This document shows positions 1-64,000 of a stretch of DNA of 64,000 nucleotides, in pieces. The notes below the pieces were generated by a model, which was given only the letters and a program-made list of their open reading frames with translations, did no database searches and was not told the DNA's origin. The stretch is from Owenia fusiformis. Its lineage: Eukaryota; Annelida; Polychaeta; Sabellida; Oweniidae. Position numbers and translations under genes: made by a program. The DNA lies in assembly GCA_903813345.2 (NCBI GenBank), contig CAIIXF020000009.1, positions 1,798,001-1,862,000 of the forward strand, in the 5' to 3' direction. Every line of letters begins with the position of its first letter. Position 1 is the first letter of the stretch.

Positions 1-695
1 AGCTTTAGTTGAGCAATTTTTGAGATTAGGTGCCTTCATGCCTTCATATCTCCTGAAGACCTTCCCATACCTTCTTCATACCCTATACTCAATTGGGTTT
101 GCATCAGGACCATTGGCTTGGTGGTCATCAGGCTGTATCAGTTCGGGAACAATTTGCAAATTTTGTTTATTTCTCATGGCACACCACATATTTTGTTCAA
201 ATAAAAGTGAACAATTCATAATCCATGGCTAGATGGCAACCTCAAGTTTCATTTGGTTTGCATATTATGATTAAGTATCAGAAATTATCAAAGTTAAAGC
301 ATTTTGAAAAAATGGCTCTTTTGGCCCACTCTGTATAAACTGTTAACAAAGTTACCATTTCACCCGGGCTAAATTTAATTCTCTTTGAAAATGTGACTTC
401 TAGGTCGGGGAGATTCCCCATAGACCCCATGTTGTAAAACTACAAAAAATGAAATATCTTTTCTTGTGTTGGGCAGATAATATTTTCTTTTACTGGACAT
501 ATTTTAATTACAACTATCACAAACGTACATAAGGGTAATTTGAAAAGTGAACCACTAAAACTGATGCATATTCAAGTTTAAGGGAATTTTGTAACACCCT
601 GCCATGTTATTTCCCCCTAATCAGCAACCTGGTGGCGAAACCGGTAACTACCGTCTCGCATCTGAGTAATTGTTTAATGGGTATTTATGCTACAG
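1..695. other. Intron 1 of the first dehydrogenase gene
   Basis: This stretch precedes the first visible exon of the HPGD-like gene. No dinucleotide-binding first exon (TGxxxGxG) is present, so exon 1 must lie before the window. I see no coding exon, RNA gene or clear repeat here. Confidence 0.6.
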
Positions 696-3600
696 GTTTG
701 CATCGCTGATATAAACAAGGCAACTAGTGAACTAACTGTCAAGGAACTCGCTGAAACATATGGTGATAAAATATTCTGTAAAGAATGTGATGTAACAAAG
801 GATGCTGAAATCAGAGGTAATTAGTTAATCATTAGATTTAAAATATATTCTAGTTGCAATTTTCGTATTATATTCTTGAGTAATATAGTGGCATTCATTA
901 ACATCAACAAAGCACGTTTAATTTTAATTTGTTAATATTCTGTTAGTAAAGTTGAAAACGTAGCATCGGCTGAAACCGAACGGTAAACTTGGGTGGCTGA
1001 TATATCAAAGCTACGAGGGGGTATCATTAATAAGTGAAAAAAGTACTATATACTTTTTAGAATTTGCTTTAATTGAATATGTATTTTTACCAAATGAACT
1101 CTTGATGGCATCCTGCATCCCCATATAGTTAACTCTAACATATAGTGGTTCGAGATAGTGGTTCCGAATACCACGCATCGTTATGATGTATTCATTGATG
1201 TTAGCATATTCCTTACATCTATCTCGATCCTAATGTAAAATAACAAGCTATGGTATTGGTAGCACGCCAGAATCTACGTGAAAATAAATGATTTCTACCC
1301 CCCCCCCTCCTAACGAGAGCTAATATCACAATTCAGGACCAGAACATCAATGTACATTTCATTCATGCTAAGGTTGAAGTCTTCCATGCTGAAGAAAATG
1401 ATTGCCAATACTCATAATATTAAAAATAGTTGTAAACAATCCAAAAAAACGCAATAATTCACAATGGTCAGAGGGAAAAAAACATTGGCTTGTTTCGATC
1501 CCAATTTCTCAACCATTAATGTCATAACCTGGATCCAACTTAATAGGTACTAAGTGATAAAATCGTGAGTTCAATTCCAATTCCCTTGCAGCGCCATTCA
1601 GCATCTCCGGTGGTAAAACTTGAAACCTTGTTATTTAAAGACATACGCGTATTATATTTTTCAGCAAAGCCCAGAAAGGATTTATTTTTTGCGATTTGAG
1701 AAAATAAAGGAACGAATCGTTACTTCCGCAACGCTTATTTCGAACCCTGGTATATTTTTCAGCAAAGCCCAGAAAGGATTTATTTTAAGATTTTTACAAA
1801 TATAACCTTGACCTAATAGTTTAGTCACTAAAATATGGTGTCTCGATTTAACATCTATATATTTTGAGCGCGCCCTGATGTATCTACAGTTATAAATATA
1901 CTAGGTTAATTAATTGGAGGTTTTTGATACAAGGCTTATCTGAGGGAAATAAAATATATTAACCTGAGGGACCGTAGAGATATCTTGTTTAACACGATCA
2001 ATAACAAAGCATTTAAAAATATTACGTCTTTTACACATTTCAACATTATAGCTGTTTTTGGTGTGGTACAGGACAAATTTGGCTCACGTGCTGACATAAT
2101 GGTCAACAACGCAGGGATCTGCGACGAGTTCGACTTTGCTCGATGTGTGGCAATCAATCTAGTATGTATCAATACGCAACGATTTACTCATGTAATGTTT
2201 AATTAAGCTTAATTATAATTGTTTAATTTTCAAGGTTTACGGATCCGTGGTCAGAGATCTAGAAAAAATATGATCTGATCCTGTGACCGCTATAATCGAT
2301 TTTATTTTATAATTGTATACCATATAGTTACATTAGTTGCCATGACATTATTTATTAATTTTGAATTGCATTTTGAACTTATTAATAGGAAGCTCAAATT
2401 AGATGTACGCACGCTGCTGTTGAATCGATGGGAGTTAACAATGGGGGCAAAGGCGGCGTTATACTATTCACAGCATCTATTTTAGGTGAGGATAATGAAA
2501 GAACACATCTGCGAATAAGTCGGGTGAAAAATACGTCACAGTATGGAAAACATCATATGTTTTAGATCAATGATATCGAATTAACGTCAGTACTTGGACT
2601 TAGTTTTAAGATCCCGAGAGACAACCCCGACCTTAAAACTATTCATTCTCTTAAGCAAAAGACTCTTACATCAGAAGGGCGTAAAACTTAAAATTGGACA
2701 TTCTTTTTTGAATAAAACTAATTAATAAGCATTATTTAAGAATTCAATGAATTGTAGAAGACATTTAGCACGAATGTATTTTTGAGACTTTGAATGACAA
2801 CGGGGGTATAAATTGAGATACACGCATACAATGAATACAAGTGCATTAAATCATCAAAATGTTTTAAATTCTTTGCACATATTGCAAAATATTTTGTACA
2901 TTATCATTTTTGAGAGGGGTTGTGAAATTTTGACATTTTGAACTGTATGAGCATCGTCATCAGATGATTGGTATATAATATGATACCGTATATAACTTTT
3001 TGCTCAATTGCCATCTCGAAAGTATTCACTTGATGCGTATCATTTATATTACTGATTTTAAAAATAAACATTTAGATTGAAAGAAATAGAATGCATATTG
3101 AATTATATAGTGCATTCTAATTGGTTGCAATGCGATATATCATGCATAGCTTGCATTAATGTGTAAATTATATCAGAAAAATGCATTTATATGATTAATA
3201 TAAAAGATACAAGCATTACAAAATACCCCCTCCATAAATTTGGCAACCTTAGCTCCCCCATTGAATTACGTGTTAAAGCCTCTTTACGTTTGAATTTTTA
3301 TTTACTTAACCTGCGATGAAAATACTTATAATATTGATAGAAACGTAACTTGACTTTATTTCCAATACCTCCAAATTTTCTCAATTTTTTCCTCAGTTAC
3401 AATAGGGCGAAAATTAATGATAAATTTGATGAATTTTTGAAAATCGACATTCCCATGTTAACCAATGGGAAATGGTAGGTTTGCCGCAAGTCATTTGACA
3501 GAATTTCCATCCATTTGTGTCATTAAAAAAATACAATCTAGATAGGCAATTGAATTTTCTAACTTTATTTAACAAAAAATTGATACGTTTCTTCAGGTTC

Positions 3601-6600
3601 AACAAAGTTATAGGTCTTTAAAGTCAATTTTTTTTCAAAAAACCTCTCCCATCGAAATAACACAGGAGGCAAAAAATGATTTTCAAAAATGACTTTGAAG
3701 CTCTGTAACTTTAGTATTCATCAAGTAAACAAAATACTTAGTGTACAAAAAGTTCAATTCAATTTTCTATATAAAAATATTTTTTGCTGAATGTTTTACT
3801 GAATAGATATTCCTGATTTCTCATTTGTCCCTAACCCGGCACTTCCCTTTGGTTTACATGGGAATGACGATTTTCAAAAATTCATCTAATTTATCATCAA
3901 TTTTCAACCAATTGTAATTGAGGAAAAAATTGGGAAAATTTGGAAGTATTGGTAATAAAGTCAAGTTACCCTACTATCACACCAAACTAGTTCTCACGAC
4001 GTTCTCGAAAACGGGCTTAAACTGTGCACAAACGGATTTGACGTACTAAGAACCCACTAAGAACCGTTTCGGATCTGTTTACAAACTTCATGAAACTACA
4101 GTGTGTCTCAAAAAAATGTTACACTTACAAAAAGTTCAATATCTTTCATGATTTTGACTTTTCCCCTAACATATACTTAGATACCAAAAGACTTTCTCGA
4201 ATAAATCCACTCCCGCAGATTCAAAATCCGTCCAAGATTGGCTGCACAGGACATATTTTATAGACACATGTGAAATCTGATTTGCGCCAACTTCTCAGTG
4301 GTTGGACATATGGTGATAAATTATTGTTTGGTGTGAATGCTGTGGACAGTGATATATTGATATGATCAATGACCCAGTTGTTTCTTTCCTGGATAGAAAT
4401 ACAAGATTTCATTGTCAGAGTGTTCAATTTTGTTAAGTATGATGGCACCAGGATGGTGCAAAGGCCTGTGGCAGATCGTTTGGTAGAACTCTTTGGAAAT
4501 CAGAAGATAGCATCGAATTACCGGATGGATTGGCCACTAGGGTCATCCCACTTTACACCCTTGGTTTTTTGAAGGGCCTCTGAGAGCGCTTTACAGCATC
4601 AGAAACTGACCTAAATGAACTTCTACAAAAATAATTGATAGAATCAGTGTGATATTACAGTGCATGTTCGCATGGGCAGAATACCTCAGATTTGCTTTGG
4701 AGGACATGTTTAGGGGACCACATGTTTATGTGGATAGACCCAATGATCATAGGTAAGACAAAAAGGAAAATTACAGAATAACTAGTTAAAGGTCAAGCTT
4801 CTACTCAGAAGAAAGTTAAATATTAATTTAAAAGAAACTGTTCCTTTTTTCTCATTTGGTCCATCCAATCACTTAGAAGTTGGCGCAAGTCAGATTTCAC
4901 CATGGGACGCTAAAAGCTGTCCTGTGAAGCCGATCGATGACAGATTTTGAAGTCGATGGTGTCAAATTATTCGAGAAAGATTTGTCTTTTGATATTCAAA
5001 GTATGTTTTAGGGGAAAAATCAAAATTATGAAAGATATTGAACTTTTTGTAAGTGTAACATTTTTTGAGACACACTGTAGTAGAACGAGTATGTTCTCCA
5101 GAACTTAGAGCATGTGTTATATTTTAGCTTTTAGCTACGTATGAATGATTTAACCCTACTATCACACCAAACTAGTTCTCACTACGTTCTCAAAAACGGG
5201 CTTAAACTGTGCACGAACGGATTTGACGTACTACGAACCCACTAAGAACCGTTTGGGATCTGTTTACAAACTTCATGAAACTACTAGAACGAGTAGGTCC
5301 TCCAGCACTTAGAGCATGCTCAACATTTTCTAGTGATCATCAAAACGTTGCCGAATCGGTTTTAAACTGTGTGCGAACTGAATGAACGTAGCTACAACGT
5401 TCCACGGTCTGTCTACGAACTTCATGGACTTTACCGAACGGGGTATGTGATTTAGAATTTTGAATCGATTCAAAATTCGATGGCGACCATACCGTTCTGT
5501 AATCAGGTCATGATGACCTTCTAGACTAAGGGACGGTTTATACTACGTTGCACACCGACGTGTTGCGACCTGAACGAACTGCGAACGTGATGGACGTATT
5601 GAAGACTGTTTATGAACGAAGTAGCTAATTATTTTAGACATATATCCCGACTGCAGCCAGATCGAGCCCGTTTTACGACATTTTCGTAGGACTGGCAAGA
5701 ACGGGTAAGAACTAGTTTGGTGTGATAGGGGGGTTACATAAAACAAGAAGTAGTGTTCCATGTTTATTTAATGTTCAGGATTAATCCTACTCTACGACAA
5801 TAATTATATTGATTGAATCCTGGTTCTCAACTTATGTTGATGGTTTTTAAATAATTTAGAATTTTGATAGAAAGTTACGTAGTTTTGAAGTTTATATCTA
5901 AATGGAATGTTAATGTTGCTTAAACCAAAAATATCCGAAAAGTGATTCTAGACTGAAAATATGCTATCTTAACCAGATTCAAAAGAATGTTAAGACCGCC
6001 TCTTTTCCACATAAGGAATGTTCACGAAAGTAACACTCTTAAAATTTGAACCATACAATACATGCTCAACATTTTCTGGGGATCGTCAAAACGTTGCCGA
6101 ATCGGTTTTAAACTGTGTGCGAACTGAATGAACGTAGCTACAACGTTCTACGTTCTGTTTACGAACTTCATGCACTTTCCCGGACGGGGAATGTGATTTA
6201 GAATTTTGAATCGATTCAAAATTCGATGGCGACCATACTGTTCTGTAATCAGGTCATGATGACCTTTTAGACTAAGAGACGCGTTATAAGACGTTCCACA
6301 CCGATGTGGTGCGACCTGAACGAACTGCAAATGAGATGGACGTATTGAAGATTGTTTATGAACAAAGTAGCTAATTATTTTAGACATATTTTCCCGACCA
6401 CTGCCAGATTGAGCCCGTTTTACGACGTTTTCGTAGGACTGGCGAGAATGGGTAAGAACTAGTTTGGTGTGATAGGGGTGAAACGTTTCCATCAATATTA
6501 TAAGTCATTGCATGTTGATTTAAACAGGAGTAATACCCTTCCAAGGAGCACCAGTGTACTGTGCAACTAAACATGCAGTGGTCGGATATGTTCGATGTCT

Positions 6601-9600
6601 AGCTGTAAGTGATCATTATTTTGTTCGATAGTTAAGAGTTAAATGATTAAAAAATACAAGATATATGTCAAATTATTATTCTTTTAACCGAATTTAACCG
6701 AACCTTTGAACTAGTACAATTTATAACCATACAGTACCCTATCTTTTCATAAATCTATATCATTTGAGATGTAGTATGGATTGCATTATTAACTAATAAA
6801 CGCAAGTGCGGTGAACCATTATCAACAAAGTTTTTAACCTTAAATCTTGTCGCGCATATTTCTCTTTATATTTCTTCTTTCTCATATTTGAAATATTTTG
6901 ACAAAATGATGATTAAAAAACAAAAAAGAATACATACTTAAGATAATCACAAAATTGAATAAATCTATGTTAAAATAAGGTAATCTTCACCTAATTTTGG
7001 TTATGTCTTCATCTGCCCGGCACAGTGTCTATCTCAAGACACTGCATGTGAGTTCGATACCGAGGCCCAATTAGTCCCGTACATTCAGCATATCACAAGG
7101 AGAATATTCTATAACCACGTGTTTAATGCATTTTACCAACATAGTAAACGATAGAAAAGATTCACGAATGTGCATAGAGATAAAAGAAGCATAGGCTAAT
7201 CAAAAGTAAAGATCACCGGTTAATTACTTAAAGATCACAGCTTAAATTGGTCAAAGTCGGTCCGTATACACTGTAGGGAAATCGTCCTCGATATATAACT
7301 TGTTTTTTTGACATAAATGATATGGACCAAACTCACTGGTGATCCACTCGATTACGCGAACCGTTTTGGTAACAAAATGTCGGAACGTCGAAGGCACGAT
7401 TTTTCTCTTTTCCTGTTGTAGGCAGAATTTTAGGCCCCGTTTTGTTGAAATACCATGTTTCTTAACTCTTAAAAGGCAAGGTGTGAGAGTAAATATACAG
7501 ACCAATTGTTCTGTCCCGGCTATTATTTAATTCATTTCACTTATCTTTAGTATATGCAAAATATTTTGATGGCCCTCGTATCTTATGTTCTGTTGTAACA
7601 TTGATTTTTCAGTCGTGTCCATCTTACAGTCAATGTGGACTCCGATTTAATTGCATCTGTCCCAGCTACGTTGATACACCACTTATCTCAGTTGCTGAGT
7701 TATCGAAGAATATAGATGCGGAATGTATTGACGCAGCCATTGAAAAGAGAAATTCTGTAGATCTGTTAAGGCTAGTGTATATATGTTATTAACTTAAAGG
7801 TTGTACATTTTGATACATGATTTGATAAAATTGATATAAACCTTATTCACCAATCACATATTAACAAGTTTGATCCTATATTAACGCATTAGTCCGATTG
7901 GACTATGAGTGCTAGTGCTAGCCTGCCTAATGCAATGTACACTAAGAACTAGCAAAATGTGACAGTCCCAGAACTCATGAGAATTTTTTGAGGGAGATAT
8001 GAGGCATGGATGATTTTTCTTCAAATTTGGTACACTTATTAAATACACTTTGGGGAATAACTGACATGAATTTCAGGCACATATCTCTTATATTTCCGAA
8101 TTTATTGACATTTGAATTCTGCATCGCCACAAACCCCGGAGTTATCGGGAAAATACAACAGTTTATGTCCCATTTTGTCAATTTTATACAAATTCTCAAC
8201 TATAAAACCAACGTTTTTTGTATGAGCTTAGTTTAGCATTTTTCTCATATTGATGATTCACTTTGATAAAATGATATATAAACTTTGATAGAGACCCAAT
8301 ACATCAACATATTGTACATTTGGTTAGCTAAAATATCATAATGACATGTTCCTGAGGGACTGAAAGAAATGTCCCCATTTGCTAGCGAATATGATCTTGC
8401 ATATTGACAATGCACCAGTAAATAAGTCACTACATGCAGGTCAGTAGTGCATCCGATTTACTTTCTATTGAGACTTCACAGTATATAGTAGCTCCATATA
8501 CTTGCCAGATTTTGCTCTTCTAGACTTTTGATTTCTTTGGGGACCTTAAACAAAGATAAGTGAGCCATGTCACTGAAACGGAGGATGAATTGAGTCATGT
8601 CGTTTCAGAGGACCCTACAAAATGGCTATTGGACGATTTGGGAATGTGTATATAGAGTAGCTGAAAAGACGACATCAACTGCAGATAATATGCTTTTTTT
8701 ATATTGTATTTCTTTATTTCAAATTATTACAATAAACAAAAATACATTAGCGGCTTTGTAAGGTACATTATAAGCCACTTTTAGGATGATGATTCACAAA
8801 ACTAGGTCTGCAAATGATCTGATAGTAATGATACTATTAAGCATAATAGGTCACTAGACTGTCTGGGGTCCCTCAACACAGTTCCTGATAAACACTGCAC
8901 TCAACTTCAAAATATCAATGTTTTGCTCTTTCTTAAGTGTTTCGTGGCCATAAAGAATAAAGTTTAGTTTTTCCTGCCTGTTCTTACATAAATTTCTGTA
9001 TCCAATATTTAGATCACAGAGTTGTTGTTCAAAAGTAATAAAATAATTCTGTCGAATGGGACAGGAGAAAAACACATGAATTGTGGTTTCATTTGTGTGG
9101 CCACAAGCACAATCTGGCGAAAGAATATTTACAAAGTTATGTGCATGTAAATGAGCTTTAAATATAAAATCCACTCTTATTCTGTTTAAATAGATTTCAA
9201 GTGATCTACTGACATTGATATCAGATGCCAAAGTTATGTTTGTGCTCATCAAACTCTTTGTCAATGCCCTCTTAAAGGAATGTATGTTAATGCACTCTCT
9301 TAAAGTTGGCTCAAGTGAGTTCCACTCTCCTAAACAAGAAAAAACACATGATCTATTTTGGATTGATGATCTTTTCGCGGGGATGTGATATGGTAAGGTT
9401 AATCTTAGATCTCTTATAGGTGCTCTTTTAAACTTTGCAAAAATAGAGCTAACATAATTCGGAGCATTACCCTTATTAACTTTAAAAACTAGGAACATCC
9501 TATGTAATTTCCTACGGATTTCGAGTGATGGCCAATTTAAAGTATGGAGTGTTTTGATGGTGGATGATCCGTGGATGACACCTGAGCAAATCACAGCAGC

Positions 9601-12582
9601 TTTATAATATAATTTATCCAGGCATTTTAGAGTCAAGGAGTTTGCACAGCCATAGAGTATATCATATAAGTCAAAATGTGGCAAAATGTAAGAATTAAAC
9701 ATGAGTTGAAGATGTTTTCCACTGAGTTTTTTTGATAAACTTTTCAAGTGGTTAAGTAGCTTGTCAATTTTGTTTGAGGCCTGAATAATGTGCGGTTCAA
9801 ACGACAAATTCTGGTCAAAAGTAAAGCCAAGGTGCTTATGTTCATTGACTTTAGGAATTATATCACCACCAAGTAACATTGGTGGAGTTTTTAACTCTGA
9901 TTTTCTTTGGTCAAAAAAAGTTAGTTCTGCACTTTTGCTGGCCTTAAATTGCAATCTCCATTTTTGTGACCATTCATAAATATTATTAAGGTCAGTCTGC
10001 AGTAGAGCCATCTTATTATTTAGATCATGCTCTTTGAAGGATTGATAAATAGAAGTGTCGTCAGCAAATAAGTAACATTTTGAGCTAATATTGTCGGTAA
10101 TATCATTTATATACAAAAGGAACAGTAAAGGGCCTAAAATAGACCCTTGAGGCACTCCTGAATTTATATAGTTCTCATCAGACCATTTAGATTCTTGGCC
10201 ATCGATCACAACTCTTACCCTACGATTTTCCAGGTAAGATTTAATTAGGAAACAGATATTTTCCCCAAAACCATAACTTGCAAGCTTACTTAATAAATGA
10301 ATGTGCGGCATTGAATCAAACGCAGCTGAAATATCTAGGAAAATACTTTTAACATTGTTACCATTATCTAAGCAATCTGTGATATAGTCAATTATGGTTA
10401 AAAGCTGGAGCTGGGTTCCATGACCAGGGATAAATCCACTTTGTAAGTTGTAAAGAAGGTTCTGATCCTGAAGAAATTGAAATAATTGATTAAAAATAAT
10501 TCTTTCCGTAACCTTTGAAATACAGCTTAGTAGTGTGACCGGTCTGTAATTTGAGGGAGTATTCTTATCGTTCTTTTTGTGGATTGGTGTGATATTACCA
10601 AGTTTCCAGCATTCGGGGAACTGGTTGGTCAAAAATATTTTATTGATTAATTTAGACAAAGGAAATGCGAGAGCAGGTGCTGAAAGTTTAAGCATCCTAT
10701 TACTGATCTGATCAGGCCCAGATGCTTTATTAATATTTAGAGACATCAAAGCTATATAAACCTCATCTCTATTTGTTGAAAGTATATCAAAAGATGCATT
10801 TGTACGTTTTTGGTCAAGAACAACAGGGTCAAAATGATCGCCGATGTGAAAACTTTTAATAAAATGAGCTAAAAATATATTTGCCTTCTCTTTACCAGTC
10901 ATTACATTTTCGCCATTTTGGTCGACTAAGACAGGAATAGAGCTTAAACGTGTCCCTGTAAATAATCTTGAGGCAACATTCCAATATGATTTAGATCCAA
11001 ACTGTTGGGTTTCCATTTTATTTATCATGCGTTTTTCATGCTCATCTTTTGCTTTAGAGATTGCATCATTGACTATGGCACACTGATCTTGATACTTTTG
11101 ATAATGTTCTTGACTGTTAGAGTGTCTGAATTTGTAATGGTATTTATTTCTTTTGTTAATCTGAGTTCGAATTTGATCATTAAACCATGGTTTATCATTT
11201 GATTTAACTTTAATAAGCTTGTTGGGAATACATTTGGAATATATATCAAATAAACAATTGGAGAAATTTCCACCAACATGGTTCATGTCATTTGAATTTT
11301 CGATGATATTGCAAAGGTTACTGTCGCGTATAGAGTCATTTAACACATTTACATCAACATTAGAATATTGCCATATTCTCCGAAAATATATTGGATTTTT
11401 CACAGTGCCCATTAACATTTCAAAACTTAGGGTACTATGATCTGTGTTGCCTACTGGAGGCGTTACAGTTTGAGATACAATCATGTTAGGAATGTTAGAA
11501 ATCAGGAGATCAATGCAAGATCTGCTCGTTAACGTAACTCGCGTTGGTTCATTTATCAGTTGTGTCAGGCCAAGAATTCGCAATGAATTTAGTGATAATA
11601 TGCTATAATAACTCTGTAGAGATACGTTAGCTGAATGTGTATGATCCTATTGACTAATGTACTGAAACACTGAAATAATTCAATGAACACAATGCTATTA
11701 GAGTAGAGAAGTTGTGTAAATATTATCAAAATGTGACGTAAATTGTTGTATTTCTCCGACTACTCCAGGGTTTGTGGCGATGTAGAATTCAAATGTCAAT
11801 AGATTCGGAAATATAAAAGATATGTGCCTAAAATTCATGTCAGTTATTCCTCAATGTGTGTTTAATAAGTGTATCAAATTTGAAGAAAAATCAGCCATGC
11901 CTTATATCTACCTCAAAAAATTATCATGAGTTCTGGGACACCCTGTAAGTGTCTGGGTGAGATGTAGCGTTGCAAATTAGTTTCTATTATAATATAATCA
12001 TATTAGAATTGAATTAACTTACAACTAAGAGAGAAAAATAATTTAAGAATTATTTTATTACAAATAGACAAAAGCAAACGGTTTGTTTTAATTTCATCAA
12101 ATTCTATTTCCTTGACTTTCTATCTTGAATTTAAAACATACATTGCCCAACTTGTAACGTTTGGGTACATACAAGGTATTAATTTGGTGGGAAACTAAGA
12201 TCAAGACTAGACCACGTATCGCGATAGTGTATTGAAGAAAATGTTGACACATATGTTAATTGAGGAGCTAGAAAGCGCGCAACAAGCCAGAGAGAAAACA
12301 TCCCCGAATTCAATCCCTCTTTTCAATTTCACTAATATTTGAAGATAACTATTCCTTAAAAAGAAACCATTGGAAGACTACCTGTCCTATACAGTTATGC
12401 ACAATACAACGTGTCACTTTTATTATTTTAGACCGAGTGATGTCGGTGTAGGTTGCATCAAGCTAATTGAAGACGACACGCTGAATGGCAAGGCGTTAGT
12501 CGTCAACCATGGGGACACTGGACGTGGCGATGTCGCTGTATATTCGTTTGCAGAGCCACCTACAGACACAATAAAGTTATAA
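696..12582 (+). CDS. HPGD-like short-chain dehydrogenase, exons 2-7 (5' partial)
   Basis: An NAD-dependent short-chain dehydrogenase of the 15-hydroxyprostaglandin dehydrogenase type. Exons: 696-816, 2052-2161, 2389-2485, 6528-6604, 7613-7770 and 12432-12582, with the stop at the end. Phases join without a break. The sequence shows VCIADIN, whose Asp ends beta-strand 2 and favours NAD, then CDVTKD, NNAGI, FTASI with the catalytic Ser, YCATK as the YxxxK pair, NCICPSYVDTP, and the C-terminal LIEDDTLNGK typical of HPGD. Exon lengths match the complete paralogue at 24430-27442: 110, 97, 77 and 158 bases for exons 3-6. Exon 1 with the Rossmann glycine motif is outside the window. The exon 6 donor is GC (AAG|GCTAGT) where the paralogue has GT. 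Introns 4 and 6 are swollen by transposons. It is probably cytosolic and functional; the substrate is unknown. Confidence 0.87.
1654..1786. repeat. Short direct repeat in intron 2
   Basis: A 35-base unit containing CAGCAAAGCCCAGAAAGGAT occurs at 1654-1688 and again at 1752-1786 in the same orientation. It is a local duplication with no sign of coding function. Confidence 0.6.
4099..5077 (+). mobile_element. Degenerate mariner-like transposon
   Basis: The element has terminal inverted repeats of about 200 bases that begin CAGTGTGTCTCAAAAAA and are flanked by TA on both sides, as expected for Tc1/mariner insertion. Around 4525-4590 a decayed reading frame encodes MDWPLGSSHFTPLVF. This resembles the DWPxxSPDLTPLDFF segment before the last catalytic Asp of mariner-type transposases. 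Stops and gaps follow, so it cannot encode an active enzyme. It sits inside MITE-A copy X. Confidence 0.68.
5154..5733. mobile_element. MITE-A copy Y, full length
   Basis: A full-length copy of about 580 bases bounded by CCCTACTATCACACCAAAC and GTTTGGTGTGATAGGGG. It repeats the interior of copy X closely (clearest at 5290-5733 against 6060-6478). It has no coding capacity and lies in the DNA that splits copy X. Confidence 0.68.
8280..8640 (+). repeat. Dispersed repeat, copy 1
   Basis: About 360 bases match 13072-13400 in the same orientation with moderate divergence. Shared words include tgatagagacccca, gaaatgtccc and tttctttggggacct. The family is not recognised and neither copy has an open frame. 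Confidence 0.6.
8692..11640 (-). mobile_element. 5'-truncated non-LTR retrotransposon
   Basis: The element lies on the minus strand. Its 3' end carries an AATAAA signal and a short A tract near 8692-8715. Its single long frame starts in the last part of the endonuclease domain, so the 5' end is truncated near 11.6 kb, which is the usual result of incomplete reverse transcription. The domain order fits the CR1/L2/Jockey group. The exact clade needs a tree. It inserted between the arms of the TIR element. Confidence 0.85.
8854..11583 (-). CDS. Non-LTR retrotransposon reverse transcriptase ORF
   Basis: About 909 open codons without frameshift. The start is the tail of the apurinic-like endonuclease (LINEPTR, IDLLISN, then NTDHSTL). 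The reverse-transcriptase domain follows, with NYRPVTLLSCISKV, FLDISAAFDSMPH, SGVPQGSILGPLLF near residue 478 and the catalytic FADD box near residue 508. A C-terminal Cys/His finger (CACGH...H...C) lies near residue 825. The first in-frame codons come from truncated sequence, so the true N terminus is missing. An uninterrupted frame implies a young insertion, but lacking most of its endonuclease the copy is probably dead. It replicates the element and has no host role. Confidence 0.88.
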   Translation of the reverse strand: MRILGLTQLINEPTRVTLTSRSCIDLLISNIPNMIVSQTVTPPVGNTDHSTLSFEMLMGTVKNPIYFRRIWQYSNVDVNVLNDSIRDSNLCNIIENSNDMNHVGGNFSNCLFDIYSKCIPNKLIKVKSNDKPWFNDQIRTQINKRNKYHYKFRHSNSQEHYQKYQDQCAIVNDAISKAKDEHEKRMINKMETQQFGSKSYWNVASRLFTGTRLSSIPVLVDQNGENVMTGKEKANIFLAHFIKSFHIGDHFDPVVLDQKRTNASFDILSTNRDEVYIALMSLNINKASGPDQISNRMLKLSAPALAFPLSKLINKIFLTNQFPECWKLGNITPIHKKNDKNTPSNYRPVTLLSCISKVTERIIFNQLFQFLQDQNLLYNLQSGFIPGHGTQLQLLTIIDYITDCLDNGNNVKSIFLDISAAFDSMPHIHLLSKLASYGFGENICFLIKSYLENRRVRVVIDGQESKWSDENYINSGVPQGSILGPLLFLLYINDITDNISSKCYLFADDTSIYQSFKEHDLNNKMALLQTDLNNIYEWSQKWRLQFKASKSAELTFFDQRKSELKTPPMLLGGDIIPKVNEHKHLGFTFDQNLSFEPHIIQASNKIDKLLNHLKSLSKKLSGKHLQLMFNSYILPHFDLYDILYGCANSLTLKCLDKLYYKAAVICSGVIHGSSTIKTLHTLNWPSLEIRRKLHRMFLVFKVNKGNAPNYVSSIFAKFKRAPIRDLRLTLPYHIPAKRSSIQNRSCVFSCLGEWNSLEPTLRECINIHSFKRALTKSLMSTNITLASDINVSRSLEIYLNRIRVDFIFKAHLHAHNFVNILSPDCACGHTNETTIHVFFSCPIRQNYFITFEQQLCDLNIGYRNLCKNRQEKLNFILYGHETLKKEQNIDILKLSAVFIRNCVEGPQTV
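12570..12575 (+). terminator. Possible poly(A) signal at the dehydrogenase stop
   Basis: AATAAA overlaps the final codons (ACA ATA AAG) just before the stop codon. If used, the 3' UTR would be only about 15-30 bases. Another AATAAA lies near 12838 and may be the real signal. Confidence 0.3.
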
Positions 12583-13071
12583 CCTTTTATATTTCTAAAA
12601 GTCTCAAACAAACTATTTTTCGTATGTGTTCGTAACACCATAACTGGGACATATGTGGTATCAAACATAATGTTTTCAAAATTTAATTTTCTCGAAACAG
12701 TATATATCAACTGTCGAACTGTGAAACTACCTTTTGCTGTTCATCATATACTGGATATATGATATATGCTTTACTTGTTCATGTCTAAACGCACGCGCGC
12801 TTTTTATTGGAACAAAATGAAAAGACACTTTTATACAATAAATACGTGTAGGTCTATCAGTTGGTAAGACAGATATGCGTGATGTGATTAAAACCATATC
12901 GTTTATGTATATACTATAATATCTAGGTCTTATGGATATAACTTCCAATTTCGTATATCCAATACTATGATATATTATTATATTATGATCAATCACTGTA
13001 ACGATATCAAATATGTTCTATATGTTTTCCTCATATTTATAAAACATTGCAAACGATTATATACCAATTCT

Positions 13072-13400
13072 GATAGAGACCCCATACCTCAACTAATAGT
13101 ATATTTGGTTTGATAAAGGATTATAGGATCAATTTCCTTAGGGAGTGAATGAAATGTCCCATTTGCCAGGCAATATGATTTTGCATCTTTAAAAATGCAC
13201 CATTGCATGGGACACTTCATGTCAGGATTTCATCCAATCTAATTTCTATTGAAACTTTATATACAGCTCCATACATGTCAGAGTGCACTACAAGACATTC
13301 ATTTCTTTGGGGACCTAGACTTTTGGGCCATGTCACTCGAACAGAGGTATAATTGCTTCATGTTGCTTCAGGAGTAATCCACAATGTCAATGCATTAAAC
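13072..13400 (+). repeat. Dispersed repeat, copy 2
   Basis: The partner of 8280-8640, in the same orientation, lying just beyond the candidate poly(A) signal of the chitinase gene. Confidence 0.6.
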
Positions 13401-13418
13401 TGGCCATTACTTTAGTCA

Positions 13419-13424
13419 TTTATT
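13419..13424 (-). terminator. Candidate chitinase poly(A) signal
   Basis: TTTATT on the plus strand reads AATAAA on the minus strand, about 170 bases after the chitinase stop codon. This is a plausible 3' UTR length. Confidence 0.45.
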
Positions 13425-13595
13425 AAACAAAGGTTGTTCATTTTAATACTAAGGTTTACGTATATTTTGTAATAAACTATGATTACACATTGAGTATTCT
13501 TCACTGTAAATGATTATTCTTGCAGATACCACATCATAGCTCGCATGTATTGTTCACCGAACACAGGCTCCGTATATGCAAATAGCCTCATTGTT

Positions 13596-16500
13596 TTAAG
13601 AAAATACGAACCCATTCTGACATTCCAAGTTTAAGACAAATCCGTGCAAACAAACAGAGAACCTATGACAATCTTCGGATACTTCAAGACTGCCTTCAGT
13701 TGTGCATTCATTTCGTTCAGTGCTAATTACTTCGGCAATAATCGTGATCTCATCATCGTCGTTATAATTGTCTTGTTTTTCGTTATCGAAACCGTTTGCT
13801 TTTTCTGTTGACAGCACATCGTAATCAGTGGTTGTACTATCCATCGCTTCATGTGTACGATTCGTATTGACGGTCTCATCAATTTGAAAATCAAGGTTAT
13901 CAATGTTCGTTTCTTCTACAATATTTTCTTTGTTGTTAGAATAACCATCGGGTTTATCCGTGGAGTTTTCGCCGTTTGTTATATTGCCATTCGCCGTATC
14001 ACCGCTTGACATATCACTCCTCTCTGAGATATAGTCCTCGCAGTTTCCAGGCTGACAGAGTAACGATGTCGCGTTGAAGTATGTGTCACGTGGGCATTTC
14101 TTCAAGGACGTGACAGTCTCGTTAATGCATTGGAGAAACATGTTACAAGAACCTCTGAATGCAATCCGCATGGTGTCCATACACACTAAAAACAAAATTA
14201 AAACAAACATATTATACAAAATGAACCATAAATATACGAATATAACAGTCGATCACATTATGTTTCAATATTGTTTTTTCCAAATGCTTTTATCTGTCAC
14301 ACATATGCAGTTACCTCAGAAAAGCAATTCTTGCGACATGATAAGTAGTACGTTTATGCGAATCAAAATAATTCCATGACATACGACGTCAAATATGACT
14401 AATTCACAGAACTGTATTTTACCTTTGAATTTTGTCGAGTGCTAATTCTAGGCTAACATCGTGATTTCAATAACAAATACTTACAGCTCCTTTCGTTGCT
14501 ATCAGGATCTTCTTTTGGATTATCAATGGTGTGTGTGTTCCCAAGGTCATCCGTTGTATTACGACTGGTATCTACAGCGCTGTCATATTCGGTTCCTTCA
14601 ATCGCCTTGACTCCCGTCATCAGTTCATGGTCGAGAGATATATTGCATTCAACTCTATCTGGGTGATCGCACATGTATATCCGGTTACTAAATAGCAACC
14701 CAGCCGGGCACTCATGACGTATTCGGGTAGACAAGATACACTCGTAAAATACAGAACAGTTGGTCGGGTCCCTGAATACGCCATCATGAGGACATTGGAA
14801 GTCTAAAAGGAATGATAATCAAATGACAGTTACTTATGTCACCACTAGAAGTAGTGAAATATTACAGTTAGTCTCGAACCTTTTATGGCCGGTTTTCGGC
14901 GGTTGGTGGTCGGAGTTCGGCTGTTAGTGTTTGGCGTTCGGCATCTGTAGCATCATTCCGAATCGGTTGTCGGTATTCATACTTTGTGATTTTGGACTAT
15001 GGTGTCATGTACACAACATTCTGATTATATGCTTTAAATATGATTATCATAATGCAACTTATTTACCATGCGTATCATTCGATTCCAATTCATTCGAATT
15101 ATTAACTTTAGCAACAGCATCAGCATCATCGTCCAACATGCCCAAGTAGGTTTCAGTGTCACAATCAGCTGAGTTCCAGACAAAGTCGCATGCATGTATA
15201 TCAGAATTATAGACTAATCCATGAGGACACGTCATAGCAAGCAGGTTGCCATTCAAACATTCGTAAAATATGCTACAGTTTCTAGCATCGCGGAAGTAAC
15301 CGTCGAACGGGCACACTAATTGTGATTCCACCGTACCTAGAAATGAAGTCGGGTCATCAATTAACGCATTCAAACATCTGAACGATACCGTCTTACCAAA
15401 GGCTTCTCTTTATATATTCGTACCAAATTACATAAATTAGCGATTTCTTAATTATATGCATTGTATATGGTCACGGTTTAAAATGCAAAATTCAGCAAAG
15501 AGTCTACTATAACTGGCAAGGTGTCGATACTTCAAAGCAAATGTATATAATATATTATGCAGTCGCCATTCAGGTTTTGGAGAACACGACTCTAAGATAA
15601 GCAAGCTGTCATTTAAAGTTCGCTCAAAAAAACTAGGCACACTTGCGCTACTCCATTTTTGCACCCGTCGAATTGCTAATGTTTGGATATTAAAGCAAAT
15701 GACCAATGTCATCAATGCCTGACCATATATGGAATTTGAGAAATATTATATTTGAAACATAACCATGCTTTAACAGGCCATTGTGAATCGGTGTCACCTA
15801 ATCAACTAAGGAGGGAAGTGTAATATTTTTACCATTTTGTCTGGGGTCGTCCGGTTGGTCATCAAGTTCAACCGGCTCTGTGTTGTTCCATGTTCCATTA
15901 ACACAATCAAGCACGTTTTCCATGATGTCACATTGTTCAATAGAGGGGTTGAAGTAATATCCTTTCGGGCATTGGAGTTCGTACCGGAAGTTCGTAACGC
16001 ATGCGTAGAACTTGCCGCATTGCTTCGGATGTCTGTATGTGTCGCCCGTGTTACAGTCTTCTTTACCTGGAAATGAATATTTATTACAATAATTTTTGTT
16101 TAAACGTACTTTCTACAAATTTAGTTTAGTTGTTTCATTCTAAAGTTACAAATAACCACATACCAAGTCCCAATAATGCCTTTTTGATCGCATCAACTGG
16201 TTCACTCAACCTTTCCAATGTATTAGGATTTTCACTGTGTTGTTCCGTCAGTTTCTCACGATTGATATCATTGGGCAGACATTCAGGAACATTATACGCA
16301 CTGTCACACTGCTGTGTTTTGCTGTTGTAGACGTGCCCATCAAGGCATTCCATACGGTAACGTATACCTAAGGCACACGGACAAATACATGATGCAACGG
16401 GCTGATACAACATGCTTTGGGCGAATTTTTAAAAATGTATGAATACCGTGAGGATCCTAAACTCAATTACGTTAAATGGACCGATAATGTATCGCAGATA

Positions 16501-19500
16501 CATTTTACAACTATGGCAATCATCATATTGCAAGGATTTCATCAGATAGTGAAATGAATTTATTATTAATGAACTAAAATCGAATACCATGGGCACATAT
16601 ATAGTACACAGAACAGTCCTCTTCGTCCTTTGTATAACCATCTTCGTCACAACGATGCATTTCTGGAAAAATATGTGAATAAACACTTATCATAACATAT
16701 GCCAATTAACTTCATTAATTTAGGTATCAATATGTTGAAACACACAGTAAAACCTGTTAATTCGAACACCCATCTTATATGAACACTTCTCAATATGAAT
16801 GATTTTTCGGCACCATCTTTTATTTACATGGACATCCTTGTTAAGGACTTTTGACTTGTCGCAATTTCGTTCAATTAAGACATTACTGTACTTTGATATA
16901 AAAAATAACTGATTCTGAATTACAATTGGTAAACCATGATTCTTATCGTGTTATGGTTCAACATAGAATGTAGTAGTACAGCGTAAATGTGAAGCAACAT
17001 AGACAATGTCGAATTGAGATCATGTGCTCCTGGAGTGTAACTTACCTCTTAAGGCAGATTCAATGTCCAAATCGGCTTTATCATCACCGAAGTCGGTTTT
17101 GATCTCACTAACATCTTCAACATTCGCTGGTGATGTCGTAAAAGTAGCATTTTCTTCATCTGTGACGCTGCCACGTTTAGTAGTGAATATAGATGTCAGA
17201 ATGTTCTGTGATGGTATCGTTGGATCATTAGAGGGGAGAATTCCAGTACTCGTACACTCTGGTACTTTATATATAAAATCGCATGCTCCTTGTTGTTTAC
17301 TGTATACGTAGCCAAACTTACAGAACATGGCATGAGCAGTCCCGTTGATGCATTCATAGTACTTTCTGCAATCGTGTCTGTCACGGAAATACCCAGTCCC
17401 ACTGCATTTCATATCTGAAAGGAAAATCTTGTCTGCACTGGATTTCACTTTTGTACATATTAATGATTGATGTGTACTTTGTTTGCATTAGTTACCACTG
17501 TAAATTTTGGATTATTCCGTTTGTTTCATGGATATTTATTTCTTGATTTCTATCACCAACATGATTTTTGTTCTCTCTATCACCGCTCTGTCTTACCTGT
17601 ATTAATGCCCGATTGGTATTCACATCCTGGTACCCTAGATGGGTCAACACAATGGCCATGTAGTATGCTAAACGCCAGGTTATCTGGACACGAGAATCTG
17701 TACCTGTTGCCGTTTTCACAAACATAAAATGTCGTACAGTCTCCTTTATCACGGAGAAAACCATTGTAACATTCAGCATCTGCATCTGCATTGAACAAAA
17801 TTTACAACATAAATCGAACTAGAAGTTACTAAGTGATACACATTAAGTTCAACATAACTCTTATATTATACGATTTTAAAACTATAAAGATTTACCAGTT
17901 TTGGGTTGAGGTATAGGTCGAGGTTCTTGCATGTTGTCCGAATCAATCATATTTGGTGGTTCTTCCTCTTGGTATTCCGGTATATCTCCATCGGTAGATA
18001 TTCTCGATGTTCTGTCCGACTCTACATTGTTAGTACTTGTTACAGCATCACCGTTCGAACCATCTTCTGTGCTTTCAGGGAATGTGTCTCGATTATCATA
18101 ACCGTTGTTGTCATAGTCCGAGTAAGTATCGTATTCTTGATATTCTTCATTCATTCCATTCGACCTGTCTTGGCCAGAATAATCTGGCCTGATCTGGTGT
18201 TGGTTAGATTGATCAGGATAAATTGGACTATTTCGATTTGGTATTCTATTCTGATTCAGTCGATCTGGATTCGAATCATCTCTGACCCCTGGTTTGTAAA
18301 ATTCACCCTCGTTGTTAGGAGCTACCGGCGGAGCATGCGCAGAATCACACTCAGGGACATTTGCCGGCCAATCACATGTCTCTTCATGAATATTAAACAC
18401 CAGTCCTCCGTTACATCTTAGCTTGTGACCTATGTTATTGTCACAGTGGTAAAATGCGCTGCAATCATTGAGACTAGGAAAATAACCAGTACCAGGACAG
18501 ACGAAATTATCTGAAACGAGAAGTGAGAAATGACACTTTAAAAAACTACGCACATCAACGACCAATGATGCATACCTGTCAGTTCAATCAACAACCTAAT
18601 ATGGCAATATTATCTAAGCGAAATTGGAGTGCAACATATCGTACCTTCCACCAGTAGTTGTTAAAGCCTAATATTTGTTTTGTATTTCAGATTTAAAAGA
18701 TAAATGGCTTTAGCTAGATCTTTCAAAGTATCATTCTTCTCACGAACGGCAATGTGGCATTGGGATGACAGTAATACATTTACCCAAATCTCGAATCGGT
18801 GGCTCAACTCTATCTTGCGTCCAATCCTTGATATCTCCGTCACCATGATTGCTCTCTTCCCCTCGGCTTTCTGGATGCCTTATATACATACGGCCACCTT
18901 GATCCTTGTCTGAGTCTCCTCTATAACGATCTTGAGATTGACCAGGCCTTTCCCCATAGATATTCAAGGCTTGGTCAGACCCTTCACCGTAGCGATTTTG
19001 AGCTTGGTCATCTGCATGCTGGTCTTGATCTGCTTGTTTTTCCTCATCTTGTGTAACAATGTCCTCTTGTTGGACAGTATGGGTATTGGCTGGTTTTGTT
19101 TTACAATCAACATTTCTTGGATAGTCACACGAGTTTGATCTTTCGTTAAAGAAGAGACCATTTGTGCAACTGAGTTGGTAAACCCTTCCACTTACACATC
19201 TATAGAAACGGTTGCAATCGTCGGGATTAGCAAAATATCCATCAGTTTTACAAATAAATTGATCTTGTGATCCATCTATAAAAGAAATAATCTAGAATAA
19301 TTGTATTGTAAAACAAATTAACCAGAGATGATACAAGTATTTAATTCAGGGATCAAGGTATAACATTCGTAATCAAGGGATGGAGGAAGACAACTGATAT
19401 TTATGATGGCATATTGCTATTTTAATGTACGATACCTATAATCAGGTATAAGTTACTTGCCTTGATCAGAAATGGAGGTTTCAGGTGCACATCCTTCAAC

Positions 19501-22500
19501 AGTACTAGGGTAGGAGCACGTCTGTATTCTTGGGTCAAATACAAACTCAGGGCCACAGTTATAGTTAAACAGTTTGTTATCAAAGCACTGGAAATATTTG
19601 TGGCAGTTATTCGGATCCTTAACCACACCTGGGAAACTGCACTTCTGCCCATCTTCTGTAATTCAACAATGTGGTTCGTGAATATTTGGAAAGGATGGAA
19701 GACAATCTTACAGGAAGAAGGGGTAATTTAAATTTAAATCAACATACTTCCGTTTTTCAGAAGTAGTATGTGAACGAGCTAGAAAGATCTCAAACATTTA
19801 CTATCCTAGTAAACCAAGTAATAAAATTGATGGAAAACATTAACAGATTAAGTGTCCAAGTAAGGTCCAAGTAAGAGAGGAGGGCGTAAGCCTCTATCTT
19901 TCCGAGTCTTGCTTATTGCCAAATAAAAAAAATGCCCACTTTCATTCCTTTGAAGTCATCACACTTACCCCTCTTAACGCGTCTACCAATTGTTCCTTTG
20001 TTGACATCAACAAAATTTATCTGATCAATCTGTTGAAAGAACTCATCAGAGTTGATAATATCATCATCATCGTCTAAAATACGGATTGTTGTGAGGATCT
20101 GCCTGTGACCAGAGTGTACGAACGTATTGCCATGAATCGATGCACCAAATGAATGTACATCATTTAAGGCATCTGCTGTCCCATTTGTGGCTACATTTCT
20201 TGTCGGAATAACTGTAGTTACAACAGATTCAAATACCTCGGTTGTAGTCGAATTGTCATCTATACCACCTTTTGGTTGTTCCTTATCTAATATATAATTT
20301 TTACCCATTCCTGAACTTTCGAGTACATGGGTTAATGATTTGCTATCTGGTTCAGACATCATTCGTTCCATATTCAACTTCACCAAGTAGTTGCCTTTGA
20401 TCTTCTGTGACAGATCATCGATGATGTCATCATTTCCCAAACTATCATGCTCTAGAACTGTCTTCAGTTGGTTTATAAGCGGATACTTAGTTCCATGGCA
20501 ATCACCTTGAAAGTCATCAAGGTCCAGAGACCACACAGCAACTCCTCCAAGATTGTAAGTTCTGGCTAGAATGCCCTGGAAGAGAACAACACAAAACAAA
20601 TTGTGTATACTCCTTAACGAATGCAAGACTATACTTTATATTTTAGTCATGGTCATTGAAAGCGAAAGATTAACATTTAAACAGGAGATATAGCCAAGCG
20701 AAAGATGGAAGATGGGAACCATTTCAAGTTCAAAGTATTGTATAACTTCCATATGCCATAAATATTATATAAACATGTTAACATCGACTTACCTTAATAG
20801 TGATGCTGTCAATATCATCATATCCTACCCATTGGGTACCTTTATAAGCGTACGGTACAGCATGGTCATCACTCCAAACATTGTTCCAACCATCATTTGC
20901 AAACAGCTTACATATCTACACAACACAGTTCATCGATCATAGCAACATAACCTTGTTCAGAATGCAATTACTTTGCAGCGATGTGCAATAAACAGTTTAT
21001 CAAAGATGTGTTCATTAATATAGTTCACTATGTCAATGAAAATATCGGTATCTAAACAAGTTTGGGTCGAAAAGGAATCCCCACTCCGCTTAGTTTTTTC
21101 AACATCACAACACTTATCTTTGATAAAAGCTAACTAGCTAAACATACATGGGAAATGTCGACAATTGATCAAACAACCCTTTTAAGGCAAAACTGTTAAA
21201 GGTTTGAAAGTTCAACGTTTGTGAGAATCAGCTTAACGCAGATGATATAACTCAATAACTCACCTCATAGTATGCAAGGACACCAGGGCTGTTTGTAAAT
21301 GCCCCGGCACTTCCTGGTTTGACTGTTCTGTGTCCCAAATTATGTTTATCCTCGCTTCGAAGGGTCATGGACCGTCCATACGTCGCTACACCAAGAACTA
21401 GCTTCTCACGTGGTATAAATTCAAGAAGGTAGTTTACCACCCAGTGCTGTTAATGGAATATTAGCTTTAATGCGAGAACATTGTTAAAATGTATATAAAA
21501 TGAAACGGATTGCCGGCTTTAAGAAATTGAAAATGTCGGGGTTAATCATATTTTACACATACTAAAGATTAAATAAATGTTTTATTTATTCATGTGTAGC
21601 CGCACCTTCGGACATTATATTTCCGAAATCATCCACTAAATAGTTTTTTTCACTCAAAGCTGCGTTGGTTATTTTAACATAGATATAATATCGAAATAAA
21701 GAAAATCTACAATGCCATTTTTGTGTAAAAATATTACACTCATTCTCAGTCATATCTTGCCTACCATATTGAGCGTGCGTTGGATCCCCTTCTCATTAGA
21801 GTGTGGGAAAACGGGACTATGGTGCCCAGCGAACCATTCCCAAGAGCCATGAAGGTCATAGCACATAGCAATCATCATATCATAGTACCTACAAGAATCG
21901 GAAATAAGACCATAATAAAGCATACTACGATTGAGCTACTGCAGTAACATGGCCGACATTTCCCTTTGTCCGCAATGGGTATGTGTTGAATTCTTATAAA
22001 AACGTTAACTTGGGACATATTGATGGAGTCCTTTATAACGTAATGTTCTTACCTTGATACCTCTGTCAAGTCATATGCGCTTTCGAGAATAAGTTTTGAG
22101 CCTGGTATCGCTGCCGCTAATATGAGCTTCTCCTCTCTATCAACGTCATCAAACGCTCGTCTTAACTCCTATTTTAGATGACATAAACATTTTAAAACAA
22201 AATAAAAACAACAAGTCATGATCCAGACGTTTATCTTTAAAAATTGGTAATACAGGGACATAGATTCAAAATTAGGGTAGCTACATCGAGAGAGATGAGG
22301 TAAAAATCTAGGACGGACATCGGTTGGAGAGCTGCCGTGTCATTCTCATAGCTAGCTGCGTTTATAAAATATCATATTGGGGCGATCAGTTTAAGATTAT
22401 CCCCCCAATTGCGAATTGCGTATAGGCACTCTGTAGGTATAATGAATGCTAAAGGCAAAGTTAAAGATGAAATTCATTTGGAACCGTTATGAAGTAAATA

Positions 22501-23487
22501 AAAAGTCATTGATACCATGCGCAGCAATGCAAGGTACATAGCATCTGTCTCTTATTACCCATGTTTAACCGAGGCAGTCGATGCTCGCGAGTTTTCCAAA
22601 TCTAAATAAGATGCACAAACTGCGCAATCCTTATCACCAGACTACTATGTTAACCCAAGCAAGCGATTTTCTAAATGTAACTACGCACCTTCACAAGTGA
22701 TGTGTATTTTTCCTTGTCATGGAGAGGACTCCCTCTGGTGGCGGGATATTCCCAATCAAGATCCATTCCATCAGTTTTCGTCTGCAATATGAACTCAATC
22801 ACACTTTTGATAAATCTCTCTCGTCTTCTACGTGTGGCAACCATGGCCGAGAACTGCTTTGATCCCATATTCCATCCACCCAGAGAAACGAGGACTTTTA
22901 CTTTCGGATTTAGCTTCTTTAGGCCTACTACTCTTTCCAACATTCCTATAATACTCATTAATTTCAATTAACATGCTTCTTATTTAGAACATTGTTGAAT
23001 AATTACTTTAATCAGCATGTTTGGAAATACAATAATGAACTCATTTTAGCTATTGAAGAACAAATCTTTCAGGTTGACTACAAAATGCATTGAAGCAATC
23101 CCTACAAGCTAATGATGCCAATTATGATGTGCAAGAGTCCCTCGTATCTGCCGTTTCACTTTGGAAGGATAAATACATAGAGGGCGCGACTATTGCGATG
23201 AGTAATACCCTAAACATGCACATATTTAAACCTTGGGGAACGATCAGTAACTATGGGCCTCAAATTGAATAAATTCTTTGTTTTACTTGCGTTACCTTTG
23301 GACCATTCTGTTGAAAGGTCATTCCATTCAAATGGCTTCATTGTATAGTCACTGTCTGATAGTTTGGCAAATGCGTACAGAATGTGAGTGCAGAGATGGG
23401 GATCTATATTCTCAGGAAGGAACTTTGCCTCCCCAGGTCTGTATTGTGACCAGTTCGTAAAGTAGCACATCCGAACTTGTTCGTTTG
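13596..23487 (-). CDS. Secreted GH18 chitinase with CBM14 array
   Basis: An endochitinase that cleaves beta-1,4-GlcNAc polymers outside the cell. Exons on the minus strand: 23487-23296, 22945-22689, 22168-22053, 21888-21765, 21446-21264, 20915-20793, 20575-19969, 19655-19461, 19275-18784, 18510-17896, 17785-17597, 17414-17046, 16662-16588, 16367-16164, 16066-15833, 15336-15067, 14802-14485 and 14185-13596. Phases join to about 1,717 residues. The GH18 domain covers roughly residues 5-375: MCYFTNW, SLGGWN, catalytic DGMDLDWE (residues 123-130, acid Glu130), MCYDLHGSWE and VAVWSLDLDDF. A Ser/Thr/Asp-rich linker ends in RVKR (531-534). Ten six-cysteine CBM14 domains follow, separated by acidic Asn/Thr-rich linkers, then an eleventh with only four cysteines before the stop. 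A 5' exon ending in phase 1 and carrying the signal peptide must exist, but I could not locate it. The exon 8 donor is GC. The family match is secure; the array is unusually long. Confidence 0.92.
22991..23024 (+). repeat. 34-bp direct repeat, copy 1
   Basis: A 34-base word containing aataattactttaatcagc lies in chitinase intron 1 and recurs exactly at 25113-25146 in dehydrogenase intron 1, about 2.1 kb away and in the same orientation. Confidence 0.7.
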
Positions 23488-24429
23488 CTGATAAAGATAA
23501 ATTTTGATTAATTGTTTCAAATGATCGAGCAGAGGGAAATTGTGCCACCCTCTTATATATTGTTGGACTATGTACTACCCCTTACTAATGAGATACAATG
23601 GTCATCCAACATTGGAATAAATGTATGTAGCTTTTAATTGCTGTTCAAAGTCTTCATTATAATGGCGTTTAAGACAAAATTACAAGTTAAAAACATAAAT
23701 TCAAACATTTTGAATTTCTGTATCATGTGAGACATTTAGCCAATTGCAATTTACCACATTCTATGGATTCCGTCGATATATTTGGGGAACCACAACTATA
23801 TGTAATATTGTTTTAATATATTGTAAATATAGGTTTGTGAAATTTAATAAACTATAAATAAAACATATATATATATATATAACACTGTTGTATCAATACC
23901 TAGCGCTTGAGAGAAAATACAGTATGTGCGATTTGTTAATATCCTTTATGAGGTAGGAAACTGGTATTTTCGGGTACTTGTAAACATTTGATGTTTGATG
24001 TTTGTATGACCGAGGATGTATAATGTAAAGTCAATGTACGTCTGGTAAATATATGTGCATTTTCTTAAATTATTGATACAAAATGTACCTTTACATTTAG
24101 ATAAAATATAACTTTAGAGAAGGTAACGATAGTTACTCTAGTGCACAGTCAGACATACTCGATCCTTGAACTTGACATATATGTATAGTATTGAACTCTC
24201 AGGAACCATTTTTTATGCACAGCTTCAAGTATATACTTATAAATAGCCTGATCTTTCGCATATGCCATGTATAGAATATCTTTTAGCTGTCTACTTGACC
24301 TAAATCTGGACGATAACTCCAGCCACTAGATGTGTTAATAAGTCATAACAAAGAAAATTGAACAACCTCAATTTTCTTTGGAAAGTATTTCGTACATTTG
24401 TTCATTATTCAACTCAAAAACTAAACGAG
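23488..24429. other. Divergent interval between chitinase and second dehydrogenase
   Basis: The chitinase (-) and the second dehydrogenase (+) diverge here. A (TA)n run lies at 23866-23880. A minus-strand TATATAAGAG lies near 23555, but no signal-peptide exon follows it. I searched the minus strand for an ATG plus hydrophobic stretch ending in a phase-1 donor and found nothing convincing. The chitinase first exon may lie further upstream. Confidence 0.45.
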
Positions 24430-27400
24430 ATGAAGATTCAGGGTAGCGTTGCTATAGTAACAGGAGCAGCCCGAGGATTGGGGAAAGGTATTGCAGAGGA
24501 ATTGCTCAAACGAGGGGCAAAGGTGCAGTATTTATCGTTACATTACTTTTTGTATTTACACCCACATACATGTACTTACACCAACATATGTCTGACTATG
24601 TGTGTGTGGTACCAATTAACAGTTTTTTTTTTAAATATATATTTATTTAAGTCAAGAACAGCTACATATTTGTCACATAATGTTTACAGAATCAAATATA
24701 TCGAAATAGATGCATACACGTTGTAAAGTCAATTATGCTTAATTATCAAGGAAAATCAGTCGAAAGTATATCGTTGAGAGGATTCCATTTATCTCCTCTT
24801 CCAACACTTATGTCTAGTTTGAAGTAGATTAATACATTTAACTTAAAACCTCTAAATGTTGGTTTCACTCTAGAATGTTTACATAGGAATACATATCTTT
24901 TAAAAAATGTTATTTAAAACAACCGCCTCTTTGGTCATTAAATGTGGTCCTAATATGATAGTTTGCTTGTTACAGAAATGCTCATATTCTTTTGGGAGCC
25001 ATTGTTTTATATCTTGTACAAGGTTCTGGACTATTGCACAATCATGAAAAAGGTGGCATATTGTTTCTACATGTATCCGACAAAAAGTGCACATATCAGA
25101 GTTATTTTGAATATTGTTGAATAATTACTTTAATCAGCATGTTTGGCTTAACAGTTTTAACTGCTATAGGTATGTATAGCTGATATTAACAAAGGAGAGG
25201 GCGAGGCTGCTGCTGGAACACTTGCAACAACGTTTGGTCAACAGAATGTCTTTTTCCAAGAATGTGATGTCACGAAGGATGAACATATCAGAGGTAAAGA
25301 AGCTGGGGGATGACGCCTAAAGAAATACTCGATCAGATCATTGAAAAATTTCAACTGGTAGTTTGCTTTGTTTATGCGGGTACGCTTTTGATTGGTCAAT
25401 CAGCCACGCGTAGTGGCGACCGTGTCGGCATGCCTACAAATACGGTTTCGCGATAGACCTGACAAATACGCGTATGAATTGCAGTGATGCATTCGATTGT
25501 ACAAGGCGGCTATAATTTAGATCAGATAAGTAGAAAATACAGACATGGGCAAGGCTAGGTATAACCCCTCGAAAAAGGAAATTATAGTAATATTCTATAG
25601 ATATGCGAAAACGATATCAATATCTTCCGGAAGAGATCTACAATATGCTGTTATCGTATTGCTTCTATTTCCTAGGTGCGTTTTGTGCAGCTAAAACGAA
25701 TTTTGGAGCAGAGGTGAACATTCTTGTGAACAATTGTGGAATAGTGCAGGAGGACAATGTTTCACTCACTCTGGCAGTCAATGCGGTATAATATGAAGTT
25801 TATTTTATTTGGAAGCATCATGATACATTCACAAACATATTGTATAATGAAAATACCATATATTATGTAACTCACAGCTGTAAGCGTTATATTTTGCACA
25901 AACGATGTATTTTGTTTTAACAAATGCCATAGTATTTTATTGAAATAATATTATAAGGCCCACCTAGGAGTGATTTAAATAGATGGACCAAACGGAAACT
26001 TTAAAACTCATCGAATCCCACCCGCCATATTGACAGATTTAAGAACCGTCAATGTATCCTGATATTGACTAGTTTGTTTCAAGTTGAGATGACGACAAGA
26101 TATGAAAGAGACATAAACATATCATACATTAATAAAATAAAAAGCTATGGTAAAATTGTCGGTTTTTTATGTTTTAGGAAGCCCCTATAAGATCAACGTT
26201 TACAGCTATTGAACTAATGGGACGTCACAATGGAGGTGCCGGAGGCGTTGTAATCACAACTTCATCTTTTCAGGGTTCGTACACTTCTTTCGTAAAATTG
26301 TGCATCCAATGAGTATTCCTACTTTTATTTTGTTTTAACGCCCATTTAAGCTTTAAAAATGAGACGTCAATAAATGAGAGATAAGCATACTTTTGCGTAG
26401 ATTTCCTCCAACAATTGCAATGCTAGTTCACCGAGTCTGCTGCCATTTCAATAAACTCTACTGATTCTTCCAGGATTAATTCCGTTTGGTTTCATGCCAG
26501 TGTACAGTGCGTCTAAACATGCAATCGTTGGGTTCGTGCGTAGCATCGTGGTAAGAATGATTTTTGCTTTGCCCAGGAATTTGTCGTTATCGCTATGTAT
26601 GTAAGCAGTTCATAGATCTTGTTTTAAATAAATCGAAATATTACTATGTCTCGATTTTACTATAAACTGTAGACAAATTGTTGCAAAATAAGCCTGAAAG
26701 TAACGTATTTTAGGAAAGTCCAGATTTTAGTGATTGGGGGATGCGATTTAACTGCATATGCCCTGGCGGTATTGACACTCCCATGTTAAAAGACGAATAT
26801 CTTGAAGGACGTCTAAGTGATAAATCATTTGCCATAGTAAGGAAACTACTCACAACTATTTCACTCCTTAGGTAAGACTTTAATAACCAATTCTTAGATG
26901 TCGTACTTTCGTACAATTATTCATTCTATTTCCTGTAACATTTTGATGGATTAAACATTTTAACAGTTTTCACGAGAAAGTCTATTGTGACTCAGCACAC
27001 TTATTTCTAAAACAAACTAGTCCAGCTTTAAGCTAGTATTCCATCTTTTATGTAAATTAAGAAAACCAACGTTTCATAAACAATCTCAATTAATGTTTTT
27101 CCATGAACATTGTGAAATGCAAAATCGAAGAAGCTGAAAACCAGCCACTTTGTACTTGATGATCGAGAGTGTTTGAATTGCATTAAAGAATCCTGTATCA
27201 TATATTGGAAATCTAAAAGCAAGCAACCATCACGATTCTGATATCTTCATCACGTTAACACAAATTCTGAAGAACTTACTGACTTTCCTTTCAGACCAAG
27301 TGAGGTTGCTTTAGGTTGTATCAAGTTGATTGAGGACGATACATTAAATGGCAAGGCCTTACTCATCAACCACGGGGAGACGGGGGAAGGCGAGGTAGCT

Positions 27401-27442
27401 TATACGGTTATAGATCCACCTACTGACAAAGTCAGACTCTAG
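24430..27442 (+). CDS. HPGD-like short-chain dehydrogenase, complete (7 exons)
   Basis: A complete paralogue of the gene at 696-12582. Exons: 24430-24522, 25170-25293, 25676-25785, 26178-26274, 26474-26550, 26714-26871 and 27295-27442, giving 268 residues (human HPGD has 266). TGAARGLG at 11-18 is the glycine-rich NAD loop. Asp36 ends beta-2 and selects NAD. NNCG at 91-94 replaces the usual NNAG. Ser138, Tyr152 (YSASK) and Lys156 form the catalytic set. ICPGGIDTP and LIEDDTLNGK follow. I chose the ATG at 24430 because MKIQGSVAIVTG aligns with the family start. An in-frame ATG at 24358 would add 24 residues rich in basic and aromatic residues. It probably oxidises a hydroxyl on a lipid-type substrate. 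Intron positions and phases match the first copy, so the pair arose by gene duplication. Confidence 0.92.
24900..25094 (-). mobile_element. Non-LTR retrotransposon 3' fragment (Cys/His finger)
   Basis: The minus strand encodes a short peptide with CTFCRIHVETICHLFHDC, which matches the Cys-x2-Cys...His...Cys finger at the end of many non-LTR reverse transcriptases. Nothing else of the element is recognisable. It is a relic in intron 1 of the second dehydrogenase gene. Confidence 0.6.
25113..25146 (+). repeat. 34-bp direct repeat, copy 2
   Basis: The exact partner of 22991-23024. It lies directly beside the retrotransposon fragment and 23 bases before exon 2 of the second dehydrogenase gene. 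Confidence 0.7.
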
Positions 27443-29573
27443 AAAGGACCATTTTACGAATTTTACGTCATTGATTATTTTGCAAATTTTAAATGTGATT
27501 GGATTGTTACACAGATTGCATATGTTTACAGAAACGGCAAACGTAGGACAGGGTACTACAATATTCGAAGATGCAATTTGAAATTCAAAGTCTCGTGGAG
27601 CTACATTCCGCATAAAATGTTTGAAAATATTTAAAATTTCTATACTGTCTGTTACTTCATTATGTTTGTCGAATAAATTCAGTTCTAGTTCAGGTTCTAG
27701 TTATACTGTAGTAAAATATCCCATCCACTGTTTATCGGAAACACGCTGCATTAGCCCTCTGTATACGAATTAAACACATCAAAAATCAATGAAATTAAAT
27801 AACATCATAAGTGTTATGGCATTAATAAATGAAATAGAATATATTGACTCACGTTTTCCAGCAGCACCTTCCTGATTTAAATTGATGTAAATCCACAATA
27901 CAAATAAATAATTAAATCCAGAATATACACGTATTATTTCCATACTTCCAATTCCCAAAAATATTATTCCTATTTCGTTTTCATGAAATTGTGTAGATGT
28001 TTAAATTTCAAGTTTAAAACTGTACTGTATTGATGTAACAGGTGACCAGTAATTTGGATCAATTACGAGCATCGCTCGATCTAATTTGCATATTAATGGC
28101 AATTTCAAGACTCTTGATTGGATATTGGCGACAGCGACACCTGTCCATGCATCTGGCGCAACCTGTAATTGCAATCGTAAAATGTAATTACGTATTTTGA
28201 AATAATTGACATATACTTCAAATAAATATAACTTGTGTTTTGGGTATTTTGGCCGTTCTTAACTTCTCAAATGTAATTATCCTGTGTATCTAAATCTTTA
28301 TAACGATATGGAGAAATTGAAAGGAACCATGTCGATACAATAGATGTCATTCCGAACGGAATAAATTGAATTTCTGTTTTATGATAGTAAAAATCTACCA
28401 TCTCAAAATTGTAATTGAACGATTACTGAAATTGTTGTTTCTTTTAAAATAAAGGTTGTCCCCAACGTTACCAATTATTAATGTAATGTCATGTGACATT
28501 TTAATATGTCTTTTAGCATACCGCCTAGGAAAACCCCAATCTTTATTCACCTACGAATCGGTATACTGTTGTTTGAGAGATGTTTAGGACATCAAGAGAA
28601 TAAACATGATTGTTGACGTTATATGGACTATATCCTCTAGTAGGTGCTGTCGTAGTTGACGATTTACATCTCAAAAATGAAATTAATGACGTTTTACCGA
28701 ACTAAGAGAGTAATTAGAAATTAACAATATTACGTCATGTGGCCTGTCAATAGTATCTGTATCTTACAAGGAAGCGATGATTATTAGGTTTGACATTGTA
28801 AAGAATGATGGCTAAAAAAGAAGCTGTCGGGCACAAAAATATCGCTATATAGTGGTTCTTCCAGACATTTGACAGCAAATTTAAATGCATATAACATTTA
28901 ATAGGCATTATATATAGATTTCATTTACCAAATAGAATAATAGTGACTGCCACATTTTTTGGGGATGTTTCGTAGTTTCAAAGTCAGTGGGCAGACTATT
29001 CAGTATATCAGTGGAAAATATACTTTGCTCTATTTAGCCAAATGACAAACCCGACATGCATTACTAAAAAATCGACATTGTCAACAATTAAAATTTGAAT
29101 TGAGATTAAAAATTGAATGAATCATTATAATTGAAATTTTGAGAAGTATGCACCTGTGCACCTTTCTTCATTACAAAAAAATAGTCAACAGTTTACTATT
29201 GTGCGCATAGTTATATATTTTATATTGGTTTAAGTATTTATTAACTCTTCTAATATTTATACTAACCATGTGGGAACCTTCACACCATTGTACATTTTGA
29301 TAAAAAATTCTGTTCAATTCTATTACTTGCGGCATCATGGAATGGACGAAGTTAAAACCGTTTTCGATTCTAATTGTGAGTACCAATAATACGCAGATTA
29401 TCAGCGTTTAGAGTTTTGTGATAATCACTTTACAGTTGTTTTTACTGAGGTAGAAGTTCAATGTACATTGCGTAGTCAGTTCGCGGATCAGTCTCACACT
29501 CATGTTGATATATCAAGAATTTCTGGGCAATATGAGTCATTATATACACCCCCAATCCGCACACTGAAATCAC
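27443..29573. other. Intergenic, no gene seen
   Basis: This AT-rich DNA follows the second dehydrogenase. I see only the poly(A) signal at 27672-27677. No exon with both splice sites and a recognisable product was found on either strand. Confidence 0.5.
27672..27677 (+). terminator. Poly(A) signal of the second dehydrogenase
   Basis: AATAAA occurs about 230 bases after the stop codon, the first canonical signal on the plus strand there. Confidence 0.55.
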
Positions 29574-29733
29574 GGTACCGTACGGTACCGCATACAGTAC
29601 CGTACGGTACCGTTTGCACGGTACCGTACGGTACATTAAGAGTATGGTACCGTACGGTACCGTAGGAGTACGGTACCATACGGTACCGTTGGATTACGGT
29701 ACCGTACGGTACCGTACGATGCCGTACGGTACC
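29574..29733. repeat. Palindromic-word cluster 1 (7 units)
   Basis: Seven units of the perfect palindrome GGTACCGTACGGTACC or one- to three-base variants are separated by short unrelated spacers. The word nests two GGTACC hexamers around CGTACG. A larger cluster lies at 33829-34083. Confidence 0.9.
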
Positions 29734-30043
29734 GTTTCAGCTGTAATACTATACAGCACCGTGTAAGCTATATATTTTCTCTTAATATTTTGAATATTTA
29801 ATAAGCATTAAATTACTATAGTATTTCAATAATATTTTACTCTATTCTGAATGAATCAACTCATTGATTAAGCTTGTGGCTTGAAAGATTTGAGAAAAAC
29901 AAACATTTCATTAAGAATTTCCATACTTTATTGCTTTATAAAATTAAAATTGTACAAAACATCTAACTAAATATATCTATTTATATTTACATTAAAATTT
30001 ACAATGTTTAATATGGACACGCTAACGCGTATAGTACATAGTC

Positions 30044-30213
30044 CAACTACTCGGGCCATATCAAAACCAATACAAACATACAGAAGGCAGGGAGAGGAAA
30101 CAGGGTAGAACTTGTGAGATAAAAAAATGGATGTAGCGGAGGTTTAAAATTAAAATAATGAAATAAATGATCTTGCGAAAATGTACTGGTTTTGATATGC
30201 TCCGAGTAGTGGG
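30044..30213. repeat. Imperfect inverted repeat
   Basis: The segment at 30044-30071 (caactactcgggccatatca...) is complementary to 30186-30213 (...tgatatgctccgagtagtgg) over about 28 bases with a few mismatches, and the loop is about 115 bases. It may be a MITE relic or an RNA hairpin in the 3' region of the candidate transcript nearby. Confidence 0.5.
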
Positions 30214-30255
30214 AGATCTAGGCCTAGAGTGTCCTTGTTATGGTAGTGCAGGTGT

Positions 30256-30288
30256 AGCAGCAGGAGCAGCAGCAGCAGCAGCAGCAGC
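30256..30288 (+). repeat. (CAG)n microsatellite
   Basis: About ten GCA/CAG triplets with one interruption. On the minus strand it lies in the putative last exon of the candidate transcript. Confidence 0.9.
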
Positions 30289-30916
30289 TGTCTCTTGAGT
30301 CCTAAATCGAGTGACCAGATGCTCTGAGTTCAGTGATGTATATCTGGAAATAGAACATAGATTAATTCATTTTATTTCATTGTCTTAATTTTTTTAAAAT
30401 CTCCAAATTAAATAGTGGCCAATATCCCCGGGAATTTGACATATTTTTCGTTCTGTGCATTTCCGGTTATAAGAAATTGGCTGGTGCTGTTAGCCTAAAA
30501 TAAATTTTTTTTATTCTTCTTTGAAATTGTTCATCAACAACAATGAATGTTACTAATCTAGTATTAAACTGGGTAAGGCCGGAGTGTATACTGTATCTGG
30601 GACATTAAACAGGATTGATTTGCCAGAAGACTCTATTGGATTTCCGGTGATTTTTTAGAACACGTTTTCAATTTCATGTTAAAAGATTACTGTGTTTATA
30701 TATCATATCAATATCTATTTCAAGTCACATATATTTTATACAGTAAACATTAGCGCAAGCGCTATTGACCGACATTATAAATTATAATTTTGCATCTACC
30801 CTGTATCAAAGTCGAAATTATTTTATCATCTCTAGAAGTGATTTTCCTGGAGGTAATGCATTCGCCTAACATATGCACCTGTTTAAATCCCCAGGAAATG
30901 GCCAAAATCAAACATA

Positions 30917-31794
30917 CACTCCCCTCCATAAGTTTGGCAACCTTTTTTCCCCATTGAACTATGTGTTAAAGCCTCTTTACGTCTGAATTTTTATTTACTT
31001 AACCGGCGATGAAATAACTTATAATATTGATGGAAACGTAACTTGACTTTATTTCCAATACCTCCAAATTTTCTCAATTTTTTCCTCAATTACAATTGGT
31101 CGGAAATTGATGATAAATTTGATGAATTTTTGAAAATCGTCATTCCCATGTAATCCAATGGGAAATGGAGGGTTCGGGGCAAATCAGAAATCAGGATATC
31201 TTTTCAGTAAAAGATTCAGCAAAAAATATTTTTATATAGAAAATTGAATTGTCTAACTTTTTTGAACACTAAGTGTTCAGTTTATTTGATGAATATTAAA
31301 GTTACAGCGCTTCAAAGTCATTTTTGAATATAATTTTTTGCCTCCTGTGTTATTCAATGGGAGAGGTTTTTTGAAAAACAATTTTGACTTTAAAGCCCTA
31401 TAACTTTGTTGAACCTGAAGAAACATATCAATTTTTTGTTAAATAAAGTTAGCAAATTCAATTGCCTGCCTAACTTGTATTTTTTGCAAGGACTCGGATG
31501 GATGGATATTCTGTCATATGACTTGCGGCAAACCTACCATTTCCCATTGGTTAACATGGGAATGACGATTTTCAAAAATTCATCACATTTATCATCAATT
31601 TTCGACCTATTGAAATTGAGGAAAAAATTGAGAAAATTTTGAGGTATTGGAATTAAAGTTAAATTACGTTTCAATCAATATTATAGTATAAGTATTTTCA
31701 TCGCAGGTTAAGTAAATAAAAATTCAAAGGTAAAGAGGCTTTAACACGTAGTTCAATGGGGGAAAAAAGGTTGCCAAACTTATGGAGGGGAGTG
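30917..31794. mobile_element. Foldback MITE copy 2, intact
   Basis: The termini are exact inverted repeats, CACTCCCCTCCATAAGTTTG and its complement, flanked by TA on both sides. The arms pair along most of the 878 bases. There is no coding capacity. The TA target and the short CACT ends suggest mobilisation by a Tc1/mariner-type enzyme. A split copy lies at 3236-6502. Confidence 0.8.
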
Positions 31795-32339
31795 TATGAC
31801 TGTCCAAAATCTGTTGCGCTTCCCTCCTCCTTTATCTTTTGAACATTTTATTCAATGTACTGATTGGTTCCAAAAATAAAGCCATATTTTTGAGAACTTA
31901 CTTTGTTTCTTGGACCTCCAATGGATGGGTATAAGGTAAAAGGATCAGTCCTAAACGTTTCTTTGGCAAGCAATCTAATTGACTCCTGCAAAAACGAAAA
32001 ATTAATGAGTTTTATATTTTATTATAGATAAATCATAAATGTATTTCATCTTGTAATACTGATAGCCTTTCTCGAGCTTGCACTGACCAAACCTATATCA
32101 GTATACTAAATGAAATCAACGATTTTGCAAATTCATTTGAAAAAACAAGGATTTCGAATTTCCCTTCTTTTAGATGACATTGAAATCAAAACAATTCAAT
32201 ATTACTAGTAGGCCTATACAATAACTACATTTATATGGTTTTAATTTTGAAATTAAAATATAGTCAATTTCTGTAAAATGCTCAATGGCACACAAATGTT
32301 AAAAATCCTAAAATAATGGTGATATGCCAATATGGCTCG

Positions 32340-32750
32340 ATGATATGAAATGAAATAAACAAACATGGTGATATGACATAGGAGACATGCATGATGGAAT
32401 GAATGGTGGTCTGAACGTGTTGAATAGGTGATATGACATGGGGCATGAATAAGGTTATGAGCATGGTAGCATGATGAAATGAACATGGTAATATAACATG
32501 GGAGCATGATGATATAAAATGAACATGGTGATATAACATTGGACCATGGTGATATGAAATGAACATGGTGATATAACATGGGAGCATGGTGATATGAAAT
32601 GAACATGGTGATATAATATGGGAGCATGGTGATATGAAATGAACATGGTGATATAGTATGGGAGCACGATGATATGAACGTGATGATATGGCATGGGTGG
32701 AATGATTAGTGGACGGTCCAAACATGGTGATATGACATGGGGGCACTATT
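32340..32750. repeat. Minisatellite (gatatgaaatgaacatggt type)
   Basis: An imperfect tandem array with a basic unit of about 20 bases and a higher unit of about 40, alternating GATATGAAATGAACATGGT and GATATAACATGGGAGCATGGT-like words. It produces His- and Ile-rich open frames on the minus strand that are only repeat translation. Confidence 0.85.
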
Positions 32751-33828
32751 CCAACAATACGCTGAATAAGCAAAATATATTATTATTAGATTTCATAAAA
32801 CTGTAATAACGTTTACTCTACGCACCTAGCCTAAATAGCTTTAAGCATGTTGCATTCCCGGTTGCATTCCACATTACTAATACATGGCCCTCCATCCATT
32901 GATTATCATATGTATTGTATTCTTCACTGCCTTCACTCCTCATGATATGCCAACTTCTGACCAATGCCAACATCAAGTCTATAAAAGAAAAGGTAGCCTA
33001 GAAATGCATTGCCGATAGAAAGTGATCTTTCATAAATCTAGGCCTAAAGAATAAAACATTTAATTTAAAACTGAAATCACTCAGAAATTACATTTTAGCC
33101 CATGTCTGGCTTCATTCAGAAGATATTATGCATTGTATATTATTAATATATTTTTAAAAACTCCAAGGAACTAAGCTTAGCCTATGCTCTGGACTTTCAC
33201 AGTGACTTTGCAAAAAAAATGTTCAATTCCTGAATTCATTTTTATCAGTCTAGGCTAAATTTCACCCTAGCCTATCCACAGAGCACAGGGGATTGCCTGT
33301 GCCACAGAGCCTATCTGGTATTTGAAAGTTTTCTATATAATAGGTACACCTAACCTATGCTCATTTATTCATAACAAACCAATCAAATATATACTTACAT
33401 GTGAAAATCGCAGACAGATGGCAGAGACTGGCACAGAAATCAAAATTTAAATATGTGGCTTCTCAAACTTCCTGTATGAGTCATAAAATGTGTGACGTCA
33501 TAGGTCAAAAGTTCAAGGGGGTTTCCCAGGGATTTCCCTAAGATGTCAAACTCAATGAAGAAATCACAATACAATAATGAATGTTCTTTAAAAATATATT
33601 TAATTTATAAAGCTGAATTAAAGCAATGGACTTAATGGACTATAATATGTCATTATAATGATATTGGAGAGCAAAAACAGGTATTTATTCATAATTAACC
33701 TGATATTTCTATATATTCTTATAACCTTCAAAAGAAGTAGGACTGACTGATCATTATCCCAAATTCTAAATAATAGATCCCCGAAAAGTTCATACAAAAT
33801 TTTAATCATGAAAGTATAAGACTAGAAC

Positions 33829-34083
33829 GGCACCGTACGGTACCGTATCTCCAATCGGTACCGTACGGTACCATATTAAAAAACGGTACCGTACGGTACC
33901 GTCTAAGCAATACGGTACCGTACGGTACCATATTCTCACGGTACCGTACGGTACCATCTACACGGTACCGTACGGCACCGTGTTCACGGTACCGTACGGT
34001 ACTGTTTGAGCTTACGGTACCGTACGGTACCATATTTCACGGTACCGTACGGTACCATAGCCAAAACGGTACCGTACGGTACC
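33829..34083. repeat. Palindromic-word cluster 2 (10 units)
   Basis: There are ten copies of GGTACCGTACGGTACC, seven perfect and three with a single substitution. Variable spacers of 8-13 bases mostly begin with AT or GT and end in AC. The conserved word and unconserved spacers show that the palindrome itself is the repeated entity. Confidence 0.92.
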
Positions 34084-34520
34084 GTTGGAGATTGGCTGTG
34101 TACAATATAAAATAATAGTTTCCCAATGATTCATAATATTCAAAATTAATTTTTGTAAATATTATTTTTAATACTTTTGAATTTTCATCAAATCATCCCA
34201 ATATTTTTGAAGAAACTCTGAATTATGCAAAAGATTTTCTATTTCGGATAGCGATGTTAAATTAAAACATTTTTTTCAGAAATATAACTAAACTAATCTT
34301 TCTATTTATCACATTTTTTTGTTCACAGCGGTATATCTTTCACCTATATTTTTAAAGAAAATCTAAATTGTAGAAAAAGTCGGTCGGCATTGAAGTTCTA
34401 CATTAAATTATATACACGGAGTATTTTCCTCGACCAAAGGACCAAAGACTAAAGGACTTTGACATTAACATGTAAATCCTTACTCAAGATTGTTATTTCG
34501 TTTATACTCTATGAGTATAG

Positions 34521-36218
34521 ACGTTTTTTGTCGGGACGGTTGGATTGCGCATTCAAACGACGATGCAGGCAAGGGTCGTATGGAACACTGCCGGAAGCTG
34601 GGCGGATGACGACCTCCAGATATTCCAACCATTTCCTAGCCCACAGTTTTTCGAAGGTATGAGCATGGTTAACAGTAGTTCAGGGCCAGATATCATTTCC
34701 CTTCTCTAATGTATTTAGAGCTACATGTTCCTGTAATCGTAGTTAAGTAATACCGGGGTGAAAGAAATGATGGTCCCCTGGGGATTATGGTCTCCTTTCT
34801 TAACGGGCCTTACTGGACCTGACTGTGTATAAATAATAAGGAAAATAATTGTAATTAGGTCACCATATAAATCAATGGAGAGCAGGACCATAAATTGATA
34901 GGACCTCTGACTGATCTCTCCCAGCTCTGTTTGGCAATAAATGGAGTCAATGTGCTCGACTTGAAAAGAAAAAAAGAACAGTACGAATTTAATGCATATC
35001 TTTTACTCTACATGGGTTCCTCAGTTTGGTTCTTGGTTAATTCTAGAATACTCTTCATTAATATACTCTCCTTAACACACTTAGATGGTACTGGAGGCAT
35101 GAATTACATTTTACAGGCGGGCATAAGGCGCAGGCTAACATGAATGAGTTAGAGACTGGCATAATAACAATTGCTGACGATACTGGCGGGGAATTAGGTG
35201 AACCGAGGTACTTTACTCTAATGTGGAACGATGGCGGAGCTGATATGGACGGAGCAATATGGAGAGTGCATTGCGTTGATGGTGAGATTTTATGCATGTG
35301 AGGTTTAGTTTCTGTTGAGAGTTAAGGATCTTCCGAATTCAAGCTGTCACTTAACGTGTTCATAATCTCTTTCGAAAGAGTTGCACTGGAGTTGTGTTTC
35401 GGCAATCATGCTCTCGTGCATTCAAGATTATTAATAAGAAGGTTGCAAAAATTAATAGCCAGTGTAGGTATGTCAACCATAAACCATAATATTTCAATGG
35501 GTGGTGTGTCAAAGCCTTTTACATTTGAATCTTACTTTTACCTTTCTTAGAAATGCCAAGCTCTCATTGCCCTGTAGTTATCTCCAGCGTGTCACATGCG
35601 GTGGGTAAAAAACTTGATCCGATGGGCTGCATTTGTGCTTAACAAACCCACGCACCGTGAACTATCAGCAACAATATTTAATCAAAACTTTTTTCGCAGA
35701 AATTTCTTCTAATATTTCATGTTTTCGAATAAAAAGTTGACGAAATATAAATTGGGTAAAAGAAGTGAACACACGGTTCAATTATTATTCTAGATTTCTG
35801 TATGATATATTCAGGGGGCATCATGAGTCATATTGAAGGGGTCATTGTTTCTGTGATACGTTTTAATTAGGTTTCTTGTTATTTAATATTTATATATAAT
35901 GTTTTATAATTGGCAGGATATGTTCCTCTAGGCGACGTCGTATTCGGTCACGAGGACGCCTACCCATACCCACTGCAAGATACCGTCAGATGCGTGCGCA
36001 ACGATACAGCCAGCCCCTGCACATTTGGGGCCCGAGTATGGACTGATGTAGGGACTGGTGCGGAGAAGGATGTCTCCATCTGGGCTATCAGACCCAATAA
36101 CACACAACTTAGCACATTTTTCATGTCGAGCAACAACCATAGTACCCCGCCCACCAATACGCCCTGGTGTTTGAATAACAATAACAGAAACACAGTTTTG
36201 ACCCCCCAAAACAAATAA
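34521..36218 (+). CDS. Vps62/DUF946-type protein
   Basis: Three exons join in phase: 34521-34656, 35117-35281 and 35917-36218, ending in TAA. The product has the repeated motif of this family: MWNDGGADMDGAIWR, then GYVPLGDVVFG, DTVRCVRNDTASPC and WTDVGTGAEKDVSIWAIRP, with a C-terminal TFFMSS...TPWCLN segment. These match the WxDxGxGAxxDxxxWxP...GYxxLGDV pattern of Vps62-related proteins. An in-frame ATG at 34563 gives about 187 residues. The frame is open from 34521, so a further 5' exon is possible (acceptor tatag). The family name comes from a yeast sorting mutant and the biochemical role is not established. Domain assignment is fairly secure; the N terminus is not. Confidence 0.78.
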
Positions 36219-37587
36219 GCTTGTGATTGAACTAAACGTTATGAGAATATACATTTTAGATTTACATTTAAAAGCTTTTTTGTATGTTCTTTACATATAA
36301 ATGTGAAAACTAAATCAAAATGTGAATATGTTTAATATAACTAAGCAACTGAGTTATTCAAAGCACCGGTCATCGAACCATTCCAAATAATTTTAACGCA
36401 TTTTTTCCCTTTCAGAAGCTACTGACATGATCGTCATGCATGATAGTGTAGAACCATTTAATTTAGTGAAAATTAGATGAGCAATGTCCTCTAGATATAA
36501 AATTTTGTTTGTCAACTCGGATGGCTTTATTATTCCAACGAACGAAGTTCGGTAGGGATATAGTGAAGCCCTTCGTTAGTTCGTAAGTCGTCCGCCCGCT
36601 TGTCCCTCCAGAAGATAACTCGAATTCTAGATAAGATTTTATGTATATTTGGTGAAAAGATGTATATTAGTAAATACTTAAAGAAGTTACAAGTAGTTAT
36701 ATGCAATTTGAGCCAAAATGATCAATATTCTTATTTGAAAGTTTGGTAGTATATTCACAACATACATCTATTTCACATGTATGCCGTATTTTTCACCTTG
36801 ACCCCCAGGTGCCGTGAATGGAGGGTTGGGAAAACAGGAATTTGCATTTTGAGATGTTTTTGAAGAATAGCTTATATTATACTCAACTGAAAGGCAACGT
36901 TTTGAAGTATGGTTGCATATGATACAATCATCTCAAATATTCATTGAAGGGAAGAGTAGTTGGTAAATATTACATTGTGACCGTACAGATTCATGATTTA
37001 TAAAGTGTTCGTTGGGATTTGCTTCTCCGTGAAGTTGCCGTTTCTAGTTCATTTTGAAATATTTTAATAAACCAGTAAATATAAAACAAAAATTAGAATT
37101 AGAAGCAAGGGATATCATAAAATTGGTCAATGCTGCAACTTGGCTCAAATATGCTCAATTAATATAATCTACGATACACCTATCGGCGAGAAATGTACAT
37201 CAATAGCGTCACTAATTATGTTTTATCCTAGAATTGCAGTTCTTATTTCAAGCTTGATATTCTCTACAGCGTGAACTCAGATTTTAGCTGTGCAGACTAC
37301 AGACGCTGACTTACTCAAATTGAGGCCACAATCATACCGTGAATCGCATATGAGTACTGTCAGAAAGTTCCAGAGAAGTAACCTATCGTTCTACACGTGT
37401 ACCATATCAGGGTCCCGAAACATGTTCTTTATTATGAAAGAGTTAAAGGTTCTCGGCTCCGATGATTGACACCAGTGGCCCGATGATAGATATACAGGTT
37501 TTACTTGTGAAGAATTAATGCAATCAGTGCAGACTGTTTGGCATCAGTTGGAAAATGCGATACTTTCAATATAGGATACGTTCTAAA
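36219..37587. other. Intergenic, no gene seen
   Basis: DNA between the Vps62-type and Ly6-type genes. An AATAAA at 37066-37071 is a possible distal poly(A) signal for the former. I see no exon or repeat. Confidence 0.5.
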
Positions 37588-40500
37588 ATGGATGAATTTG
37601 TGATGTATTTTATGTTTTGCGCTGTCCTTCACAGTTTAGCAACAGGTAAGCTAATTTTAATAACTACTTGAAAACCTAGTTATCGATTCGTTTTAATTCA
37701 AATAGTGTGCTCGCGGAGTTGTTCTTAATAGGATTGTATAACCATTTATATAAATAAATATGCGAGGTTTCTAATTTAATTTAATTTAGTTCGGTGGTTT
37801 GTTGCTGGGGATATACAGTATTTACAGGTTTCAAGCGTGTATGTGTACATTCGAGTACGGAACACTAATTTCAAAACATAAACACCACATCTCATAAATC
37901 GCATTTTGACTAAACAGTCGTTTCACGTATTTCATTACTTTGTATTTTATCACTTTGTGTTTCATAACTTCGTATTTATATTCTGTATTGAATCAGTATT
38001 TTATTTGGGGTATAAGAATGATGAGTGAAATTAAATCAGAAATGACTTATTTATTTCGCAAATAATTTCAGAGAAAATGAAGCAAACTTCACGATTTGCG
38101 ATTTTCAACAATTTAAAATGATAACAAATAAGATGATTCCATCAGTATTAAATAATAACAAATAAGATGATTCCATCAGTATTAAATCTGAAACACAGCG
38201 TTGTCTGAACTGGGAATCGACCCCGGGCAAACAAAGAACAATATCAAAAATCAGATCCACCATCCTAGCTATTCCAAACCTCATTGTATTTTCCTTGAAG
38301 TTTTCTGACTGAATTATTGTACATTAGTTGACCAAGGGTAAAGATAACAAGTAAAACTATGGTTCTAGTGTCTTTTCAATACTTGATAAATGTCACCAAG
38401 TAATTGTTTTCTCCGTCTGGATTATTTATGAGGAAGAAAGAACGTTTTCGAGACAACTCAAATTGAATCGTTTTCTGATAATGTAATAGGTTGACTGTTT
38501 ATCGTTGTTTCGTGACCAAAGTTTAACGAAGGGCACCAAATGGGTAGAAAATTTAGTCAAAGCTTACCAAATGATTATACATGATTTTTCTTCTGTTTCA
38601 GACGTATTTTCCTCTCGAATGTGACCTTAATTTTCCTTATTGAAAGCGATTTTAATTTGTTTTACAAACTCAATACCTGGGTTGTTCACTATATGTTAGT
38701 TTTGCAATGGGTTTTATCCCTAGAGATGTTTTGATATCACAAGAGGGTCGGTGGTATATCACTTGATTTAACATTTTGGTGTTTTAATGAAGTGACCGTC
38801 TCGATGTTTTAAGGTAGTCGTTAACTTACAATGAATATATCTCTATAGGCTAAAGCATTGGAGTACTCGACGAGTGTTCAGCTTTAGTACATATAAAGGA
38901 GCAGGTAGGTTATCGCAAACAATTTCGGACAGTTCTAACTTGAATTATGAATATATCCTTATCACAAACACAGGTGTACCTTGTTTCTTTTAGACCCATT
39001 CATCATCTATAATAATTAAGTTAATTTGACTAATTGATATTAAAGAGGCAATCGACCAATCAACATACTTCTTCAAAATGTTGACCTAATTTTCAGTAAA
39101 AATTCAACCTTTTGTTACAATGTTGAATGCTTAATTGGAATGAGCTTTGAGGAAAAGTTTTATTTCCTAAAAGGAAAGTGGATTCCTCAGGGGACTTTAA
39201 CGATACTAAATTTGTATGACCAAAATGAGCTAAAACCAATGGATGGCATGAGTTTTTTTTAAATGGGGAAATAACATGGGGAACAATAATCTTAGGGAAA
39301 TTCAATTTTCCTTTCAAAAACTAATTGATACATCAAAATAAAGAATAGTAATGCGTTAAATAATATGTATGTATTAAAATGAGGTCAACATCATTGGAAA
39401 GGTGTCTGATTGACTTATTGTATATACTTTTCTTTGAGATAATGAATGGATCTAAAACATATACCTGTCTGTCTTCATGGTCAGAATATTTAACCATCTG
39501 AAATAGTTTGCCATACGTCCGTTTCCATAGCAACGGCCCGAGTGAAAATTATATTTTTCCTCGAATTCATGTTTGGTATCGGGACTTTCCAAATGATACC
39601 AAAATTCCGCTGGGGGTCAAAATATCTGAATCCTCCTCGTCTAATAACCGACCTGAATCTTTCAAGATATTGAAAAATGAATATTTTACTACATACGGAT
39701 ATATAATTTTCATTAATTTATTGAATTATACAGAGAAATGTCATCTTAATATCTGTATTTGTTGTAATACCGTGATTAATTAATAATAGGTAAATAGCCT
39801 CTTTAACCTGTAAATATGTTACATTGATTTCTATAAAACAAATTTGTTAATAAAAAACAGCAAAATAGTTAACAAAATATAAAATCATTTTTTCGAAGAG
39901 CAATAAAGAAAGTCGGTGACCTTTAATTTATATTTGCTTAAAATTAACATGCGTATGGATAATCTGGAGATAATGGGGTCTCTTAATCTCCTGCTTGCTA
40001 TTCCCTACAAGGGAATCAAAATGTTTTCTTGCTTTAGTAAAAAACAGTCTGTGACACCAACGTGTTTAATTTGTTTGATTATGAAGTACAATTATGTCAT
40101 GGTAAAGTTATTCTTAAGCCTCCCAAGTATGAAACCACCTTAACCTAAAGGTTCTCATTTACTGATCGATTTATAAGTGCAGCCATTGGAGTAAAACGTC
40201 TATATTGAGATAATCACTCTTCATTTAGAATCTATTAAATATTTTTGATGTCAACAGATATTGTACTGGTCAGTTCATGTACAAAATCTTTAATAAGCAC
40301 CCCAGTCTTCCAACAAATCTATTTCAAGACTTGTTTGATATCAACATTAATATTCATCATCATTACACAAGACAATTGCATTATTTTCATATCCCTAAAT
40401 GCTCTAAACTTTCCCCGATCTAGGTCCTAATCTTTGGAATGCTCTACCACATGATATTAAAAAATGCTCCACTCTAAATATTTTCAAATCTTCATATAAA

Positions 40501-43500
40501 AAGCTACTCATCTATCAATAATGTATAATGTCCAATATCATACTATACTGTTGATTTTATTCTGGTACCTGATTTTTGTAACATTTTTACATTGTACATC
40601 CTTAGATTAATTGTTAATACCATTTTTATATACCTACATGTAACATAATATAAGTGTTTTCTTTTATATGTAGTCTAGATGTCATTTTAATGATTTCTGT
40701 TAAACCGCAACATATACCCTCTAGGGTGTCTAGCGGCTTGTTTTTATAGTGTATATTATATAAGAATTATGAAATAAATTGAATTGAATTGAAAAGAATC
40801 AAACAATTTGAGATAGAAGGCCAGGGGGACACAACTAAATGCTTTAACATGTGTTTTCTCGATATAAATCACGATTCGTCTTCTCGAAAAAATTAAATCA
40901 AGATGTGTGGCCATGTTTTGCTATCATGCAGTCAAAACACTAACAAAATTACCAAAAAAGGTCGCACTTTTCAAATAAAATACACCTTTAAGCATATCAA
41001 ATCTAAATCATGTCTTAGAGTTGATCCATACATACACCTTTTTATTCTTGGACTAACCCCCGGTTATTTTTGCAAAGCCCAATTTCCTCCCAATATTCGT
41101 TGTAAACTCCCGATTATCCTAAACAATCCAGATTTTCTTCAGATTTTTTTTATAAAAATACAGATTTTCTCCCGATTTTTTTTTACTCGACAGGTATAAG
41201 ACCGTAGTCTTGCTTTTAAAATGCTATATATTTTACCACTCCAGCGGAAGGATCAATTGGTTGTGTTCCCCAACGCTTGATATTTCTTAAAGCCTTCGTT
41301 ACCAATCAAGGATACACGGAAACCCATTAAACCAACCGAAGTGGGTTTTAACCCTTTAAATAGGTCGAATCATATTAAGAATTTGCTTGTTTGTTTTTTG
41401 CCGAGTATAAAGAATAGAATCACGATGGTCGGGTTAAATATTGAGTAATCTGGTTGCAGAACCTTAGCATTAAAAAACTACTTCTAATAATGATAAATGG
41501 TTTAGAAGGTGTATAACTTGAAACCTGGACCATAACTCAACCTCCGCTGTAATGCACTGCTTTATGTGTACCTAGTAATAGAAACTGGACTCAGGGGATT
41601 TAAATGATTATTTTTGCTTGATTCATTTGGCTGTGATTGATGATACAAAGCTCTATGATATCTGTACAAATGGAAACTTGATTAAGATTTCTGATTGGTT
41701 GATGCGTTTTACTGAAATATATATTAGTTTAATGTTATCTACTGATTAAATAGTAGTATTAAATATGTATTTGCACTACAGGTGTTGCGATATGTCGTTT
41801 TGTATCGTTTTGTATTTAAAAGAATACATTCGTGTAGGTACTAACCCATTCTGACTTCGTGCATTATGTGATGGGATTTCAAATATAGAATGATATATGA
41901 TTCTTTATTGCTATTCAAACATGAATCTGGTCATCGATGAAGTAGAACAGTTCACCATTTACATTCCACAAGACTGTTGTATTTGATGAAATTAAATTTT
42001 ATATGCTTTTAGACAAGTTTATTATTTAGAAATACTGAATCGGGGTGTAGGGTTACAATTAATATTCGTTTGAAAGGTATTGAGAGGTTTTGTGTGTCAA
42101 AATATCATAGGAAATAAAATAATTAATTTGATGCAGAAAAATTATGAAAAATTAGTTTGAAAATCATTGCTTTGACTGAAAAAAACTGAAGTGGATGAGT
42201 CATCAGAAGTTCAGATCTGACTAAAGATTTTAGATTTGACCTTCTTAAAGTCAAAAAAGTGTCAAAAAGGAATTTTTCAACTTCATTGACCTTCTTATGG
42301 TCAAAAATGGTCAAAATGTCTTTTTTCAACGTGCTTCAAATTGACCAATTTTTATTTAAAAATCAGGATCTGAAATACTCATGCATGGAGAATGTCATAA
42401 CTTGCATTCATTCTTATCTTTAAATCGTACTTTCGTGTCTATGAAATTGTAATGTGTAAGAGATAATTGCTTAACCAATCATATTACTTTAAATAAAGGA
42501 GTAAATTAATGACTGATTAAACACTTCCAGAGTTTTTTTAAACTAAAATTCCAGAGAATGTGTTGATGCTTCGCTAAACACGTTTTCGAACGTATAAATA
42601 TTTTTAATAAACCGGATCTAGCTTCGTCTCAATCGCCCGAGCTTTTGGAGGTGATATGTTTGCATTTATGGTCACTGGAATGACATATGCTCGTTATCCC
42701 TCTCATATATCGTTTTCCAAATGAGAAGAAATATTGATACTCAAATGATTTTATGGGGATGTCGTTCTCTTAAAAAGCCCTAAATCATTAGACGTATCGC
42801 TGATTTCCTCGTAAATCGAAAAACATGTCTAAAATAGATCAACTAACAGATTTAGCGGAATCCATCGGCTCAAATATGTTCCGTAATATCATTGCTTGTC
42901 TAATTTTTAAGCAATTATCCAAAATCAACTAGACTGGCTGTCTTGTTTTCCCTGTTTAGCATAGATAAGTACGGATAGCATCGGTGTGTCTCTATTTATC
43001 AGTCACTTGCATGAACGCAATTTTATAAATTCCAAATACTGGTATATCCGTTCTATAATTACGGAATTATCACAAGTGTCTTGATATCGTTGTATTTTCT
43101 GTTTATTTGCCAGAATGAATATAGAATTAGTGAAATATTGAGCATTTCGTCTGTATGCCAACTAATTTGCTCTTTTTGTCTGTAGTTGAAATGTTGTAAC
43201 AATATAGACCCCTCAGGAGAAAATTGTAATTGTCGAGTATTTCCTTGTCATTGTAAGATATTTATTTAATTAAGCGTTGTTCTTACCTTCAAAAGATAGC
43301 TAGGTTTATGTACAACAGGATAAAGATGTAAAAAATTCATACATGGGTTTCAGATATTTTATAATGATGCTAGACCGTTTGCCTTTTAATGATTCACAGA
43401 GTGAAAAAGAAAAAACTCATGGTTAAAATGACTAGTTTCGATGTTTCCATTAACCACGTGATTTCAGCATATCAATACAGCTAGTCCAGTGGTATTTTGC

Positions 43501-46500
43501 AATTAGGTAACGTCCCTAGGAAAAGCCCTTAAATGAGGCAAAAAGTAAAACCAATTCATTTACAAACTATTGAAAAGGCCTATCATATCATTTCGCTATG
43601 TGTTACCGAATCACCTCTAATTCGATTTTTGGAGCGTGTAACAAATTATGTTCTTAGAGCGAGATGACCAGACATTTGTTTTCACCTATCGTGATTGTTT
43701 ATTCGTCTTCATGCGTTCCGACTATCTATCAATAATTGGGCAAAAGGCTGGCAAAAATCTGGATCAAGTTTTCGAGTTTCAATATCTCACTGAAGCTATT
43801 CAAGTCAAACACAATTAGAGGCACCTGGTTCTTTTTTCACAAATATCTCTCTCCTAGATTTTCCATTTTTTTCTTAATCCTTATCGCATTTGTATGTATG
43901 TATAATTTATTTACCTCTTAATCAAAGAGAGTTACATTCATATAAACATGTAGAGAAAATCTACTAAGATTATAATACATATTAATTTTGTGGACATATT
44001 TGGCTTCCAAATAAATCCAATATGAATTGGAACGCTTAAATGAGGTAAAACGAAACTCTGGTGAAACGTCAGTTTGTGTATGCGATGGTGTTTCTCGCGG
44101 CCTGGGGGTATTACCCGTATAGCATTCGTTTTACTTAAAGGCCGACTTTGCATATTTCCAATGTTTTGGGGCAAAATAAAGACTGCATTTTTAAGAACCC
44201 TATCTTTCCTTTGACACCAACAACAGCTTCAACTGACAACATCAAAGCTGCTTATATTAATACATCAAAATTTATCAATGCGAAGTTGTTTGTATTACAC
44301 GATACATTCATTTTAATAGAAGTGTCACCATCTTTTAAATCAAAAGTAATTTAAAACATGGACTTTGTTTAGCATTTGCATGCACTACTAATGATCTCTG
44401 AAATTCAATTTTTTTCTATGTGAGTTATTTTTTCCTTGGTTCAATATTAAAGCAAATCAAACTTTGTTTCATATTTGAGCGAGTGTTCGAGTAACATGTT
44501 TCAATGATTATTTTTTATTTTTTATTCTTAATTAATTATTAAGTATAGTTGGCCTTTTTAAGCATTCGCTTATAGATAGCTTCGAACTGAACTCTGCGCA
44601 CGGGATATACATGGCGGTATTCTTTGAAATTGATAAAATATAAACGGCACTTGCATCTAAGTGTCTTACTATATTAGAGCTCAATTGGGAATCCGGAGCG
44701 AAAAGTAAGTCAGCGCATGTAAGTGACATGACGCGTTTGTCTGATAACAATGAAATATCCATCCGGGAATAAATTCCGATTTGTTACTTTACAGTCGTAG
44801 TTTCAATTTTTGCAGCTAAATCGAAGCGATTAATACGAATGTCACACTTATTGACGTATGGCAGTGCAATAAATGATGACGTAATCAAACGATTTATAAG
44901 TTATACGGGAATAATAAACTTGCTAATATGCGAGTCGCATAATCAGTCGAAATGTTGACACATGCGCAGACCTCTATTTAGTGATATTTTCATTTCAAAT
45001 ATGGCGGCCAATCCGATGTCTGACGACCCTTACAAAGAATCTAGGCAGTGTGCAATTTTACCTCCTGTGAAATAACAAGTGGAATTTAGTAGTTGTTTTG
45101 TGTTTTATTATCATTCTGCATCGTAATTCTATGTGATGTGGTGTTGAAATGTCAGCAGAAATACATATCCATACGATAATCGAGTGAATCAGATAACAGA
45201 TTTTTCGAAAACACGTCTCGTGCTAAGCGTGTAAAAACTTGTATTAACATGCTCAAAAGTGCCAATGTGCACATCAATGTCAAGCTAAATCAATGTTGTG
45301 TCTAAAACAGGTACCTGATCTACTCAAAACAGCTTGTCATTCACATATACACGCTTAGCAAACACGGCGAAATGATCTGAATCTTGGAATTTCGTTTGAG
45401 AGCTAGTAATGTTTGCTCCGGTCTTCGTCATAAGTGTTCATCAGACTTCACGCATGCTCAGGAGAAAAACCATCAACCAATCACGTTTATAAATCAATTT
45501 TGCGCATGCGCCTTACAACGGTAAAGAAATTTGTATTTATAAACGAACCAATTTGAGATAACCCGATATCAGTCGGAGAAATCTGACGATCTACGAAACT
45601 CACTTCAAAAAATCAAATGCGGACTGACGGCGTATTCTACTATGTTTGGATCTAAGATTTTCAGCATAGATAAAGTCTTTTATGATCTTTCGAATGAGGT
45701 AAGTCTCTAGTTCGAAAGACAATCGTATCAACTTGAACAAAAGTTGAGTTTTGACGAAAAATTTTAACATGCGCAGAAGTCCCATTTTCGTTGTACCATA
45801 TTGACTGTAATCTCGCAATTAATATAAATCTAAACACACGTATAAACACGTCTCGCTGGCAAAATCGCTGGTAATCGTATCCGACTTATTCGAGGTTTTA
45901 TCAATAAACATGATTTTATTGATCATTTATTTGAAAATATGTCACGAAGAAGAAACATAACGTTTTTACGTAATTGCTTATTGGGATCTTAAAGTTGTCT
46001 ATATAAACAAACGTACCCAGTTTCATCAATTTCGGAAGCGACACATTGAATATTTCGCACTTTAAAGTAACACTTTCTTCACTGTTTTACGTTTGAACGT
46101 ACTAGCCTATGAAAAAGCTTGTCCTAAAATGCCCGGATGAGAAAGTTATTTCAGGAAATCAAATTTTGCCTCGGGAAAGCAAATATCACACTGTACGAAA
46201 TCAGCATTTATATACATGTACTTTATAATTTTTGCAGTTGACGGATTCATGTGTGTTCAGTGTGACAGTGACGAAGATCATGCATGCCTTTCCGATCCAC
46301 CGGCTCCAACGAACTGCACAACGGCATGTGATGACGGGGATGAACTTGGTATGTTTGTCCCCGGGAGTGGGGCCGAGTGTAAAGACGGCTTCCTGCAATA
46401 CACTATGTGCATGAATATCAAAACGATGGATGAAAACAGTAAGTTATATATAAATGGTAGTATTATATGTTGTTAACTACGATTTTGTGAAATTTATAAT

Positions 46501-48394
46501 CGATCGGTTGGTTCGTTCAGGGCACGTTTACCTTGGTACATTAGTAGATAGAATTGTTACTGCAAAGAAATACAATTTTTATGATCGGCAAATTTAAAAC
46601 TAACTCCTGAGAACGTAGCTGTATGCTATAATATTGAATTATTAACATTTAATATACATAATTCTGTAGTATAGAGAAGTTATGATGCCTTAAAGGAGTC
46701 ATACGTGTACTTGCTTGATATATCGGGTCCCCTGTGTACAGTATATAATGTTTATTTCATCATAGAGATTAGATTTCGCATTTCAATATTCCATTATAAG
46801 CAGAAAGTAGAACATTTAATAAACGAATGAGTTGCAAAACGTGAATTTATTGGACATACATTCTGAATTTTGCATAATGATCTGTTCCTACGGAGTAATT
46901 ACCCTCTTAACATGTACATCCATATTGGTTGCATCCTCGAACATTTTGCAAGTTAATATCCAATTTTGTTTCGCACAAGATTTTATATTCGATTTTTACA
47001 AAGGACCATATGCACTCTCCACTGGGATCTCCCCATGAGAAAAAAATAATTCATATGATTTTTCAAAATGAGTATTCTACTTTAATTATTACATTTATAT
47101 GCACACTAGTATCTTGTTGACCTATATATTCAGCACTGTATTGATGTATAGGCCACTTATTAGGGTCATAATTCAATCATGAAGTGTAGAGGCATAGATT
47201 CCAAACCAGGAAGTAGTTTTGTGTCTGTCAAAATCCATTTGCATCCTAAGCATCCCTACATCTAATCCAAATATGTTACTACATAATGAAATATAATAGT
47301 GTATCTCATACTTAAGTGGGTTTGGGGTAGATATCACTCGGGAATATATATCATATCTGAGGAGCGGGCAGGATATATTGTATATGTCCAGCTCTAGGCC
47401 AAATGCGGGCAGATATAATATATATAAGTTGTATGATTTTTGATAAGTCTAAGAGTTGTTTTGGAGCATTTTTCTATATGATGAAAAAATGCACAATCTT
47501 TTAATTTTAAGTATGACCTGAATCGATTGCAAACTTCATATTTGCACATTTGCTGAGATAAACCATTTGTGTCATATTGTGAAATTATTAAGTTTGCTAT
47601 CGATTCGGGTCATAGTGTATTTTTGGTATTTTTGTGATAATCAATGGAAACCAATGGCCTGTACAGGGATCTGCTAATATCCTCATGTTAAGTCAATAAT
47701 GTACAGCCCCATGAACGTCAATACAACCTTATTAAACTAAATGTCCCCTATCTCAGCCTATGTGTGCCCAAGCACTTGAATATTTTCTAAAGAGTTATAT
47801 GACATTCTATACTTCATGTTACACCTAAGAATTATTCATTTTGACCATAGGGGTATTTGCCAATAAACGCACTTCTTCCTTTAACAAATCCATCAATGTA
47901 TTACTGAAGGTATGCGCTGGTTTATCAGTACGGTCATTCTGAGCAGCAGTTAATAATTAAGAATTTAAGCGAAATTACCTAAAATATACGTGAACTGCAG
48001 TGCATCAATTTCAATCTGTAGAGTAAAAATATAACCTTGACAACCACTCGACGAATGACCTTGGGTGGGTTATTGGATATATAATGCAGTGCGGACACAC
48101 GTTCCCTTGCTATGAGTGAATATGATATAAAGAATAATTAAAATAGCAGTATGTGACCATCGTTAGGTATCACGTTATGTCGAATACGTTGTAATTTCAG
48201 GTACAAAAGTCCTCAATATGGTGAGAACATGTGCGAGCTCGGACTTTGGAGACGGATGCCAGTCGGGATTTGATGACTCTGGAACTCCAATAAATGTCTG
48301 CACTGTATTTTGCCACATAGATGGCTGTAACCATAGCAATGTTATAAGTGCTTCCTTTTGGTCAATTGTTCTGCTTATCTTTCCATTGCTATGA
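37588..48394 (+). CDS. Ly6/uPAR-type GPI-anchored protein
   Basis: Three exons, 37588-37645, 46238-46438 and 48201-48394, joined by phase-1 introns, encode 150 residues. Exon 1 supplies a signal peptide (MDEFVMYFMFCAVLHSLAT). Exon 2 begins the mature domain with FMCVQCDSD and has CTTAC, EC and MC cysteines. Exon 3 adds RTC, GC, NVCTVFC and the terminal GCN typical of Ly6 domains, then a hydrophobic end (SFWSIVLLIFPLL) directly before the stop, as in GPI-anchored proteins. It is expected to be an extracellular membrane-tethered binding protein. Exons 2-3 are secure. Exon 1 is inferred from phase and hydrophobicity across an 8.6-kb intron and could be replaced by a nearer one. Confidence 0.75.
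38120..38187. repeat. Tandem duplication of about 34 bp
   Basis: The unit containing aacaaataagatgattccat occurs twice back to back in Ly6 intron 1. Confidence 0.85.
38196..38285 (-). repeat. Possible tRNA-derived SINE relic
   Basis: On the minus strand, TAGCTAGGATGGTGGA resembles a pol III A box, and GGGTCGATTCCCAGT about 45 bases downstream resembles a B box. The cloverleaf is not convincing, so I read it as a degraded SINE head and not a tRNA gene. Confidence 0.3.
40245..40805 (+). mobile_element. CR1-type non-LTR 3' fragment
   Basis: Decayed coding sequence gives HHHYTRQLHYF and then GPNLWNALPHDIKKCSTLNI, which matches the HxYxTR...GPxxWNxLPxxIK end of many CR1-like elements, followed by a stop and a 3' UTR. 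The 3' end is a short ATTGA repeat (ataaattgaattgaattg), as expected for this group. It is 5' truncated, frame-broken and lies in Ly6 intron 1. Confidence 0.75.
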
Positions 48395-51300
48395 GGGATA
48401 CGGACAGTGGCGTTTTTTGGATTCCAATGTTTAATAAGGACGTTGAAGTATTTGAGTTTTGATGAAAAGTAAAGAACTGACGAGTTTAGAAATGCATGTA
48501 TCGAAAGGATTTGCCGGTGATAAGAAATGAAGTCAAGAGGTAATAATATAATGTTGGGGATTCGTAATGACATAAGCTTCGCTCAGATTTTAAAGAGCAT
48601 GAAACAAGCTTTACATCCGGGCTTTACATGCATGTAAATGTGGGCATCGGTTACGAGCATGCGCTCCGTATCAGTTTTGTTGCGGATGCGATATACTGAG
48701 TTGAGATGTTGATGATGTCTACTTCCAGTGACCCTAAGAAGGGGGGAGGGCAAAATGAGGCAACAATTAGATACAAGAAAGATGGTGTGACAAAACGAAG
48801 ATCTAAAAGTGTAAGGACAAGAGTTCGATGATTTGAGATCATGATCCACGATAAACACATGACATTTCATCAAAACCCTTGGAGGGATTTTCTGTCACAT
48901 TGAACATTCAAATTAGTGACGAATTACTGAATTCTCCTCTTCATATTTACCCGATCAGAAGCATCATATGAAGCGAAGAAACCTTTTTGGAAGATTAATT
49001 AACAGAGGCGCATGATTTGAATGTGTTGACATTTATGAGGATGATCGTCATTGCAGGAAACTCCCATTGGGCAGTAGAATTTAGCATCTTAGAATGTTAC
49101 CACCCATGCCCATTGTTTCCGAAGGCAATATGTGTTTAACAATTAATCAGAATGGACAAGTTTCTTGTCAATATTTCTCAGTTGATTTTCTGCATTTTGT
49201 CCATATTTGACAAAAGTCCGGATTCTGGTACGTAGTCATAGCGATAGCCGCGCCTCTTTATTCTCTCTCGCAAACGGCAGATAAGAGGGGCTCTGGCATA
49301 CAAGAATGGTACGTACTCAATTCGACAATTAAAAAAAATTATTTGACAATTTTGACATTTGGCCACTTAAAACATGGTGTGAGATCTTAATGTAAATAGT
49401 TAAAGTACATAATGTTTGTCTATATGTAAATAACCATTATTAGATCAAGATATATGGTTTGGAAATGCCATATAGCTATTCAATTGGCAATGATCGGAAA
49501 GATCGTCCATTCTTGATAGTTTTGATATGGTTGCTTTTTCTTTTCTTAGATTCGATGAAGATTAGTTAACAAAGCGCTGAAGATTGATAAACAAAGCTTA
49601 TCAAGAATGGATTGGACCTTACTTATGTATTCATGGAATCTATATTATGTATGTGACCATGTACATATATATGTTGTACCTTAATATCACCCCATGCAGA
49701 AAGATCGCCTAAAATTACATTCGTATGATGCGAAACTCGACATTCAGCAGGAAACTATGAAGAACCCATGAAGCAAATTAGTTTTTTGGAGTGTGTTACT
49801 TTATTTCCTTGTGGACCTAAATGCCTAACAATTTATACATATTTTTCTGTTTTGAAAAATTCGATATGTGAATGTATATTTCTTAGTTTTTCAAAGAAAT
49901 CTACAAATATTTCGTTGCGGTTTTATCTTAACATTGTGATTTCAATCACCGCCATCATTTTTCAAAAGTGTAACCTTGAAGTATCAGAACATCATGCTAT
50001 TCCCACATATAGCTTAATGTGACTGTCATTCACCATTTATTATGCAGTAAAAGTAATTTGCAATTGCTTCATTGGTGACAAAATGTTTCGAGTTTCCTGT
50101 TAAATATCGAGTCTTGCATAGTACGAATGCAATTCTAGGCGTTCTGTCTGCATGAGGTGTAATATGCACGTCATTCGATTGTAAGGGGATCTCATTTTCG
50201 GTCATCGTGCAGTATTTACGAGTCCTTTGGAAAAACGTTCACTGCATTTTATTGTCGTTTTTTAATCTCGAATTCGCAAGGGAATAATATAAGCTATAAT
50301 GTAGCTCTTAAGTTTATAATAAACCATGTGGCTTTAAAAAGCTCCTGATAAAACGCCATAGGAAAATTGTGTAGCGTATTCCATGGCAATTGACTTTACA
50401 CATCTTTTATATTAGAGTTATCTCACATATAGAGAGATTTTATCACGGAGAGCATGTCCTCCTTTGGCTGGCAGAAACAAAGGTCTTGAAAACTAGCCAC
50501 GGCATCGGGCATATTGATTAGTTCTTCTAATATCAGTATATATATATATACGGTGTGTATAAATGACAACATCATTTGATATATTGGTAGATTCCCGCCT
50601 GAACGATCTCGATGTCAAAACTGGTCAGTATCAAGAAAAGGTAGCGGCAGTTACCTTCACATTCAAGATGGCGGACATTAAGTGTCGACTTCAATATTTT
50701 TAGTTTTCATCAAATTAAACCTTTTTATAGGGTTAAGATTAAAAGGTGGATTTGATCGAGTTGATTGGATTCATGTACCAGTAAAAGTTGGATTGGATCT
50801 TCAAAATATGTAATGGAATATGAAATAACGTTTTTTTCTTACATTCTACAGAGTATTTTGTGATTACTCGACCCTTTGAGGAATGATAACAAAACAACAA
50901 CAAATACATACTACAACAATATTATTTGATGGATACTCTTTAACTGCATTCCTTTTTAAATCGACTTTTATAAGGCATGATCAACATAGATCTGTAGACA
51001 AAAGCTGTCATTCAAATAGATGGTCGGATGTTCTCAAAATATGTGTGCTATGTTCTGTTTGGATTGAAAACAAATGATATGGACCTTCAAAGCAGCCAGC
51101 TGCCTTATGATTTATAAATGCCTAAATACCCCTTAAATAAATATGATTGTGTATCAGAAAGCGGGTACCAGGTCACACTTCTTTCCAAACCATGCAAAAT
51201 TATGTTACATCCATTAATTGACATTGTGGGTAAGAGAAGAGCACCAATCTTCAACAGAAAAACATCTTAGATAAATCCATATTTTGAAAATTCCCGATCC

Positions 51301-52716
51301 AATCCACCTTTTACATGAATCCAATCCACATAAGGCTTGGCATTTGAACCACATCAGGCGTATATGACATTTACGCTCTGAGGTGTCACATATTGTTCCT
51401 ATATCGTGTCTTGGCGCCACAGTTCAACGATATCTTCGTGAATTCTTGTTCCACAGACACGGATGATAAGGTAACTGATTTGCAGTGATTCGGTAACGCT
51501 ATGAGTCTATAATGGAGAGCTAACAGATGTCATGAGCAATACACGTTGCTCCAACTGAAATTTCTAAACCTCCCTCATCGACGTATCTCTCTTACCTTGC
51601 CTTGATTTACCAAAGCATGTCAACTATAAAGTGGTTTAATTCAATGAAAACTAAAAACATCAAAATCAACCCTTATTGTCCGCCATCTTGAATGTGAAGG
51701 TAACTGCCATTACCCTCTCTTGATACCAACCAATGAGTCACGGACTACCCAGTACTCAATATTTCGGTTATAATGAAATTACATTGAGAAATCAAGCACG
51801 TTTTTTTCAAAAAAATAATCTGAGTTCTGCTATTTATATATATTAAAATGAAAACCATTATCGTATTTGGAGCAAATTACTAGCATTTTAGAGCCAAAGA
51901 AGCATTCGAGCACCCAAAGTATACCATACGAGTGCTGGAGATTCCGTTAACACTAATAAATAAACAGTAAACATTGTTATTTACGTTTTTATATAATTAT
52001 TTCGATTTGAGTTTATTGTCAAAATAAGAACAAACTATTACCAAGTAATCAACCTCCATCCAAAATGAATACATATACATTGTATGCATGCTTTTCAATG
52101 AATCCTTCATATTTAAATGAGGTTATAATATAATCACTTTGTAATTTGTATTCGGAACTAGAAAGAATAAATAAAAATGAACACAACATTGTATCGTTGA
52201 TTGAATGAGTCATGGCTATGTACATTTACTAAAATTCTACAGTGACTATAAAACTAAGATATAAAATATAATGGGTACAGCAGTTTGGTTGGAGCATGTC
52301 GTAAAGCTTTTTCACCCTTGCTTTAATTGATCGCTTTACACATCTTAACATATAATAGTTAGAATTATCGTCCATTATTGTCATAAAGATGTCGCTGTAT
52401 GTCCAAGACAGTACTCTGAGTCCTGATTGATAAAAGATGAGAACGAGGGTAGTCCTAGAATCGTTTTCAAGAATAGATATTTGATTTATTATTCCTTCCT
52501 CGTTTTACACAGTTACTATCAATTAATGTAGATATTACGTTGCGAGGAAGTGGTAGTGTGAAATGTTTGATATTGGCACCAGTAAGTAAAGGCATGACCA
52601 GAGTGACATCTATGAAAGCATACATTCGCTGTATTATTAAAAATATGTAATTAATGCACTCAAAGATGTCGCTCTCGTCAGATTAACGTCGGTTCTCCAA
52701 ACTGAGATTCAAATTG
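48395..52716. other. Intergenic, one foldback repeat, no gene seen
   Basis: I see no exon of a recognisable family between the Ly6 and LIM genes, which converge here. It contains the inverted-repeat element at 50620-51735 and a (TA)n run near 50540. Confidence 0.45.
50620..51735. repeat. Foldback element with inverted arms
   Basis: 50622-50720 and 51632-51733 are inverted copies; both contain attcaagatggcgga and flanking words. A second inverted pair lies inside (about 50745-50790 and 51297-51335). There is no coding content. The ATGGCGG here belongs to the repeat and is not a gene start. Confidence 0.65.
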
Positions 52717-52816
52717 TTAAAATTGCTCCTTCGCCTGCAGATTCTTTCCCGTCACTTGCTGCTGGAAGTGAAGCTTGCAGAAAAGGATTCCCTCACTCTG
52801 TCTATAGTTGTTCAGG
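52717..52816 (-). CDS. LIM gene alternative terminal exon C
   Basis: The exon begins after attgcag and is exactly 100 bases. With the shared exon's two leftover bases it reads NLNNYRQSEGILFCKLHF and ends QQQVTGKNLQAKEQF before TAA. It supplies the last zinc ligands of LIM finger 2, CKLH. It is the most distal of three parallel versions. A downstream AATAAA on the minus strand lies near 52484. The acceptor and frame are intact, so I expect it to be used. Confidence 0.82.
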
Positions 52817-53403
52817 CTGCAATGATATCGTCATGTATAGGCTTCTAAATGCACATATTTCTTATTATCCCCGACCTTCCACCGTTCAAAGCAGTTGGCG
52901 AACTTGACTAACTTTGGTTGAGTATTTTTAAATAAAACCACAATTTGCTCAATGGTGGTTCTAATATTGCAAGCATCCCATCACCATATACTTATCCCAT
53001 AATAGTGTAAGTTGATTTCGTCCATTTGTAATTAATCAAAGTATTTTAATTACTTGCATATTGTTCCAAACACCAGTGATCGAATAACTAATCAGTTGAA
53101 AACGTGATCACCATAAAGATAATAAATGAAGGAGAAAAATCCCTAAGTGAATGTGCATAGTTAGCAGTTGAAGCATTGCGTATTTATTTCTATAATACTC
53201 TAAATTTTGACTAGATCTGTGTACCCTAGGACGACGTAATTCAGCATAATGCGACGCAATTCACCAGCCTAAGACGACACATCCCGCTGCCTATTTATCT
53301 AGTCTATAATGATATACAGAGGCTCTTAATATAATCTAGTCTCTATGAATTGCTATAGACTAAGAGCCTCTGAAAATCAGAAAATGTCACTTTAAGATAT
53401 ATT

Positions 53404-53503
53404 CTAGTACTGTGCGGTACATTGCAGATTCTTTGAGGTGACCTGCTCGTGGAAATGATTCTTGCAAAGAGGAATCCCTTCATTCATCGCATAGTTATTC
53501 AAG
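53404..53503 (-). CDS. LIM gene alternative terminal exon B
   Basis: 100 bases after a ttttag acceptor. It reads NLNNYAMNEGIPLCKNHF and ends HEQVTSKNLQCTAQY before TAG. It supplies ligands CKNH to finger 2. The variable Ala-Met-Asn-Glu segment replaces Arg-Gln-Ser-Glu of exon C. An AATAAA lies near 53183 on the minus strand, before exon C, so it could form its own 3' end. Confidence 0.82.
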
Positions 53504-53805
53504 CTAAAACCAAGAAAAGCATTTTGATCATAAGATAAATCTCATTTCCACTAGGAAAACTGCTACATGTTTAGTTTATATGATACTAACTATTTAGAAG
53601 AAACTAATTTGTAATTACAAAGTTTTTTATACATTTTTGATTTTAAGTATTAAAATCATTATCCCTTAATCCAAAATTAAGCATTTTGAGCTGCATTAGG
53701 CTAATTAGAAAAGTATATTAAAACTGTTTGGAACGCATGCAAATTGAAATACGGTAAAGAAGGCTAAGGTATCAACATACTAACAACATTACAATTAGGT
53801 AAAAA

Positions 53806-53905
53806 TCAGTATAGAGAGGGGGCCTGGAGGTTTCTTGCTGTAACATTTTTGTGGAAATCGCTCTTGCAGAAAAGCACACCGTCACTCTGGCAGTAATTGT
53901 GAAGG
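53806..53905 (-). CDS. LIM gene alternative terminal exon A
   Basis: 100 bases after a ttacag acceptor. It reads NLHNYCQSDGVLFCKSDF and ends HKNVTARNLQAPSLY before TGA. The last zinc ligand here is Asp (CKSD) instead of His, which is allowed in LIM domains. There is an extra Cys in the loop. It is nearest to the shared exon. I see no canonical AATAAA before exon B, so its 3' end is unclear. Confidence 0.82.
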
Positions 53906-55085
53906 CTGTAATGATGCCAAACGAAAGTTATTCACAAACACAACGCAACACAAATCAACACAAACGTTAGTATACTGTACGTAAATGGCGAAGATTTACG
54001 ACACACACAAAATGTTAATGGGTTCAGTTTATTATATCTAGGTCACGTTAGTCAGGAGTCATTGCTCGCAATACGATATTCTAGTAGTTTTAATATGTTG
54101 CACAAATTATAAGCGATTGGATTTTAGTTATTCTCTGAGATAACTTTTCTCGTAAGAAAGTACAAGTATTACTATGTCCCATCATTTCTAAGTAGTTAAC
54201 GTATACATAAATATATTGGGCGAGACTTGAGAATTAATATACATTGTCACTCAAAATTGAAACTTCTGATTGGGTTTGGAGCCGAGATGCCCGGATATGA
54301 CCGAGCAAAAGCCGAAATTCACGTGACTTTTTTTTGACCTAAAAATACTTTATGAAGCATCAAATGCCACATTGCTCAGTTTAACAAATGGAAACATCAT
54401 TATCTAAACAGCTGACCTAGCAAAATATTGTAGTTATTCGATCAAATATGTAGTTGATAATAGGGGTCATACCCGTATTTACCCGCATGAAAGTTTTGTT
54501 GTTTCAGCAGGACGTGTATGGGAAGAACCGGCGAAGAAAATACACTTCAAAATAAACGTTGAAAATATTCATTAATTGGCACACGAGTGACTGCTTCCAT
54601 ATCATATTAAGATATAAACGAAAGACTGAAACCATCTGCATATTCTAAGTTGAGTATTTCCTATTTGGTAATGAAACTGAAGAAATATTGGCACTAAATG
54701 GAAGTCGTGTTCTCATATTACCAGTGTTATGGTTTCTGTAGAACTCGGCGATTTTTATTTTTTGCGTAAACAAGCTCTGCATGGTCTGTATGTTGTTACC
54801 TACTCGCTGAAGTTGGTGGGTGTAAAAGCAAGCACTGCTACAAATATAACTAAAGTGAGGTAACTACATTTACACATTCTAAACAAGCAAATCTTGTTCT
54901 ATCTTCCCTCAAGAGAACATGTAGTCATTGTTCTAAAAACATTGCTCCAAAAGCAGGGCTCTAAACATCGTTTAGTGAAGGAACGCATTTGGTACGCCTG
55001 GAGCCTTCCTACAATAGCATAGTGCAATGCTAAATGCAAGAATTCTATGTGAGGGATTAGATTGACATTCAAAACACGCATTTAA

Positions 55086-55311
55086 ACAGTGACGGATCCA
55101 CAAATTAAAAAGGGGGGGGGGGAATTTTGAGTCTGGAAAAAAAGTCCGTTCTTGCGCGGAAAAAGATTTTGGGCTCCTAAGACCAAAAATTAAGGCACAT
55201 TCTTGGTAAATTGACCAAAAATGCCTAAAAATGCCAAATTATGCCAAAAGGCCCATTTTTGAGGCCCTATATGCGGCTGAAGCCATGCCCCCCCCCCGGA
55301 TCCACCACTGT
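55086..55311. mobile_element. Short MITE with CAGTG-GGATCC ends
   Basis: CAGTGACGGATCCAC at the left and GGATCCACCACTG at the right are inverted, each next to a G or C homopolymer. The CAGTG start suggests a hAT-like MITE. No clear 8-base target duplication is visible. It lies in the LIM intron. Confidence 0.5.
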
Positions 55312-55899
55312 TATAATGCATTATGTTTTGAGTATGTCGACATTTCGTCACGTGACACGTGCAATGCGCATGCCCCAAAAGCTTTGATTCAAGCAGTGCT
55401 TGTCACACTGTCATACCTTGCAATAGGTGTAAATGAGCAGCCCATCTGACTAATCCATAATAACGATTAATTATTTGTTTTTAGACATTTTTCTCTATTA
55501 TTTTGAATTATTGAATACGTTATCTTATATGTTTTTCTATTTGTTTTAACTAAACAACCAAAGGGAACTTTGAGGGTGGCTCATTTATTCGAAATGATCG
55601 GTATGATAGCGTGATTATTTTGCAACAACAACACAACAACAGCAACAACATATGTTAGACATACTAATTCAAAATACTTCAACATAGCACTATCCATCAC
55701 TTTAAGTTAAATAACAAAATTAATCTAATTTAAATGACAATGCAACTCTACTAATCTATATGTCTATCAATCCATAAGTTCTAGACATAATTAGCAACAA
55801 CATCCAAAAATTCAAACAAAACAAGATCCCGATAAATTCAACTCAAGGTACACTTGTATACATTAAAGGCTCCACACGAGCGAATCCTTCGAGACTTAC

Positions 55900-56024
55900 T
55901 TGAGTGTGAGGTTGCATTCTTTACATTTAAAACATGACTTATGGAATGGAATCTTTCCGGCCTCGATCCTCTCTGCAGCGTATACGGACTTTGTGCAGAC
56001 TCCGCACTTCTCAATCTGTCCTCC
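55900..56024 (-). CDS. LIM-domain gene, shared exon (finger 1 and start of finger 2)
   Basis: 125 bases between a ttccag acceptor and a GTAAGT donor. It reads GGQIEKCGVCTKSVYAAERI and then EAGKIPFHKSCFKCKECNLT. The ligands are CGVC and HKSC of finger 1 and CKEC of finger 2. It ends in phase 2, and all three downstream exons at 53806-53905, 53404-53503 and 52717-52816 start with one C that completes an Asn codon. The domain resembles the single LIM of EPLIN/LIMD2/MICAL-type proteins, which act in cytoskeletal or adaptor complexes; that role here is inference. Upstream exons, including the start codon, were not found. Confidence 0.87.
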
Positions 56025-56035
56025 CTGGAATATAA

Positions 56036-56190
56036 ACACTAGCCTTTAACGAGATTTAGCACAAGTAATATAAACACTAGGCTTTAACGAGATATAGCAC
56101 AAGTAATATAAACCTAGGCTTTAACGCGATATAGCACAAGTAATATAAGCACTAGGCTTTAACGAGATATAGCACAAGTAATATTTATTA
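56036..56190. repeat. Tandem repeat, about 39-bp unit, four copies
   Basis: Four near-identical units containing ctaggctttaacgagatata and agcacaagtaatata follow one another. They start only 11 bases upstream (minus strand) of the shared LIM exon, in the preceding intron. Confidence 0.88.
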
Positions 56191-59084
56191 AGACTTTAGG
56201 TCATGCCATGGGTGTTTGATAACAGTTCTTTATTTTCGGAGGTGAACACTTTTCGTTCACTTTAAATAGGTTTCACTGTGGGTCACAGGCATATTTAACT
56301 CTCCCTTTAAAATAACTTCAAATGATTTCATATATTTGGATGCAACATAGAGTGGTGTTATTTTCAACTTGATAAGGTTGAAATGCGTAAAACAGCCACA
56401 AACATTTCCGAAGTTCCATATATTTATAATTGACTCTCCCACGCAGTAACATTAGCTTTGAAATCCTAGCTGTTTGGCTGATTGATGACTTCACCCCCGG
56501 GACTTCACCGCACTGAAATGAGTTTTGTATCAGAAAGTGTCTGATAAATTGCACTGCGTTTCTGACCCATCCCCCAGCCAATGATGTCATAGAATAAATC
56601 AAGAGTTTAGATGATAACAATTCGATCGTTGTTCGTCATTTAAAAAAAGGCGCACGCAGACTGACTTGAGAGAATTCAGCCGATTAGCTTATTGGGCCAT
56701 AAACTGCTTCTCGTCGGACATTTCCTGTAGTTTTGCGTTAGACTTCTTCATTACTAGAGGTCATAGAATCCATTCGTCAAATTACCATGCAATTTCGGTA
56801 ACTTGTGGTAAAGTCATGTAAGGTTAACTCTTTGAAGGCGGGGAGTAAAAAAGTTAAAACAACTTGACCGGTATTTGACCATTTATTCTTAGGATTACTC
56901 TGTCCTCGCAAAACAGGCCCATCTCGACATTAATTTATTAACAAACCCAACAGAAAAATTAACTATTATTGTGATACAACTAGGGTCTGTGTGGGCTTAC
57001 AAGGGAGCCATAATATCTGGAGGTCTATCATTTCGATCTTCAAAACCGGGCTTCAATGTACCAGTAACATGAAGCATGTTGTACAAAGTATATAAACATT
57101 TTGACTGGTAGCGTTTTTCGTAAACGCTAATTGAAGTGGCAGCTTGATTGATTATTCGGGAGTCACCTGTACATATTGCATACATGTACTCTTATACATT
57201 TGTAATCAAACGTGGACACGAGTGCTTCAATTTGACAGTAATGTTTATGTCTAATTAACATGACATTTGCTCGTGAAGTTTGTTTTATATAGTGAAATGA
57301 TACTTTATCAGACATGTTTTCATGTTTACATTTTCTAGTGGTAGTTTACTTTGATTTATGTGGTTGACGGATGGAATTTCTGACCCGATAGGGTTTTGAT
57401 GAAATTGTAGCTGAGATACCGTATTTGAAATAACGATTCATTTAATCCATTCGGAAGTTATGTGTTAATCCAAGTGTCTACAGTTTAATGCAAAGCCGCG
57501 AAAATACTTCATATCGAGTCGTATAAACTTTAGAAACTTGGCTACGGATAAGCAAGTCTATCTCGACCGATGACCAATGCACAACTTAAGTCATATGAAT
57601 ACGGTATCATCTTATTTATTTCATAGCATATGATATGTATAGGGAAGAGATCAAAAGAGAATCAGAGGGTCTCCTAAAACAGGAGGGGTACACGGAATAA
57701 CCCGACAGTTCAATCATGTAATGATGGTTGAAATAGTAAATTCTTTCTTTAAGTGATCCGACAGAATTAGAAGTGCCAACACTTGTTATCGTGGCACTTA
57801 CACCGACCATTGTAAATTATTTTAAGACTTGGAGTACGATATGAATTTTTATACAGACAGCAACGGAAAAAAGATTTTCTTCGAGAACCTTAGGATGGTT
57901 CAATTTACCTTTGAACATATAGACACGGGTATTCCACACATCATACACACTGCATGTTATTTGATAATGATCGTTGTGGCTTCTGACTGCATGTGGATAC
58001 GTTCCACATTTGTTTTTGTTTTGTTTATTAAAACATAATCCAGATAATGTGCCACATAAACTCTACAAGTAAAAGCTCGTGGCATATAACGTCTTGTTTT
58101 CGAGTCAAGCGCCAGAACATGAACATTTTGAACGATTTACAATTTAGAAATGCTGCCTAATCTCAAACATATATAATTAACCAAGCCATGTAATGGCCAA
58201 AACAATCATTCTTCTCAAGAAAAATTATCGTAAGCCATATAAACTTTTGGAGATCGTTTCTCTATTAACACATTTTTGTGACAACTATGTTGAGACTTCC
58301 AATGTTGCCTTATAATATGAAGGGACGATTGAACATATAAAAGTTGGATAAAAGTTGGAATGAACCAGAACAACACAACAGTATTTGGGGATATGGTTGG
58401 CACATTACCCTGCGTGCAGAGTCTAGTTATAAACGAGTAAAGGCGAAGCTATCTTCTAAGAAATGAAGTCGAAAGAATCCAAAGGGTATTGGCATTAAGA
58501 ATTTAGACGAAATTTAGTATTTAGGTATCCATTGAACGAAGTGAACCATTTGCTTATAATCAGTTCATTAGTTCTCACAAAGTCCCCCAAAATAACCTCG
58601 AAATATCAGAAACAGTTGCCAACTTGTTATCTGAGCGTATCTTTGAATTACGTCCACTGAAGACATTTACGTCTATTTATGTAAGCTCTCTTAGATACTG
58701 TTGCTAGTAGCTTTGAAATGCAACATTCTGACCCAAGCTGTTACAGATATGCGATATCATATCTATGTAAACATTCTAACATGCTTCTGGATATCTTGAG
58801 GTTATATGGTGGAAGGAAGGAAATTCCATGTCCTCTCAGAATATCGAGGTATCAGAAATAGTTAGTCATAATTTTAATATTATAGGTCAAGAAGATTTTT
58901 TTATTTATTAAAATCATATTAACATATTTACATAATATGATACTCAAGATATTGTACTCAAGCCACTCAAGGCCTTTTTAATTAGATATGATGATTATGT
59001 AGCTATAGGGTTTGTAAGGTGTCTAAATGTGTTTCACTAGAATTTCTCACAAGTGGCTAAATAAATGAAAACAACAGGCAAAGT
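56191..59084. other. No gene seen (probable LIM gene upstream intron)
   Basis: I see no exon with a recognisable product on either strand. If the LIM gene continues upstream on the minus strand, this is intronic. Confidence 0.4.
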
Positions 59085-61845
59085 TAATACTCTAGTAGCT
59101 CATGCTGGTTGAGTATGCACTTCTATGTCCAGAGATTTTCTCATCAGAAATCATCTATGTGAAGGTCATTGATCAATTTTGGCTTGGTAACATATTTGCC
59201 ACTGAAGGCGAAATAGGTCAAATGGCCACGCCCTTTTTTACGCAAATACTCCCCCCCATTTTTGCATCTCCGGAACCGTTGGACATAAAAGGTTGTGTGA
59301 CCACTCAAAATGTCGGGAATGGCCACATTATAGGGGGTCAATAATACATTTGTATTTAAAAAAGTCAATGGTTCTCAAGATATTTCCCAAAAACTGATTT
59401 TAGAATGAAAACTCCACTATTTTCTCCTTTGATCCTGTCCCTAGCTCCGATTTCGTTACTCGGCTGGGAAAAAAGGTTTGTTGGTATCATTTTGTTCCAG
59501 ACACTCTCTAGAATAAATTCATCTTGGGTGGAATAAAAATGTGTGGTAAACGAATTCGCTATGGGCAGTTAAAGAGGCGCCATCTATTCATTTTCAAACA
59601 GGGGGTAGGGGTATAAAATAATTTTTTAACACATTTTAATAGTAAAATGACATTGAAATAGTAAAATGACATTGAAATACTAATAAAATCTTATCAAAAA
59701 CATTATTTACAATCAGTATGAATTTTCTTGTGTGGATTAGGGTGAAAATAAGGGCATATCTTGAAATTCACTACAGGGGCGCCACCTATTTCTGTACGTG
59801 TACTAACTTATTTTAGATTCGTTAAGGTACGAAATGTACTGAAAAAATTCATTCTGAAGGACCTATACATGTTCATACCACATACTTAAAATTAGATCAT
59901 TAGCTTATGTACCAGCGAGGAAAAAATTTAAGTCCAGAGATTTTCTCTTCAGAAATCATCTATGTGAAGGTCATTGATCAATTTTGGCTTGGTAACATAT
60001 TTGCCACTGAAGGCGAAATAGGTCAAATGGCCACGCCCTTTTTTACGCGAATTCTCCCCCCCCCCCATTTTTGCATCTCCGGAACCGTTGGACATAGAAG
60101 GTTGTGTGACCACCCAAAATGTCCGGAATGGCCACATTATAGGGGGTCAATAATACATATGTATTTAAAAAAGTCAATGGTTCTCAAGATATTTGCCAAA
60201 AACTGATTTTAGCATGTTACGCACAACAGTTTTCATCTATCCTGCATCATTTAAGACTGAATCCGCAGCTTCTATCTAGTCAGATCAGCGAAGGAAACAA
60301 ACTTTTTTGGTTGTTGAGTTGAAAATTAAAATTTTTTAAATGTATAATCATATTCCTACATCTTATTAGTATAATATTATGACAAAGCAAGAGTACATAC
60401 ACCATTTTGAGTTTATTTGAGATACATATGCTCCATATTTTGGAAGTTATTAAGGTGACATATGGTCACCCCTGGGACGTCAGAAGCCAAAATGAGAATT
60501 AATAATTTCTAAAATGTACAATCATTTTTCTACTTCTTATTACTAATATTATGACAAAGCAAGAGTACATACACCATTTTGACCACATTTGAGATACATA
60601 TGCTCCATATTTTGGAAGTTATTAAGGTGACATATGGTCACCCCTGGGACGTCAGAAGCCAAAATGAGAATTAATATTTTTTTAAATGTACAATCATTTT
60701 CTTACTTCTTATTACTAATATTATGACAAAGCAAGAGACACCATTTTGACCACATTTGAGATACATATGCTCCATATTTTGGAAGTAATTAAGGTGACAT
60801 ATGGTCACCCCTGGGACGTCAGAAGCCAAAATGATAATTAATATTTTTGTTAAATGTACAATCATTTTCTTACTTCTTATTACTAATATTATGACGAAGC
60901 AAGAGTACATACACCATTTTGAGCACATTTGAGATGCATATGCTCCATATTTTGGAAGTTAATAATGTGAGATATGGTCACCCCTATCCTGCATGATACC
61001 AAAATTTTAAATTTCAATAAATTTTTTCTCCGCTGGTACATAAGCTATTGATCTAATTTTAAGTATGTGGTATGAACATGTATAGGTCCTTCAGAATGAA
61101 TTTTTTCAGTACATTTCGTACCTTAACGAATCTAAAATAAGTTATTACACGTACAGAAATAGGTGGCGCCCCTGTAGTGAATTTCAAGATATGCCCTTAT
61201 TTTCACCCTAATCCACACAAGAAAATTCATACTGATTGTAAATAATGTTTTTGATAAGATTTTATTAGTATTTCAATGTCATTTTACTATTAAAATGTGT
61301 TAAAAAATTATTTTATACCCCTACCCCCTGTTTGAAAATGAATAGATGGCGCCTCTTTAACTGCCCATAGCGAATTCGTTTACCACACATTTTTATTCCA
61401 CCCAAGATGAATTTATTCTAGAGAGTGTCTGGAATAAAATGATACCAACAAACCTTTTTTCCCAGCCGAGTAACGAAATCGGAGCTAGGGACAGGATCAA
61501 AGGAGAAAATAGTGGAGTTTTCATCCTAAAATCAGTTTTTGGGAAATATCTTGAGAACCATTGACTTTTTTAAATACAAATGTATTATTGACCCCCTATA
61601 ATGTGGCCATCCCGGACATTTTGAGTGGTCACACAACCTTCTATGTCCAACGGTTCTGGAGATGCAAAAATGGGGGGGGGAGTATTTGCGTAGAAAAGGG
61701 CGTGGCCATTTGACCTATTTCGCCTTCAGTGGCAAATATGTTACCAAGCCAAAATTGATCAATGACCTTCACATAGATGATTTCTGAAGAGAAAATCTCT
61801 GGACATAGAAGTGCATACTCAACCAGCATGAGCTACTAGAGTATA
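59085..61845. mobile_element. 2.8-kb palindrome (long-arm foldback element)
   Basis: Arms at about 59085-59920 and 61018-61845 are inverted copies with very few differences over about 830 bases. The ends read TACTCTAGTAGCTCATGCTG, flanked by TAA on the left and TAA on the right, a possible 3-base target duplication. The loop holds a further direct copy of the outer arm (59925-60237) and a tandem array. There are matching short open frames in both arms but no transposase. It looks like a non-autonomous, recently formed element. Confidence 0.78.
60320..60990. repeat. Tandem repeat of about 170-176 bp, four copies
   Basis: The word tattatgacaaagcaagag recurs at about 60373, 60549, 60720 and 60889. 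Each unit also contains gctccatattttggaagt and ggtcacccctgg. The array forms the loop of the palindrome. Confidence 0.9.
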
Positions 61846-64000
61846 ATGGAAATCAATAAATTCAACATGGAAACGTTGAAAGTCCCTACTATATGCAGTA
61901 GTTATGTTGCCTGCATCAAGTATACCCACCCCAAACCCATTGATGAGTATAACATTTAAAAAAAGGTGGATATGGAGTAGTATACACGATAAAGCCATAC
62001 AGCTCAAAATTGGACAATATTTTGTTGAATCGATGGGGCACATAAGTATGTTTACAATTTTTGTCCAACTCATCTGTTTGTGATATGAGTACTTTGATTC
62101 CAAGCAAGCCTACCTAGTTAACCTTATCATGGCTTGGCTGGATAATCCTTCGATAATCCATGGGCAAGATTAGCAGATTATGATATTATCTATTTATAAC
62201 ATAAACACGATATACTTATAAACATTCGGTCCCTACAAAAGTTCGCAGAATCGGCAAGATCAACAATGATGTGTAGTAGTACTTAAGCTTCATTAAATGA
62301 AGATGAGCAATACGAAATCATCGATGCATTGAATTAAGTGTTTCAGAACTTTGAATAAAGTTAGACATTCCAGATTGAAATTCGAAAATGAACAGAAGAT
62401 TAAAATTCATATCCCGATCAATGAAATCTCGTTGTAAATTTTCCCGCGAAATCCAATCTATTAGACTGTGCGATAAATATCACCTTCTATTTGTTGAATG
62501 TGGTTATCAAAATAATTGAAATGGCATGTTTTTGATTTGTAACTTTTTATACTATCTCAAACACATTTACATTGACGTCTGGCTCTACTGTTTCAATAAT
62601 GACTCATCCAACTTTTTATATTCCTGCTATCAGCGTGATGAAAACACACTTGTAGTGGGTAGTGATATACTGATGTCGATGCAACCTCGAAATACAGATA
62701 TGTTCAAGCTTAAGAATGGTTGTTTCTTGAAACATAGAATATTAAGAAAATATGCTTTAGAATTGATATTTTTGAAATGAGTTTCACTACTTTACAGGTA
62801 AATTAAGGGTGAACTTGGAAGGACAGAATCAAGAGATATAACGTCTTAGGTGAACTGCTCTTCTCAATTTATCCGCGGATCTAAATCATATTTAAGTACC
62901 TTTTAGAAAGGGTTATTTATTGTGTCTCGAAAATTGAAATACGATTTTGAAATAGGTGTGAGAGTTAATTGAAATGAATGAACTCTTGAGAGTAAAAACT
63001 AAGCATGTTGGCATCACTGGTAAATATCATTATATTTGGGCGAAACACGAGGCCGGTCAGATTACCTATTACCAGAGTAGGCCTACCATATTCAAGGCGT
63101 CAACAATGTTACATATGCACCAGATGCAACATATGTTTATAGTCAGATCTAGATGATCGGGGAGCATATAATTATTCTGAATCTATAAATGTTTTTTATT
63201 TTAATTTTTTTATTTTCTCGTGATCTTTTTGAGTGTAGTTGATATGTAAACAACGCAGAGTTTATCCAGTACCAATGCGGTATTTGCATGTGGTTTTGAC
63301 TGTATGCAAAACACGATCCTTTAACGCATTGTGTATGTATAAACAACGTTAGATACGCCTACACGATCCTTTAATTATAAATTGCTATCTAACATATGCC
63401 AGTTGTTTATGTTTATCTATAGTATATCGCTTCTTAATTGAAAGAAAATAATTACATTACGAGAGGTACTTCGGCGTATTCAGAGTGCCATCGTTAATGT
63501 GAATAAATTAGTGCAATGTATATATAGTAAAACTAATTAATTAGAAAAGCCCTTTTTGACTATAGAATCAATCATAGTCTCATTGGATTGGAGAAAAATA
63601 GTCGCAGACCTTTACAAAAAATTAATTGTATAATGAGTAATAATAATTGCCCAATTCCATCAAAACGTTTCCATTTTCAGAACTTGAAAAATACGATTTC
63701 CCCTTATTCGCATTTTACATGAGAATCAAAACCCTTGCTATATCCTTACCCCTTCAAAAGGATGATTTCGTTAAACAAAAATTAACCTAAATGGGCCTAT
63801 AATACAAGAATATGAGTTCACTTAATACGCACACGTTAATTATGAAAGCATTTGTTACCGATGCGGTTCATCTTCGCACTCAGTTCGAAATATACTAAAT
63901 GTTTGAAACTTTGGGTTGAGATAAAAAATGAAATGTCGAAAATCATCATCCAAGTGAACGTTTTTCAACATGACGGAAGGTTATCAAAGGTCATTACAAA
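61846..64000. other. No gene seen
   Basis: AT-rich DNA with only short, unconvincing open frames. No exon, RNA gene or repeat is supported. Confidence 0.45.

Follow-up and report, generated by a model that had tools for sequence, protein, structure and literature searches.

Mutually exclusive 3' variable regions are reported for the Drosophila genes PGRP-LC, CG42235 and pip, together with competing RNA structures, in the pertinent part of one study, which states that the tandem exons of pip are homologous and treats that case under UTR duplications (PMC9013439). In Fgfr2 the swap of exons IIIb and IIIc has been shown experimentally to alter ligand choice, as summarized in the relevant passage of PMC4566030. 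A LIM gene is affected by splicing in C. elegans, where exon skipping in mec-3 truncates the first LIM domain and two conserved cysteines are lost, according to the section concerned of PMC11524483.

The locus described here lies in a 64-kb window (the whole stretch of DNA that was analysed) and had been described in a first-pass annotation as three alternative terminal exons behind one shared exon of a LIM gene. That array is confirmed (Table 1). The shared exon is 125 nt in length, equal to 41 codons plus AA, starts in phase 0, ends in phase 2 and contains no in-frame ATG. It had been said to end after CKEC in phase 2; the phase stands, but the exon continues for four further residues, NLTL, such that its 3' end reads CFKCKECNLTL/AA and then GTAAGT. 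Downstream are the three cassettes (e1, e2 and e3), each of exactly 100 nt with the stop included and each with an initial C directly after AG, just as first described. All are intact, phase-compatible, equal in length, terminal and located behind one donor. They are homologous, of the same phase and equipped with their own stops, and in anatomy they match the tandem terminal-exon kind. Coding sequence terminates 16 residues past the last zinc ligand. Each cassette had also been credited with a good acceptor, which is true of e1 and e2 but not of e3, where the pyrimidine tract is poor; on our own weight matrix the acceptors fall at the 97th (e1), 92nd (e2) and 70th (e3) percentiles of 3,102 AGs on the same strand of the window. 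Donor-like GTs inside the cassettes score 7.3 bits in e1, 6.2 in e3 and 5.1 in e2, compared with 8.8 for the actual donor.

Table 1. Features of the array and its surroundings (positions within the window)
Feature	Position	Strand	Details
38-bp minisatellite	56029..56184	-	4.1 copies, end of upstream intron
Shared exon	55900..56024	-	LIM zinc finger 1 and first half of finger 2; GGQIEKCGVCTKSVYAAERIEAGKIPFHKSCFKCKECNLTL + AA
Splice donor	55894..55899	-	GTAAGT directly 3' of shared exon; 8.8 bits (our own matrix)
Cassette e1	53806..53905	-	alternative last coding exon; NLHNYCQSDGVLFCKSDFHKNVTARNLQAPSLY + stop; eighth zinc ligand Asp
Cassette e2	53404..53503	-	alternative last coding exon; NLNNYAMNEGIPLCKNHFHEQVTSKNLQCTAQY + stop; eighth zinc ligand His
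Hairpin	53310..53379	-	just beyond e2 stop; 24-nt arms, 83% complementary, 12 bp perfect core
AATAAA	53183..53188	-	possible poly(A) signal, 216 nt beyond e2 stop
Cassette e3	52717..52816	-	alternative last coding exon; NLNNYRQSEGILFCKLHFQQQVTGKNLQAKEQF + stop; eighth zinc ligand His
AATAAA	52485..52490	-	possible poly(A) signal, 227 nt beyond e3 stop

LIM domains are protein-binding modules of actin, muscle and transcription adaptors, and their zinc ligands follow the pattern C-x2-C-x17-H-x2-C-x2-C-x2-C-x17-C-x2-(C/H/D). The ligands are kept in the cassettes, as had been claimed: all three spliced products have them at positions 7, 10, 28, 31, 34, 37, 55 and 58 with the LIM spacing, the last being D, H and H in e1, e2 and e3, and all three pass the curated cut-off of Pfam LIM (PF00412; 41, 42.9 and 39.3 bits against 22.9). 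The split does fall within the second zinc site, ligands 5-6 coming from the shared exon and ligands 7-8 from the cassette. The best sequence matches are the LIM domains of EPLIN/LIMD2 and CRP/MLP (PDB 2lzu, 2d8y, 1b8t, 2o13). Among single-LIM chains of solved structures LIMD2 scores highest for the e3 form (58.3 bits) and for the e2 form (54.1 bits), and for the e1 form MLP scores 50.5 bits versus 49.1 for LIMD2. By whole-chain totals the two-domain CRP1 is first for e3, e2 and e1 (64.1, 64.1 and 71.0 bits); its single-domain scores, seen for the e3 form only, are 34.7 and 34.4 bits. The cassette tails, -SLY, -AQY and -EQF, might be given a PDZ-type reading, which is speculation on our part.

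Searches with the cassette peptides returned chiefly the cassettes themselves. Within the window the e1 peptide matched e3 (E 4e-9) and e2 (E 2e-8), with the next best at E 0.11, and the e2 peptide matched e3 (E 2e-10) and e1 (E 2e-8), with the next best, on the opposite strand at 29390, at E 0.003. No further copies of the array were found in the window with the three peptides (for e3, among the matches listed), nor in the whole genome with the e3 peptide, for which the three matches at E<=10 were the three cassettes in a search that weak matches may escape. The exon duplication originally proposed is borne out at the DNA level, where the cassettes group as a single family with three 94-nt copies; identity to e3 is 66% for e2 and 70% for e1. 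An assembly artefact or recent duplication is ruled out by the 36-44 differences per 100 bases between the cassettes.

With the shared exon as query the whole genome gave 14 matches, the own locus at 100% and the next at 43% (E 6e-5). A paralog at C6:33.16 Mb, which itself most resembles LIMD2 and EPLIN (83.5 and 77.5 bits), has an intron identical in position and phase 2 to that of the array gene, located after C-x2-C-x3-L of the second knuckle (CKECNLTL/AA here versus CNHCHRVL/GG in the paralog). This paralog contains one 74-nt second-half exon ending in a donor, the only one in the 8 kb read, and its frame continues beyond the LIM domain through the donor after KSK+G, whereas in the cassettes the corresponding place lacks a GT and the frame runs to a stop. 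In a related gene at C6:36.09 Mb one second-half exon looks intact and another is apparently broken, and the first half has lost one zinc cysteine. It is likely that the array arose when an ordinary internal second-half exon became terminal and then multiplied. The ancestor would have been an EPLIN/LIMD2-like or CRP-like LIM gene with an intron splitting zinc site 2; through loss of the donor its second-half exon would have become the last one and gained a short tail, and it was presumably duplicated twice, long ago.

The first-pass annotation had named dN/dS between the three exons as a check. Pairwise maximum-likelihood estimates were 0.145, 0.111 and 0.152, with w=1 rejected in all three pairs (2dL 13.2, 17.0 and 11.0), values that are rough since silent sites are saturated (pS 0.97, 0.83 and 0.90; pN 0.31, 0.28 and 0.24) and base frequencies were set by us. 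A star tree with all cassettes neutral was likewise rejected (2dL 31.1). On the three-branch tree w=1 was rejected on no single branch (2dL 2.6, 2.4 and 0.1). When the paralog exon served as outgroup (24 codons), the own branches of e1 and e2 proved constrained (best topology 2dL 8.7 and 4.6), and on the e3 branch w=1 was still not rejected (2dL 0.3-0.4); in free fits this branch had near-zero length and w at or near the upper bound, and is thus not estimable. In a neutral simulation, comprising substitutions only at 1 substitution per site, a fraction of 8.5e-5 of 200,000 runs kept frame, stop, AG and both ligands. Taken as sequence evidence, these results support cassettes that are old and common in origin, the set having been kept as protein by long constraint.

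That only one or two of the cassettes are used, and that the remainder has been retired recently and has not yet decayed, seems to us unlikely, if worth weighing. The best candidate would be e3, with the weakest acceptor of the three and an own branch not distinguishable from neutral (2dL 0.1-0.4), and decay of the same kind is seen in the broken exon and lost zinc cysteine at C6:36.09 Mb. However, none of the three cassettes has lost its frame, stop, AG, either ligand or the NLQ-x4-aromatic tail, and when e3 is set neutral the neutral time comes to merely about 0.1 substitutions per site (0.09-0.12).

Upstream of the shared exon the minisatellite ends the intron, with only CCAG separating the two. 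In Pfam scans covering 40 kb of the minus strand, as far as C9:1892000, nothing exceeded a curated cut-off, comparison with the upstream DNA of two paralogs gave no match better than E 0.005, and among 15 open phase-0 donor candidates upstream none was convincing. The locus is possibly a relic of a LIM gene. Both the minisatellite and the lack of any upstream coding exon or other domain in searches up to C9:1892000 are what an orphan remnant without 5' exons, and without translation, would present, but we regard such a remnant as highly improbable. The shared exon has a dN/dS of 0.13 against the paralog exon (w=1 rejected, 2dL 20.6; divergence at the upper bound of the fit), the cassettes have 0.11-0.15, and frames and splice sites are intact. 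As a matter of general knowledge, moreover, the first coding exon of small LIM proteins is often short, and such an exon would escape these searches.

Taken as a whole, the locus is probably best explained by duplicated terminal half-finger exons of which one is chosen per transcript, with differing products. The single donor at 55899 would be joined to one of the three acceptors, 53905, 53503 or 52816. Since a stop is present in every cassette, whichever is joined first would set the C-terminus regardless of what comes after; exclusivity would then be imposed by translation and a special exon-exclusion device would be unnecessary. The choice itself may come about through competition between acceptors of unequal strength and through which poly(A) site is reached, and tissue-specific splicing factors probably take part. 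One poly(A) signal per cassette was considered and rejected: between e1 and e2 AATAAA and ATTAAA are absent, with variant hexamers only, and AATAAA is weak as evidence, being present in 32% of 300-nt stretches of the same strand. The hairpin beyond e2 was considered as a mobile element and dismissed, a second copy not being found in the genome; folding of the 121-nt stretch around it is not unusual (z -1.35).

A rival for the mechanism only, choice by competing long-range RNA pairings between docking and selector sites, receives very little credence from us. A 14-nt stretch of the intron (54431-54444) is perfectly complementary to one in the e2-e3 interval (53077-53090), and their pairing would loop out e1 and e2; GAATAACT occurs 4 times within the array with its complement once. 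Yet of 300 random sequences generated from the same dinucleotide transitions 136 attained the observed 4, and the same 8-mer statistic is commonly reached elsewhere in the window. With the systematic 8-mer count not above chance, both the 8-mer pattern and the 14-nt complement were set aside.

Under the preferred reading, one cassette per transcript, the products would have all of zinc finger 1 but only half of finger 2 in common. Differences would lie in the outer hairpin and the helix (both of which we take from known LIM folds to be the structural parts concerned), in the Asp or His that serves as one zinc ligand, and in the five-residue tail. Given these differences, it is most likely that the three products vary in the partners they bind or in stability. 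Alternative use, regulation and partner change of the cassettes are what we infer from their sequences. Beyond this, and only tentatively, one LIM adaptor may have kept three half-fingers for long, the transcript selecting partner surface, tail and the Asp or His at the eighth ligand and so tuning partner choice and metal-site stability; we think this fuller version doubtful. If the array is used, it would supply a compact natural collection of variants for switching partners, all built on the same scaffold and with the metal-binding residues divided between a constant and a variable exon, and it would be an array of terminal exons in which stop codons alone suffice for exclusivity. If partners do differ, the three cassettes would reveal directly which LIM residues determine specificity.

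The first-pass annotation was aware of no earlier description of exactly this arrangement. Nothing in the LIM-gene and zinc-finger literature, as represented by titles and abstract beginnings, contradicts that statement: no alternative half-finger exons appeared among the listed LIM-gene matches, and a search of the zinc-finger literature found no such design described. As in Fgfr2 IIIb/IIIc, alternative exons supply the second half of one binding domain, here as a matter of anatomy only; the Fgfr2 exons are two in number, internal to the transcript and part of a receptor immunoglobulin domain, whereas here three terminal exons belong to a zinc finger. As in mec-3, splicing is predicted to change part of a LIM domain, although mec-3, in the account cited above, has no replacement half. 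The array also resembles pip, PGRP-LC and CG42235, in which a common upstream part is followed by alternative terminal exons or 3' regions in tandem (PMC9013439). Those genes, so far as that account describes them, are of other protein families, and the competing RNA structures reported for them are unsupported here; the exclusivity of the present array is read from its anatomy, in which stop codons would enforce one ending per protein. Tandem terminal exons and half-domain switching are each known, and the cut through a single LIM zinc-binding site is the new part.

The window, C9:1798001-1862000, carries on its minus strand a LIM gene that has one shared exon followed by three putative alternative last coding exons, the cassettes e1, e2 and e3. 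The shared exon codes for the whole of zinc finger 1, ligands 5 and 6 of finger 2 (CKEC) and the residues NLTL. The first-pass annotation had it ending after CKEC in phase 2; the phase is right, but the true end lies four residues further on. Its description of three downstream exons of exactly 100 bases, each starting with C, is borne out by the sequence. All three are preceded by AG, and the initial C completes an AAC (Asn) codon with the AA of the shared exon. Acceptors were ranked with a simple weight matrix against 3,102 AGs on the same strand, which put the shared exon at the 94th percentile, e1 at the 97th, e2 at the 92nd and e3 at the 70th. A good acceptor, previously ascribed to each cassette, is thus found for e1 and e2, while that of e3 is weak.

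Coding exons of the window LIM gene, in window positions
Exon	Position	Strand	Features
Shared exon	56024-55900	minus	125 nt; opens GGA GGA CAG in phase 0, closes CTC AA, then GTAAGT
Cassette e1	53905-53806	minus	100 nt including stop; preceded by AG; last two ligands C, D
Cassette e2	53503-53404	minus	100 nt including stop; preceded by AG; last two ligands C, H
Cassette e3	52816-52717	minus	100 nt including stop; preceded by AG; last two ligands C, H

The cassettes share 13 of 33 residues, and all three spliced products are recognized as LIM domains (Pfam). Searched against the window, the e1 peptide matches e3 (E 4e-9) and e2 (E 2e-8), the next match having E 0.11, and the best unrelated place for the e2 peptide has E 0.003. 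Against the whole genome (498 Mb in 525 contigs, of which C1-C12, at 32-62 Mb each, make up about 477 Mb) the e3 peptide has three matches at E<=10, namely the three cassettes. A 38-bp minisatellite of 4.1 copies (56029-56184) forms the 3' end of the intron upstream of the shared exon, with only CCAG between them. At 46141-46476 and 48167-48394 the plus strand has cysteine-rich open frames whose translations suggest two exons of a small protein of the Ly6/uPAR type, either secreted or GPI-anchored.

Base differences per 100 are 44 (e1-e2), 38 (e1-e3) and 36 (e2-e3), with an excess at third codon positions (22/34, 21/34 and 18/34, respectively). The proportion of silent differences is saturated (0.97, 0.83 and 0.90), that of replacement differences being 0.31, 0.28 and 0.24. 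The dN/dS comparison suggested in the first-pass annotation, made with our own pairwise codon-model fits using base frequencies that we set and with kappa at its lower bound for e1-e3, gave 0.145 (e1-e2), 0.111 (e1-e3) and 0.152 (e2-e3), and w=1 was rejected in every pair (2dL 13.2, 17.0 and 11.0). On a three-branch tree an all-neutral history was rejected (2dL 31.1); w=1 was rejected for no single branch (2dL 2.6 for e1, 2.4 for e2, 0.1 for e3). The second-half exon of the first paralog, a related LIM gene at C6:33.16 Mb, was then used as outgroup (24 codons, three topologies). The best topology pairs e1 with e3 (lnL -305.5 vs -308.7 and -308.7), and the cost of w=1 on it is 8.7 for e1, 4.6 for e2 and 0.4 for e3, against 7.5/8.7, 6.1/6.1 and 0.3/0.3 on the remaining two. 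Because w=1 is costly for both with this outgroup, the fits indicate that e1 and e2 are each constrained along their own branch. In the free fits the e3 branch shrinks to a length near 0 and its w sits at the bound or close to it, so that constraint on e3 alone is not estimable.

In 200,000 runs of a neutral, substitutions-only simulation requiring frame, stop, AG and both ligands, the intact fraction fell from 0.018 to 0.0012, 8.5e-5 and 1.5e-5 at 0.3, 0.6, 1.0 and 1.5 substitutions per site. The shared exon, compared with that of the first paralog, has dN/dS 0.13 with w=1 rejected (2dL 20.6), the divergence lying at the fit's upper bound. Pfam scans covering 40 kb of the minus strand, which took in window 54001-64000 and continued to C9:1892000, found no upstream coding exon, all hits, a LIM half and other weak matches, falling below their own curated cut-offs, and 28 kb of upstream DNA compared with two paralog regions gave nothing better than E 0.005. 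This would fit an orphan remnant of a LIM gene, lacking 5' exons and with nothing translated; however, the selection on the exons speaks against such a remnant, which we regard as very improbable. Exon duplication, the source of the cassettes proposed previously, is well supported, as is long constraint on the set.

In the first paralog the first-half exon follows an AG, opens in phase 0 with GGAGGA and closes after CNHCHRVL in phase 2. As exon start, end and phase agree, the two genes share the same LIM-domain intron. A single second-half exon was found within the 8 kb read; it codes for 24 residues followed by a donor, and looks internal. The window cassettes have no GT at that place, their frame continuing through NLQ and five further residues until it meets a stop. 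The most straightforward interpretation of this comparison would be that a donor was lost, the exon became the last exon and two duplications followed. A second relative at C6:36.09 Mb (L020, C6:36094500-36102500, at 331-560 and 1541-1960) has lost a zinc cysteine from its first-half LIM exon (CKVY). It also carries a tandem pair of second-half exons spaced about 240 bp from each other, of which the first seems to be broken, and it reads as a decayed parallel to the window array. As the same exon was duplicated elsewhere in the genome and then decayed, the intact triple of the window stands out. A further minus-strand LIM gene (L008, C4:14716500-14725000, about 4193-5079) contains a 149-bp tandem array that is young, with matches of 95% and 98% in two of the overlapping rows given by Tandem Repeats Finder. 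Its units hold an AG that resembles a splice acceptor and a stretch coding for 35 residues of a LIM first half; one of three copies read reaches a donor-like site and two stop short of one, possibly an exon duplication in the making.

Transcripts likely use the cassettes alternatively. Because every cassette ends in a stop, the C-terminus would be set by whichever cassette is spliced first to the one donor, and strict exon exclusion would be unneeded. That the cassettes thereby switch binding partners, as first proposed, is a guess. AATAAA occurs 216 nt downstream of the stop of e2 and 227 nt downstream of that of e3; the e1-e2 interval holds neither AATAAA nor ATTAAA. Because 32% of 300-nt stretches hold an AATAAA, these signals are no more than consistent with separate poly(A) sites. 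The array region contains a repeated 8-mer, and positions 54431-54444 are perfectly complementary to 53077-53090 over 14 nt; as a sign of long-range pairing like that of Drosophila 3' variable regions, the systematic count of 8-mers is ordinary, since 136 out of 300 sequences from a first-order Markov model attain it. A hairpin with 24-nt arms lies 25-94 nt past the e2 stop (53310-53379); a search found no second copy, and folding of the surrounding stretch is not unusual (z -1.35, 18/200 shuffles as good). Elsewhere in the 64-kb window, perfect 12-bp hairpins with loops <=60 nt are confined to a single site near 24.35 kb and to two arrays of repeats, at about 29.57-29.74 kb and 33.83-34.09 kb.

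Tandemly duplicated exons that serve as mutually exclusive terminal exons are described in PMC9013439, which names pip, PGRP-LC and CG42235. Terminal-exon candidates are treated separately in PMC5740500 because such exons are included through alternative promoter use or alternative cleavage and polyadenylation. In Fgfr2, exons IIIb and IIIc alter an Ig domain in its second half and thereby change ligand choice (PMC4566030), and exon skipping in mec-3 truncates LIM (PMC11524483). A LIM domain with exchangeable half-fingers was not described in any of the titles and abstract openings listed by the literature searches, in keeping with the earlier statement that no case of this exact design was known. 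Since tandem terminal exons and half-domain exon switching are already known, the window gene is, as far as the literature searched goes, a variation on known gene designs and not a wholly new class.
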